A stretch of 47,184 nt of DNA. It comes from Nitrospinaceae bacterium. Its GTDB lineage: Bacteria; Nitrospinota; Nitrospinia; Nitrospinales; Nitrospinaceae. The position numbers and the translations under genes are program-made. The notes below the pieces were generated by a model. The model saw only the letters and a list, made by a program, of their open reading frames with translations, ran no database searches and was not told the DNA's origin. The DNA is taken from assembly GCA_029261395.1 (NCBI GenBank), contig JAJDBJ010000055.1:1-47184 (forward strand), written 5' to 3'. Of this stretch, positions 1-47,184 are shown piece by piece (position 1 is the first letter of the stretch; each line of letters begins with the position of its first letter).

Positions 1-657
1 ACACGCACCGGCAAATACCTCCTGCTCCACAATGACAAGGGAGCCCTACTCTTGCATCTGGGCATGAGTGGACGTGTGACTCAGTCTTCATCCCTGCAAC
101 CCGAAGAAAAACACACACACGCCATCTTTCATTTCGCGCCGGAAACTTATTTGCATTTCATCGACACGCGTAGATTCGGGTGCATCCTGTGGATACCGAA
201 GGACGAAGGGCATCCCCTGCTGGATCACCTCGGACCCGACCCGTTTTCCGATCTAGCGACACCTGAATTATTCAAGGAACGCGCACGTACCTGCAAAGGT
301 CCAATCAAAGGCTTCATAATGAATGCGACGCGCATCGTGGGGATCGGCAACATCTATGCCTGCGAAGCCCTGTTCGAGGCGGGGATTCATCCCATGAAGT
401 CGGCGAACAAACTCAGCAAACCGCAATGGGAGAAACTATTAGGTGAGGTGAGAAAAGTATTACGGAAAAGTATTGAAGCGGGAGGCACCACGCTCCGCGA
501 TTTTTTCGACACCGACGGCAACCCCGGCTACTTCGCACTCGACTTATCCGTCTACGGTAAGGAAGGCGAGCCCTGCCCCCGCTGCAAAAACCCGATCAGC
601 CGTACCGTCCACACCGCCCGCTCCACCTTCTTCTGCAAAACCTGCCAGAAAAGATAA
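1..657 (+). CDS. mutM: Formamidopyrimidine-DNA glycosylase, 5' end outside window
   Basis: Base-excision repair enzyme (Fpg) that removes 8-oxoguanine and other oxidised purines and nicks the strand. The frame is open from base 1: it begins inside the RTGKYLLL segment, so about 50 N-terminal residues, including the catalytic Pro-Glu start, lie outside the window. Visible hallmarks are LLLHLGMSGRV, the DTRRFG strand, the H2TH segment GIGNIYACEALFEAGIHP and a C-terminal C-x2-C-x16-C-x2-C zinc finger in the last 27 residues. The 218 visible residues plus the missing part match the usual length of about 270. An internal TTG at 52 is not the start, because homologous sequence continues upstream of it. 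No co-transcribed downstream gene is evident. Confidence 0.96.
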   Translation, partial: TRTGKYLLLHNDKGALLLHLGMSGRVTQSSSLQPEEKHTHAIFHFAPETYLHFIDTRRFGCILWIPKDEGHPLLDHLGPDPFSDLATPELFKERARTCKGPIKGFIMNATRIVGIGNIYACEALFEAGIHPMKSANKLSKPQWEKLLGEVRKVLRKSIEAGGTTLRDFFDTDGNPGYFALDLSVYGKEGEPCPRCKNPISRTVHTARSTFFCKTCQKR

Positions 658-671
658 ACATCTAAAACAAA

Positions 672-703
672 TTATCCACAGATGAACACAGATAAACACC
701 GAT
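672..703. repeat. Short dispersed intergenic repeat, 'ATCCACAGATGAACACAG' type
   Basis: This A-rich string begins ATTATCCACAGATGAACACA and continues with GATAAACACCGATG. It is of a kind often seen scattered between genes in many bacterial genomes (my recollection of such families). A related string in the other orientation, CCTCTGTGGTTAATCC, is near 36541. It is not coding. Confidence 0.4.
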
Positions 704-747
704 GAAATATTATTTCTCTAATTAAAGGGATAAAATCCAGACTCTTT

Positions 748-835
748 CCTTCGGCAAGCTCAGGACAGGCTGGCCAAGGCTCCTCAGAATGACAGAGATA
801 TCCAATTTGTCATCCTGAGCGTCAGCGAAGGATCT
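748..835. repeat. Composite of dispersed repeat arms (CTGAGC..GAAGGATC type)
   Basis: Between mutM and the radical SAM gene lie two oppositely oriented arms: CCTTCGGCAAGCTCAGGACA at 748-767 and GTCATCCTGAGCGTCAGCGA from 809. They share the GTCA-CCTGAGC...CGAAGG theme with the inverted repeat at 23321-23387 and the half at 36379-36406. The remainder of the 292-base gap (658-949) holds short strings of the same kind and no plausible gene. Confidence 0.6.
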
Positions 836-850
836 CGGTTTTCATCCTGA

Positions 851-868
851 AAATCCTGTTATCCTGTC
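851..868. repeat. 18-bp repeat, copy 1 (AAATCCTGTTATCCTGTC)
   Basis: AAATCCTGTTATCCTGTC occurs here and again, identical and in the same orientation, at 36564-36581, about 35.7 kb away. A shortened variant on the opposite strand (GGATAACAGGAT) sits near 36423. In both places it lies in a gene-free gap next to other dispersed repeats. Confidence 0.7.
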
Positions 869-961
869 TAAGGTTTTTTAAATCAGCTCCGGCGCTTCAC
901 CGGTCCTGCTCTCCTGTCTAATATTTTTCCCTCCCGGCCTCAAAATGGTATGCTAGGCGGC

Positions 962-2602
962 ATGAATCCATCCATCGGTATTGTCACGTTGAACGCGAAG
1001 TTCATTCATTCGTCGCTGAGCCTGCGCTACCTGCGTAATGCGGCGCGGCGGGCGGGATTCGAGAACGTCTGGATTCAGGAATTCATCATCAACCAGCCGG
1101 TGTGGAAAATCGCCGCGGAAATCCTGAAACAAAAGCCGGATATCCTGGGCCTCAGTGTCTACATCTGGAACCGGAAGCAGAGCTTCGAATTACTTGAATA
1201 CTTGCGGAAACAAAGTCCAAACATGAAAATCGTGCTGGGCGGTCCGGAGGTTTCGTTCGAGCCGGAACTGCCGGAGGGCTACACACTGATCGCCGGGGAA
1301 GGTGAAAACAAGTGGGTGGAGTACCTCAACTTCGCCGCCAAGGGGGAATCGCCTCCACAAAAAACGCTGGAATACTGGAACACCTACGGCAACGACCTGC
1401 CGGACCTGCATCCGCCGTACATCGAAGAGGATTACGACGCACTCAAAAACCGCTACGCCTATATCGAAGCCTCGCGCGGGTGCCCCTACCTGTGCTCGTT
1501 CTGCCTGTCGGCACTCGACAAGAAGGTAAGATACTTCGACGACACTGACATCCGCAAGCAGATCCAGCGCCTCATCGAAAACGGCACGCATAAAGTCAAG
1601 TTCATTGACCGGACATTCAATCTCCAGCCGAAGCGCATGATGAACCTTATGCAGTGGCTGACGCAGTTTGAAGGTACGGAATTTCATTTCGAAGTGGTCG
1701 GCGACCTGCTCAATGACGACATGATGCGCTTCATCGCTACCGTGCCGCAGGGCATGTTCCAGTTCGAGATCGGTATCCAGACCACGACGGAAGAAGTGCA
1801 GACCACCGTCCACCGCAAACAGAGCAATACCAAATTATTTAATACGATCGAAACCCTCATCCAGCAGGACCGCGTGCACCTGCATTGCGACCTCATTTTC
1901 GGCTTGCCGGGAGAAACGCTGGACGAACTGATGGAATCGTTCACCGAGGTGTTAAAACTCAAACCGCACGAACTGCAACTCGGCTTCCTGAAATTTTTGC
2001 CCGGCGCGCCGATCCGCAACAAGATCGAATCGCACGAATACCGTTACCTGTCGTTTCCGCCATACGAATTCTTGTCGCACAAAGATTTATCGGCGGATGA
2101 AGTCCGGTTCCTGAAACAGTTCAACGAAACGTTTGACCTGTTTTACAACTCGAAGCGGTTCCAGTTTTCCCTCGACCACCTGTTCCAGAGCCTATCGCCG
2201 GTAGAAGTTTTCAAGCAGTTGATGGCCGCCCTCGAAAAAGAGAACAAGGTATTGAATGCGCTGTCGCTCGATATCCAGTACCGCATTTTCGCCGATACCT
2301 TTTGTCCGGACGACGACCCGTTGGCATGGGACCTCCTCCAACTCGATTACCTGTACCACCAGCGCAGTTACCGATTACCGGGATTCATGGTAGAGCGGCT
2401 GACCTCGAACGGCTCCGCCCGCACCAAAACCTGGGACGGCGACCGCAAAACGATGGTGGTGCCATTCCGCCATACGCTGGAATGGCAGGGTCCCGAGCCG
2501 AAACTCATCCCCTCCCCCAACCCCGTGTATTACGCCGTGGCGCACGGCGACGCCGCCTCCGGGTACATCGCACGACCCCGAATCGAGCGGGTCGAGGCCT
2601 AA
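962..2602 (+). CDS. B12-binding-domain radical SAM protein (DUF4080 type)
   Basis: The N-terminal ~140 residues look like a cobalamin-binding Rossmann domain (IGIVTLNAKF start, PDILGLSVYIWN, IVLGGPEVSFEPE). A radical SAM core follows with the cluster motif C-x3-C-x2-C in EASRGCPYLCSFC. The C-terminal part fits the DUF4080 family, whose substrate is unknown. It probably does a radical methylation or rearrangement using SAM and a [4Fe-4S] cluster. ATG codons at 950 and 962 are both possible. I prefer 962 because family members begin only a few residues before the first strand. An AGGCGG string sits too close to 962 to be an ideal ribosome site. It is a single gene, preceded by repeats and followed 106 bases later by ilvD. 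Confidence 0.85.
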   Translation: MNPSIGIVTLNAKFIHSSLSLRYLRNAARRAGFENVWIQEFIINQPVWKIAAEILKQKPDILGLSVYIWNRKQSFELLEYLRKQSPNMKIVLGGPEVSFEPELPEGYTLIAGEGENKWVEYLNFAAKGESPPQKTLEYWNTYGNDLPDLHPPYIEEDYDALKNRYAYIEASRGCPYLCSFCLSALDKKVRYFDDTDIRKQIQRLIENGTHKVKFIDRTFNLQPKRMMNLMQWLTQFEGTEFHFEVVGDLLNDDMMRFIATVPQGMFQFEIGIQTTTEEVQTTVHRKQSNTKLFNTIETLIQQDRVHLHCDLIFGLPGETLDELMESFTEVLKLKPHELQLGFLKFLPGAPIRNKIESHEYRYLSFPPYEFLSHKDLSADEVRFLKQFNETFDLFYNSKRFQFSLDHLFQSLSPVEVFKQLMAALEKENKVLNALSLDIQYRIFADTFCPDDDPLAWDLLQLDYLYHQRSYRLPGFMVERLTSNGSARTKTWDGDRKTMVVPFRHTLEWQGPEPKLIPSPNPVYYAVAHGDAASGYIARPRIERVEA

Positions 2603-2708
2603 TCTCACATTTTATTTTAAATTTCCCCTGCCAGGGGTTATGATGTCGATTTTCCACACTAAATCATCCCAACAGCCCCCCGCCGGGGCCTGACAAGGAG
2701 TACCGAGA

Positions 2709-4400
2709 ATGCCGGAGAGCAGTAACGACCAATTGAACAAGAAAAGCCGCCTGATCACCGAAGGCGACAAACGCTCGCCCAACCGCGCCATGTTGCGCGC
2801 CGTCGGATTCAACGACGCAGATTTCACCAAACCGATCATCGGAGTCGCCAACGGGCAGAGCAACATCACCCCGTGCAACGCCGGCCTCGGCAAACTGGCA
2901 GACATCGCCATGGCGGAAATCACCCATAGCGGCGGCATGCCGCAGATGTTCGGCACCATCACCATCAGCGACGGCATCTCCATGGGCACCGAAGGCATGA
3001 AAGCCTCGCTCATCAGCCGCGAAGTCATCGCCGACTCGATTGAAGTGGTCGGACGCGGCGCGTGTATGGACGCGATGATCACCATCGGCGGATGCGACAA
3101 GAACATGCCCGGCGCGATGATCGCACTGGCACGACTCAACATTCCCAGCATTTTTGTGTACGGCGGCACCATCAAGCCAGGGCATCTCGGCGATCAGGAT
3201 TTGACCGTCGTCAGCGCATTCGAAGCGGTGGGACAGTTCAGCGGCGGCAAGATCGACAAGGATGAATTGACCGCCATCGAAAAGAACGCGTGTCCCGGTT
3301 ACGGCTCCTGCGGCGGCATGTTCACCGCCAACACCATGTCATCGGCCATCGAAGCCATGGGGATGAGCCTGCCGTACAGCTCCACCATGTCCAACGAGGA
3401 CAAGGAAAAAGAATTGAGCACCCAGCAGAGCGCCGCGGCATTGTTCCCCTTATTAAAACAAAACATCCTGCCGTCGGATATCATCACGCGCAAGTCACTC
3501 GAGAATGCGATTGCCGTAGTCATGGCGGTGGGCGGATCGACCAATGCTGTTCTGCATCTGCTCGCCATCGCGCACAGCATCGGCGTTGAGTTGACCATCG
3601 ACGATTTCGAAACGATTCGCAAAAAAGTACCGCACTTCTGCGACCTGAAACCGTCCGGCAAATACGTGACGATCGACTTGCATCAGGCGGGCGGTATTCC
3701 ACAAGTCATGAAGATGCTGTTGAAGGCGGGAATCCTGCACGGCGACTGCATCACCGTCACCGGAAAAACCGTCGCGGAGAATTTGAAGGACATTCCCGAT
3801 GCACCGGCGGCTACACAGGATGTCATTTTGCCGCTCAATACACCGAAGTCGAAGGAAGGCCATTTGGTTATCCTCAAAGGCAATCTGTCGCCCGAGGGAT
3901 GCGTTGCCAAAGTTTCCGGCATCAAGACCCACCGGATCGAAGGCCCCGCGCAGATTTTCAACTCGGAAGAAGAATGCCTCGACGCCATTATCAGCGACAA
4001 GATCAAGGCAGGCGATGTCGTGGTCGTTCGTTACGAAGGACCGCGAGGCGGACCGGGCATGCGCGAAATGCTGGCCCCGACGTCTGCCCTGGTCGGCAAG
4101 GGATTGGGAGAAAGCGTCGGGTTGTTGACCGACGGCCGTTTTTCCGGCGGTTCCTATGGACTGGTGATCGGCCATGTTGCGCCCGAAGCGCAGGTCGGTG
4201 GCGCGATCGGCCTCGTGCAGGAAGGCGACACCATCACCATCGACATTGACAAGAACCTGATTCAGCTCAACGTCAGCGACGCGGAACTGGAAAAACGGAA
4301 ACAGCAATGGCAGGCACCGGCGATTAAATACAAGACTGGAGCGTTGGCCAAATATGCCAAACTGGTTTCCACGGCATCGCGTGGAGCGGTCACCGATTAA
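2709..4400 (+). CDS. ilvD: Dihydroxy-acid dehydratase
   Basis: Cytoplasmic iron-sulfur enzyme that dehydrates 2,3-dihydroxyisovalerate and 2,3-dihydroxy-3-methylvalerate in valine, isoleucine and leucine synthesis. The 563-residue protein has the three expected cluster cysteines, in [18 protein letters not shown] and [12 protein letters not shown], and the C-terminal [10 protein letters not shown] segment. The start is well supported: AAGGAG at 2695-2700, eight bases before ATG. No other branched-chain pathway gene is adjacent. The next gene starts 21 bases after the stop and may be co-transcribed. Confidence 0.98.
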
Positions 4401-4421
4401 ACGAACAGCGCACACGCATCT

Positions 4422-5357
4422 ATGATGAGCATTGACACACAATTGCCCGATACGTTATTCGCCGGCGGACACCGGGTGAATCTCTACTATCTCCACGAAA
4501 TGTTCCGCCGCTCCGCTCAAATGGTGCGGGACCGTTTGCAGGAAGAGACAGGAATCGACGTTCCCATCACCGCCGGCATGTGGGGCGGGTCGTATCTGGT
4601 GGCGGACGACCTGGGCGTTTCGCGGACCAATGTGGTGCGCCTGTATTCGCTGGTCAGTCTGCCGCAGAACACGCCGTTGGACGAACCGGACAACTTCGAA
4701 AAGCTCATGGAAATTTACCGCGATGTCCTGATCGCTAATTGCGGTAAATATCAAATGAAACTGACCGACCCGAAATGGGGCGAAAAAGTTCCGTGCACCA
4801 ACAAGATTCGCCCCACCACCACACTTCAGATGTGGGACGCTACCAAGCGGGTCAATTTTGTCCGTGCGTTCTTCGTCTGGAACAGCGCCACTTGGGCGGA
4901 GTCGATCATCTACGACTCCATACGCAATATCCGGCAAATCAAGGAACTGCTCGACATCAATCGCCGTCCTCCAAAAAAGGCCACGGATGAATTGAAATTC
5001 ATGTTGCAGGATGCGTTGATTATTTACTACACCCTGAAGCCCGCGCTGACGCCCGACTTTGCCGAACACGCCGCACCCATCGTCCAGGAATTATTCGATT
5101 GTTTTATTGGCGGACTGTACGACCCGGAAAAAATCGAGGAGCAGTATCACAAGGTGTATTCCAGCGCACTGGTTTATGGCTACGAAGAAGCGTTGGAGGG
5201 GCCTTACAAAAAAGCGGGGCTGGACATTCACCAGGTCGAAGACTGGCCGGTGGACAAGATCAACTTCGTACCGCAGGAATTGAAGGACACCATGACCCCC
5301 TATCTTGAAGGGACGTTTGAACGCTTCCGAAAAAACCTCGCCAACAAAACAGATTAA
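4422..5357 (+). CDS. Uncharacterised 311-residue soluble protein
   Basis: I do not recognise a family. The protein has no signal peptide and no membrane segment. It is rich in aromatic and acidic residues and mostly helical in character, with notable stretches MWGGSYLVADDLGVSR and FVWNSATWAESIIYDSIR. Codon use resembles ilvD just upstream (21-base gap), which supports a real gene and perhaps a shared transcript. ATG at 4425 is an alternative start three bases on. The TAA stop overlaps the stop of the convergent lipoprotein gene within an ATTAA palindrome, so the two coding regions share four bases. Function unknown. Confidence 0.75.
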   Translation: MMSIDTQLPDTLFAGGHRVNLYYLHEMFRRSAQMVRDRLQEETGIDVPITAGMWGGSYLVADDLGVSRTNVVRLYSLVSLPQNTPLDEPDNFEKLMEIYRDVLIANCGKYQMKLTDPKWGEKVPCTNKIRPTTTLQMWDATKRVNFVRAFFVWNSATWAESIIYDSIRNIRQIKELLDINRRPPKKATDELKFMLQDALIIYYTLKPALTPDFAEHAAPIVQELFDCFIGGLYDPEKIEEQYHKVYSSALVYGYEEALEGPYKKAGLDIHQVEDWPVDKINFVPQELKDTMTPYLEGTFERFRKNLANKTD

Positions 5358-6169
5358 TCCGACCCGTTTCCGAAGTGCAGAAGAATCCAACCCGCGAGGC
5401 CTTTCTGGCCGTTGGTTTCGCGGTTGCCGCCATTCCAGATGGCAACGGCCATTGGCGTTGACCCGGTAAACTGCACGTCATGCTCGTCCGCATTCGTTAA
5501 TTTTCTCTTGAACACGACTTGCCAACCCTTGTCGGTGCGCAATCCCTTGCCGGAAACATTCTGTTCGTCCTGGCGCGTGAGAGTACTGAATCCCTCGGCG
5601 TTCAAATCTTCGACGGGAGATAGTGTCGCCGCTGAATCCTTCTTTGCCGTATCGGCCGTCACCTGACGCACCGCTTTCCACTGCCAGATATTGACCGGAA
5701 ACCCTTCACCGCCCATGGTGATCGGCGGTACTTCTTTATTGGAGTTGAGCGGAAACATGATCGCCGCCTGATCCGTATACAGACGCGACTGGCCGATGCC
5801 ATTGCTCATCGAATCATCCTGCCATTCCAGACGAACCGCGATCTGCGTCTCCGTCCGCGCAACACTGATGAGAACTTTCTTGACGAAAGGATTGGGCCAC
5901 TGCGGGTTGGTGATCAACTGCGGTCCCAAGTCGATAGTCGTTTTCGCTGGCCCTTGTGGGGAATTCCAAAACTTGGAATCAGGCGACAATGGGATATCGC
6001 CGGAAAACTTTTTGACTTTCAATTGCGAGGTGCAGTCGCCCTCTTCCAGACACTTGGAATACTGTGTGTCCGAAGCTCCGCATCCGGAAACAGCTATGAG
6101 CACGCACAACAAACCTACCATCAGGCAGCATCTATCCAAAATCCATCGAGAAAACGAAAAGTTCAACAT
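5354..6169 (-). CDS. Lipoprotein with ethylbenzene-dehydrogenase-type haem b domain (NxrC/EbdC-like)
   Basis: The N-terminus is a lipoprotein signal ending in the lipobox VSGC (Cys30), so the mature protein should be membrane-anchored outside the cytoplasm. The remainder resembles the EB_dh family, the haem-b gamma subunits of periplasmic molybdoenzymes: WPNPFVKKVLISVARTET, AVRLEWQDDS, then ITMGG and FPVNIWQWKA. EbdC binds haem b through one Met and one Lys. The natural candidates here are Met152 (ITMGG) and Lys256 (NGQKGLAGW). It follows an M16 peptidase gene by 17 bases on the same strand. No molybdenum subunit is in the window, so its partner is unknown. It could be an electron carrier for a nitrite-oxidoreductase-type enzyme (inference) or a stand-alone haem lipoprotein. 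Confidence 0.7.
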   Translation of the reverse strand: MLNFSFSRWILDRCCLMVGLLCVLIAVSGCGASDTQYSKCLEEGDCTSQLKVKKFSGDIPLSPDSKFWNSPQGPAKTTIDLGPQLITNPQWPNPFVKKVLISVARTETQIAVRLEWQDDSMSNGIGQSRLYTDQAAIMFPLNSNKEVPPITMGGEGFPVNIWQWKAVRQVTADTAKKDSAATLSPVEDLNAEGFSTLTRQDEQNVSGKGLRTDKGWQVVFKRKLTNADEHDVQFTGSTPMAVAIWNGGNRETNGQKGLAGWILLHFGNGSD

Positions 6170-6186
6170 GACTTATAGGGTTAGAG

Positions 6187-7500
6187 TTAAAATTCGTGGA
6201 TTAACCGTTCAAGCTCAAGGTCGGATTGCGGCGTGTGTGGACCGACCAGCACAACGTTGAGATTGCGCGCCTTAAAAACCGACTCGGCTATTCGGCGGAT
6301 ATCTTCGAGGGTGATCGATTCAACGATATCCTTTTCTTCTTCCAGGGTGATGACTTTGGAATACAACTCGGAAAACCCATACCGCGACACCTGCTTGCCC
6401 GGCTCATCCAATTCCATCGCAAGATCGTACATGTATCTTTTTTTAACGTGATCCAGTTCCTCCAGCGTGACACCGGAATCTAAAAACTTTTTGATCTCGC
6501 TGAAAATCACCTTGATAATGGCCGCCACTTTTTCCGGACGCACAGACACGTCAAAATCGATGGTCCCGGTATCCGCCAGACTGGTGGCGCGGCATTCCAC
6601 CGAATAGGCCAACCCCTGCTCCTCCCGCAGAACCTTTTGCAGACGAGAACTGACACCATCGTCGAAAAGACGGCTGATCAAACTGGCGGCGTAATAATCC
6701 GGATGATTGTAGGAAACCGACCGGAAACAAATTTGCACCTGGTCCTGGCTGTCGACATCTTCCTGAACACGGAATTGCGGTTCTGTTTGATCTTCGCGCA
6801 CGCTATTCAAAAAACAATCTTTTGAGACGGCGGTGCCCCGGCGCTGAATTTTACCGAAATACGTTTGCGCCAGTTGATGGAACTGCGATTGCGCCAGGCA
6901 TCCCGCTCCGACCAACACCATGTTGGAGGGACAATAGTATTGATCGAAATAGTCCCGAAGCATCGCGGTATCGATGGATTTGATTGACTCCTCGGTGCCA
7001 ATCGTCGGCAAAGCCAGCGGGTTGTCCTTGTACATCAGGTCGCAGGCAACGTTATTGATATCCACATTTTCACCCTCGGCGTTCAAATCTTCCAGATACT
7101 CTTCCAAAATGATTCCGCGTTCCAGTTCGATGCCGGGAAACGTAGGATCGGTAAAAAATTCAGCAAACAATTCCATTCCGCGCTCCAATTGGTCATAATG
7201 CGGACTGAAACCGTAATAGGTGTACTCGCTGAGGGTGGAGGCGCGCAGGTCACGGCCGATCTTCTCGAATTCCAGGTTGAGGGAAATGGAATCCGGATAT
7301 TTCCGGTTGCCCCGGAACAGCATGTGTTCCAGAAAATGGGAAATCCCGTTATTCTTCTTATTTTCAAAACGCAGACCGGCACGAACGAACATGGCGACCT
7401 CGGCCGTGTGGATATGAGGCATCTCCACCGCCACCACCGTCAGGCTGTTGGCCAGCGTGCTTCGAAAACTTTTAATTTCAGTATCGGTCTGAAGTCTCAA
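6187..7500 (-). CDS. M16 family zinc peptidase (processing-protease-like)
   Basis: Metallopeptidase of the pitrilysin/insulinase group. The inverted zinc motif HFLEH, in GISHFLEHMLFRG, is followed by the downstream glutamate in RGIILEEYLED. The C-terminal half carries the usual KKRYMYDLAMELDEPGKQVS region. Taking a TTG at 7500 (CAGG five bases upstream) gives 437 residues, the usual single-unit M16B size. The only upstream ATG-type extension, to 7587, adds unconserved residues and overlaps the divergent gene at 7580, so I favour TTG. It is the first gene of a two-gene unit with the haem lipoprotein, 17 bases downstream. Its substrate cannot be told from sequence. Confidence 0.88.
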   Translation of the reverse strand: MRLQTDTEIKSFRSTLANSLTVVAVEMPHIHTAEVAMFVRAGLRFENKKNNGISHFLEHMLFRGNRKYPDSISLNLEFEKIGRDLRASTLSEYTYYGFSPHYDQLERGMELFAEFFTDPTFPGIELERGIILEEYLEDLNAEGENVDINNVACDLMYKDNPLALPTIGTEESIKSIDTAMLRDYFDQYYCPSNMVLVGAGCLAQSQFHQLAQTYFGKIQRRGTAVSKDCFLNSVREDQTEPQFRVQEDVDSQDQVQICFRSVSYNHPDYYAASLISRLFDDGVSSRLQKVLREEQGLAYSVECRATSLADTGTIDFDVSVRPEKVAAIIKVIFSEIKKFLDSGVTLEELDHVKKRYMYDLAMELDEPGKQVSRYGFSELYSKVITLEEEKDIVESITLEDIRRIAESVFKARNLNVVLVGPHTPQSDLELERLIHEF

Positions 7501-7579
7501 GGAAACCTGTATTATAAATTTAAATAATAAAGTTTGTATTATCTCACAAATGGTGCTCCCGCATCCCGGAATAAAATCT

Positions 7580-8218
7580 ATGGACAACGAAAACTGGACT
7601 TCTAAAAATTACGATCTGGCGAATACTTATATTGCGGAGCACGAAGAAGAAGTCCAAACCCGCGCTGTGATCGATTGCGGCAAGGGGGTTCATGCCATCC
7701 TGCCGAAAGGCTTACCGGCACTGAAAATCCGTTTTCACGGATTGTTCATGATCGCCCCGCTACCGCTATTGATGGCCTGTGTCATTTTCCTTCCTCTGTC
7801 CGGATTCCTTGGGGAATGGGAAGTTAACGTCACCACCCTGGGCATTTCCCTGCTGTGCCTGCTGATGCTGGCTGGCCTGATACGGGTGATTCTGGTGATG
7901 CTGAAAGTCCGCGACATGTTTCCCCGTGCATACTTCGTCACGCTGGGACCCGAGGGACTCGCCATGCATTTTTCACGCATCCATTTTCCGGCGGCTCATC
8001 CTAACGCTTATATCACATGGAAAGATGTGGAGTCGGTTCAAAGAACTACCAGCTTCTTTTTGCCGGCGCTATTGCTGGGTCGGCTAGCGGTTCCCGCCCT
8101 CCAGATTGTTTCACGCCAGGGACCGGTCGTCACCATCCCCATGCTTCAGCCGCCCTCCATTCTTGAAGAAGAATTCAGCCAGGCGGAAACGTTGATACAG
8201 CAGAACCTGCCGGGCTGA
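7580..8218 (+). CDS. Small integral membrane protein, two predicted helices, unknown function
   Basis: The product is 212 residues. A hydrophilic N-terminus is followed by two hydrophobic segments (roughly residues 52-76 and 83-107) and then a soluble C-terminal domain whose pattern (YFVTLGPEGLAM, ITWKDVESVQ) recalls bacterial PH-like domains. That likeness is weak. A longer start at 7550 exists, but ATG 7580 gives the natural MDNENW start and clears the AT-rich divergent promoter region shared with the M16 gene. The stop is only seven bases from the dnaE stop on the other strand. No function assigned. Confidence 0.7.
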   Translation: MDNENWTSKNYDLANTYIAEHEEEVQTRAVIDCGKGVHAILPKGLPALKIRFHGLFMIAPLPLLMACVIFLPLSGFLGEWEVNVTTLGISLLCLLMLAGLIRVILVMLKVRDMFPRAYFVTLGPEGLAMHFSRIHFPAAHPNAYITWKDVESVQRTTSFFLPALLLGRLAVPALQIVSRQGPVVTIPMLQPPSILEEEFSQAETLIQQNLPG

Positions 8219-8225
8219 GACCGCC

Positions 8226-11200
8226 TCACTCAAAATAAATCGATTCTTCTCCCAGCAAGGCTTCCACATCGTGGATCACCGCGTCGCTGGGCCTTATTCT
8301 CATGTCGGACTCCACCGTACGGATCCGGGTTTTATTGTCGGGAAATATAAAATGGACCAGCAAAGGATTGGTTCCCTGATGCTCCGCCAGCACTTTCCTG
8401 ACCGATGCCAGCATATCTTTTTCAAGACCCGGCGTTCGAATCCGAACGTGCACCTTCCCCTTCCAATGATTCTTCGCCTCGGACAAGGGCAACACTGCCG
8501 TGGCGATCACCTTGGGCACGTTGTCAACCGAATCCACCGTGCCCTTGACCAGAATCGGCTCGTCCGAAGCCAGAAGCTCCGCGGACGCCTGATAAATTTC
8601 CGGCCACAGGGTGACTTCCACCGTACCCTGCAAATCCTCCAGAGTCACCAGCGCCATCTTGTCACCCCGACGCGTGGTTTTCAGAATGACCTTGAACGGC
8701 ACCCCGGCGAGGCTGACGTTCTTGCCGTTGTCCTGTTCGGAAATACTGGCGGAACTCGAATCGGTGAACCAGTCGATGTCTTTTTGATACCGCGTCAACG
8801 GATGCCCGGACACGTAAAACCCGATGGTTTCCTTTTCGAACCGCAGGCGGTCGTGGTCGCTCCACTCGTTCACCTCGTTGGCTGGGATGGCTTCTTCACT
8901 CGCCACTTCCTCCTCGAACGTATCGAACATGTTGGACTGCCCGAGCTGTTTGTCCCTCTGCCGGGCCTGTCCCATGTCCATATACAACATCAGGTGATGC
9001 AGCATGCTGGCCCGGCCTTCTCCCAGGGAATCGCAGGCGCCACTCTTGATCAGGCTTTCGATGACCCGCTTGTTGACCTGCCGGAGGTCCACCTGCTCAC
9101 ATAACTGTTTAAGCGAATCGAACTGCCCCACCTCCTCGCGGGTTTCGATAATCTGATCGATGGCCGCCGATCCGACATTCTTGATCGCTCCCAGTCCGAA
9201 CAACAAGGCATCCTTGGAAATAGAAAAGTCCTTCTGGCTGACGTTGACATCCGGCGGCAGAATCTGGATGCCCATTTCCCGCGCGTCATTGATGTAACGA
9301 ATGACTTTATCCGTGTTGTCCATGTCGCTGGTGATCAGCGCGCCGAAAAACTGCAGGGGATAATGCGCCTTCAGGTAAGCCGTTTGATAAGAGATCAACG
9401 CATACGCCGCACTGTGCGATTTATTGAATCCATACCCCGCGAACTTTTCCATCAGATCAAAAACGCGTTCCGCTTTTTTCTCGGGAAGTTTGTTGTGAGC
9501 CGCCCCTTTGGCAAACTTTTCCCTCTGCTGGGCCATCTCTTCCGGTTTCTTTTTACCCATGGCGCGGCGTAGCAAATCGGCGTCGCCCAGGGTGAACCCG
9601 GCCAGAACGTTGGCGATTTTCATAACCTGTTCCTGGTAGAGAATAACGCCGTTCGTCTCTTGCAAAATATCCTTCAACTGCGGCAGTTCGTACTTTTCCT
9701 CCATCGTACCGTGCTTGCGTTTGACATAATCGTCGATCATGCCGCTTTCCAGCGGACCCGGACGAAACAACGCCAACAAAGCAATGATGTCTTCAAAGCA
9801 GTCCGGTTTCATTTTTTTGAGCAGATCGCGCATGCCGGAACTTTCCAGTTGAAACACGCCGCGTGTGCGGGCGTCGCTGAGAAGCTGGAAGGTTTTGGCG
9901 TCATCCTTGGGAATCGCGTCGATATCAAGCTCGGTTCCTATAGAAGACTGGATGAGTTTGAGAGCATTATTAATGACTGTCAACGTACGCAAACCGAGGA
10001 AGTCCATCTTTAGCAGACCCAGCTTTTCGATATTGTTCATCGAAAACTGGGTGACCACTTCGTCGTTGCTTCCTTTATAAAGAGGGAGGAACTCGGTGAG
10101 CGGTTTTGGAGAAATCACCACGCCCGCCGCATGGGTCGAACAATGGCGCGGCAAACCTTCCAGTCGAAGCGCGATATTCAACAGCTCATCAACGTCCGCG
10201 CTTTCCTTGCGCATCGACTTAAACTTGGGCTCTTCCTTGAACGCTTCGGTGAGATTGATGTTCAACCGATTGGGCACCAACTTGGCAATTTTATCGACTT
10301 CGCCGTACGTCATCCCCAGTACCCGGCCCACGTCGCGGATGACCGCCTTGGCGTTCATGCTTCCGAAAGTGATGATCTGACTGACAAACGCGTTGCCGCC
10401 GTATTTTTCCGAAACGTATTTGATGACCTTCTCGCGCCCTTCAATACAAAAATCGATGTCGATGTCGGGCATGCTCACCCGTTCCGGATTCAGGAACCGC
10501 TCGAACAGCAGATCGTATTGCATGGGATCGATGTCGGTGATTTTCAGCGAATACGCGACCAGACTCCCTGCGGCGGAACCCCGGCCCGGCCCTACCGGTA
10601 TGTCCTGCTCCCGCGCGTGACGAATAAAATCCCACACGATCAGAAAGTATCCGGGGTATCCCATCTTCTCGATGATCTTCAGTTCCTCTTCCAGCCGAGC
10701 CTCATACACCGCCGGGTCGTAGGATTGCCCCAGCCGTTTCATGGCATCGAACCTGACCTGCAGACCTTCCTTCGATTTTTCTTCCAGATAGGTGAACAGG
10801 GTGTACGATTCCGGCACGGGATACTCCGGCAGGTTGTCGATGCCCAACTCCATCTCCAGATTGCACCGCTCGGCAATTTTGATGGTGTTTTCGATGGCTT
10901 CCGGCACCTGCTGGAACAGTTTGGTCATCTCCTCCGCCGATTTGAAATAATATTCGTCAGAGTGATACTTCATCCGGTACGGGTCTTCCATGGTCTTGCC
11001 AGTCTGCAGGCACAACAGAATTTCGTGGGAGCGGAAATCGTCCTGGTCGAGGTAATGGCAGTTGTTGGTCGCCACCAAAGGAATTCCGGTATTTTTGCTG
11101 ATCTCTATCAGTCCCTTGTTGATTCCCTCCTGCCATTCCAGTTTATGGTCCTGCAGTTCCAGGTAAAAATTATCCTCACCCATGATGTCGCGGTACTGCT

Positions 11201-11690
11201 CGGCCATTTTGGTGGCGCGGGGAATATTTTCCTTGCTGAGGTGATGCCCCACCTCGCCTCGGTTACAGGACGAGAGCGCGATCAATCCTTCGGCATGTTC
11301 CGCTAACAGTTCTTTATCAATACGCGGCTTGTAATAGAATCCTTCCAGATAGCCCTGCGACACCAGTTTCAGCAGGTTTTTGTAACCAGTATCGTTTTTG
11401 GCCAGCAGAATTAGATGGTAAGACGCGTCACGCAAGCTGTGATTGCTATTTTTTTCCAGTCGGCTCTCCGGGGCGACGTACACCTCGCACCCGATGATGG
11501 GTTTGAGCCCATGTTTCTTCGCTCCGGCATAAAACTCCATCGCGCCGAACAGGTTGGCGTGATCGGTCATGGCAACGGCGGGCATACGGAACTCAGCGGC
11601 CCGCTTGAACAGGGCTTCGTGGCGCAGAGACGAGTCCAGCAGACTGTAGTGGGTATGTACGTGTAAATGGACGAAGTTGGAATGCCGCAT
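8226..11690 (-). CDS. dnaE: DNA polymerase III alpha subunit
   Basis: Replicative C-family polymerase. The 1154-residue frame begins MRHSNFVHLHVHTHYSLLD, the PHP domain with intact His motifs. It carries the catalytic PDIDIDFC aspartates, VGPGRGSAAGSLVAY, the GYGFNKSHSAAYALIS helix-hairpin region, and a C-terminal OB-fold (VSLAGVPFKVILKTTRRGDK). Length and order match E. coli DnaE (1160). I chose ATG 11690. A GTG 36 bases upstream would add residues before the conserved PHP strand and neither start has a strong ribosome site. It lies 75 bases downstream of ald on the same strand, so read-through is possible. The polymerase is the sole alpha subunit in the window. Confidence 0.98.
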   Translation of the reverse strand: MRHSNFVHLHVHTHYSLLDSSLRHEALFKRAAEFRMPAVAMTDHANLFGAMEFYAGAKKHGLKPIIGCEVYVAPESRLEKNSNHSLRDASYHLILLAKNDTGYKNLLKLVSQGYLEGFYYKPRIDKELLAEHAEGLIALSSCNRGEVGHHLSKENIPRATKMAEQYRDIMGEDNFYLELQDHKLEWQEGINKGLIEISKNTGIPLVATNNCHYLDQDDFRSHEILLCLQTGKTMEDPYRMKYHSDEYYFKSAEEMTKLFQQVPEAIENTIKIAERCNLEMELGIDNLPEYPVPESYTLFTYLEEKSKEGLQVRFDAMKRLGQSYDPAVYEARLEEELKIIEKMGYPGYFLIVWDFIRHAREQDIPVGPGRGSAAGSLVAYSLKITDIDPMQYDLLFERFLNPERVSMPDIDIDFCIEGREKVIKYVSEKYGGNAFVSQIITFGSMNAKAVIRDVGRVLGMTYGEVDKIAKLVPNRLNINLTEAFKEEPKFKSMRKESADVDELLNIALRLEGLPRHCSTHAAGVVISPKPLTEFLPLYKGSNDEVVTQFSMNNIEKLGLLKMDFLGLRTLTVINNALKLIQSSIGTELDIDAIPKDDAKTFQLLSDARTRGVFQLESSGMRDLLKKMKPDCFEDIIALLALFRPGPLESGMIDDYVKRKHGTMEEKYELPQLKDILQETNGVILYQEQVMKIANVLAGFTLGDADLLRRAMGKKKPEEMAQQREKFAKGAAHNKLPEKKAERVFDLMEKFAGYGFNKSHSAAYALISYQTAYLKAHYPLQFFGALITSDMDNTDKVIRYINDAREMGIQILPPDVNVSQKDFSISKDALLFGLGAIKNVGSAAIDQIIETREEVGQFDSLKQLCEQVDLRQVNKRVIESLIKSGACDSLGEGRASMLHHLMLYMDMGQARQRDKQLGQSNMFDTFEEEVASEEAIPANEVNEWSDHDRLRFEKETIGFYVSGHPLTRYQKDIDWFTDSSSASISEQDNGKNVSLAGVPFKVILKTTRRGDKMALVTLEDLQGTVEVTLWPEIYQASAELLASDEPILVKGTVDSVDNVPKVIATAVLPLSEAKNHWKGKVHVRIRTPGLEKDMLASVRKVLAEHQGTNPLLVHFIFPDNKTRIRTVESDMRIRPSDAVIHDVEALLGEESIYFE

Positions 11691-11765
11691 ACGCGTAATA
11701 AACTTAAGAAGGAGATGGATTCCCACGGAAGAAATTCCGGGGGAAGGATCGATTTTGGCCTAAGT

Positions 11766-12878
11766 CTAACTCAAAACCTTTTCAGTGGGAATATATTCCT
11801 TATCCAACGCTTCGGCCACTGCTGGATGGGTCACTTTCCCTTTGAAAAGATTGAGGCCGCGGCTCAGGGCTGGATTTTCCCGGAGGGATTTTTGCAATCC
11901 TTTTCCGGCCAGTTCGCGGGCGTAAGGCAGAGTGGCGTTGGTCAGCGCATACGTGGATGTGCGGGCGACAGCGCCGGGCATATTGGCCACGCAGTAATGC
12001 ACCACGTCATCCACCATAAAAATCGGGTCGCTGTGGGTGGTGGGACGCGAGGTTTCGAGGATACCTCCCTGATCAATACCGACATCCACCACCACCGAAC
12101 CGGGCATCATGGCCTTGATCATCTCGCGGGAAATCAATTTTGGGGATTTCGCACCGGGTAAAAGCACCGCACCGACCAACAGGTCGGCGGTCTGCGAAAA
12201 CTCCTCAATGTTGAGCTTGTTGGACATGATGGTTTTGATGCGCCCGCCAAAAATATCGTCAATGTAGCGCAGGCGAGACAAGCTGACATCCAGCAGGGTG
12301 ACACTCGCTCCGGTACCGACGGCCATTTTAGCGGCATTGATACCGACGATGCCGCCGCCGACGATCACCACATGTCCGGGGTCCACCCCCGGTACGCCGC
12401 CCAGCAATATGCCCCGTCCACCGTTCTCCCGTTCCAGGTACTTGGATCCTTCGTGGACGGACATACGCCCCGCAACTTCGCTCATGGGAATCAAAAGAGG
12501 CAGCGAGCCATCTTCCAACTGCACGGTTTCATAAGCAATGCCGATGATTTTCCGTTTTAACAGGGCATCGGTCAACTCCGGTGCAGGTGCCAAATGAAGG
12601 TAGGTGTATAAAATCTGGCCCTCTTTCAACTTATCGTACTCGGACGCTATCGGTTCCTTAACCTTGACGATCATCTCCGCCCGTTCAAATACCTGGTCGC
12701 AGGATACGGTTTCGGCACCGACGGCCTCGTACTGGACATCAAAAATACCACTGCCCTCCCCCGCGCCTTTTTCGATGAGCACGCGATGGCCATCGGCAAT
12801 CAACTCCGCCGCGCCGGCGGGAGTCATCGACACCCGATATTCGTCTACCTTGATTTCTTTGGGAACTCCTATAATCAT
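11766..12878 (-). CDS. ald: Alanine dehydrogenase
   Basis: NAD-dependent enzyme interconverting L-alanine and pyruvate plus ammonia. The 370-residue protein starts MIIGVPKEIKVDEYRVSMTP. It contains KVKEP, the catalytic-lysine region shared with transhydrogenase, and the Rossmann loop HVVIVGGGIVGINAAKMA, and ends in the usual PYARELAGKGLQKSL region. AAAGGA lies about 11 bases upstream of ATG 12878. The gene is divergent from the leucine-rich-repeat gene across a 121-base gap. Family length is 370-375, so it is intact. Confidence 0.97.
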   Translation of the reverse strand: MIIGVPKEIKVDEYRVSMTPAGAAELIADGHRVLIEKGAGEGSGIFDVQYEAVGAETVSCDQVFERAEMIVKVKEPIASEYDKLKEGQILYTYLHLAPAPELTDALLKRKIIGIAYETVQLEDGSLPLLIPMSEVAGRMSVHEGSKYLERENGGRGILLGGVPGVDPGHVVIVGGGIVGINAAKMAVGTGASVTLLDVSLSRLRYIDDIFGGRIKTIMSNKLNIEEFSQTADLLVGAVLLPGAKSPKLISREMIKAMMPGSVVVDVGIDQGGILETSRPTTHSDPIFMVDDVVHYCVANMPGAVARTSTYALTNATLPYARELAGKGLQKSLRENPALSRGLNLFKGKVTHPAVAEALDKEYIPTEKVLS

Positions 12879-12999
12879 AGACTCAGAATCCTTTATAAAC
12901 GGCCTTCCGGAAAACCTTGGCCCGGCCCCGGAGAGTATTTGATCTTTTCAACAAAATCCTATAAATTGGGACCACAGTACGGCTGTTACTATACAAGAA

Positions 13000-13821
13000 A
13001 TGGAGTTAAAATCCTTGGAAAAACTGGACCGTCCGGAGGCGGAAGTGCTTTTTCAGCAAGCGTTTGCGGAAGAGCAGGGCCTGCTGGACCTGGAAAATAA
13101 AAATATCGGCCTGGAAGAGTTAAAACTACTGGCCGAATGGGAATCGTTCCCTAAAGTCAAAAAGCTGTACCTCAGCAACAACCAGTTGGGCGACCGCGAA
13201 ATCGAGGCACTGGAGAACCTTCAGGGCAACGTGCGGTCACTGTACCTCAACCACAACATGCTGAGCGATGATGCAGCACGGTCTTTGGCGCAATCCGAGA
13301 TGGCGAAAGGCCTGGTCTGCCTGATGCTGGAGGCCAACAACATCGGACCCCAGGGAGCCCGGATATTTTCTGAATCAAAGCATTTTCAAAATCTGGAGGA
13401 ATTGTTTCTCGATTTCAATCCGATCGGTGCCGAGGGCATCCAGTCGCTGACACAATCGGGCAACTTTCCAAAGCTGGAAGCCTTGCATCTGGATAGCACA
13501 CAGTGTGGCGATGGCGGAGCAATCGCACTGGCGCACTCGCAAACCTTAACCGGTCTGAAGCGGTTGTATCTGTGCAGCAACGGGATCGGGGACGAAGGAG
13601 CGAAAGCCTTATCAAACTCTGACAACCTGAAAACCTTGAGGGTGCTGAGCATCTGGCGCAACGAAATCCGTGACGCCGGCGGTGAGGCGCTCGCGGCATC
13701 GGAAACCTTTGGCAATCTGGAACGGCTGTATATGAGTTTCAACTTGATGGAGCGTCCGGTGCGCAAAATTATTCGCGGATCGGACCTTGCGAAACGACTT
13801 AAAACTCTGGTCATGGATTAG
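13000..13821 (+). CDS. Leucine-rich-repeat protein of ribonuclease-inhibitor type
   Basis: The product is 273 residues with eight LRR units 27-29 residues apart, each with the L-x2-L-x-L-x2-N-x-I/L-x-D core: VKKLYLSNNQLGD, VRSLYLNHNMLSD, LVCLMLEANNIGP, LEELFLDFNPIGA, LEALHLDSTQCGD, LKRLYLCSNGIGD, LRVLSIWRNEIRD, LERLYMSFNLMER. There is no signal peptide or membrane segment, so it should be a cytoplasmic protein-binding solenoid. Unit length and the 'GDEGAKAL' helices are of the ribonuclease-inhibitor/NLR class. A possible promoter (TTGATC 12939, TATAAA 12960, spacer only 15) precedes it. Its stop overlaps the ribosome site of the next small gene, which implies co-translation. Partner unknown. 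Confidence 0.85.
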   Translation: MELKSLEKLDRPEAEVLFQQAFAEEQGLLDLENKNIGLEELKLLAEWESFPKVKKLYLSNNQLGDREIEALENLQGNVRSLYLNHNMLSDDAARSLAQSEMAKGLVCLMLEANNIGPQGARIFSESKHFQNLEELFLDFNPIGAEGIQSLTQSGNFPKLEALHLDSTQCGDGGAIALAHSQTLTGLKRLYLCSNGIGDEGAKALSNSDNLKTLRVLSIWRNEIRDAGGEALAASETFGNLERLYMSFNLMERPVRKIIRGSDLAKRLKTLVMD

Positions 13822-13833
13822 GAGATGAAGACC

Positions 13834-13962
13834 ATGGATGAATACGAAGACGAATACAAACCGACCTACGGCAAACTGTTCAACGTTCTCTTTCATGTTG
13901 GCGTCATCATTAACGTCCTTCTCGTGACGTGGCTCTACCTCATTTTCTTCGGCGTAATTTAG
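13834..13962 (+). CDS. 42-residue single-span membrane protein
   Basis: The frame encodes an acidic head MDEYEDEYKPTYGK followed by a strongly hydrophobic span (about residues 15-42, from LFNVLFHVGVIINVLL onward) and then stops. GGAG at 13821-13824 gives nine-base spacing to ATG 13834 and overlaps the TAG of the LRR gene. An upstream ATG at 13825 sits directly on GGAG and is less likely. The following secreted-protein gene begins 14 bases after the stop with its own AAGGAA site. Position, ribosome site and composition argue for a real small gene. Function unknown. Confidence 0.6.
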   Translation: MDEYEDEYKPTYGKLFNVLFHVGVIINVLLVTWLYLIFFGVI

Positions 13963-13976
13963 GTAAGGAAACCACC

Positions 13977-14522
13977 ATGAAAATCATTAAAACTATTCTT
14001 GCAGGTTGGATCGTCCTGCTGGTTTCAAGCCCCCTGAGCGTGGTGGGCGAGGAAGAGATGCACGCCCCTTATGGTGGATCGAAAGCTTTCCAGCAAATGA
14101 AGCAACTGGCTGGCGACTGGCAAGGCACGGTCGATATGGGACAAGGAACTCAAAACATCAAGGCAAGCTACCGGGTTTCATCTGTGGGCAGTGTCTTGGT
14201 GGAAACCATTTTTATTGGCACTCCCAATGAGATGGTTACGATCTACCACGACGATAAAAAAGGTCACCTGGGCCTGACACATTACTGCGGACTCAACAAC
14301 CAACCCACAATGGTTCTTATCGGAGAGAAGGAAAACGCGTTGGAATTTGACCTGGCCCCAGACGCCCCCATTGATGTCGACCGCGAACCCCATATGCACG
14401 CCCTCACTCTTACCTTCTCGGGGAAGAATGACATGCAACAACACTGGACGCAATTTGCCCAGGGCGAAAAGAAAAAAGTGGTGGTGATTACCTACAAGCG
14501 CATCCTGCAAACAAAAAACTGA
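13977..14522 (+). CDS. Secreted protein of unknown function, lipocalin-like size
   Basis: The product is 181 residues with a clear signal peptide (MKIIKTILAGWIVLLVSS, cleavage near VVGEE). The mature part has alternating strands, LAGDWQGTV, SVLVETIFIG and LTHYCGLNNQPTM, resembling the DUF1579-like group of small periplasmic beta-barrel proteins. That likeness is only suggestive. The ATG at 13977 with AAGGAA seven bases upstream is preferred over the frame extension to 13929, which would bury the signal peptide. It is probably co-transcribed with the LRR and small membrane genes. Confidence 0.7.
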   Translation: MKIIKTILAGWIVLLVSSPLSVVGEEEMHAPYGGSKAFQQMKQLAGDWQGTVDMGQGTQNIKASYRVSSVGSVLVETIFIGTPNEMVTIYHDDKKGHLGLTHYCGLNNQPTMVLIGEKENALEFDLAPDAPIDVDREPHMHALTLTFSGKNDMQQHWTQFAQGEKKKVVVITYKRILQTKN

Positions 14523-14647
14523 TATGTATTGTAAAGACTCCGAAGCAAGAACTCCGGGTGAGGCGGCTGTGAAAAAGGCACCGAAACGGGTGGGTCTCGC
14601 TGAAGATATAGGGGATTCGCGAAACGCCCCATTTTACAACACCTTCA

Positions 14648-14684
14648 TTGACAAGCCTGCCTCAATCCAGTAATTTGTTATAAT
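14648..14684 (+). promoter_or_regulatory. Candidate promoter of the first ankyrin gene
   Basis: TTGACA at 14648-14653 is followed 17 bases later by TAATTT (14671). A perfect TATAAT lies at 14679-14684, nine bases off ideal spacing to that -35. The surrounding 14-mer ACCTTCATTGACAA is identical to the one upstream of the paralogue at 15896-15909. Confidence 0.45.
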
Positions 14685-14714
14685 ACAATAATTTACAATG
14701 GAGCTTCTAAAATC

Positions 14715-15779
14715 ATGCATAAATCCTCTCTCACCCACTCGGGCTTAACCATTCTGGTTCTTTTCGGATTATTTGCTTCCGGTTGCTCTCTGTTCAGAGC
14801 GGACACTCTGGAAAATGCGGTGAGATCCGAAAACCTTGAGAAAGTTCAAAGCCACTTGGACCAAGGCGCCAACGTTAACAAAGCAAACGCGGAAGGCAAA
14901 ACCCCCTTGCATATCGCCGCCGAGGATGGATCTAAAGGAGCGGCGGGGATGTTGATTGCAAAAGGCGCCAATGTAAACGCCAAAGACAATCAGGGTCGTA
15001 CTCCCCTGCACCTTGCCACCCAGGAAGGACGCCCCTCCTTAGTGGACTATCTCACCGACAAGGGAGCCGATTTAAACAGTCAGGACAAGGCCGGCGGAAG
15101 TCCTTTGCATTATGCGGTACTCAATGAAGAATACGACATCGCCTTTATGCTCACCTTAAAAGGCGCGCTGGTGGACATCAGGGATCAGAAAAAATGGACG
15201 CCGCTTTACCTGGCCTCCCTGAACAACCTGCCAAAATATGTAGAACTGTTGATCGAAAAGGGCGCCGAAGTCAACCCTGCAAGCGGACCGACACCTTTGA
15301 TTGCGGCCATCTGGAATGACCACAGTGAAGTGGTCAGGATGCTTCTGAAACACAAAGCTGCAGTCCAGGGCAAACCCAATGCCATCAAAACACCCATTCA
15401 CATAGCCGCTGAAAAAGGGTTCACCAAGTCCGCCCAAGCGTTGCTCGATTTTCAAGCCGATCCCTACGTCAAAGATCGCTCAGGGAAGTCTCCCATTTAC
15501 TACGCCACCCAGAATGGCCACGCCAAAATGGTCAAGTTACTCATCAGCTATGGCGAGGACATCACCCAACCGATCCCTCTAGGCACCACCCTGTTGCACC
15601 TGGCGGCGGAAAAGGGACATACGGATGTGGTCGAACTATTGATCGAAAAGGGTGCCGTACTGAATGCCCATAATGCTCAAGGAGAATCGCCTTTGGATGT
15701 CGCCATTCGCTATGGCCACAAAAAGGTTGCCGATATTCTCACAGAGACGGCTATCGAGCGAAGAAAAATTCAAAACTAA
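14715..15779 (+). CDS. Ankyrin-repeat lipoprotein, paralogue 1
   Basis: The 354-residue protein has a lipoprotein signal ending in FASGC, so it is expected to be anchored in the envelope. Nine ankyrin units follow, each with a TPLHIAAEDG-type core: TPLHIAAEDG, TPLHLATQEG, SPLHYAVLNE, TPLYLASLNN, TPLIAAIWND, TPIHIAAEKG, SPIYYATQNG, TLLHLAAEKG, SPLDVAIRYG. The solenoid fills the whole mature protein, which indicates protein binding rather than catalysis. The next gene is a same-length paralogue with units in the same order, evidence of tandem duplication. No effector domain or secretion signal other than the lipobox is seen. Confidence 0.9.
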   Translation: MHKSSLTHSGLTILVLFGLFASGCSLFRADTLENAVRSENLEKVQSHLDQGANVNKANAEGKTPLHIAAEDGSKGAAGMLIAKGANVNAKDNQGRTPLHLATQEGRPSLVDYLTDKGADLNSQDKAGGSPLHYAVLNEEYDIAFMLTLKGALVDIRDQKKWTPLYLASLNNLPKYVELLIEKGAEVNPASGPTPLIAAIWNDHSEVVRMLLKHKAAVQGKPNAIKTPIHIAAEKGFTKSAQALLDFQADPYVKDRSGKSPIYYATQNGHAKMVKLLISYGEDITQPIPLGTTLLHLAAEKGHTDVVELLIEKGAVLNAHNAQGESPLDVAIRYGHKKVADILTETAIERRKIQN

Positions 15780-15902
15780 AAGAATCACATCTCCACAGAT
15801 TGAGACTCAGGGAACAGGCCGTTTTTCAACAGAATGCTGGAGCGGCCCTGTCTCCACTGAGACTTCAGCCTTCCTGTATTACTTTCCTTTCTCAAACCTT
15901 CA

Positions 15903-15931
15903 TTGACAATAATTTTTCTATCCTTTAAATT
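15903..15931 (+). promoter_or_regulatory. Candidate promoter of the second ankyrin gene
   Basis: A consensus TTGACA at 15903-15908, a 17-base AT-rich spacer and TAAATT at 15926-15931 precede the paralogue by about 37 bases. The 14-base block ACCTTCATTGACAA is shared exactly with the first copy's upstream region. Confidence 0.55.
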
Positions 15932-15967
15932 GAACCAGCTTAAAACTTACAAGGGAGTTGGAGTCCT

Positions 15968-17029
15968 ATGAAAAAATTTCCTCTTGTCCTACCCGGCTTT
16001 ACTTTTTTGATCCTTTTTTCTTTCCTCGCTACGTCCTGTTCCCTAATCAAAACATCTTCTCTGGAAACGGCCGTCCAATACAAAAACATTGAGGAAGTAC
16101 GACGCCATCTGGATGAAGGCGCAAACGTTAATCAAAAAGACAGCAACGGTCAAACCCATCTGCACCACGCCGCGCAGAGCGGAAACACGGAAGTCGCTCA
16201 AGTCCTCATTGACAGAGGGGCAAATGTCGATTCCAAAGATAATGAAGCCCGAACGCCTCTGCATTTGGCCGCTGAGACCGGCCACGCGCCCATGATCGAC
16301 CTGCTGGTCACTCACGGAGCCGATATCCACAGCCAGGACACCCATGGCCGCACTCCTCTACACTATGCCGTTCTTGAGGCCAGAAACGAAGCGGCCCTGA
16401 TGCTGATTTCAAAGGGGGCGGTGGTGGATGCCAGAGACAAAAAGGGTTGGACACCGCTTTATCTGGCCAGCGTGAATGACCATCCAAGAATGGTTGCACT
16501 ATTGGTCAACAAGGGAGCCCGTGTACACCCTGCAACAGGTCCTTCGCCTTTGATGGGAGCAGTGATGGAAGGCCATACCCACGTGGTGAGAGCGTTGCTC
16601 AATAACAAATTCCTGGTCCACGGACCACCCGGCGCCGCCACCACTCCGCTCCATCTGGCCGCAGAAAAAGGTTATCCCGATATCGTTCGATTGTTGCTTG
16701 AGAAAAAGGCAACTCCCAACCGCAAGGATGCCAAAGGGAAAACACCTCTTTATTATGCAATCTACAATGACCACTTCCACGTCATCCAAGAGCTGGTCGA
16801 CCACGGGGTAAACGTAGACCAGGAAACCCCGGAAGGTACGCTTCTCCACTTGGCGGCCGAAAAAGGACATGTAGGTGCGGCCAGCGCCCTGATTCGAAAA
16901 GGTGCCAAACTGGAATTGCAAAATAGCGAAGGAAAAAAACCTCTGGATGTCGCTATCAACAATCGAAATCAAAAAGTAGCTGATTTACTCGTGCGGGAAA
17001 CGATTAAGCTAAAAGAAGTCGGAAAATAA
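15968..17029 (+). CDS. Ankyrin-repeat lipoprotein, paralogue 2
   Basis: The 353-residue protein has a lipoprotein signal ending in LATSC and nine ankyrin units: THLHHAAQSG, TPLHLAAETG, TPLHYAVLEA, TPLYLASVND, SPLMGAVMEG, TPLHLAAEKG, TPLYYAIYND, TLLHLAAEKG, KPLDVAINNR. It matches the preceding gene unit by unit, with near-identical junctions such as TLLHLAAEKGH. The 188-base gap between the copies holds its own promoter. The two may bind different partners, since loop residues vary while core residues are kept. Function is unknown. Confidence 0.9.
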   Translation: MKKFPLVLPGFTFLILFSFLATSCSLIKTSSLETAVQYKNIEEVRRHLDEGANVNQKDSNGQTHLHHAAQSGNTEVAQVLIDRGANVDSKDNEARTPLHLAAETGHAPMIDLLVTHGADIHSQDTHGRTPLHYAVLEARNEAALMLISKGAVVDARDKKGWTPLYLASVNDHPRMVALLVNKGARVHPATGPSPLMGAVMEGHTHVVRALLNNKFLVHGPPGAATTPLHLAAEKGYPDIVRLLLEKKATPNRKDAKGKTPLYYAIYNDHFHVIQELVDHGVNVDQETPEGTLLHLAAEKGHVGAASALIRKGAKLELQNSEGKKPLDVAINNRNQKVADLLVRETIKLKEVGK

Positions 17030-17069
17030 GTCCCCTTTTAGCGACCCGTGGCATTGAATACCCGATCGG

Positions 17070-18164
17070 TTACGCAGCCTCCTCTTTATTTGTCGGAAAT
17101 TTTTCATACCAGCCGCGTGTGCTGTTGACCAGCCGTACCACGGATAACATCACGGGCACCTCCACCAGCACGCCAACCACCGTGGCCAATGCGGCCCCGG
17201 ACTCAAACCCAAAAAGGCTGATGGCCGTGGCGACCGCCAGTTCGAAAAAGTTGCTGGCTCCGATGAGAGCTGAAGGACCGGCTACACAGTGAGCCACCCC
17301 CAATTGCCGGTTTAATAAATATGCCAAACCGGAATTGAAGTAAACCTGGATCAGAATTGGTATTGAAAGGAGCACGATCACCATCGGCTGGTTGATTATT
17401 TGTTCTCCCTGGAAACCAAATAATAAAACCAGGGTAACAAGAAGCGCCAAAAGTGAAAGCGGATGGAGAGTATTAATAATCTTTTCCAGGGCCTCTTCAC
17501 CCTTTTCCTTCACCACCCAGTTTCGAAACAGCTGGGCCACAATAACCGGCACGACAATATAAAGGGCGACCGACAGGAACAGCGTTTCCCAAGGAACTAT
17601 AATTGAGGACAGGCCCAACAACAATCCAACAATGGGTGCAAACGCGAAAATCATGATGACGTCATTCAACGCAACCTGGCTCAAGGTGAAGTTGGGCTCC
17701 CCCTGGGTAAGATTGCTCCAGACAAAGACCATGGCTGTGCAGGGAGCCGCCGCCAATATAATGAGACCGGCGATATAGGAGTCGATTTGATCCGCAGGCA
17801 GGTAGTCGGCAAACAGATTGGAGATGAACACCCAGCCCAACAGGGCCATGGAAAATGGTTTGACCGCCCAGTTGATAAAAACCGTGACGCCGATACCCTT
17901 CCAGTGGGAACGAACCTCGTGCAAAGCACTGAAATTTACTTTCAGGAGCATGGGGATGATCATGATCCAGATCAATACCGCCACCGGGATGTTAACGCGG
18001 AAAATTTCAGCGTTACCTATTGTCTGAAACATACCCGGAAAAAAATGCCCCCAGACGATACCAACCAAAATGCATAGAAATACCCAAAGGGTTAAGTAAC
18101 GCTCAAAAACTCCAAGGGTGGTGGCTTGGGTCGGTTTCGAAGTGATTGCGGACTGACTACTCAT
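17070..18164 (-). CDS. acr3: ACR3-type arsenite efflux transporter
   Basis: Inner-membrane permease of the BART superfamily that exports arsenite using the proton gradient. About ten hydrophobic segments are visible. The signature cysteine segment AAPCTAMVFVWSNL in the middle of the protein marks the ACR3 family, as does VALNDVIMIFAFAPIVG. I chose ATG 18164 (MSSQSAITSK). A TTG at 18197 would add 11 residues. It is the second gene after arsR (137 bases), same strand, so arsenite should induce it through ArsR. No arsC reductase is next to it, so arsenate reduction would have to be encoded elsewhere. Confidence 0.93.
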   Translation of the reverse strand: MSSQSAITSKPTQATTLGVFERYLTLWVFLCILVGIVWGHFFPGMFQTIGNAEIFRVNIPVAVLIWIMIIPMLLKVNFSALHEVRSHWKGIGVTVFINWAVKPFSMALLGWVFISNLFADYLPADQIDSYIAGLIILAAAPCTAMVFVWSNLTQGEPNFTLSQVALNDVIMIFAFAPIVGLLLGLSSIIVPWETLFLSVALYIVVPVIVAQLFRNWVVKEKGEEALEKIINTLHPLSLLALLVTLVLLFGFQGEQIINQPMVIVLLSIPILIQVYFNSGLAYLLNRQLGVAHCVAGPSALIGASNFFELAVATAISLFGFESGAALATVVGVLVEVPVMLSVVRLVNSTRGWYEKFPTNKEEAA

Positions 18165-18300
18165 TTTTTTGCCATAGTGTTTTATTCGATTTCCCAAAGA
18201 CTCTCTTAAAAGATTGCAACGCTCTCCGCGTTAAATTGCCAGCGCAAAGAAAAAGAGCGTTTCAAGTTTTCTGGAACAAGTCAGTCTCTATTCCTCTGGT

Positions 18301-18630
18301 CTAGTCATCCCTTTCACAAGGACTCGAGGTCACACAACCCTCCGGTTCCCCCTGACAACAGTTCTCTGTGAGGTAGGCCATGAGCGTATTCATTCCTTCA
18401 TAATTGGCGGAATAAAATAAAGTTCTTCCTTCCCGCCGGCAATGAATCAGCCCCGCATGCTTCAATTGATTGAGATGAAAGGACAGAGTGGATAGGGGAA
18501 TATCTATTCGCTCTCCAATTTTCCCGGCGGGGATTCCGGTTTTTCCCACCTGTACCAGAAATCTGAAAACCTCCAGGCGGTGTTCCTGAGCTAGAGCTGA
18601 TAACGCTGTGACTGCATTCAATATTTTCAT
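18301..18630 (-). CDS. arsR: ArsR-family arsenite-responsive repressor
   Basis: Winged-helix repressor of 109 residues. The recognition-helix region is IPLSTLSFHLNQLKHAGL and the wing is RREGRTLFYSAN. It lacks the ELCVCDL metal box of plasmid ArsR. Instead Cys91, Cys92, Cys99 and Cys105 cluster at the C-terminus (ENCCQGEPEGC), like the C-terminal CC-x5-C site known from Acidithiobacillus ferrooxidans ArsR. The ATG at 18630 has no ribosome site and lies inside a long palindrome. A TTG at 18666 would extend it by 12 residues but would place the promoter -35 inside the gene. It heads the arsR-acr3 unit. Confidence 0.9.
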   Translation of the reverse strand: MKILNAVTALSALAQEHRLEVFRFLVQVGKTGIPAGKIGERIDIPLSTLSFHLNQLKHAGLIHCRREGRTLFYSANYEGMNTLMAYLTENCCQGEPEGCVTSSPCERDD

Positions 18631-18652
18631 ATTTCTAGAAATATCAAAATAT
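18621..18652 (-). promoter_or_regulatory. Candidate ArsR operator, 32-bp near-perfect palindrome
   Basis: The central 16 bases (18629-18644) read ATATTTCTAGAAATAT, a perfect palindrome. Extended to 18621-18652 the two 16-base arms differ at a single pair. It covers the arsR start codon and the probable -10 element. Long AT-rich dyads at the promoter are what dimeric ArsR repressors bind, so autoregulation is likely. Confidence 0.65.
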
Positions 18653-18666
18653 AGCCGAAAGGTCAA
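18638..18666 (-). promoter_or_regulatory. Candidate arsR promoter
   Basis: On the minus strand TTGACC (18661-18666) and TATTTC (18638-18643) are 17 bases apart. Transcription would begin close to the ATG at 18630, leaving almost no leader. The -10 lies inside the palindrome. Confidence 0.4.
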
Positions 18667-18716
18667 ATTAAAAGCGAAGAAAATAAGAGGAGGTCAATGA
18701 GGTAAAACGGAGTTAT

Positions 18717-19496
18717 TTAAAACTCGCGGGAAGATGAGGCTTTGACGAGGGAGTCGGCATTGACCCACTGCAGTCCCTCGTCTGGAACCAGAGAGTCTCC
18801 CTTGGCATTGCGGAAGGGTCGCCATTCGTGGTTGGTGTAGATTTCGTTCGGCCGGAAGTTTGCCTTGTAGTTGAGTGACTTGTTCTTCGCAATAAAATAT
18901 CCCATATAAAAATACGGGATGCCTCGGCTCTGGCAAAACTGGATCTGCTTGAGGATGCTGAACGTGCCCAGGCTCAACTGGGAATGCTTCGTCGAGTAAA
19001 AGGTGTAAATGGCGGAAAAGGTTTTACGCGTGACGTCAGCCAGTGCCACACCGATCAATTCCCCATCCAGGAAATATTCAAACTCCATCCCGAACGGAGT
19101 CTTCGCATAGAAAGACAAGCGAAAATTCTCCTCGTCCTCAACATCATCCTGTAAAGACACAAACCGCTTTTTATGATCCAGGTACAGCTTGAATTTTTCC
19201 TCTGAATATTGAGGACGTCCCAGGCGAATCTCTACCTGTGAACTGGTTTGAAGAGAGCGCTTCTGACTGCGGGTCATGTAATAGTCAGCGGTGCGTAGCC
19301 GGATGGGTACGCAGTCGTGGCAGTTGTGGCACCGGGGGCGAAAATAATACTCCCCGAAATGCCGCATACCGTGGGCGAGCAGGTACTCAAACTCCACCTC
19401 GGAAATATCCTCCAAAAGATACTCTTCGAACAGAGATTTGCGGTCCTTGAAGTACCCGCACTGAAATGGTTTGGAATCAATAAAATGAGCCAGCAT
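18717..19496 (-). CDS. bpt: Aspartate/glutamate leucyltransferase (N-end rule)
   Basis: The 259-residue protein has both halves of the ATE/Bpt family: an N-terminal cysteine-rich domain (QCGYFKDR, then RPRCHNCHDCVPIRL) and a C-terminal transferase domain (DGELIGVALADV, YTFYSTKH, GIPYFYMGYFI). Bpt enzymes transfer leucine from Leu-tRNA to N-terminal Asp or Glu, marking proteins for ClpAP. The length agrees with bacterial Bpt (about 240-260), and the bacterial family mostly uses leucine, so I prefer Bpt to Ate. No clpS or aat gene is nearby. It is transcribed away from the glycosyltransferase gene. Confidence 0.93.
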   Translation of the reverse strand: MLAHFIDSKPFQCGYFKDRKSLFEEYLLEDISEVEFEYLLAHGMRHFGEYYFRPRCHNCHDCVPIRLRTADYYMTRSQKRSLQTSSQVEIRLGRPQYSEEKFKLYLDHKKRFVSLQDDVEDEENFRLSFYAKTPFGMEFEYFLDGELIGVALADVTRKTFSAIYTFYSTKHSQLSLGTFSILKQIQFCQSRGIPYFYMGYFIAKNKSLNYKANFRPNEIYTNHEWRPFRNAKGDSLVPDEGLQWVNADSLVKASSSREF

Positions 19497-19727
19497 ATCT
19501 AAGTCACCAAAATAATTGACTAATTTTATAACATTTTCCCGACGAAATACAGAACCGGAAAACCTTTACAGAAAAAATGTTACTCAACCTCTACCCGCCC
19601 AGACGAAAAACCGACTTCGGGAAAACTGCCTTACGGCCCTATATCATTGTATCAAAAGGATTTTTATGATTTACTGGCAACGCATAGACGAACCTCACAA
19701 ATAGTGCGGGGATCCCCTCATCCAGAA

Positions 19728-20435
19728 ATGACAAACTCGGAACAGATAAAAATACCCTTGAAAGTATCGGTCATCATTCCCACTTTTAATGAATCGACCG
19801 CGCTTTGCGAAACCCTGACCCGGTTAAAACAACAGCAACCGTTTGAAATTATTATTGGCGACGGTGGGAGCGTGGATGACACGGTTGATATTGCCCGCCA
19901 GTGCGAGGTCACGGTCGTCCAGAGTCCCTGCGGCCGTGCGGCTCAAATGAACGCCGCCGCCGGAGAAGCTAAAGGAGACTTGCTTCTGTTCCTGCATGCC
20001 GACAGCCATGTGGACCTCCGGGGCTATCGGAAAATGATTGAAATCATGGCCGACGGTCCGTATCTCGGCGGGGCGTTCAGTCTCCAGATCGATTCACCCC
20101 TGCCCGCTCTCAAAAGGATTTCCCGCTGGGCCAATTGGCGATCCCGTTACCTCAATCTGGTATACGGCGATCAGGCCATTTTTGTGCAAAGGGAAGTGTT
20201 CCATGAACTCAAGGGATTCCCCCTCCTCCCGATCTGCGAGGACCTCGATTTTTTCCGCCGATTGAGCAAAGAGGGCCCGGTGGTTCTACTCAAGGAAAAA
20301 GCCTTCACCTCCCCCCGCCGCTGGTTGGCCGAAGGGATCGGATTCACCACCCTCAGAAATATTGCCATCGCCTCACTTTTTCTGATAGGCTTCTCACCCG
20401 CCACCCTAAGTCGATGGTACCCACCCAAACGGTGA
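19728..20435 (+). CDS. Family 2 glycosyltransferase, TIGR04283 type
   Basis: The 235-residue protein begins with the GT-A fold strand VSVIIPTFNES, then IIGDGGSVDDT, and the nucleotide-sugar motif LLLFLHADSHV. It ends in a hydrophobic tail (IAIASLFLIGFSPATLSRWY). The GDGGSxDxT and ADS features fit the TIGR04283 'rSAM/selenodomain-associated' transferases. I chose ATG 19728, because the frame extension to 19647 adds residues without likeness. The next gene follows after 74 bases, so it may be the first of the redox/membrane cluster, though a functional link is not obvious. Confidence 0.85.
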   Translation: MTNSEQIKIPLKVSVIIPTFNESTALCETLTRLKQQQPFEIIIGDGGSVDDTVDIARQCEVTVVQSPCGRAAQMNAAAGEAKGDLLLFLHADSHVDLRGYRKMIEIMADGPYLGGAFSLQIDSPLPALKRISRWANWRSRYLNLVYGDQAIFVQREVFHELKGFPLLPICEDLDFFRRLSKEGPVVLLKEKAFTSPRRWLAEGIGFTTLRNIAIASLFLIGFSPATLSRWYPPKR

Positions 20436-20509
20436 CTCAAAGCAGGCCTTGCATGCTCACCGTGGCAACAGATATAATGACTTCGATAACCTGAACCAGC
20501 GAGATTGCA

Positions 20510-20992
20510 ATGGGCAAACGAAAATCCAACAAAAAAAAGAACTCCAGCGGAACCTCATCCGCACACCCGTCAAAATGGACCGCTACGGCGTTTATCGTCG
20601 TTATTTTAATGGTGCTGGGCGGAGTGTACGTTTACACCAAACCCGCAGGACGCGCCACAGCCTCCAATCCCGCTCCGGCAACGGGCCAACTGGTCGAAAA
20701 CAAGCCGGTACTGAGTCACGCTCTGTTTTCAGGCAAAACCGCACTGGCTTATAAGTATGCGGCTGAAATCCCCAAAGTCATCGACAGCCAGTTTTGTTAC
20801 TGCTACTGTAAAAAAGATCACGGGCACAAAAGCCTGTTGACCTGTTTCACTAGCACACACGGATCCAAATGCGACGTCTGTATAAATGAAGTCATCTACG
20901 CCTACGAGTTGTATCAGGAAGGCAAAAGCCTCGATGAAATTGTAGTTGCCGTAGATAGGAAATTCTATCGACCCTATAAAAGACACCTGTAA
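20510..20992 (+). CDS. CYCXC-motif membrane-anchored protein
   Basis: The 160-residue protein has a lysine/serine-rich N-terminus, one membrane span (about residues 25-43) and an extracytoplasmic domain bearing FCYCYCKKDHGHKSLL, with further cysteines in LLTCF and SKCDVC. The cysteine spacing and DHGH-SLL run match the PCYCGC/CYCXC family, thought to be a redox or metal-binding module; its role is not established. Here the family's usual Pro-Cys is Phe-Cys. It sits eight bases before a TlpA-like thioredoxin, which could reduce its cysteines (inference). Confidence 0.75.
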   Translation: MGKRKSNKKKNSSGTSSAHPSKWTATAFIVVILMVLGGVYVYTKPAGRATASNPAPATGQLVENKPVLSHALFSGKTALAYKYAAEIPKVIDSQFCYCYCKKDHGHKSLLTCFTSTHGSKCDVCINEVIYAYELYQEGKSLDEIVVAVDRKFYRPYKRHL

Positions 20993-21000
20993 TCATTCCC

Positions 21001-21564
21001 ATGGAACAAACACTACAAAGAAAGCCCGCCCACATATTCATCCCGTACGCGATTCTGTTCACCGTGCTGTTCGCTGCTTTAATCGCGTCGGTCAACAAAG
21101 TGGAATTGAAACCGTTTGAAACGGAGTATCCGCAGGAGAGTTTCATCGCTCCCGGCTTTAAACTACCGTCTCTTTCCGGCGGCAACATCGACCTCAAGGA
21201 CTATCGCGGCAAAGTGGTGTTCATCAATTTCTGGGCCACCTGGTGCGCCACCTGCAAGGTGGAAATGCCCTCCATGCAAAAAGTGTATGACCAGTTTAAA
21301 GACAGGGGCTTTGAGATGCTGACCATCAGCGTCGACAAGGATCAGAGCCTGATCCAACCTTTCATGGAAGAGTACAAACTCACCTTTCCGGTTTTGCTGG
21401 ACCCGGAAAGCGATGTGGCCAAAAAAAATTACAAGACCACCGGCGTACCGGAAACCTTTATCATCAACAAACATGGGATCATCGTGCACAAGGCCATCGG
21501 TCCCCGCGATTGGGCGACGGATGACGCCATGGCGGCCTTCGCGCAACTGGTGGAGCAATCCTGA
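21001..21564 (+). CDS. TlpA/ResA-like membrane-anchored thioredoxin
   Basis: The 187-residue protein has an N-terminal membrane anchor (about residues 13-30) and an extracytoplasmic thioredoxin fold. The active site is WCATC in VFINFWATWCATCKVEMPS, with the cis-proline TGVPETFI. Proteins of this group reduce disulfides outside the cytoplasm, often on apocytochrome c or on copper-site proteins. It is sandwiched between the CYCXC gene (8 bases) and a small membrane gene (1 base), ahead of cytochrome b, which suggests the cluster handles redox assembly. Confidence 0.92.
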   Translation: MEQTLQRKPAHIFIPYAILFTVLFAALIASVNKVELKPFETEYPQESFIAPGFKLPSLSGGNIDLKDYRGKVVFINFWATWCATCKVEMPSMQKVYDQFKDRGFEMLTISVDKDQSLIQPFMEEYKLTFPVLLDPESDVAKKNYKTTGVPETFIINKHGIIVHKAIGPRDWATDDAMAAFAQLVEQS

Positions 21565-21565
21565 C

Positions 21566-21991
21566 ATGAAAATTTTCAGCTCCTTAATTCTCATCTCATT
21601 TTTAGCGACCGCCGGCCCCACTCTACTGTGGGCGCATGGCGGGAGTCACGACGCGGAACCGAAAAAAGAAGAGACCACACTGCCGAAACTTCCTGAGGCA
21701 ACCCTCGACATGAAAGCCACTGAATCGGGAGCCAACGAATACGGCGTGAGCGATTCCATGGACGCGTTCGAAATGGAAGAAGTGGGGGGTGGCGGTCCCT
21801 TGTGGGGTGAAGAGCAACAACAAAAGATGCCCGAGCACGAAGGCCACGACATGTCGCAGGTGAAACATGTGGAGCCCGCTGAACACGAATGGATTTCCAC
21901 CTCACAAAAAGGCTACGGATGGGCGGCGGCAGTGACCCTATTTTCAGGTGCACTGTTCGGGTTTTTGACTCTCAGACGCCCGTGTGAATAA
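21566..21991 (+). CDS. Secreted His/acid-rich protein with C-terminal membrane span
   Basis: The 141-residue protein starts with a signal peptide ([17 protein letters not shown], cleavage near LLWAHG). The mature part is rich in His, Glu and Met, including [12 protein letters not shown] and [13 protein letters not shown], and ends with a hydrophobic segment, [17 protein letters not shown]. The chosen ATG lies one base after the tlpA-like stop. The His/Met content could bind a metal such as copper (inference). No family recognised. It is probably co-translated with its neighbours. Confidence 0.65.
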
Positions 21992-22023
21992 TCTCCGGTC
22001 CTGACCGGACAACCAAGGCATTT

Positions 22024-23037
22024 ATGGCCAACGGACTCCTCCAGACCATCAAGGAACGCCTCGGACTCGAAGTACTCGAATACGAAGTTCCGGAACACTC
22101 CAACTCATTCAAATACTCGCTCGGTGGCATGACGCTCAGCGCGTTTACGCTTCTCGTCGTAAGCGGGGCACTCCTCGCCCAGTTTTACGTGCCCGATCCC
22201 GACCGCGCCAACCCCAGCATCCATTACCTGGTCGACCAGGTATGGCTCGGCTGGTTCCTGCGCGGTGTTCATTTCTGGTCGGGCGACGTGCTGACCATCA
22301 CCCTGCTCCTGCACATGATCCGGGTGGTGTTCACTGGATCGTACAAGGCGCCGCGCGAGGTCAACTGGTACGTCGGTGTCGGATTGCTGTTGATGATAGT
22401 CGGCCTGCTGTTCACCGGCACGGTACTGAAGTGGGATCAGGAAGCGTACGAAGCATTGGCGCATTTTCTGTGGGTCGCGGAACTCATGGGCATTCTCGGC
22501 GTGCCGCTCACCGAACAGTTTGCGCAGGGCGTGCCGTTGTTGAGCCGCATCTACATGTGGCACATCTCCCTGCTACCCCTGCTCACCATTCCGTTAATCG
22601 GACTGCACCTGTTTTATATCAAGTATCATAAATTGTCCCCGCTCCCGGAACAGCCGGAAAGTGGGAGGAAGATTCCTTTCAGTCGTCACCTGGTGTATCT
22701 GAACCGCGCCGCGTCCGGTGTGTTTCTTTTGATCTTCGTGCTGGCGTTGACCATCGCCCCGCCGCTGGGAGATCCGCCGGTCGTGGGAATGGAAGTCACC
22801 AAACCACCGTGGCAATTTGTCTGGTTGTACGCTCTGGAAAATTTATGGGTACCGTTTATAGTGATTGCCCCGCTACTGTGCATCCTGTTTCTGCTGGCGG
22901 TGCCGATCATCGACCGTGGACCGGAAACGCATTGGAGAAAACGTCCCATCGCCACCGCAGTGCTGGTGTTCTGTATCGTGCTGGCCATCGCGCTCATCCT
23001 GTGGGGCAAGTTCACCACCATGACGCACAGTATGTAG
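22024..23037 (+). CDS. Cytochrome b/b6-type haem-bearing membrane protein
   Basis: The 337-residue protein has two haem-binding histidine pairs: GVHFW to LLLHMIR, with 13 residues between, and YMWHIS to GLHLF, with 14 between. The 13/14 spacing is the b6 type, not the mitochondrial 13/13 type. A subunit-IV-like part with about three further spans follows. Where the quinol-site PEWY motif is expected the sequence reads PPWQ ([11 protein letters not shown]). No Rieske or cytochrome c1 gene is in the window. It could be part of an alternative quinol-oxidising or quinone-reducing complex with subunits elsewhere. It follows the small His-rich gene by 32 bases. Confidence 0.88.
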
Positions 23038-23044
23038 GGATGTC

Positions 23045-23296
23045 ATGATCACCATTGAGGTCATGACGAAAAAAGATTGTTGCTTATGTGACGACGCTAA
23101 AGAAATCATCGAACAAGTCATCGCTGAGATGCCAGCGGAACTAAAGATGACCGATATCGAATCCGATCCCGGACTGTTTGAACGCTATCAAGACAAAATC
23201 CCCGTCGTCCTCATCAACGGCGAGGAAAGCTTTGTATACAAAGTCCACCCCATCACCCTGCGCAAGAAGTTGGAGAAGTTATTGAATAGCAATTAG
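23045..23296 (+). CDS. Glutaredoxin-like protein (DUF836 type)
   Basis: The 83-residue thioredoxin-fold protein begins with strand ITIEVMTKKDCCLC. The CCLC active-site motif provides the C-x2-C pair, and KIPVVLING supplies the cis-proline. These small proteins reduce disulfides using glutathione or thioredoxin, and DUF836 members are poorly characterised. It begins seven bases after the cytochrome b stop and probably closes this gene cluster. Confidence 0.82.
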   Translation: MITIEVMTKKDCCLCDDAKEIIEQVIAEMPAELKMTDIESDPGLFERYQDKIPVVLINGEESFVYKVHPITLRKKLEKLLNSN

Positions 23297-23320
23297 TCGC
23301 TTGATAAAAATATTTTTAAT

Positions 23321-23387
23321 GTCATGCTGAGCCTGTCGAAGTACGACATTAAAAATTCGCGTCACCCTTCGACAAACTCAGGGTGAC
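23321..23387. repeat. Imperfect inverted repeat, dispersed type
   Basis: Arms of 21 bases, GTCATGCTGAGCCTGTCGAA (23321) and CTTCGACAAACTCAGGGTGA (23367), match at 17 of 21 positions when folded, around a 25-base loop. The first 15 bases recur exactly at 36380-36394, and related arms are at 748-835. It looks like a REP/MITE-like element between genes, not a terminator, since no T-run follows. Confidence 0.65.
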
Positions 23388-23409
23388 AGGTTTTCATAGA
23401 GAGGTAATA

Positions 23410-23715
23410 ATGGAAGAAAAAAAAGCATTAACCGAGCAGGAGCTTGACCAAAAAATTAAAGAGCTGACACCGGAATGGAAGAAGGACATCAACGAAAAGG
23501 GTGTGCCCTTCATTTACCGCGTGCATCACGCCAAGACGTATTTAGACGGCATAGACTTTGTTCATAAAGTCGCCGAGGCGGCGGAGGCCAGCAACCACCA
23601 TCCCGATATCCTGATCCACTACAAGCGCATCACCGTACGATACTGGACCCACACCGTCTCCGGCGTCACCCTCGCCGACATCCAGATGGCGCAAAAAATA
23701 GACCCCCTGTTCTGA
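23410..23715 (+). CDS. Pterin-4a-carbinolamine dehydratase-like protein
   Basis: The 101-residue protein has the family motif around SNHHPDILIHYKRITVRYW with the paired His-His-Pro, then TVSGVTLADIQMA. Its reaction is dehydration of 4a-hydroxy-tetrahydropterin in tetrahydrobiopterin recycling. Many bacteria carry it without phenylalanine hydroxylase, where its role is uncertain. AGAGGT lies about six bases before ATG 23410, which is preferred over an upstream start that reads through the repeat region. It stands alone between the repeat and the deacylase gene. Confidence 0.93.
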   Translation: MEEKKALTEQELDQKIKELTPEWKKDINEKGVPFIYRVHHAKTYLDGIDFVHKVAEAAEASNHHPDILIHYKRITVRYWTHTVSGVTLADIQMAQKIDPLF

Positions 23716-23891
23716 ACCCACGAGCCTGCCGGTGCAACTTTAATATCTTAGAATTGCGCCCAGTGACTATTTCCTTCCTAGAACAGCCAGCCAGTTCCCC
23801 CTCCGGCAGGAGTCCCGTCGCTCTTTAGGTGCGCCTTTTCCCGTGACGACCTATATTAGGGGTAGATCACTGTCCCGAAAGGAGGGTTATC

Positions 23892-24347
23892 ATGCCAACC
23901 ACTAAACTTAAAAAATTTCTGGATAGCCACCACGTAAAATATGTCACTCTCAGTCACCCACCTGCCTACACCTCTGGAGAAATTGCTGAGCAGGCACACA
24001 TCTCCGGGAACCTGTTGGCGAAAACGGTGATGGTCAAGTTGGACGGCAAACTGGCCATGGCGGTTCTGCCTGCACCCAATAAAGTGGATTTTCAACTTTT
24101 GAAAGAAGCCACGGGGGCCAAGCATGTGGAACTGGCCAAGGAGTATGAGTTCAAGGATAAATTCCCCGACTGCGAGGTTGGTGCCATGCCGCCGTTCGGT
24201 AATCTGTACGACATGGACGTCTACGTGGAGGAGATTTTGAGCTGGGACGACGAAATCGGTTTCAACGCAGGGACACATTCCGAGATCGTTAAACTGGCCT
24301 ACAAGGATTTCGAAACCCTCGTCCACCCGACAGTCGCTCATTTCTGA
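23892..24347 (+). CDS. YbaK/EbsC-family aminoacyl-tRNA deacylase
   Basis: The 151-residue protein has the full YbaK fold: an AKTVMVKLDGKLAMAVLPA core with the expected lysine, then GAMPPFGNLYDMDVYVEE and GTHSEIVKLAYKDFETL. Family members hydrolyse mischarged tRNA, such as Cys-tRNA(Pro) or Ala-tRNA(Pro). Which substrate applies is not evident. A strong ribosome site, AGGAGG at 23880-23885, precedes ATG 23892. A good intrinsic terminator follows, so it is probably a one-gene transcript. Confidence 0.9.
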   Translation: MPTTKLKKFLDSHHVKYVTLSHPPAYTSGEIAEQAHISGNLLAKTVMVKLDGKLAMAVLPAPNKVDFQLLKEATGAKHVELAKEYEFKDKFPDCEVGAMPPFGNLYDMDVYVEEILSWDDEIGFNAGTHSEIVKLAYKDFETLVHPTVAHF

Positions 24348-24353
24348 CGAAGC

Positions 24354-24397
24354 GATACCCCAGTCTTATGAAAATTTGGAGAGTGGGGTATCTTTTT
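24354..24397 (+). terminator. Rho-independent terminator of the YbaK-type gene
   Basis: GATACCCCA (24354-24362) and TGGGGTATC (24384-24392) form a perfect 9-bp stem, followed directly by TTTTT. It starts six bases after the gene's stop. Confidence 0.85.
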
Positions 24398-24631
24398 GTC
24401 CATCTCCGCCTATTTCAAATCCTTTCCTGTCACCCTCACCCGCCGGTTACACTCAAAGCTTTCCATGTAATTATTAACTTATTGATTTTATTGACAAAAA
24501 TATCAATTTTCTACTTGAAATTCTGTCTGATTCCACGAATATAGAAGAGATCAGGGTAATGATTATCAGCCCGTGACAAAGTTTTAATTAGGGATACTTC
24601 TCGAATGGAAATTCCCGTAAGGGGTAAGTGT

Positions 24632-25597
24632 ATGAAAAAAACGAATACCCTCATAGCGGTATTGATCGTTTTGAGCATGGCTTCGTCGGCTCAGGCGGTG
24701 ACCCCGGATCTTCTCGCAACTCAGAGAGCCATCAACGAGGAAGTCATCAGTCTGCCCTGGAAATACGAGCTCAAAAAGTACTCACTCGAACAGTCGAACA
24801 GCACTTTTAACCTCGCCAGGGGATACTCCCTATTGATGGGCGATTCCGCTCGTCATTATGACCAAATCCTACAGAAATCGGATGAGGACCCAAATACGGA
24901 GGCTCTGCTTTTCAATCATAACACCGGGGTTCAGTTGATTTTAAACTACTACCCCGAAGGGTATGTCTCGCTGGAGGACTGGGGAAATATGGACGCTGAC
25001 GTCTTGATGCAGGAAATTTCCGACAACGCGGAAAAGATCAATACGGCGAGAGCCACAAATAATATTACCCCTTTGAAAATCGGCGGCTGGCTTCAAAAAC
25101 CCCGTCTGAACCAAAACAATCATTCCGTGTCCTGGGTGTTCGACGTCATCGACGGTGAGGAAACAACGGTCAACGCGATCACCATCAAGCTCGGACGCAA
25201 GGGTTACGAAAAAATCACTTGGGTCAGCTCCTACGACAATTACCTGAAGTCCATGGACGACATGGCTTTCCTCGTGGATCAACACACCTTCAACGAAGGT
25301 CACCGATACGCGGACTATTCGATGGGGGATCAAATGGCGGCGTTGGGTATCGTCAGTTTGGTGGGCCTGACAGCGGGAGGCAATGCTCAGAAAGTAGGCC
25401 TGGCCGCGCTCTTTGCCGGGTTGATGTCCATCGCCAAAAAGTTAATGGTGCCCGCGTTGATCGCTTTCGGAGCCTTCGTCGCTTTTTTCAGGAGACTGTT
25501 TCGCGGTAGAGGTCCAAAGTTCAAAATCAATCTCGCCCGAGGCTTGACTCTTCTAAAAAACAAATCCCCTGACCGCTTTATACGGCAGGGGATTTGA
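24632..25597 (+). CDS. DUF2167 family membrane protein
   Basis: The 321-residue protein starts with a signal sequence (MKKTNTLIAVLIVLSMASSA, cleavage after QA) and has the DUF2167 fold: LLFNHNTGVQLILNYYPEGY, DWGNMDADVLMQEIS, GGWLQKPRLN and ITIKLGRKGYEKITWVSSYDN. A hydrophobic region of two or three spans (residues 229-290) ends in a basic tail. Family function is unknown. AAGGGGT lies seven bases before ATG 24632. The TGA stop lies within a hairpin serving as the terminator of the convergent lysA. The upstream 207-base gap, 24398-24604, is AT-rich and likely contains its promoter, but I cannot fix the elements. Confidence 0.8.
   Translation: MKKTNTLIAVLIVLSMASSAQAVTPDLLATQRAINEEVISLPWKYELKKYSLEQSNSTFNLARGYSLLMGDSARHYDQILQKSDEDPNTEALLFNHNTGVQLILNYYPEGYVSLEDWGNMDADVLMQEISDNAEKINTARATNNITPLKIGGWLQKPRLNQNNHSVSWVFDVIDGEETTVNAITIKLGRKGYEKITWVSSYDNYLKSMDDMAFLVDQHTFNEGHRYADYSMGDQMAALGIVSLVGLTAGGNAQKVGLAALFAGLMSIAKKLMVPALIAFGAFVAFFRRLFRGRGPKFKINLARGLTLLKNKSPDRFIRQGI
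25554..25595 (-). terminator. lysA terminator embedded in the 3' end of the DUF2167 gene
   Basis: CAAATCCCCTG (25561-25571) and CAGGGGATTTG (25585-25595) make an 11-bp stem. On the minus strand a run of six T (complement of 25555-25560) follows directly. It begins 26 bases after the lysA stop. The same bases code for the last ten or so residues of the opposing gene. On the plus strand no T-run follows, so it should mainly serve lysA. Confidence 0.8.
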
Positions 25598-25620
25598 TCG
25601 ATACTCTCTACTCTTTCCTG

Positions 25621-26856
25621 TTACTCTTCTTCCCGAATCACATCCTCCAGCGTTTGCCGTCGGCGAATCAAAGTCATTTGATCATCCTCCACCAGAACCT
25701 CCGGAATCAGCGGCTGGGAATTGTAGTTGGAGGACATGACGTGCCCGTAAGCCCCGGCTCCCCCGATGACAATCAAGCTTCCACGTTGGGGAAGGGGTAA
25801 TCGACGCGGTACCGGTTCTTCATTTTTCTGGGTCAACACATCGCCGGATTCGCAAACCGGTCCGGCAACAATGACATCGGTTTCCTCGCCCAAGCCATCC
25901 CCGGCAAACCATATCGGATGATAAGAACCATACGCCATAGGTCGCAACAGGTGGCAAAACCCGACATTGGTCAGCACGTAATCCAGCCGTTTCTTATTTT
26001 CATCGAAGGTATGGTTGAGGGACCGCACTTCTCCAATCAGAAAACCGCAAGCGGCGACGAATCTTCGCCCCGGTTCGATCTCGCAGGTGATGGGTCGCCC
26101 AAAATGTTTTTCCAACTCCTGAGTGCGCTCCTTGAGTATCGGTTGGTAGTCGCTGATCACCGCCTGAGGCTTGTCCGGATCATACTCATAGGGCAGGCCT
26201 CCGCCAAAATTAACGATTTGCAGGTCCGGGAACTGTTTGGCGAAATCGACCAGCTTGCCGGAGATACGGCTGAGATGTTCCATATCTCCACCGGAGCCAA
26301 TGTGGGTGTGTGCCCCGATAATCTTGAGATCATATTTTTTGGCGATGGCTTTGGCCTCGTCCAGATTTTCGTACCAGATGCCGTGCTTGCTGTAAGGCCC
26401 GCCGGTATTGGTTTTTTTGGAGTGCCCCGCCCCTTCGCCGGGATTGATACGAATCGATACGCCGTCCGACCCGATGCCCAGCCGCTTGCGGGTTTCGCCG
26501 TATTCTTCCAGCATACCCAGCGAACCGCAGGAGCAAAAGATATTGTTCCTCAGACAAAACTCCGCCTCATCGGAATTAAAAAAAACGTCGCTCGACAGAC
26601 AGATATCCTCCGGGGCATAACCAGCCAGGAGGGCTCTTCGGATTTCGGGGATACTCACCGCGTCGATCTTGATCCCGGATTTCAGCATTTCCTGCAAAAT
26701 TTTCGTATTGGAGCAGGATTTCATGGCAAAGCGCACTACCGGAGCCAACGGCCGGATTTCTGCAATCGACTTGCGGAGAATATTAAGACTATAGACATAG
26801 ACCGGGGTGCCGAACTGCTGGGCAATATCCCGGACATCCACTTTTTCGATGTTCAT
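25621..26856 (-). CDS. lysA: Diaminopimelate decarboxylase, E. coli-like type
   Basis: PLP enzyme that makes L-lysine from meso-diaminopimelate. The 411-residue protein has the PLP lysine segment VVRFAMKSCSNTKIL, which follows the E. coli FAVKACSN form rather than the commoner YAxKAN. It also has HTHIGSGGDMEH, CEIEPGRRF, the active-site CESGDVL, and the RRRQTLEDV end seen in E. coli LysA. The start has AGGGAAA just upstream. It is divergent from speA, the two sharing a 214-base gap. Both are fold-type III PLP decarboxylases, probably a coincidence or an old neighbourhood. Confidence 0.96.
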   Translation of the reverse strand: MNIEKVDVRDIAQQFGTPVYVYSLNILRKSIAEIRPLAPVVRFAMKSCSNTKILQEMLKSGIKIDAVSIPEIRRALLAGYAPEDICLSSDVFFNSDEAEFCLRNNIFCSCGSLGMLEEYGETRKRLGIGSDGVSIRINPGEGAGHSKKTNTGGPYSKHGIWYENLDEAKAIAKKYDLKIIGAHTHIGSGGDMEHLSRISGKLVDFAKQFPDLQIVNFGGGLPYEYDPDKPQAVISDYQPILKERTQELEKHFGRPITCEIEPGRRFVAACGFLIGEVRSLNHTFDENKKRLDYVLTNVGFCHLLRPMAYGSYHPIWFAGDGLGEETDVIVAGPVCESGDVLTQKNEEPVPRRLPLPQRGSLIVIGGAGAYGHVMSSNYNSQPLIPEVLVEDDQMTLIRRRQTLEDVIREEE

Positions 26857-26977
26857 TTATTTCCCTGAAAAAACGATGGTTTGCAAAATTTGGAGTTTTA
26901 TATCATACATTGATTCCCCCATAAAATATAATTGATTCCCCCAAAAGAGCCTTCCTTTCCGTACTTTTCGATTTTAT

Positions 26978-27006
26978 TTGACATTTTCCCGCAATCTCAT
27001 TTAAAT
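26978..27006 (+). promoter_or_regulatory. Candidate speA promoter
   Basis: Consensus TTGACA at 26978-26983, a 17-base spacer and TTAAAT at 27001-27006 form a good sigma-70 arrangement 65 bases before the speA ATG. Confidence 0.6.
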
Positions 27007-27070
27007 GAAACAATCAACAAAATATTCTTTCACAGAGCGCTTTCAATAACCTTCATAACCCGGAATACCG

Positions 27071-28981
27071 ATGCAAAAATGGACCGTGGAAAAATCCCTG
27101 GAAATGTACAACATCGAGGGCTGGGGTGCGGGATATTTCGGTATCAACCCTGAAGGGCATATCGTTGTTCGTCCCGACAAAACCAGCCAGCATTCCATTG
27201 ACCTGAAACGTCTGGTGGATGATATCCAATCGAAAGGGTACTCCCTGCCGATCCTAATCCGTTTTTCGGACATCCTCAAATCCAGCATCGCCGGATTGGC
27301 CAAGGCATTTCAAAAAGCCTCCCGGGAAAATAATTATAAAGGAACCTATCATGGCGTGTACCCGATCAAGGTCAACCAGCAGAGACAAGTCGTCGAAGAA
27401 ATCGTAAAATTCGGCCGCCCCTACAACATCGGACTGGAAGCCGGTTCCAAACCGGAACTGCACGCCATCCTCGCCATCATGGACAACCCGGAAGCCTTGC
27501 TGATCTGCAACGGCTACAAGGACGAAGCGTTCATCCGATTGGCACTGATGGGTCAAAAGCTGGGCAAGAAAGTATTCATCGTGGTCGAACGATTGTCGGA
27601 ATTAAAAACCATCGTCCGCGTCTCCAAGGAACTCGACATCCGTCCGAACATCGGCCTGCGCATCAAACTGGTCAGTGCCGGATCGGGCCGCTGGGCTGCC
27701 TCCGGCGGCGAATACTCCAAATTCGGCTTGAGTCCGATCGAACTGGTGGAAGCTCTGGAGATCGCCGAGCAGGAGAACATCAAGGACTGCATCCGCCTGA
27801 TCCATTTTCACCTGGGAAGTCAGATCACCAATATCCGCCGGATCAAAACCAGCCTCAAGGAAGTCTGCCGCTACTATGCCGAATTGATGCAACAGGGGTG
27901 CAATATCGAATTCATCGACGTCGGCGGTGGACTGGGGGTGGATTACGACGGCTCCCGTTCAACGTTCGCGTCCAGTGCCAACTATACGGTGCAGGAATAT
28001 GCCAATGACGTGGTCTACCATCTGTACGAAATCTGCCAGGAGGAAAACCTTCCGCATCCCAACATCATTTCCGAATCGGGACGGGCGTTGACCGCCTATC
28101 ATTCCATGCTCGTATTCAACGTGCTGGACGTCGCTTCCTTCCCCGATTTGGATCACGACCTGACAATCGAAGAAGATGCCCCCACCGTAGTGCAGGATCT
28201 GCATTACGTCTGGCAACAGGCTTCCAATAAAAACATCATCGAATCCTGGCATGATGCGACAGACCTTAAAGATCAGGCGCAGAATCAGTTTTTCCTGGGA
28301 TTGATTTCACTGAAAGACCAGGCACAGGCGGACCAGTTGTACTGGGGCATCTGCCGCAAGATTCAGGATATGGCCGCGCGCCTCAAATACATGCCCGAAG
28401 AACTCAAAAATCTACCGCAGAAAATGGCGGATAAATATTTCTGTAATTTCTCCGTGTTTCAGTCGGTACCGGACTCGTGGGCCATCGACCAGGTGTTTCC
28501 TATCGCACCGATCCAGAGGCTCCACCAGGAACCGACCCGGCAGGCAACGTTGATGGATCTCACCTGCGACTCCGACGGAAAAATTGATGGGTTCATCGGC
28601 TCACAAAATACCGAACGCACCCTGCCCCTGCACCCGGTGCATCCCGACGAACCTTACCGCATCGGCATCTTCCTGACCGGTGCCTATCAGGAAATCCTGG
28701 GCGACCTGCATAACCTGTTCGGCGACACCAACACCGTTCACATCTCCATGAAGAAAGATGGCTCGTTGAAATACGAGCAGATCATCGAAGGCGAAAACGT
28801 CGCCGACGTTCTAGATTACGTTCAGTTCCGCGCCGACGAACTGGCGGGACGCATGGCGGGATTCCTCATCCACAGCGTACGCGACGGCAACATTAGCCAG
28901 GACGAAGCCGACCGCTTCCTCACCCTCTACAAAGAAGGCCTGGCCGGCTACACCTACCTCCTCAAACCGACACTGGAATAA
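27071..28981 (+). CDS. speA: Biosynthetic arginine decarboxylase
   Basis: PLP enzyme converting arginine to agmatine, the first step of the arginine route to putrescine. The 636-residue protein has the N-terminal YNIEGWGAGYFGINPEGH, the PLP lysine region GTYHGVYPIKVNQQR, LEAGSKPELHA, RLIHFHLGSQITNIR and the C-terminal family region DELAGRMAGFLIHSV. Length matches SpeA (about 630-660). No speB or agmatine deiminase gene is adjacent. A sigma-70-type promoter lies in the divergent gap. It is a single-gene transcript as far as can be seen. Confidence 0.97.
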   Translation: MQKWTVEKSLEMYNIEGWGAGYFGINPEGHIVVRPDKTSQHSIDLKRLVDDIQSKGYSLPILIRFSDILKSSIAGLAKAFQKASRENNYKGTYHGVYPIKVNQQRQVVEEIVKFGRPYNIGLEAGSKPELHAILAIMDNPEALLICNGYKDEAFIRLALMGQKLGKKVFIVVERLSELKTIVRVSKELDIRPNIGLRIKLVSAGSGRWAASGGEYSKFGLSPIELVEALEIAEQENIKDCIRLIHFHLGSQITNIRRIKTSLKEVCRYYAELMQQGCNIEFIDVGGGLGVDYDGSRSTFASSANYTVQEYANDVVYHLYEICQEENLPHPNIISESGRALTAYHSMLVFNVLDVASFPDLDHDLTIEEDAPTVVQDLHYVWQQASNKNIIESWHDATDLKDQAQNQFFLGLISLKDQAQADQLYWGICRKIQDMAARLKYMPEELKNLPQKMADKYFCNFSVFQSVPDSWAIDQVFPIAPIQRLHQEPTRQATLMDLTCDSDGKIDGFIGSQNTERTLPLHPVHPDEPYRIGIFLTGAYQEILGDLHNLFGDTNTVHISMKKDGSLKYEQIIEGENVADVLDYVQFRADELAGRMAGFLIHSVRDGNISQDEADRFLTLYKEGLAGYTYLLKPTLE

Positions 28982-29084
28982 TCTGCACCGCCCCAAAATA
29001 CTTCTCGTATCATAGGACCTGAACGCCATATTACTCTACCCAACCACTCAAAACTCCTGTATCCTGACTCCGAATTTTTATCCC

Positions 29085-29144
29085 TTTCCCACCTCCGTTT
29101 AGCTTAATTTATGAAAAGTCGTCTTTCCCACCTCCCTTTAGCTT
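29085..29144 (+). repeat. Pair of 21-bp direct repeats across the start of the YfhO-like gene
   Basis: TTTCCCACCTCCGTTTAGCT(T) at 29085-29105 and TTTCCCACCTCCCTTTAGCT(T) at 29124-29144 differ at one base and start 39 bases apart. The second copy is inside the coding region and the first is just upstream of the ATG at 29111. Confidence 0.7.
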
Positions 29145-31528
29145 CCATAATACTGGCAGAGCTTCTGATTCTTTCATACCTGGCGTTTTCAAATAAAACT
29201 CCCTTTGGGCATGACGGGTTTCAATTTTTATCACTTCAGTATTACTTCTTAAATAATTCCATTCAGAGTGGAGAGATCGCTCAATGGATGCCCTACATGA
29301 CTCACGGAACGGTCGCCAATTGGTGGTACTACGTTCAGGGAGGTCCCCTGCAGTCTTTATTGATGCTTTCTGGTGGACTACTGAGTTCCGTTAATTTTCT
29401 TTATATTTTTTATTTGTCAATTTTTACCGACCTGTTGCTTCTCACATCTGGGGTATGGCTTCTGGGGAAATTTTTATATCAATCCTTAGAAGCCAAATTT
29501 ATGACCACAGGCATCACCGTGCTCTCCTGCATATGGTTCGATCAGCCCTGGTACAACTTGCATTTATTTTACCTGATTCCTCTGACGCTTTACTTCTTCT
29601 TAAAGTTCTTCGATTCCCACAAAATTCCTGATTTACTTATTGCCGGCAATATTTCTACTCTTCAGCTTTTTGGAACCCTCCCCTACTTTGCCCCAATCAT
29701 ATCTTTGACATTGTTTCTATTTCTGTCCACCTACTTGTTGGTACACAAAGACAAGGCATGGTCGACCTGGAATTATTGCTTCAAAAACAAATGGGCGTTC
29801 CCCGCATTTTCTTTATCGTTACTCGTTCCAATGGCCTGCAATTTAATTCTTTTAAAAAACGGAACCGGGGAAATTGTCAATTACAATAAAGGGCGGAGTT
29901 TGGACGGAACGGTTACCCTTGACGGCTTCCTGACCTACGGAAGGACTACATGGGATCACTGGCAGGAAATCTTTAGCAGATTTTCACCGGCCCTGGACTA
30001 CAATGTTTACTTTGGTATTTTGCCGTTGACCGCCCTACTGTTCTTTCTCACCCGCAAACCGAGAAGGTTCATCATTCCAGCCCTAACAACAACCGTCATC
30101 CTTATTTTATTTGCGGAAGGAACATTTGTTTCAAAATTATTTTATTATATTTGGCCGGGAATGAATTATTACAGGCACCTGACCCTGGTTCTTCCCATGA
30201 TAAAAATTTTCCTATGCCTGCTTTCGGGCTTCGCATTCGAACATCTTTTAACTTCCCAAATCACCTCAAAAAAGACCATCCTTTTCATTTCAACCGTATT
30301 ATCTACAGGAATTGTTTTTTCTCTATTTTTCTATAAAGTCCCTTCCATGTTTTATTCTTGGCTAAAATCCAGCGAAAGAGATATGCCGTATGAAACTTCT
30401 GTTTGGGACTTAACTGGCATATCCAGCCATTTTCTTACAACCGCAATCATTTACTTGACGGCTTGGATCGTTTTTTATTTATTCTTGGTGTGGTCCTCCA
30501 AAGCCAACTCAAGAAAACGGTTAGTTTGGTTTTGTCTTCTCTTCACATTTGTCGAGCTGTGCTATTACCAAATAAACCACGCCAACCACAGATTAATCAA
30601 CCTGAGCCCGAATCAATACCAGCAACTCAACTTTAAGCCGATGCCTTATATTGCAAACCGAAAGATAGAAGCAACTCTGACTCCACGATCAGAGGCCTGG
30701 CTGAACTATTTTGAACATCTCAACTCAAATCCCCGGGCCATCAATTGGTCTATAGAATCATTTTTATTTCAGGATATTTTTTCAAGCCCATACCGTACGG
30801 ATCATTGGCTCAAACCCTTGGAGTTATTAATGCGCTCAGGCCACGGCTCCCCCTCGCTGGACCTTTCGGACAAACCGCCGTATTATAGGGAATCGGAATT
30901 TGTTGTCCCAGAAAGCAACAAAAGCATACTACTGGCTTCAGGCGTCTCACGGGATAAACTCGTTGTGTTTAAAAGAGCCTATCAAGCCTGCACTGAAGAA
31001 GAAGCTTCCAAAATCATACGCCATCCTGACTACAATGGAACTGAATTGATCCTGACGGACCCTCATCCCAACGGTGAAGAGAAAGATTGCCAAACGGTTG
31101 ATGAAATCCTGCAGGATCAATCAAAAAAGCCCGATCCTGACGAATCGATTTTACACAGCCAAAAAGTGAACATCTTATCTTTTTCTTCCGACTCATTGCA
31201 GATTCAGGTGGACAACCCTTCGAATGACTCTGGAGCAAACTGGCTTTATTACGCCGACACCTGGCATCCTTTCTGGAAAGCCCAGGTCAACAAAAAAGAC
31301 GTTAAGGTGTATCAGGCCAATCTGGCTTACAAAGCCATTCGCCTGGAACCCGGTTCTAATAAGGTTCAATTTCGATTTGGCTCCTCAGCCTACAACATTG
31401 CTGCTCTAACGATCAGTTTGAATTGGCTTTTTCTACTGGGAATAACGGTCGCATATTCGGGGAGATTACTTTTTAAAAGCCTTACAGCAAAGAATCTCAT
31501 TGTTAATCGAGAACCCAGGCCTCAGTGA
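29111..31528 (+). CDS. Large multi-span membrane protein, YfhO-like
   Basis: The 805-residue protein has about a dozen hydrophobic segments in the first 500 residues, then a soluble domain and a final span. The C-terminal stretch LYYADTWHPFWKAQVN, KVYQANLAYKAIRLEPG and a closing hydrophobic tail match the YfhO family (WKA-V-x-ANYAFRAV pattern). These proteins are implicated in lipoteichoic acid or surface-glycan glycosylation in other bacteria. The start has no clear ribosome site. Base composition is AT-richer than upstream genes (43% GC in a hand-counted 60-base sample against 63% in ilvD). Acceptor unknown. Confidence 0.7.
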   Translation: MKSRLSHLPLASIILAELLILSYLAFSNKTPFGHDGFQFLSLQYYFLNNSIQSGEIAQWMPYMTHGTVANWWYYVQGGPLQSLLMLSGGLLSSVNFLYIFYLSIFTDLLLLTSGVWLLGKFLYQSLEAKFMTTGITVLSCIWFDQPWYNLHLFYLIPLTLYFFLKFFDSHKIPDLLIAGNISTLQLFGTLPYFAPIISLTLFLFLSTYLLVHKDKAWSTWNYCFKNKWAFPAFSLSLLVPMACNLILLKNGTGEIVNYNKGRSLDGTVTLDGFLTYGRTTWDHWQEIFSRFSPALDYNVYFGILPLTALLFFLTRKPRRFIIPALTTTVILILFAEGTFVSKLFYYIWPGMNYYRHLTLVLPMIKIFLCLLSGFAFEHLLTSQITSKKTILFISTVLSTGIVFSLFFYKVPSMFYSWLKSSERDMPYETSVWDLTGISSHFLTTAIIYLTAWIVFYLFLVWSSKANSRKRLVWFCLLFTFVELCYYQINHANHRLINLSPNQYQQLNFKPMPYIANRKIEATLTPRSEAWLNYFEHLNSNPRAINWSIESFLFQDIFSSPYRTDHWLKPLELLMRSGHGSPSLDLSDKPPYYRESEFVVPESNKSILLASGVSRDKLVVFKRAYQACTEEEASKIIRHPDYNGTELILTDPHPNGEEKDCQTVDEILQDQSKKPDPDESILHSQKVNILSFSSDSLQIQVDNPSNDSGANWLYYADTWHPFWKAQVNKKDVKVYQANLAYKAIRLEPGSNKVQFRFGSSAYNIAALTISLNWLFLLGITVAYSGRLLFKSLTAKNLIVNREPRPQ

Positions 31529-31590
31529 ATCTCATAGAGACTTTAGCGCAACCTGATCATAAGCTTATTTAAACGCCAACAACCACACAT

Positions 31591-32724
31591 ATGAAAAACA
31601 AAACCCTAATTTATTTACTAGGACTCTCTTTCCCCTTTGCTACTGTTTTTCTACTGCTGTCCTTTACAGCAATCCCCATAGACATTGCCTTATCCACTCT
31701 GGTGGAGGGAGGTTCTCATAAATTTAGCGTTGGATCGACCAACGGAAATATTTTCCGCGGATTTAACATTAAAAATCTTTCCAAAACCAGTTCACGACGT
31801 ACGTTTATTTTGAAAGAATTAGATCTATCTTATAAAACATTATTCGATTTGCCTGTCTCAAATAAGTTGGAGATAACAAATTTCAGCATTGAGTCTCTGG
31901 AGTTCCAATATTTTTTACAGAAATATTTCACGAATAACCTAAATTCATTTTCAATAAATCCCCAAACAGCTAAAAAAAGAGCACCGAAAAAAACAAATAA
32001 AGCACTCAATCGCTTAACCGTAAGTTTGGAGAAATTTAAAATCTCAAACTCTATACTGAAAATCCCCGAACTCGGTTTTCTGTTGAATTTCGACCAAATA
32101 TTCATTGAAAATCTGTTACTGAAAGAAGGGACGATTACATGGGGAGTCCTGAAGGCCAAGGGCAATGCCTTGGAATTCAACTCCGTAAAGCCCGAAGCTC
32201 AGAATGGCTCGGGCCCTGGATTCATCCAGGGAGCTCTTTTACCTGACTTTTTTCAAGGGCTGAAAAACCCCGTCCCATTCTCTGGAAGCTTTAATTTCAT
32301 TGAGGGAAAAATTTCTTTTAACTTTGAAGCGTTTCAAGGTCAAATTGCGCTTTTTTCTGACAAGGATGATCTGGTGCATTTGGTATTTAAGAATTTCCAA
32401 CCGAATCAGTTTATGAGGAACAGCTTTCCTGTAAGTAAAATCGACCTGGACCTCGTTTTGGGTTATACCCACCGATTAGGAAGAAGATACATGTTCCTGG
32501 ATTACGGACAATTTGTTTGGGACAAAGAAACATTTAAAATAACCCCTGAGGTTGGATTCAAACAATTGGACTCAGAAAACTCTTCCGAAACTCGTCGCGA
32601 AATTTTTGTGGATGGGGTGGGTCAACCCGGCGGAAAACACAAAAAAGTACGGTGGATTGCTGGAACCGCTTACGATGGTCATAGCGCCAAAAGCTACTAC
32701 CAACTGAAACCGCTACCACAATAA
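31591..32724 (+). CDS. Membrane-anchored envelope protein, possibly AsmA-like
   Basis: The 377-residue protein has an N-terminal signal-anchor (residues 5-30) and then a beta-strand-rich body. GSTNGNIFRGFNIKNLS and LKELDLSYKTLFDLPV follow the pattern seen at the start of AsmA/TamB-type proteins. The likeness is weak and I do not claim the family. It starts 62 bases after the YfhO-like gene on the same strand and has the same AT-rich composition, including a very low-GC stretch near 31800-31900 (about 28% in a 40-base sample). It converges with the next gene at a 64-base gap. Confidence 0.5.
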   Translation: MKNKTLIYLLGLSFPFATVFLLLSFTAIPIDIALSTLVEGGSHKFSVGSTNGNIFRGFNIKNLSKTSSRRTFILKELDLSYKTLFDLPVSNKLEITNFSIESLEFQYFLQKYFTNNLNSFSINPQTAKKRAPKKTNKALNRLTVSLEKFKISNSILKIPELGFLLNFDQIFIENLLLKEGTITWGVLKAKGNALEFNSVKPEAQNGSGPGFIQGALLPDFFQGLKNPVPFSGSFNFIEGKISFNFEAFQGQIALFSDKDDLVHLVFKNFQPNQFMRNSFPVSKIDLDLVLGYTHRLGRRYMFLDYGQFVWDKETFKITPEVGFKQLDSENSSETRREIFVDGVGQPGGKHKKVRWIAGTAYDGHSAKSYYQLKPLPQ

Positions 32725-32788
32725 ATCAAGCACCCGCCAGTCCAAGATATAACCTCCAGTCCGGTTTGGGTACGTCACGCCCCTCTCT

Positions 32789-34429
32789 TTAAGCGCAGGG
32801 ATTGCCCTCGGTATCAAAACCCAAGGGCTTCAATTCCACGGTGGCCCTGTTATCGAAGAATGCATTCAGCTTGTCGTTAGCCAGGATTTTATAATAGGTA
32901 TACTTGAAGGCCGTCAACATCTCATTTTTTTCCTGCCGGGGGGAAATGGTCAATTCTCCGACACACCCCTTCGGATTAAACTTCGTGGAGCCCGCCAGAC
33001 TCCAATCCTTTTTGATCACCCACAAAGCCACATCATTGCTGACGAGTTTCTTCATTTTTTGCGGATCAGTTTCCAAGGAGAAAATCCCTATAAACTCATC
33101 CCTCCCCCAAGCCTCGTAAAGCAGTAAATTACCCTCTGAGCGAATATAGGGATGACGGCCACGCGGCATATGGTCCCTGATCAAGTAAACACTCACATTG
33201 CGCAAGGGCTCCAGTTTTTTCAATTGCGTGGACACGGCGATATCCTTGACGGTGCGAGCTTGCCAGGACGAATACAAACTGATATCAAGAAAAATCAGAT
33301 AAATGATGATCTGGCACAAAATCAGATTCTCCCATCGCGCCCAACGGCTCCCTGCTTTAACAAGAAAGTAACCGACCACACCTACGAGAAACAAACCAAA
33401 AAATGGTGCTACCAAAATCCCATGCCGAGCTGACAGGTTAAACAACTCAAAGTGTTTTGCAACCGCGGCAAAGGGTAGCGCCAAACAACATGCGGCGATA
33501 AAACCCAAAACGATCGCGTTTTGGTAATAAAGCCGGTCCTCCAGATTCGATTGTTCTAAAAAGGTTTTTCTGAATAACCAGAGGGCTCCTATTGCGGTAA
33601 GGATCAAAGCTATCCAAATAGAAGTTTTAAGGAAAAAAGGGCTTACCAGAAAATCAAAAAACAAATGAATGACATTCGAAGCGGTATATTCCAGCGTTCT
33701 TGTGCTAATCAATCGGACTTCGTTGTAACCCAGCTTGCTTCCATGAGGCATCATGTAAGCCTGCCTCACCCACCAATACAGCAAAGGCAACGCAATCAAA
33801 ACCCAACTACTTTTAATAAATGCGGGAACTCTGGTTTTAAAATCGAGGGCCATCCAATTTTTTGGGTAGCCGTTCACATAAAGAAAATAGATCCCCAACA
33901 AAACAAATTGATAAACCAGGCAGGCATTGTAATTAAAGGATACGAACATCAAGGAATAAGCCAGCACAGCCAGGATAAGATGACCGCCTTTTTCTCTTTG
34001 ATATAAAAAAATTGCCCAGCCTAAATAGAACGTAGTTTGAACAATCCATACTGGGAAAAAGGTGGTATCGACCGAAACATGGTATCCCGGCCAGACCAAG
34101 GCCAAAAATGCAATAAACAGGCAGTGATTTTTTTTCAGAGGCGAGTAGCGTTTGAAAAGAAAAAAGATCAAAACAGAGTTGATCAATATATCGATGAACA
34201 TCACCGTTTTGTAAAACTTCATTGATACTTGGCCAAAAAACTCATGAATCCAGGCGTACATGTACGCCCCCGATGTCCTCAACATATACAGATAAGGTTC
34301 CAGGTCTCCTTTCTGCATGTAATAATTCAGAAACCGGCCATCCGCAACATGGGCATCATTCAACAGAAGCGAGCCATGCGCCAAAAAGGCCGCCGCAAAA
34401 TACAGAATAATTGTCAAACGAAGGCTCAT
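32789..34429 (-). CDS. Polytopic membrane protein, possible glycan glucosyltransferase
   Basis: The 546-residue protein has at least ten hydrophobic segments, starting MSLRLTIILYFAAAFLAHGS. The loop NDAHVADGRFLNYYMQKGD shortly after the first span, and the C-terminal soluble domain, recall the polyprenol-phosphate-sugar-dependent transferase architecture (such as GtrII-like). This is a topology argument only. No signature could be confirmed. It shares the AT-rich composition of the two preceding genes. It lies 66 bases downstream of the suhB-like gene on the same strand. Confidence 0.55.
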   Translation of the reverse strand: MSLRLTIILYFAAAFLAHGSLLLNDAHVADGRFLNYYMQKGDLEPYLYMLRTSGAYMYAWIHEFFGQVSMKFYKTVMFIDILINSVLIFFLFKRYSPLKKNHCLFIAFLALVWPGYHVSVDTTFFPVWIVQTTFYLGWAIFLYQREKGGHLILAVLAYSLMFVSFNYNACLVYQFVLLGIYFLYVNGYPKNWMALDFKTRVPAFIKSSWVLIALPLLYWWVRQAYMMPHGSKLGYNEVRLISTRTLEYTASNVIHLFFDFLVSPFFLKTSIWIALILTAIGALWLFRKTFLEQSNLEDRLYYQNAIVLGFIAACCLALPFAAVAKHFELFNLSARHGILVAPFFGLFLVGVVGYFLVKAGSRWARWENLILCQIIIYLIFLDISLYSSWQARTVKDIAVSTQLKKLEPLRNVSVYLIRDHMPRGRHPYIRSEGNLLLYEAWGRDEFIGIFSLETDPQKMKKLVSNDVALWVIKKDWSLAGSTKFNPKGCVGELTISPRQEKNEMLTAFKYTYYKILANDKLNAFFDNRATVELKPLGFDTEGNPCA

Positions 34430-34495
34430 TATATTGATCGATACTCAAAAGTTATAATAAGAGGTATGAATAGGGTAAGCCAAAAGTAACCCAAA

Positions 34496-35278
34496 TTAAA
34501 CCGGGTTATTTGCAAGGATGTCCACCATGGCAGAGTGGATGTGACCGTTGGAGGTGAGGATGGAGCGGTCGCCCATCTGAAACGGGGAGCCGTCGAAGTG
34601 GGTTACTTGGCCGCCGGCTTCTTCGATCATCAACCAGCCTGCGGCGTAATCCCACGGATGCAGTTTTTTCTCCCAGAATCCTTCGAAGCGTCCCATCGCC
34701 GTGTAACACAAATCCACCGCCGCCGATCCCGGACGACGTATCGCCTGGCACTCCGTAATAAAATCCTGGAAGTGATCGAGGTTGTTGTCGGACGATTCGC
34801 TAATGTCGTAGGGGAATCCCGTTGCCAGCAGGCTTTTCTTTAAATCGGTAATCGGGGAAACGGTGATTGGTTTGCCGTTGAGGGTCGCGCCCTGCCCTTT
34901 CTCGGCGACAAACAATTCATCGAGACAGGGATTGTAGACCACGCCTGCCACGACCTCGCCCTTGTGCTGGTAACCGATCGACACACAGTAGCAGGGATAA
35001 CCGTGCGCATAGTTCACCGTGCCGTCGAGCGGATCGATGACCCACAGATGATCGGCGTCGCCTTTGGTGGCACCGGATTCTTCAGCGAGAAACGCGTGAT
35101 CGGGAAATGCTTTATGAATCCTGCCAATAACTTCCTGTTCGCACAGCAGGTCGATTTCCGTAACGGGGTCGATTTCGCCTTTGTATTGGATTTTGCCGAC
35201 GCTGTCGGCGCGTTCCTGCTGGATGCGCCCCGCCGCGAGGGCCGCCTCCACCGCGACCGCAAGCGGGGTATCGCTCAT
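34496..35278 (-). CDS. suhB: Inositol-monophosphatase family protein
   Basis: The 260-residue protein has the family motifs: FLAEESGA, the metal-binding WVIDPLDGTVNYAHGYP, and the C-terminal HPWDYAAGWLMIEEAGG. It is a Mg-dependent phosphatase for inositol-1-phosphate or a related sugar phosphate. In some bacteria SuhB acts in transcription antitermination. The ATG at 35278 overlaps the mnmA stop by four bases (ATGA), so the two should be translationally coupled. An upstream extension in this frame runs inside mnmA and is not a real N-terminus. The gene name is used by family likeness; substrate is not shown. Confidence 0.88.
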   Translation of the reverse strand: MSDTPLAVAVEAALAAGRIQQERADSVGKIQYKGEIDPVTEIDLLCEQEVIGRIHKAFPDHAFLAEESGATKGDADHLWVIDPLDGTVNYAHGYPCYCVSIGYQHKGEVVAGVVYNPCLDELFVAEKGQGATLNGKPITVSPITDLKKSLLATGFPYDISESSDNNLDHFQDFITECQAIRRPGSAAVDLCYTAMGRFEGFWEKKLHPWDYAAGWLMIEEAGGQVTHFDGSPFQMGDRSILTSNGHIHSAMVDILANNPV

Positions 35279-36363
35279 TCGATCCAGCCCCCGCCGATAA
35301 TGCAGTCGTCCTTGTAGAACACTGCCGACTGTCCAGGAGCTATGGCGGGCTGGGGCATGCTCATCTGAATCCGGGCGCGTCCATTGGGAAGCGGAGTCAC
35401 CACTGACTCCACTGCCTGGTGGCGGTAACGAATCTGCACATCCGCTTCGAACGGTTCGCAGTGATCGAGGTACCAACTCGCGTCACTCACGGTAAACTCC
35501 TCGCGGAACAGGTCCGTTTTGGGACCGACGGTAATTTCATTTTTAACTGAACTGATTCCCGTCACATAATACGGCTCAGTCAGGCCGCCGAGATTGAGCC
35601 CTTTGCGCTGACCGATGGTGAATGCGGGATAGCCCTTGTGTGTGCCCAGCACCTCGCCGTCGGCTTTGACGATGTTGCCCGGCTTAAAGGCTTCTTTACC
35701 CACCTGCCCGGCAATGAATCCGGCGTAGTCGTTGTCTGGAATAAAACAGATTTCGTGCGATTCCGACTTGCCGGCGACATTGAGGCCTATCGACTCCGCG
35801 AGTCGCCGCACCTCCGGCTTGTCCATTTCTCCCAGCGGAAACAAACTCTGCGCCAACTGTTCCTGCGACAGGTTGAACAGGAAGTAGCTCTGATCCTTGT
35901 TCCGGTCTTTTCCGCGCTTCACGGTATAGCGTCCCTCTTCATTCTGAACAATGGACGCGTAGTGTCCGGTGGCGACATAATCGTAACCATAAATCTGCGC
36001 CTTGTTCATCAGCTCGTCGAACTTGAGCTTCTTGTTGCAGGCGGTGCAGGGAATGGGCGTACGCGCCTGCATGTATTCCGCAACGAAATAGTCCACCACT
36101 TCCTTACGGAATTCCTTTTCGAGATTCACGATGTAATGCGGGATGCCGACCTTCTCCGCCACGCGGCGGGCATCGGCGAGATCGTCGAGCGAACAGCAGG
36201 TGCCGAAACGTTCATCGGTATCCCAGCTGTAGTTCCACAGTTGAAGCGAGACGCCGATGAGGTCGTACCCCTGCTCTTTGAGCAGGGCCGCGGCGACGGA
36301 GCTGTCCACTCCACCACTCATGGCGATGACGATTTTTTTATCTTTGGGAATCGATACGTTCAT
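35275..36363 (-). CDS. mnmA: tRNA-specific 2-thiouridylase
   Basis: Adds sulfur to U34 of tRNA-Lys, -Glu and -Gln. The 362-residue protein has the PP-loop AMSGGVDSSVAAALL, the catalytic cysteine pair (RTPIPCTACN and the partner in SHEICFIPDNDY), and the VATGHYA motif. Interestingly, tRNA-Gln and tRNA-Glu, two of its three target tRNA families, are encoded within 2.7 kb. Overlaps suhB start by four bases. The 224-base gap to rsmD carries dispersed repeats. Confidence 0.97.
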   Translation of the reverse strand: MNVSIPKDKKIVIAMSGGVDSSVAAALLKEQGYDLIGVSLQLWNYSWDTDERFGTCCSLDDLADARRVAEKVGIPHYIVNLEKEFRKEVVDYFVAEYMQARTPIPCTACNKKLKFDELMNKAQIYGYDYVATGHYASIVQNEEGRYTVKRGKDRNKDQSYFLFNLSQEQLAQSLFPLGEMDKPEVRRLAESIGLNVAGKSESHEICFIPDNDYAGFIAGQVGKEAFKPGNIVKADGEVLGTHKGYPAFTIGQRKGLNLGGLTEPYYVTGISSVKNEITVGPKTDLFREEFTVSDASWYLDHCEPFEADVQIRYRHQAVESVVTPLPNGRARIQMSMPQPAIAPGQSAVFYKDDCIIGGGWIE

Positions 36364-36378
36364 TAATTTTCACTTGTG

Positions 36379-36406
36379 TGTCATGCTGAGCCTGCTGCAA
36401 CATGAC
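36379..36406. repeat. Dispersed repeat half-copy
   Basis: GTCATGCTGAGCCTG (36380-36394) is identical to the start of the repeat at 23321, followed here by CTGCAACATGAC. The first part and GACATGAC can pair weakly. The remaining gap to 36587 holds the inverted variant of the 18-bp repeat near 36423, the direct copy at 36564-36581 and no gene. Confidence 0.6.
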
Positions 36407-36563
36407 CCTAAAGAAATTTGACGGGATAACAGGATAAAATCATAAAAACCCGGAACAGGGAGCAAGGCAAAAACCAGATTCTTCGCTCCATTCCATTCCG
36501 CTCAGAATGACAAATGGGGTGTTTATTGCTTTTCTCTGTGTCCTCTGTGGTTAATCCGAGTTT

Positions 36564-36581
36564 AAATCCTGTTATCCTGTC
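36564..36581. repeat. 18-bp repeat, copy 2 (AAATCCTGTTATCCTGTC)
   Basis: Identical to 851-868. It ends six bases before the rsmD stop on the other strand. Confidence 0.7.
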
Positions 36582-36587
36582 CAACTT

Positions 36588-37163
36588 TTAAAATTCATAA
36601 AACGACAAACAAGTATCCCCGATTTGCCGGTTTTTGATGTGTTTCAGTTTATCATAACTTTCCAGCAAAGCCATTTTGTGATGGTGTTCGGCAATCACCA
36701 GCGCCGATTCCGCCAGCAGGCCGGACCGCGCCAGCGCCGTCAAGGTTTCCTCATACAGGCCGTCGGCGTAGGGCGGATCGATGTACACCAGATCGAACTG
36801 ATGGTGACGCTCCACCAGCAGTTTGAGGGCGTGCAGGGCGTTGGATTTGAGTAGAATCCAGTTTTTCGACTTTTTCTCCTCATTTTCGGAATCCAGAAAC
36901 CGGCATTTGGCCAGATTCTGGTAAATGATGGCCTGGGCCTGGGAATTGAGCTCCACGAACACCACCTCCTCCGCCCCCCGGCTGAGCGCCTCGATACCGA
37001 TAGCCCCGGACCCGGCAAACAGGTCCAGAAAACGGGCGCCCGGGACATCCCCAGCGATCTGATTGAACAGGGATTCTCGCACCCGGTCGAGGGTGGGCCT
37101 CACTTTGGCCCCTTTGAGGCTCACCAGTGGAGTGCTTTTCGCCCTACCGCCGATCACGCGCAT
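36588..37163 (-). CDS. rsmD: 16S rRNA (guanine-N2)-methyltransferase
   Basis: SAM-dependent methylation of G966 of 16S rRNA during 30S assembly. The 191-residue protein starts MRVIGGRAKSTPL, has the SAM site LDLFAGSGAIGIEALSRG and the catalytic DPPY in LVYIDPPYADG. The KVRPTLDRVRESLFN segment is diagnostic of RsmD. Length matches the family (about 185-200). It is divergent from tRNA-Gln. Confidence 0.96.
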   Translation of the reverse strand: MRVIGGRAKSTPLVSLKGAKVRPTLDRVRESLFNQIAGDVPGARFLDLFAGSGAIGIEALSRGAEEVVFVELNSQAQAIIYQNLAKCRFLDSENEEKKSKNWILLKSNALHALKLLVERHHQFDLVYIDPPYADGLYEETLTALARSGLLAESALVIAEHHHKMALLESYDKLKHIKNRQIGDTCLSFYEF

Positions 37164-37309
37164 AATAAATCTATCCCGCTAAAAGTTCAAAATGGAGCGA
37201 TCCCCCGGTCCTTTGTCGAGGTTTCTGCACTTTGTTGTAATATGCCCGCCCCCCAATGTCAATTTAGGTTGAAACCGGGAAGCAATCCCAATAGAATTGG
37301 GGAAAGTGT

Positions 37310-37383
37310 TCGGGTATTGTCTAATGGTAGGACGTCAGTTTCTGGATCTGAAGGTTGGGGTTCGACTCCCTGTACCCGAGCCA
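37310..37383 (+). tRNA. tRNA-Gln (anticodon CTG)
   Basis: 74 nt including encoded CCA. Acceptor stem TCGGGTA pairs with TACCCGA, the D arm is GTCT/GGAC, and the T-loop is TTCGACT. The anticodon loop TTCTGGA puts CTG at 34-36. The stem pair 31-39 is T-T, and the T-stem has two G-T wobbles. A T7 run follows the CCA and may end transcription. Anticodon read from alignment by eye. Confidence 0.85.
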
Positions 37384-37410
37384 TTTTTTTTCTTTGGGAA
37401 ACGTTAAGTT

Positions 37411-37893
37411 ATGGCAGTTAGTACATTTAAAAACCCATTTATTCTCGCTCTATGTGCGCCGATGTATCTTCTGATAGGAACGGTAGCCATCACCAACGAT
37501 TTCCTGATGGGGGCCATGTTTATCATGGCAACTTTGGGTCTGCTGGGCGCTTATGTCACTGAGTTCCCCATCGTCAGCGGCCTGTATCCCAACGAAGTGG
37601 TGCACAAGGTGGCTGTTTCCTCTTTGCTGGGAATCGTTTTCGGCTTGGTGCTTTGGGCGGGATCTCTGGCACTCACTGGAACAGAACAAAGTGCAGATAC
37701 CTCCCCCATTTCTCCAGCGGGAAGGTTCCTGGCTACCTGGGTCGCCATTTCCATACCGGCATACTTTGCCATGGCCTATATGATTAACGGACTCAACAAA
37801 CGCGACTTGGAAGAAGAACAGCGCCTTCGGACGGAAAAAAAGAAAAACCGAAAAGGCGGCGGACCACCCATCATGAACAGCGACAGGCTTTAA
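37411..37893 (+). CDS. Four-span membrane protein of unknown function
   Basis: The 160-residue protein has four hydrophobic segments (about residues 9-29, 32-52, 66-86, 106-126) and a charged basic C-terminus (EEEQRLRTEKKKNRKGG). No family recognised. It lies between two tRNA genes and is on their strand. It may be co-transcribed with tRNA-Gln, but the T-run after the tRNA argues for separate transcripts. Base composition is like the chromosomal core, so it belongs to the host side of the island boundary. Confidence 0.7.
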   Translation: MAVSTFKNPFILALCAPMYLLIGTVAITNDFLMGAMFIMATLGLLGAYVTEFPIVSGLYPNEVVHKVAVSSLLGIVFGLVLWAGSLALTGTEQSADTSPISPAGRFLATWVAISIPAYFAMAYMINGLNKRDLEEEQRLRTEKKKNRKGGGPPIMNSDRL

Positions 37894-37936
37894 GAAATTG
37901 AACACACCCCGCATCCCTTTTATTGCAATTGATTAC

Positions 37937-38011
37937 GGCCCCATCGTCTAGCGGTTAGGACGCCGCCCTCTCACGGCGGAAACAGGGGTTCGATTCCCCT
38001 TGGGGCTACCA
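37937..38011 (+). tRNA. tRNA-Glu (anticodon CTC), probable integration site
   Basis: 75 nt including encoded CCA. The acceptor stem GGCCCCA pairs with TGGGGCT, with a G-T first pair. The anticodon stem CCGCC/GGCGG encloses CTCTCAC, anticodon CTC. The T-arm is AGGGG-TTCGATT-CCCCT. A decayed tyrosine recombinase begins 51 bases after its 3' end, the usual layout of an island integrated at a tRNA 3' end. I find no second att copy in the window. Confidence 0.92.
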
Positions 38012-38061
38012 CCTTTCCCTCCAACACAATCCGATAACATCCAATAAAACCCGATAAAGAG

Positions 38062-38658
38062 ATGCGTGTCGTGATCGCTCGCCGGGAACAGAAGGCACCG
38101 ACCCTGGAACAGATAAAGCAGGTCATCTCCCAGATGCCGATAAACACCGAGATTGAGCTTCGAAATCAAGCCCTTATCGCGTTCACTCTCCTGACCGGCG
38201 CACGGGATACGTTCACCAAGATGGCCGCGAGGTCCGGACGAAATTCAGTAAAACTTTCACAACGTATTTCTTTCCGGTGGGAGATGAAATTCGAGAAATT
38301 ATCGCTGATTGGGTGAAATATTTGAAGGAAGTGAAACTATGGGGAAATGACAATCCCCTGTTTCCCGCCACTCGGATTGAACAAAATGCGGAACGCCAAT
38401 TTCAGGCTGTGGGGCTGGACCGAAAACACTGGAGTAATGCCACGGCAATTCGCTCAATCTTTAAAGAAGCTTTTTAAAATGCCGACCTACCCTATTTTCA
38501 ACCCATACAGTTTTAGAAATACTCTTGTCCGGCTTGGGGAGCCTGTTTGCCGGGCTCCGGAACAGTTCAAAGCATGGAGTCAAAATCTCGGCCATGAAAA
38601 GGCACTGACAACCTTTTTAAGCTATGGAGAGGTGGGGAACCAGCGCCAAGGGGATTAG
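38062..38658 (+). pseudogene. Decayed tyrosine-recombinase (integrase)
   Basis: Three reading frames together spell the catalytic half of a site-specific integrase. Frame one gives PTLEQIKQVISQMPINTE and ALIAFTLLTGARD, with the first catalytic Arg. After a frame change and a missing segment near 38205-38235, a second frame gives TKFSKTFTTYFFPVGDEIRE and LWGNDNPLFPATR. It meets an in-frame TAA near 38476, then shifts back to FNPYSFRNTLVRLGE and AWSQNLGHEKALTTFLSYG. In the Box II motif the usual His (HSFR) is Tyr (YSFR). The N-terminal domain is also absent. It cannot encode an active recombinase. Its orientation and position next to tRNA-Glu mark the island's integration end. Confidence 0.88.
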
Positions 38659-38753
38659 GTGCCTCCCAAACCAACCTCACTCCAGAAATGGTCAATCTTG
38701 CGCAGCTGTTCCGTATCCAGTGGCTCGCTATTAATTGTCACCGTTTCTTTCAT
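38655..38753 (-). pseudogene. 32-residue relic resembling the phosphoketolase N-terminus
   Basis: An ATG at 38753 has a strong ribosome site (GGAGGA, seven bases upstream). The frame reads MKETVTINSEPLDTEQLRK, then IDHFWSEVGLGGT, stop. PLDTEQLRKIDHFW resembles the start of phosphoketolases (…PLSPELLRKMDAYWRAANYL). The likeness is short, so the call is weak. The frame ends where the integrase remnant begins on the opposite strand, the two stops overlapping. It looks like the front of a gene cut off at a rearrangement point. It is on the same strand as the Mrp operon. Confidence 0.4.
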
Positions 38754-38890
38754 AATGGTTCCTCCCTCAATCTTATAAATCCTTATGTGTGCTCAGAGCC
38801 GATCTTATTTTTCTCCTGCATCAGCTGGAATCTCGATTACATTTATTAAAGACAAAATTTTAACCAAATAGAACACAGGCACGCTTTACG

Positions 38891-40177
38891 TCATCTCGCC
38901 AACCAAGCCAGCATCAATCCCAATAGAACAAACATTGTGATTGCGGCACTCCATCCACCCACTAAAACTGCCGGTTTTCCCCAGTCTAGGATGCGTTGAG
39001 GTTGCTCTTTCACTTTTAGCCATGAGCCGCGCCAAAGAGACTGGAGTCCGAATAATCTGTCCTTAGATGATCGCCGAATCGCGCCAATCCATTTTCCAAC
39101 CCAAAGGCTTAAATCTTCCACCTTCCGCGAGGCAAAGGCTGGGTGCGGACGTGTGTCCTGCAACCGACCGATGGTGAAGGTCAGCGCCGCCAAGAAGATA
39201 CCTAATGAGGCTATGAAAGGGTGCGTAAGATACTCGTACTGGCTCCATAACGCTGGATAAACCAGCCCCGTCCCCAGAGTCGCCATAAAAAATCCAGTGA
39301 CAGTAATAATACTCCAGGCAGGCAACATTTTCATGGTGGCATTTGTGAAAAACCTTAGTGCTCCATACAGTATGGACGCAACACCTATCATCTGGATAAC
39401 CATTCCAAAAACGTAAAAGGCATGCTCTCCGAACGGTAACCAGCGAACCATTCCAAGCAGTCCCATGGAAACCGGAACTCCACCCAGCAACAAAGCCCTT
39501 GAAAAAGGCACTGACTTGAATGCGGACGACAACCACAGTTGGGCTGGCCATATTCCCGCCTTGAACACGAACCCGACAAGTGCCATCCAAAGATAAAACT
39601 GCGTGGAAGAAGTCCCCACCATTGCCTGACGCACTACCTTATATCGCAAATCCTCTGTCGTAGATGCAGCAAGTAGCAGAGCTTCGAACAGGACCAGATC
39701 AGCCACGATCAGAAAGATGAGATAAAGGCGTCCGGCGCGTTGCACCTCTGCATTACCACCATGGATCATCAGCCCGTAAAAACTGTAGCCCATGAGCGTC
39801 GAAAAGCTGAAGAAACCAACCAGGTCGGTTGCCAAAACGACCCCCACGTTTCCAGCCAGAGTCAGTAGAAAGAATGTGGTCGTGCGGTCATATGTAGGAT
39901 CGCTCTTCGAAGATTTCGCGGCAGTTGCAGCCAGAAGCCAGACCGCCACGGTCATTGCAAGAATCCACCGAACTTCCCCGTCGATGGCAAACTCGGTTCC
40001 GAAAAAAAGCCAGGATAGTTCGAAGGAGGAATCGCCGGGCAATATAACCCGCACCGCAGCGGGCATAATGGCCAAATGCCCAGGCCAGGGCAAGCGTGAG
40101 CGCACGGCCGGGATAGCCAGCAGTAAAGGCCAGACCATTACAATCAATAGCGAAATACTATGGATGTCTTCATTCAT
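38891..40177 (-). CDS. Divergent antiporter-like (NuoL/MrpD-type) membrane subunit
   Basis: The 428-residue protein is the last gene of the Mrp operon, overlapping the preceding gene by four bases (ATGA). It has about 12 spans and a recognisable proton-antiporter core: VFKAGIWPAQLWLSSAF keeps the TM7 Lys. But the TM5 glutamate seen in its two neighbours (FYELLTL and TLEVMGL) is absent: here FFSFSTLMGYSFY. The PTPVSALLH-type motif is degenerate (KSVPFSRALLLGG). It may have a structural role rather than pumping, or it may be a weakly constrained duplicate. Confidence 0.65.
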   Translation of the reverse strand: MNEDIHSISLLIVMVWPLLLAIPAVRSRLPWPGHLAIMPAAVRVILPGDSSFELSWLFFGTEFAIDGEVRWILAMTVAVWLLAATAAKSSKSDPTYDRTTTFFLLTLAGNVGVVLATDLVGFFSFSTLMGYSFYGLMIHGGNAEVQRAGRLYLIFLIVADLVLFEALLLAASTTEDLRYKVVRQAMVGTSSTQFYLWMALVGFVFKAGIWPAQLWLSSAFKSVPFSRALLLGGVPVSMGLLGMVRWLPFGEHAFYVFGMVIQMIGVASILYGALRFFTNATMKMLPAWSIITVTGFFMATLGTGLVYPALWSQYEYLTHPFIASLGIFLAALTFTIGRLQDTRPHPAFASRKVEDLSLWVGKWIGAIRRSSKDRLFGLQSLWRGSWLKVKEQPQRILDWGKPAVLVGGWSAAITMFVLLGLMLAWLAR

Positions 40178-41673
40178 GGCTGATAAAACTCCCGTTGCGC
40201 GATGAGTTGAGCCCACCCCAAGGGACTGAAGGGTGCCGAAGCCAACATGCCTGCGCCCAATGCCATCAAGGCGGTAATCACTGGCGGTAACAATAACGCC
40301 CATGCAGTTTCCTTGCGGCCAAATTTGCGTTCCTCCGGCCAGGTCTCCGGCGGCTCTTGGAACCAGGCACGATGCAAAATTGGCAGAAAATAGGCTGCAT
40401 TGAGCAAACTGCTACCAGCCAGCACAAGGATCACCCATTCCTGGCCCGCTTCCAGCGCACCCAGCCCCAAATACCATTTGCTAATGAATCCAGCGATCGG
40501 CGGCGCACCCATCATGCCGAAGGCACCGATGGTGAAGGCCGCCATGGTCCAGGGCATGCGCCGACCCACGCCATTCATCTCGCTCACTTTGTGAATCCCC
40601 AGGGTCTCGGCCAGATTGCCAGCGCAGAAGAACAGAGCGATTTTCATCAGGCCTTGATGCACCAGGTGCACCACGCCGCCGATGGTGGCAATGGGACCTG
40701 CGATGGCGACGCCCAAGACAATGTAGGACAACTGGCTTACCGTACAAAAGGCCAACCTGCGCTTGAGATCATCTTGAAACAGAGCGCGCAACGAACCGTA
40801 GATAATTGTTGTCGCCGCCAGCCATGCCAGCGGGCCGGTTACACCCAGTTCGGCGGCAAAGCTCACACCGAACACCTCGTAAACCACGCGCACGATGCCG
40901 AACACGCCGGCCTTCACCACTGCCACCGCATGTAGCAGGGCACTGACCGGCGCCGGGGCAACCATGGCCTGAGGGAGCCAACCGTGTAGCGGTACCAGCG
41001 CCGCCTTCACACCCAGTCCAGCGATCATCAGAGCAAAGATAACTATCAGGGCAGGATGATGCTCTTCTCCGAGGCTGTTGAGAAATCCTTGCGGGGTAAA
41101 TTCCAGAGTGCCCGTCAAAGTATAAAGCCACACCGTACCCAACAGTAGCAGAGCACCGCCAAAAATCGTATAAACAAGATAGGAGTGCCCGGCGCGGCGG
41201 GCCACCTCCGTACCGCGATGCACTATCAGCGGATAGGTGGACAAGGTCAACAGTTCATAAAACAACAGAAAGGAGATCAAATTGCCGGACAGGGCCACGC
41301 CCACTGTGGCGGATACGCACAGGCTGAAGAAACCAAAGAAGCGGCTACGATGTGGTGAACCTTCCAGGTAGCCGATAGCATAGACGGTAGTAACCAGCCA
41401 AAGCACAGAAGACAGGGTGACGAACAACAGCGACAGCGGGCCGGCCCGCAGTACCAATTCCAGATCCGGCAACAATGCCAGCCGCGTTTCATAATGACGC
41501 CCGTGGTAGACACCCCACAACATCCAGCCTACCAGTGCGAGCTTAACCAAAGCCCCAGCTAGGTTGAGCGTACTGCGCAGACGTACCCTTTCCTCCGCCA
41601 GACTGAAGATGACCAAACCGGGTAGCAGAGAGCTTGCAACCACCAGGAGAGGAATCCACGCATTCCAGTTCAT
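40174..41673 (-). CDS. Mrp antiporter subunit D-like (MrpD/NuoN type)
   Basis: The 499-residue polytopic protein has the proton-translocating core intact: SFLLFYELLTLSTYPLIVH with the TM5 glutamate, GLGVKAALVPLHGWLPQAM with the TM7 lysine, APAPVSALLHAVAVVKAGVF with the TM8 lysine. It is the second of three antiporter-like proteins in the operon. It overlaps its upstream neighbour's stop by four bases (ATGA) and its own end overlaps the next start the same way. The assignment as D or the N-terminal half of A cannot be separated by eye. Confidence 0.88.
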   Translation of the reverse strand: MNWNAWIPLLVVASSLLPGLVIFSLAEERVRLRSTLNLAGALVKLALVGWMLWGVYHGRHYETRLALLPDLELVLRAGPLSLLFVTLSSVLWLVTTVYAIGYLEGSPHRSRFFGFFSLCVSATVGVALSGNLISFLLFYELLTLSTYPLIVHRGTEVARRAGHSYLVYTIFGGALLLLGTVWLYTLTGTLEFTPQGFLNSLGEEHHPALIVIFALMIAGLGVKAALVPLHGWLPQAMVAPAPVSALLHAVAVVKAGVFGIVRVVYEVFGVSFAAELGVTGPLAWLAATTIIYGSLRALFQDDLKRRLAFCTVSQLSYIVLGVAIAGPIATIGGVVHLVHQGLMKIALFFCAGNLAETLGIHKVSEMNGVGRRMPWTMAAFTIGAFGMMGAPPIAGFISKWYLGLGALEAGQEWVILVLAGSSLLNAAYFLPILHRAWFQEPPETWPEERKFGRKETAWALLLPPVITALMALGAGMLASAPFSPLGWAQLIAQREFYQP

Positions 41674-43130
41674 GGCATGACCTCATGGGCCCCGAAGGGG
41701 GACCCGATTCCAACCAGCGACAACACCGGCGTGGCCAGAAATCCCAGCAGTATCGCACCGAAGGCGAGTAGCAGAGCCGCCCATTCCATACTGGCGGGAA
41801 CTGCTCTCGACTCGTGCATGACAGCCGCCTGCGTGAAGGCCTGCCCGAGCACCTTAAAAACATAGCCTGCCGCCAACAGACCTCCGAGAACGATGATCAC
41901 CACGAGGCCCCATTGTCCCTGCGCCAAGGCCACTTCAAGGAGTAGCCATTTGCCGATAAAACCTCCACTCGGTGGCAAGCCCATGATGCTTACCCCAGCC
42001 AACGCGAAAGCGGTAGCGGTGAGCGGCAGGCGCTGCACCACCCGATCCAAATCTGCAATGCGGTCATGGCCGCCAAAGCGCAACATATTGCCAGTCGCAA
42101 GAAACATGGCCGCCTTCGCCAGGGCGTGAGAAAGCGCCAGGTAAACAGCCGCGTTCCAGGCCATCACACCAGCACTCATCGCAAGCGGAAATGCCAGAAA
42201 CAGGTAACCAATCTGGGCAACTGTGGAATAGGCCACCAGCAACTTCAGCCGGGTCTGACGCAAGGCTTGCAGGGAGCCCCAAAGTACAGCTACGGCACCG
42301 AGCACTCCGAACAATGTATCGACATCCCCGCCGAGAGGGCCGAATATCTCCAGCCACAAACGCAACAGGATATAGAAAGAAGCCTTCACTACCAACGCCG
42401 ACAACAGCGCACTCACAGGTGCCGGGGCGCTGGCATGAGCGGGCGGTAGCCAGAAATGCAACGGGAAAAGCGCTGTTTTCAGCACGAGGCCGGCACCTAT
42501 CAACCCAAGTGCCGCCCAGGTAGTGGGAGAACCCTTTACTTGGACTGCCAGTGTTGTGATGTCTACGCTACCGAATCCGTGATAAAGCAGCGCAACACCA
42601 AACAGGTATGAAAGCGAACCCAACAAGTTCGCCAGCAGATAACGCATGGCCCCGCTGAGCGCATCCCTACTGCCCGTCAACGCCGCCAACGCTACCGCGG
42701 CTAACCCCATTACCTCCAGGGTGACATAAAGATTAAAAATATCGTTGGAAAGAAACAGGGCGTTCAACGCGGCCAGCACCAACAACCACAGCGGCCAGAA
42801 CCGGGTTGAATGCTGGCGTTCGAAATAGCCTGACGAATAGACGCTGATGCCGAACCCCACCAGAGCAGTGATAGCGAGCATCAGCAGGCTCAGACCATCG
42901 GCATACAGGTTGATGCCGAGCGGGGCGCCCCAGCCGCCGACGGCGTGGTGATAAACACCGTTGCTCATTATCTGCCAACCCAAACCTACGACCGACAAGA
43001 CTCCAACAAACGTCAAAACCAGTCCCAATATCTTTGCAATCCGTGGCCAAAGGAAGCAGGCCATCCCTCCCATTAACGGCAACAGGATCAGGAGGACACC
43101 CCAGGGAATTTTTGTGATCACGGTTCCCAT
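41670..43130 (-). CDS. mrpD: Mrp antiporter subunit D (proton-conducting type)
   Basis: The 486-residue protein is a member of the proton_antipo_M family: IFNLYVTLEVMGLAAVAL (TM5 Glu), GLVLKTALFPLHFWLPPAH (TM7 Lys), APAPVSALLSALVVKASFY (TM8 Lys). Together with MrpC it drives cation-proton exchange across the inner membrane. ATG 43130 is chosen because upstream residues in this frame overlap mrpC in another frame and are not membrane-like. It starts five bases after the mrpC stop and overlaps the next gene. Confidence 0.9.
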   Translation of the reverse strand: MGTVITKIPWGVLLILLPLMGGMACFLWPRIAKILGLVLTFVGVLSVVGLGWQIMSNGVYHHAVGGWGAPLGINLYADGLSLLMLAITALVGFGISVYSSGYFERQHSTRFWPLWLLVLAALNALFLSNDIFNLYVTLEVMGLAAVALAALTGSRDALSGAMRYLLANLLGSLSYLFGVALLYHGFGSVDITTLAVQVKGSPTTWAALGLIGAGLVLKTALFPLHFWLPPAHASAPAPVSALLSALVVKASFYILLRLWLEIFGPLGGDVDTLFGVLGAVAVLWGSLQALRQTRLKLLVAYSTVAQIGYLFLAFPLAMSAGVMAWNAAVYLALSHALAKAAMFLATGNMLRFGGHDRIADLDRVVQRLPLTATAFALAGVSIMGLPPSGGFIGKWLLLEVALAQGQWGLVVIIVLGGLLAAGYVFKVLGQAFTQAAVMHESRAVPASMEWAALLLAFGAILLGFLATPVLSLVGIGSPFGAHEVMP

Positions 43131-43135
43131 CGGCG

Positions 43136-43444
43136 CTACTCTCGCGAATCTTCTGGAAGCTCGGCGTTCCCGGTTTCCGCGGTTAACTTCAACATCAAAG
43201 TGAGCGCCAGCGCCGTGGCCGAGACAGCAACCACGATACCTGTAATGACCATAGCATGAGGCACTGGATCCGGTGTGTCCTCTCCGGTACGCTTTGCCAG
43301 CGCCACCAGTACCAGAAAGACCCCACTGCCCATTACGTTGATCGCCAGGATCTTGCGTAGCAGGTGCGCGTGAACAATCAGGGCGTACAGGCCCAGTGAA
43401 AAAAGCACCACACCCACCAAGGCGTAAAGGAATACTGTGCTCAT
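43136..43444 (-). CDS. mrpC: Mrp antiporter subunit C (NuoK-like)
   Basis: The 102-residue protein has three spans and the NuoK-like segment RKILAINVMGSGVFLVLVAL followed by DPVPHAMVITGIVVAVSATA. MrpC is needed with MrpD for exchange. Its ATG overlaps the stop of the A'/B gene by four bases (ATGA). Confidence 0.93.
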   Translation of the reverse strand: MSTVFLYALVGVVLFSLGLYALIVHAHLLRKILAINVMGSGVFLVLVALAKRTGEDTPDPVPHAMVITGIVVAVSATALALTLMLKLTAETGNAELPEDSRE

Positions 43445-44391
43445 GTATGCTCCTTATCATCTTGGGGGCGTCCCCCAAAAAACAGGGCTGCCAGCGTAGC
43501 GCCAATTGAGAAGGTCGCCGTGGTCTCGAGAAACAGGATCAAGATGCTTGCCTGCTCCGGGGAATATTCCAGCAATTGTCCTTCCATCAGCATCGTGACC
43601 AAAGCCACTATTACGAATGCGCCGGGGCCTGCCACTAGAACGAGCCGCAGAGGCAGTTCCGTTAGACCGGCGCGGAAACGCCAACCCGCCAACAACAGCA
43701 ACACTCCCGCCGCTCCCAGCACCGAACCCGCCTGAAAAGCGCCACCGGGCGCATGCGCACCGACCCACAGCAGGTATGCGGCCACCAGAATAAACACCGG
43801 CGTCAAGAAACGCGACAGGGTATCCAGCACAGGGCCGGGTGCGGTCTCGCGACCCAAGGCCAAGCCATCCAACGACCAGACACCCAGTAGAGCCACTAAC
43901 AACACGACCAACTCCAGAAGGGTGTCGTAACCGCGGAAGTTGAGCAACACCGCGGTCACCGGGTTGCTCACCCCGCTACTTTCGAGATTCGCCGTCACCT
44001 CGGTACTCAACCCCGTAGCGTAGGGTGGTAAAGACAAGACCACATACCCGAGTCCAGCAACAACCAGTAACAGCGGGACAGCAGGTAACCACTGCGGGAA
44101 TCGAACCTTTGCCTCTTCTTGTGCAGGCGACCCTACTGTTTCTTCATCTGCGTAAGCGAAGCGCAACCTCGCCAATGCCGCCAGCAGTAAAGCGCCGGTC
44201 AATCCAGCGCCAATAGCCGCTTCGGCAAGCGCGATATCAGGCGCATCCAGACGCACCCAAGCCAGTGCCATCAGCAGGCCGAAGGCGACGAACAAGACAA
44301 TAGCCTTGAGTAGATTGGGACTCATCAGTGCACACCAGGCCAACCACAATAACCCCAGTCCCAATAGAGCGTCTAAAGCCCATTGCAACAT
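43441..44391 (-). CDS. Mrp antiporter MrpA C-terminal/MrpB fusion subunit
   Basis: The 316-residue protein joins two parts. The N-terminal part (to about residue 90) has the MrpA-C/MbhD signature LKAIVLFVAFGLLMALAW and APDIALAEAAIGAGLTGALL. The C-terminal part (from about residue 145) is MrpB-like: NPVTAVLLNFRGYDTLLELV and WVGAHAPGGAFQAGSVLGA. In many bacteria the first part is the tail of a large MrpA. Here it is separated from any antiporter core and fused to MrpB. ATG 44391 lies two bases after the mrpG stop. Confidence 0.88.
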   Translation of the reverse strand: MLQWALDALLGLGLLWLAWCALMSPNLLKAIVLFVAFGLLMALAWVRLDAPDIALAEAAIGAGLTGALLLAALARLRFAYADEETVGSPAQEEAKVRFPQWLPAVPLLLVVAGLGYVVLSLPPYATGLSTEVTANLESSGVSNPVTAVLLNFRGYDTLLELVVLLVALLGVWSLDGLALGRETAPGPVLDTLSRFLTPVFILVAAYLLWVGAHAPGGAFQAGSVLGAAGVLLLLAGWRFRAGLTELPLRLVLVAGPGAFVIVALVTMLMEGQLLEYSPEQASILILFLETTATFSIGATLAALFFGGRPQDDKEHT

Positions 44392-44393
44392 GC

Positions 44394-44693
44394 TTACCGT
44401 TTCCACAACCGGATCCCCCTTTGCAAGGCCCCTCTGGCGACCAGATGGGCAACACTGGCCCCAGCGAGCAATACTAAAACCCAGATCAGCAACAGTTTGC
44501 CCACTGCCGCCCATGATTCCGCTTGGACAACCAGCCCCATCACTATCAGGCCCAAGCCCACGTTGTCGGCTTTGGTCAAGGCGTGCAGGCGGGTGTATAC
44601 ATCCGGAAAACGCAGTAAGCCGAGGGTTCCGGCCAGAAAGAAGATAGCTCCGGCGATCAGCAGTGCCACAGAGAGGTAATCACTCGGAATCAT
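44394..44693 (-). CDS. mrpG: Mrp antiporter subunit G
   Basis: The 99-residue protein has three spans and the family signature RFPDVYTRLHALTKADNVG. ATG 44693 lies within the last 14 bases of mrpF, so the two overlap, and the longer upstream frame has no membrane character. It is required for assembly of the seven-subunit complex. Confidence 0.93.
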   Translation of the reverse strand: MIPSDYLSVALLIAGAIFFLAGTLGLLRFPDVYTRLHALTKADNVGLGLIVMGLVVQAESWAAVGKLLLIWVLVLLAGASVAHLVARGALQRGIRLWKR

Positions 44694-44958
44694 GATCCAC
44701 CTCTTGATCCGTCCAGGCTCGTCGCACAAAGGCCACCGCCGTAACCGCGGCCAACAGGGCAAACACCAGCGCTACATCGAGCAGGGCCGTATTTTCTTTT
44801 GTTTGCGCCAATAGCAGTAGCACAGCAACCGCAGTGGTACCAAATAACTGCGCGGATAACATTCGATCAGCGGCGGTCGGACCGCGAAATATACGCCACA
44901 TTCCGGCGCCGAGGTTCACAAGAAGAAACAGTGCCAATGCCAGGTAAAGGGTCTGCAT
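44680..44958 (-). CDS. mrpF: Mrp antiporter subunit F
   Basis: The 92-residue protein has three spans and the family run RIFRGPTAADRMLSAQLFG. Its ribosome site is GGAGGGG in the tail of the upstream UspA relic. It overlaps mrpG by 14 bases. It is a small structural subunit. Confidence 0.93.
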   Translation of the reverse strand: MQTLYLALALFLLVNLGAGMWRIFRGPTAADRMLSAQLFGTTAVAVLLLLAQTKENTALLDVALVFALLAAVTAVAFVRRAWTDQEVDHDSE

Positions 44959-44964
44959 ACAGGC

Positions 44965-45054
44965 TCACCCCTCCAACGTGACGGCGCGTTCCAGGGCAGG
45001 CTTGCATGCTTCTCCGGGTTTCACCACGCAAAGAATATTTTTGAATCGCTTCAT
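44965..45054 (-). pseudogene. 29-residue N-terminal relic of a universal stress protein (UspA family)
   Basis: The frame MKRFKNILCVVKPGEACKPA, LERAVTLEG, stop, matches the first strand and helix of UspA-family proteins (…FKNILVVVDPGEDCxxALERAVxLA…), which are about 140-280 residues. Only this piece remains. Its ATG lies one base after the mrpE stop, with GGAAGGGAA upstream. Its last codons and stop (GGAGGGGTGA) form the ribosome site of mrpF. It is either a deletion relic or a coupling leader peptide. Confidence 0.65.
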
Positions 45055-45055
45055 T

Positions 45056-45565
45056 TCATTCCCTTCCTTCAGAAACTTCCAGAGATGCACCAAAAATTCG
45101 GGCAACGCTTTGTTCCACTGCCTCGAGTTCTGCTAGAAAATCCTTCCGACTGTCCAGCACGTGTACCTTCAAGACACTTTGGTCTAGCCCAACACTCAAT
45201 GTTCCTGGTAGTAGACTCACCGTGTTGACCATGAACACCTGCGGCAGTCCCGGCGGTAGCCTCATCGGGTATATGCAGAGATCCGGCGCGATGGGAACGC
45301 CGGGATGAAAGGCACGCCACGCCACATCTACGCCCCCAATTAAAGAACGCAGGAGAAAAAAAGGCACGAACCTTAAAAGTTCAGACCAGACCCAGGGTGC
45401 CGGGGGGACCAGCGCGATGCTGACAGCAACCGCAAGCAATACCGCCGGCACACCAATCCACCAGGACGACCCGGCACCATTTGTGAGAACCCACCAGATG
45501 AGTGAAAACAGCCCCATCCGCGATACGATAGTCCGCCAGCTAATTTTTGCTCTGGTCAATGTCAT
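45056..45565 (-). CDS. mrpE: Mrp antiporter subunit E
   Basis: The 169-residue protein has two or three spans at the N-terminus and a cytoplasmic C-terminal domain with VFMVNTVSLLPGTLSVGLDQ, the MrpE signature, then VHVLDSRKDFL. It heads the seven-subunit cation/proton antiporter set E-F-G-A'/B-C-D-D-like. It follows a 28-residue small frame by three bases. Confidence 0.92.
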   Translation of the reverse strand: MTLTRAKISWRTIVSRMGLFSLIWWVLTNGAGSSWWIGVPAVLLAVAVSIALVPPAPWVWSELLRFVPFFLLRSLIGGVDVAWRAFHPGVPIAPDLCIYPMRLPPGLPQVFMVNTVSLLPGTLSVGLDQSVLKVHVLDSRKDFLAELEAVEQSVARIFGASLEVSEGRE

Positions 45566-45568
45566 TCG

Positions 45569-45655
45569 TCAACGCCTTATTGAGTCGCGCAGTGCCATTA
45601 TGCACAACTGTTCGGTGCTCAGGGTTTTGTTCGCAGTCGTAAGCATATCTGCCAC
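45569..45655 (-). other. 28-residue small frame upstream of mrpE, relic or leader peptide
   Basis: A GTG at 45655, or ATG 45646, opens a frame reading ADMLTTANKTLSTEQLCIM, ALRDSIRR, stop, ending three bases before the mrpE ATG. LSTEQLCIM has a faint likeness to the phosphoketolase start, as does the relic at 38655. The evidence is weak. Its end contains AAGGCG, the likely mrpE ribosome site. Confidence 0.25.
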
Positions 45656-45675
45656 GATGATTTCTCTTTTTAGTG

Positions 45676-46209
45676 TCAATTTTCCCGCCTGCTTCGGTAC
45701 AATTCATCCGACAGGGCATAGCGATAGGCATGAGGCGGCAGAGTCCGGAAGAAGGCCGTGTCAAACACAGCGACCTGTGGCACCTGCGGGCAAAGTCGAC
45801 GCGTTGCTTCGATGCCAGCCAGATTAGCCGGGTTGTGTAACGGTGCAAGCGAAATCGTCTTACGTATACCGTCAATCACGTCTTCATCGATAAGTGTCGG
45901 TGCCTGGAAGGCTTCGCCACCGTGAACAACGCGATGGCCGATGGCGCACAGCGATTGCATTGAATCCGGAGAGCCGTTGCTTTCCAGAAAACCGAAAATC
46001 TGTTTCAAGCCTGCTGTATGATCCGCAACAGGCGAATTCTTTTTATGCTCTTCCACATCACCAGTGGCAGAATACCTGCGGTAGACACTACTCCCGTCGG
46101 TTTCGCCTATGCGCTCCAGTGTGCCCGCTACCAACAGCATCTCCTGTTCCATGCCGTAGAGGCGGAACTTGATGGAAGAACTGCCTGAATTGATGACGAG
46201 TACTCGCAT
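45676..46209 (-). pseudogene. ackA: Truncated acetate kinase, N-terminal half only
   Basis: The frame encodes 177 residues and then stops. Visible acetate-kinase elements: MRVLVINSGSSSIKFRLYG, AIGHRVVHGGEAF, PLHNPANLAGIEA, VAVFDTAFFRTLPPHAYRY. After ALSDELYRS, where intact enzymes (about 400 residues) continue with RRYGFHGTSH, it ends in RREN and a stop. The phosphate-binding and second-half actin-like domain are lost, so it should be inactive. It lies 69 bases downstream of the P-type ATPase gene on the same strand. Confidence 0.88.
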
Positions 46210-46278
46210 TGAGTTAACCTGCATGTTGCATAAGACGGCGTCTTGCACTGCTGAAAAATGGCATAACTTTAATTTCTC

Positions 46279-47184
46279 TCATGATGCCCGCTGTTCCAAA
46301 TTGGTATATTTTCGGAGCAACATTTTTTCTATCTCAACCAGAATCAGCACTGAAGAAGCCACCATGATAGTACGCAGCCAGGCGTCGATACTCATGGCGG
46401 TCGTATCGAAAAGTGTTTGCATGGGACCCAGGTAGGTAAACCCCAGTTGAGTCAATATCAACAGGCCAATGGCATACAGCACATAACGGTTTCCGAACAG
46501 CCCCTCATATGTCAATACCGGCGCCAGCAGATAACGGGCACTGAACAGGTAGAATACCTCGAACATCACCACGGTGTTGACGGTCACGGTACGTGCCAGT
46601 TCGATGGAGGCGCCGTGTTGCCGTTCCCACAGGAACAGCCCGAAGGAGCCGACAACAAAGACCACGGACACAAAGATAATGCGCCAGACAAAGAAACCGG
46701 AGAGGATGGGTTCACGCGGGTCTCTGGGCGGTTGTTGCATAACATTGCGTTCGGGTGGTTCAAAGGCCAGGGTCAGGGCCAAAGTAACTGTAGTGATCAT
46801 ATTGATCCACAGGATCTGCACTGGGGTTATGGGCAGAGTGCTGCCTATAACGATTGCGGCGATGATGATAAGCGCCTCCCCGCCGCTGGTCGGTAGTATG
46901 TACAGGATGGATTTCTTCAGATTATCGTAAACCGTACGTCCTTCCTCCACGGCATGGACAATGGAGGCAAAATTATCATCCGTCAGCACCATCTCTGCCG
47001 CCTCCTTGGCGACTTCAGTCCCCTTAAGTCCCATGGCTACGCCCACATCAGCGCGTTTCAGCGCCGGTGCGTCGTTGACTCCGTCACCCGTCATGGCCAC
47101 AACTTCTCCATCAGCCTGTAGTATTTTGACCAGTTGCAATTTCTGTTCAGGGGAGACGCGGGCAAAAACATCGGAACGGTGCAC
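46279..47184 (-). CDS. P-type cation ATPase (PacL/Ca-ATPase type), 5' end outside window
   Basis: The C-terminal 301 residues of a P-type ATPase run open to the window edge. The P-domain hinge MTGDGVNDAPALKRADVGVAM is followed by six membrane spans. PTSGGEALIIIAAIV and PVQILWINMITT fit the PacL-type group of Ca/Mn or other cation pumps. The metal cannot be decided from this part. About 600 residues are missing. It is on the same strand upstream of the truncated ackA and Mrp operon, probably in one transcript. Confidence 0.9.
   Translation of the reverse strand: MHRSDVFARVSPEQKLQLVKILQADGEVVAMTGDGVNDAPALKRADVGVAMGLKGTEVAKEAAEMVLTDDNFASIVHAVEEGRTVYDNLKKSILYILPTSGGEALIIIAAIVIGSTLPITPVQILWINMITTVTLALTLAFEPPERNVMQQPPRDPREPILSGFFVWRIIFVSVVFVVGSFGLFLWERQHGASIELARTVTVNTVVMFEVFYLFSARYLLAPVLTYEGLFGNRYVLYAIGLLILTQLGFTYLGPMQTLFDTTAMSIDAWLRTIMVASSVLILVEIEKMLLRKYTNLEQRAS

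Follow-up and report, generated by a model that had tools for sequence, protein, structure and literature searches.

A bc-type cytochrome b without a linked Rieske gene in a relative of marine nitrite-oxidising bacteria

An orphan cytochrome b and its operon

The stretch of DNA that we analysed (the window; 47,184 nucleotides) comes from a genome that the names of its close relatives place in the Nitrospinota. At positions 22024–23037 on the plus strand it holds a genuine open reading frame of 337 amino acids that encodes an orphan bc-type cytochrome b with about seven transmembrane (TM) helices, an assignment based on the ORF call, Pfam, a search of solved structures, Foldseek and a phylogenetic tree. 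The protein scored 103.7 bits against PF00033 (Cytochrome_B; cut-off 27.2, E = 1.5e-29), which places it in that family, and it also matched Cytochrom_B_N_2 (1.2e-26); Cytochrom_B_C was matched only at 0.0077. The nearest solved structures were cytochrome b6 chains (E = 4.5e-31), and Foldseek searched with an AF2 model returned bc1 cytochrome b (E = 7e-9). The first-pass annotation had described a b6-type cytochrome; the kinship with b6 stands, but the protein is more than b6 alone, as the b6 and subunit IV parts, split in b6f, are fused here. Alignment predicts the haem ligands to be H83 and H97 in helix B (13 residues between; 22270–22314, plus strand) and H180 and H195 in helix D (14 between; 22561–22608, plus strand), in agreement with the two b6-type His pairs noted earlier and with the spacing expected of a bc-type cytochrome b. 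All four are invariant in 16/16 orphan sequences. The protein thus shares with cytochrome b6/subunit IV of b6f and cytochrome b of bc1 the fold, the four haem histidines, the WDQ of the cd1 region and a PxW Qo motif. The closest named NCBIfam model was that of ExtP (NF040969; E = 2.9e-46), a b-type cytochrome of a Geobacter selenite/tellurite operon, but the score of 157.9 bits is well below the cut-off of 290, and the ExtP cluster, unlike the orphan locus, encodes a Rieske protein (ExtO), a separate membrane protein (ExtQ) and multihaem cytochromes (PMC5877670).

The cytochrome gene lies in an operon whose order, CYCXC protein, TlpA, single-TM protein, cytochrome b and glutaredoxin, is almost invariant in the Nitrospinales. 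The CYCXC gene was kept at 44/44 loci that were long enough, TlpA at 42/48, the single-TM gene at 45/51 and the glutaredoxin gene at 43/46. The first gene (20510–20992, plus strand) encodes a 160-residue membrane-anchored periplasmic protein of the CYCXC/PCYCGC family, which scored 113.4 bits against NF041379 (cut-off 90) and also matched PF13798. Its invariant residues form C-Y-C-Y-C, HxH and CxxC motifs, hydropathy indicates one N-terminal TM segment, and the gene is single-copy in its own genome; a search of the PDB with its AF2 model (pLDDT 73) gave no fold match. The second (21001–21564, plus strand), at a conserved position, encodes a TlpA/ResA-like membrane-anchored thioredoxin with a WCATC active site, which satisfied the general AhpC-TSA model (PF00578; 1.5e-31) and fell short of the equivalog models for ResA (132.1 of 170 bits) and TlpA (86.5 of 230). 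Downstream of the cytochrome, positions 23045–23296 (plus strand) encode an 83-residue glutaredoxin-like protein (PF05768; 9e-17) with a CCLC motif, in which hydropathy found no TM segment. The cytochrome had been described as flanked by TlpA-like and glutaredoxin-like genes; this is correct for the glutaredoxin gene, which follows directly, but the TlpA gene is separated from the cytochrome by the single-TM gene (21566–21991).

These partners resemble or match the TlpA/ResA thioredoxins and the CYCXC (seleno)proteins. CYCXC homologues carry UxxC redox motifs (PMC13188914), and elsewhere TlpA reduces apo-CuA subunit II and Sco and serves CuA-site assembly (PMC9145763). The literature searched did not link either family to a bc-type cytochrome b. 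Elsewhere in the window, about 2 kb upstream of the operon, genes that we named from sequence reading as an ArsB/ACR3-like transporter and an ArsR-like regulator occupy 17070–18666 (minus strand), and two adjacent lipoprotein-like ankyrin-repeat proteins are encoded in tandem at 14715–17029.

The single-TM protein (21566–21991, plus strand) matched no Pfam or NCBIfam model. Hydropathy points to a signal peptide, an acidic periplasmic part containing His and Met, and a C-terminal TM segment. This topology is that of cytochromes c1 and f, but the protein lacks CxxCH and we claim no homology. Its predicted mature N-terminus reads HGGSH, and an H-x(2-3)-H motif stands at the predicted cleavage site at most of the Nitrospinota loci that were read, with a similar arrangement at loci of the KSB1 phylum; the tally used a pattern that requires His and is illustrative, not a frequency test. 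Such an N-terminus resembles a metal site. A counterpart of this gene lies upstream of cytochrome b in every lineage, and the Streptomyces protein is without the N-terminal His.

Clade-specific residues in the quinol-oxidation region

At the position of PEWY the cytochrome reads PPWQ (residues 261–264, encoded at 22804–22815), as the first-pass annotation had pointed out. The same motif is present in 48/48 Nitrospinales sequences with a readable motif, and 4/4 members of a deeper Nitrospinota family have PPWM. This invariance argues that the motif is neither a sequencing error nor due to chance. Relatives outside the phylum have PPWN, PLWM or PPWI. Alignment of the 16 orphans with 12 comparison cytochromes b, which were chosen for convenience (11 have an adjacent Rieske gene and one, L129, has none listed beside it), identified seven residues that are invariant in the former and absent from the latter: T133, K136, E140, E143, H147, T259 and E272. 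Five of these fall in a cd1-region signature, FTGTVxKWDQExxEAxxH (residues 130–147; 22411–22464, plus strand), which begins with FS in members of the KSB1 phylum, and E272 lies downstream of PPWQ (together 22804–22839, plus strand). All seven are in the cd1 and ef regions, which we take to be the quinol-oxidation site of bc complexes. Since the other invariant residues of the orphans are common, at least in part, to ordinary cytochromes b, the P-side quinol pocket is, judged by alignment, the part that changed.

The significance of the missing PEWY glutamate had been overstated. Qo motifs are known to vary, PEWY and PVWY among them. In the same genome, a cytochrome b6/subunit IV pair with an adjacent Rieske gene reads K-A-P-W-Y, and the bc1 complexes of Legionella and Alteromonas, also with an adjacent Rieske, read PVWY. 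Given that Glu-less motifs occur in ordinary complexes, we rejected the absent Glu as the key sign of unusual chemistry. Nor does the loss of this proton-accepting residue imply that no acceptor is left, since E140, E143, H147 and E272 leave the region not short of acids. Stronger evidence for a non-canonical site comes from the loss of both Qo tyrosines together with the gain of K136, E140, E143, H147 and E272. The Tyr of PEWY is replaced by Gln, Met, Asn or Ile and that of GYxLPW by Thr133, so that the tyrosine pair characteristic of a Rieske/cytochrome b complex is gone. E140, E143 and H147 follow one another at i, i+3 and i+7, which would suit a shared face of a helix. The geometry of the site in the AF2 model was set aside, as pLDDT is under 50 at Qo.

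Search for a Rieske partner

As stated in the first-pass annotation, the window contains no Rieske or c1 gene. We searched about 0.8 Mb of sequence, made up of the window and 63 related loci, with two patterns that together detected 14/14 controls, and found no Rieske motif of a membrane protein near any relative; the single pattern match, outside the window, was a soluble NirD-like protein. A Rieske gene beside any relative would have spoken against the earlier proposal of a non-canonical, Rieske-free bc-type cytochrome b, which is therefore supported. Linked genes for c1, f or a multihaem cytochrome c were also absent from the examined loci, except for one deeper Nitrospinota locus (L097), where the gene just upstream of the single-TM gene (5722–7746, minus strand) encodes 674 residues with about 26 CxxCH motifs.

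These results bear on whether the cytochrome could run an ordinary Q cycle after all, in a complex supplied with a Rieske protein from another locus. The retained fold and four haem ligands would fit such a complex, and so would the Qo motif, since other complexes that lack its Glu have a Rieske protein. A search of the assembly of its own genome, on which our genome-wide statements rest, gave five Rieske matches: two belong to separate cytochrome b operons, one with PEWY on contig C67 and one with APWY on contig C29, and the other three are soluble proteins. Each membrane Rieske thus sits with its own cytochrome b and none is spare in this genome (97% completeness). Because the relatives examined have no membrane Rieske nearby either, and because the cd1 region is remodelled and neither Qo tyrosine is left, borrowing is very improbable. 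The operon on C29 (locus L106), which encodes the Rieske, b6 and subunit IV proteins of the APWY complex, also includes a protein with eight CxxCH motifs.

Distribution of the family

A protein search found relatives in 60/61 related genomes, mostly as near full-length copies of the cytochrome gene, and a profile search at a strict threshold placed the family in 62/77 genomes of the phylum and in nearly all of the order. A maximum-likelihood tree of 28 sequences separates the 16 orphans from the 12 comparison cytochromes at a branch supported at 100/99. Near full-length relatives with 43–45% identity are carried on plasmids of Pseudarthrobacter and Streptomyces, where a one-TM gene abuts or overlaps the start of cytochrome b. 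In three genomes of a KSB1-titled phylum the cytochrome gene is paired with that of the single-TM protein and no Rieske gene is linked; on two of the three short contigs no other redox genes accompany the pair. The family therefore occurs in at least three phyla, in a search that was centred on its own phylum; viral contigs gave no relatives. One further contig (L085) from a KSB1-titled MAG was rejected as a true KSB1 member: its flanking genes match those of the window, and it is likely a Nitrospinota contamination.

The neighbours differ among lineages. TlpA lies close to the cytochrome at 3/4 loci of the deeper Nitrospinota family, CusB- and TolC-like genes, named from sequence reading, lie near two copies, and the start of a TolC-like gene is near a third on a short contig. 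The actinobacterial plasmid copies lie in regions with heavy-metal P1B ATPases, of the Cu type in Streptomyces. We did not see TlpA or CYCXC genes beside KSB1-phylum or actinobacterial members, which indicates that the thiol partners are not universal. This argues against an oxidative direction, in which periplasmic thiols would be oxidised and electrons passed to quinone in a DsbB-like role on a bc fold. The thiol operon and the binding of quinone by known members of the fold would suit such a role, but TlpA/ResA relatives are usually reductants, and we consider it improbable. The mixed neighbourhoods across phyla might also suggest a relic that serves assembly or regulation and transfers no electrons; we give this very little credence, since 16/16 sequences retain every haem ligand and every clade-specific residue.

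The metal genes raise the alternative of a quinol-dependent reductase of Cu(II) or another metal, or a metal-homeostasis module, for which the thiol proteins of Nitrospinota would be secondary recruits. The N-terminal H-x(2-3)-H of the single-TM partner, the single helix face suggested by E140, E143 and H147, the Cu-type ATPases beside the Streptomyces copies and the CusB/TolC-like genes beside the deeper Nitrospinota copies are all consistent with this role. Against it, the thiol operon of the Nitrospinales includes no metal pump, the N-terminal His is missing from the Streptomyces partner, and the metal site on the partner is a prediction; we regard this alternative as possible yet rather unlikely.

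Proposed function

The protein is a membrane cytochrome of the bc-complex family with no Rieske and, by alignment, a rebuilt quinol pocket, and its gene shares a tightly conserved operon with genes for periplasmic thiol-redox proteins. The common view of Rieske/cytochrome b complexes is of a single machine whose cytochrome b depends on the Rieske protein. Without Rieske, we know of no high-potential one-electron acceptor for bifurcation, and a Rieske-free cytochrome b would not be expected to bifurcate electrons. Our best reading, which we hold tentatively, is a non-bifurcating quinol-linked carrier of electrons to periplasmic thiols or copper. Its core would be a two-protein unit of the dihaem cytochrome b and the single-TM protein, the latter with a metal-binding-like mature N-terminus in most lineages, and haems bH and bL would link the quinone pool to a periplasmic redox partner. 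The likely direction would be quinol oxidation on the cytoplasmic side, then membrane potential-driven transfer from bH to bL, and on to periplasmic disulfides or Cu(II). In Nitrospinota the partners would most likely be the linked TlpA and CYCXC proteins, supporting the assembly of copper sites or c-type cytochromes. A role as a copper or thiol reductase is the best guess because of these linked genes, the UxxC motifs of CYCXC homologues and the part that TlpA plays in CuA-site assembly. The Cu-type ATPases around the Streptomyces copies and the CusB- and TolC-like genes near deeper Nitrospinota copies also speak for this reading, as do the conservation of the operon, the separate clade with its specific residues and the lack of a spare membrane Rieske.

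Several observations count against this carrier role. TlpA and CYCXC genes were not seen next to the cytochrome in the KSB1 phylum and the actinobacteria, electron transfer from menaquinol to thiols is uphill without a membrane potential, the plasmid context may be biased to metal resistance, and the Streptomyces single-TM protein is without the N-terminal His. DsbD/CcdA-type proteins occur throughout the phylum, so the reductant for TlpA may come from them; for the same reason we rejected the idea that the cytochrome replaces DsbD/CcdA. A more specific proposal, about which we are doubtful, is that these proteins form a widespread class of bc-type cytochrome b that has so far gone undescribed: its Qo pocket, rebuilt as an acid/His site, would act with the single-TM, N-terminal-His protein as a membrane potential-assisted quinol:copper or quinol:disulfide reductase.

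The 2013 genome paper on Nitrospina gracilis (PMC3578206) mentions a second cytochrome b of the b/b6 type that is unsplit and encoded outside the Rieske operon. It is probably the orthologue of the orphan cytochrome; the main text of that paper says nothing of its motif, partner genes, relatives or function. In the literature searched, which included few subscription-journal papers, we found no account of this operon or its motif, of the clade as a whole or of what the cytochrome does. The gene is nearly universal in the Nitrospinota, a phylum that includes major marine nitrite oxidisers; the probable role of its product is to supply electrons to thiol or metal chemistry in the periplasm and not to a classical Q cycle. 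A lineage spread over at least three phyla that has retained the two haems but no Rieske, and that departs from related cytochromes mostly at the quinol pocket, would show another use of the fold, and would offer a natural system that separates quinol chemistry from bifurcation. In the P1B ATPases encoded near the actinobacterial plasmid copies (L112, 11329–13917; L113, 13211–15718; L111, 1–2017), CPD replaces the usual CPC/CPH.
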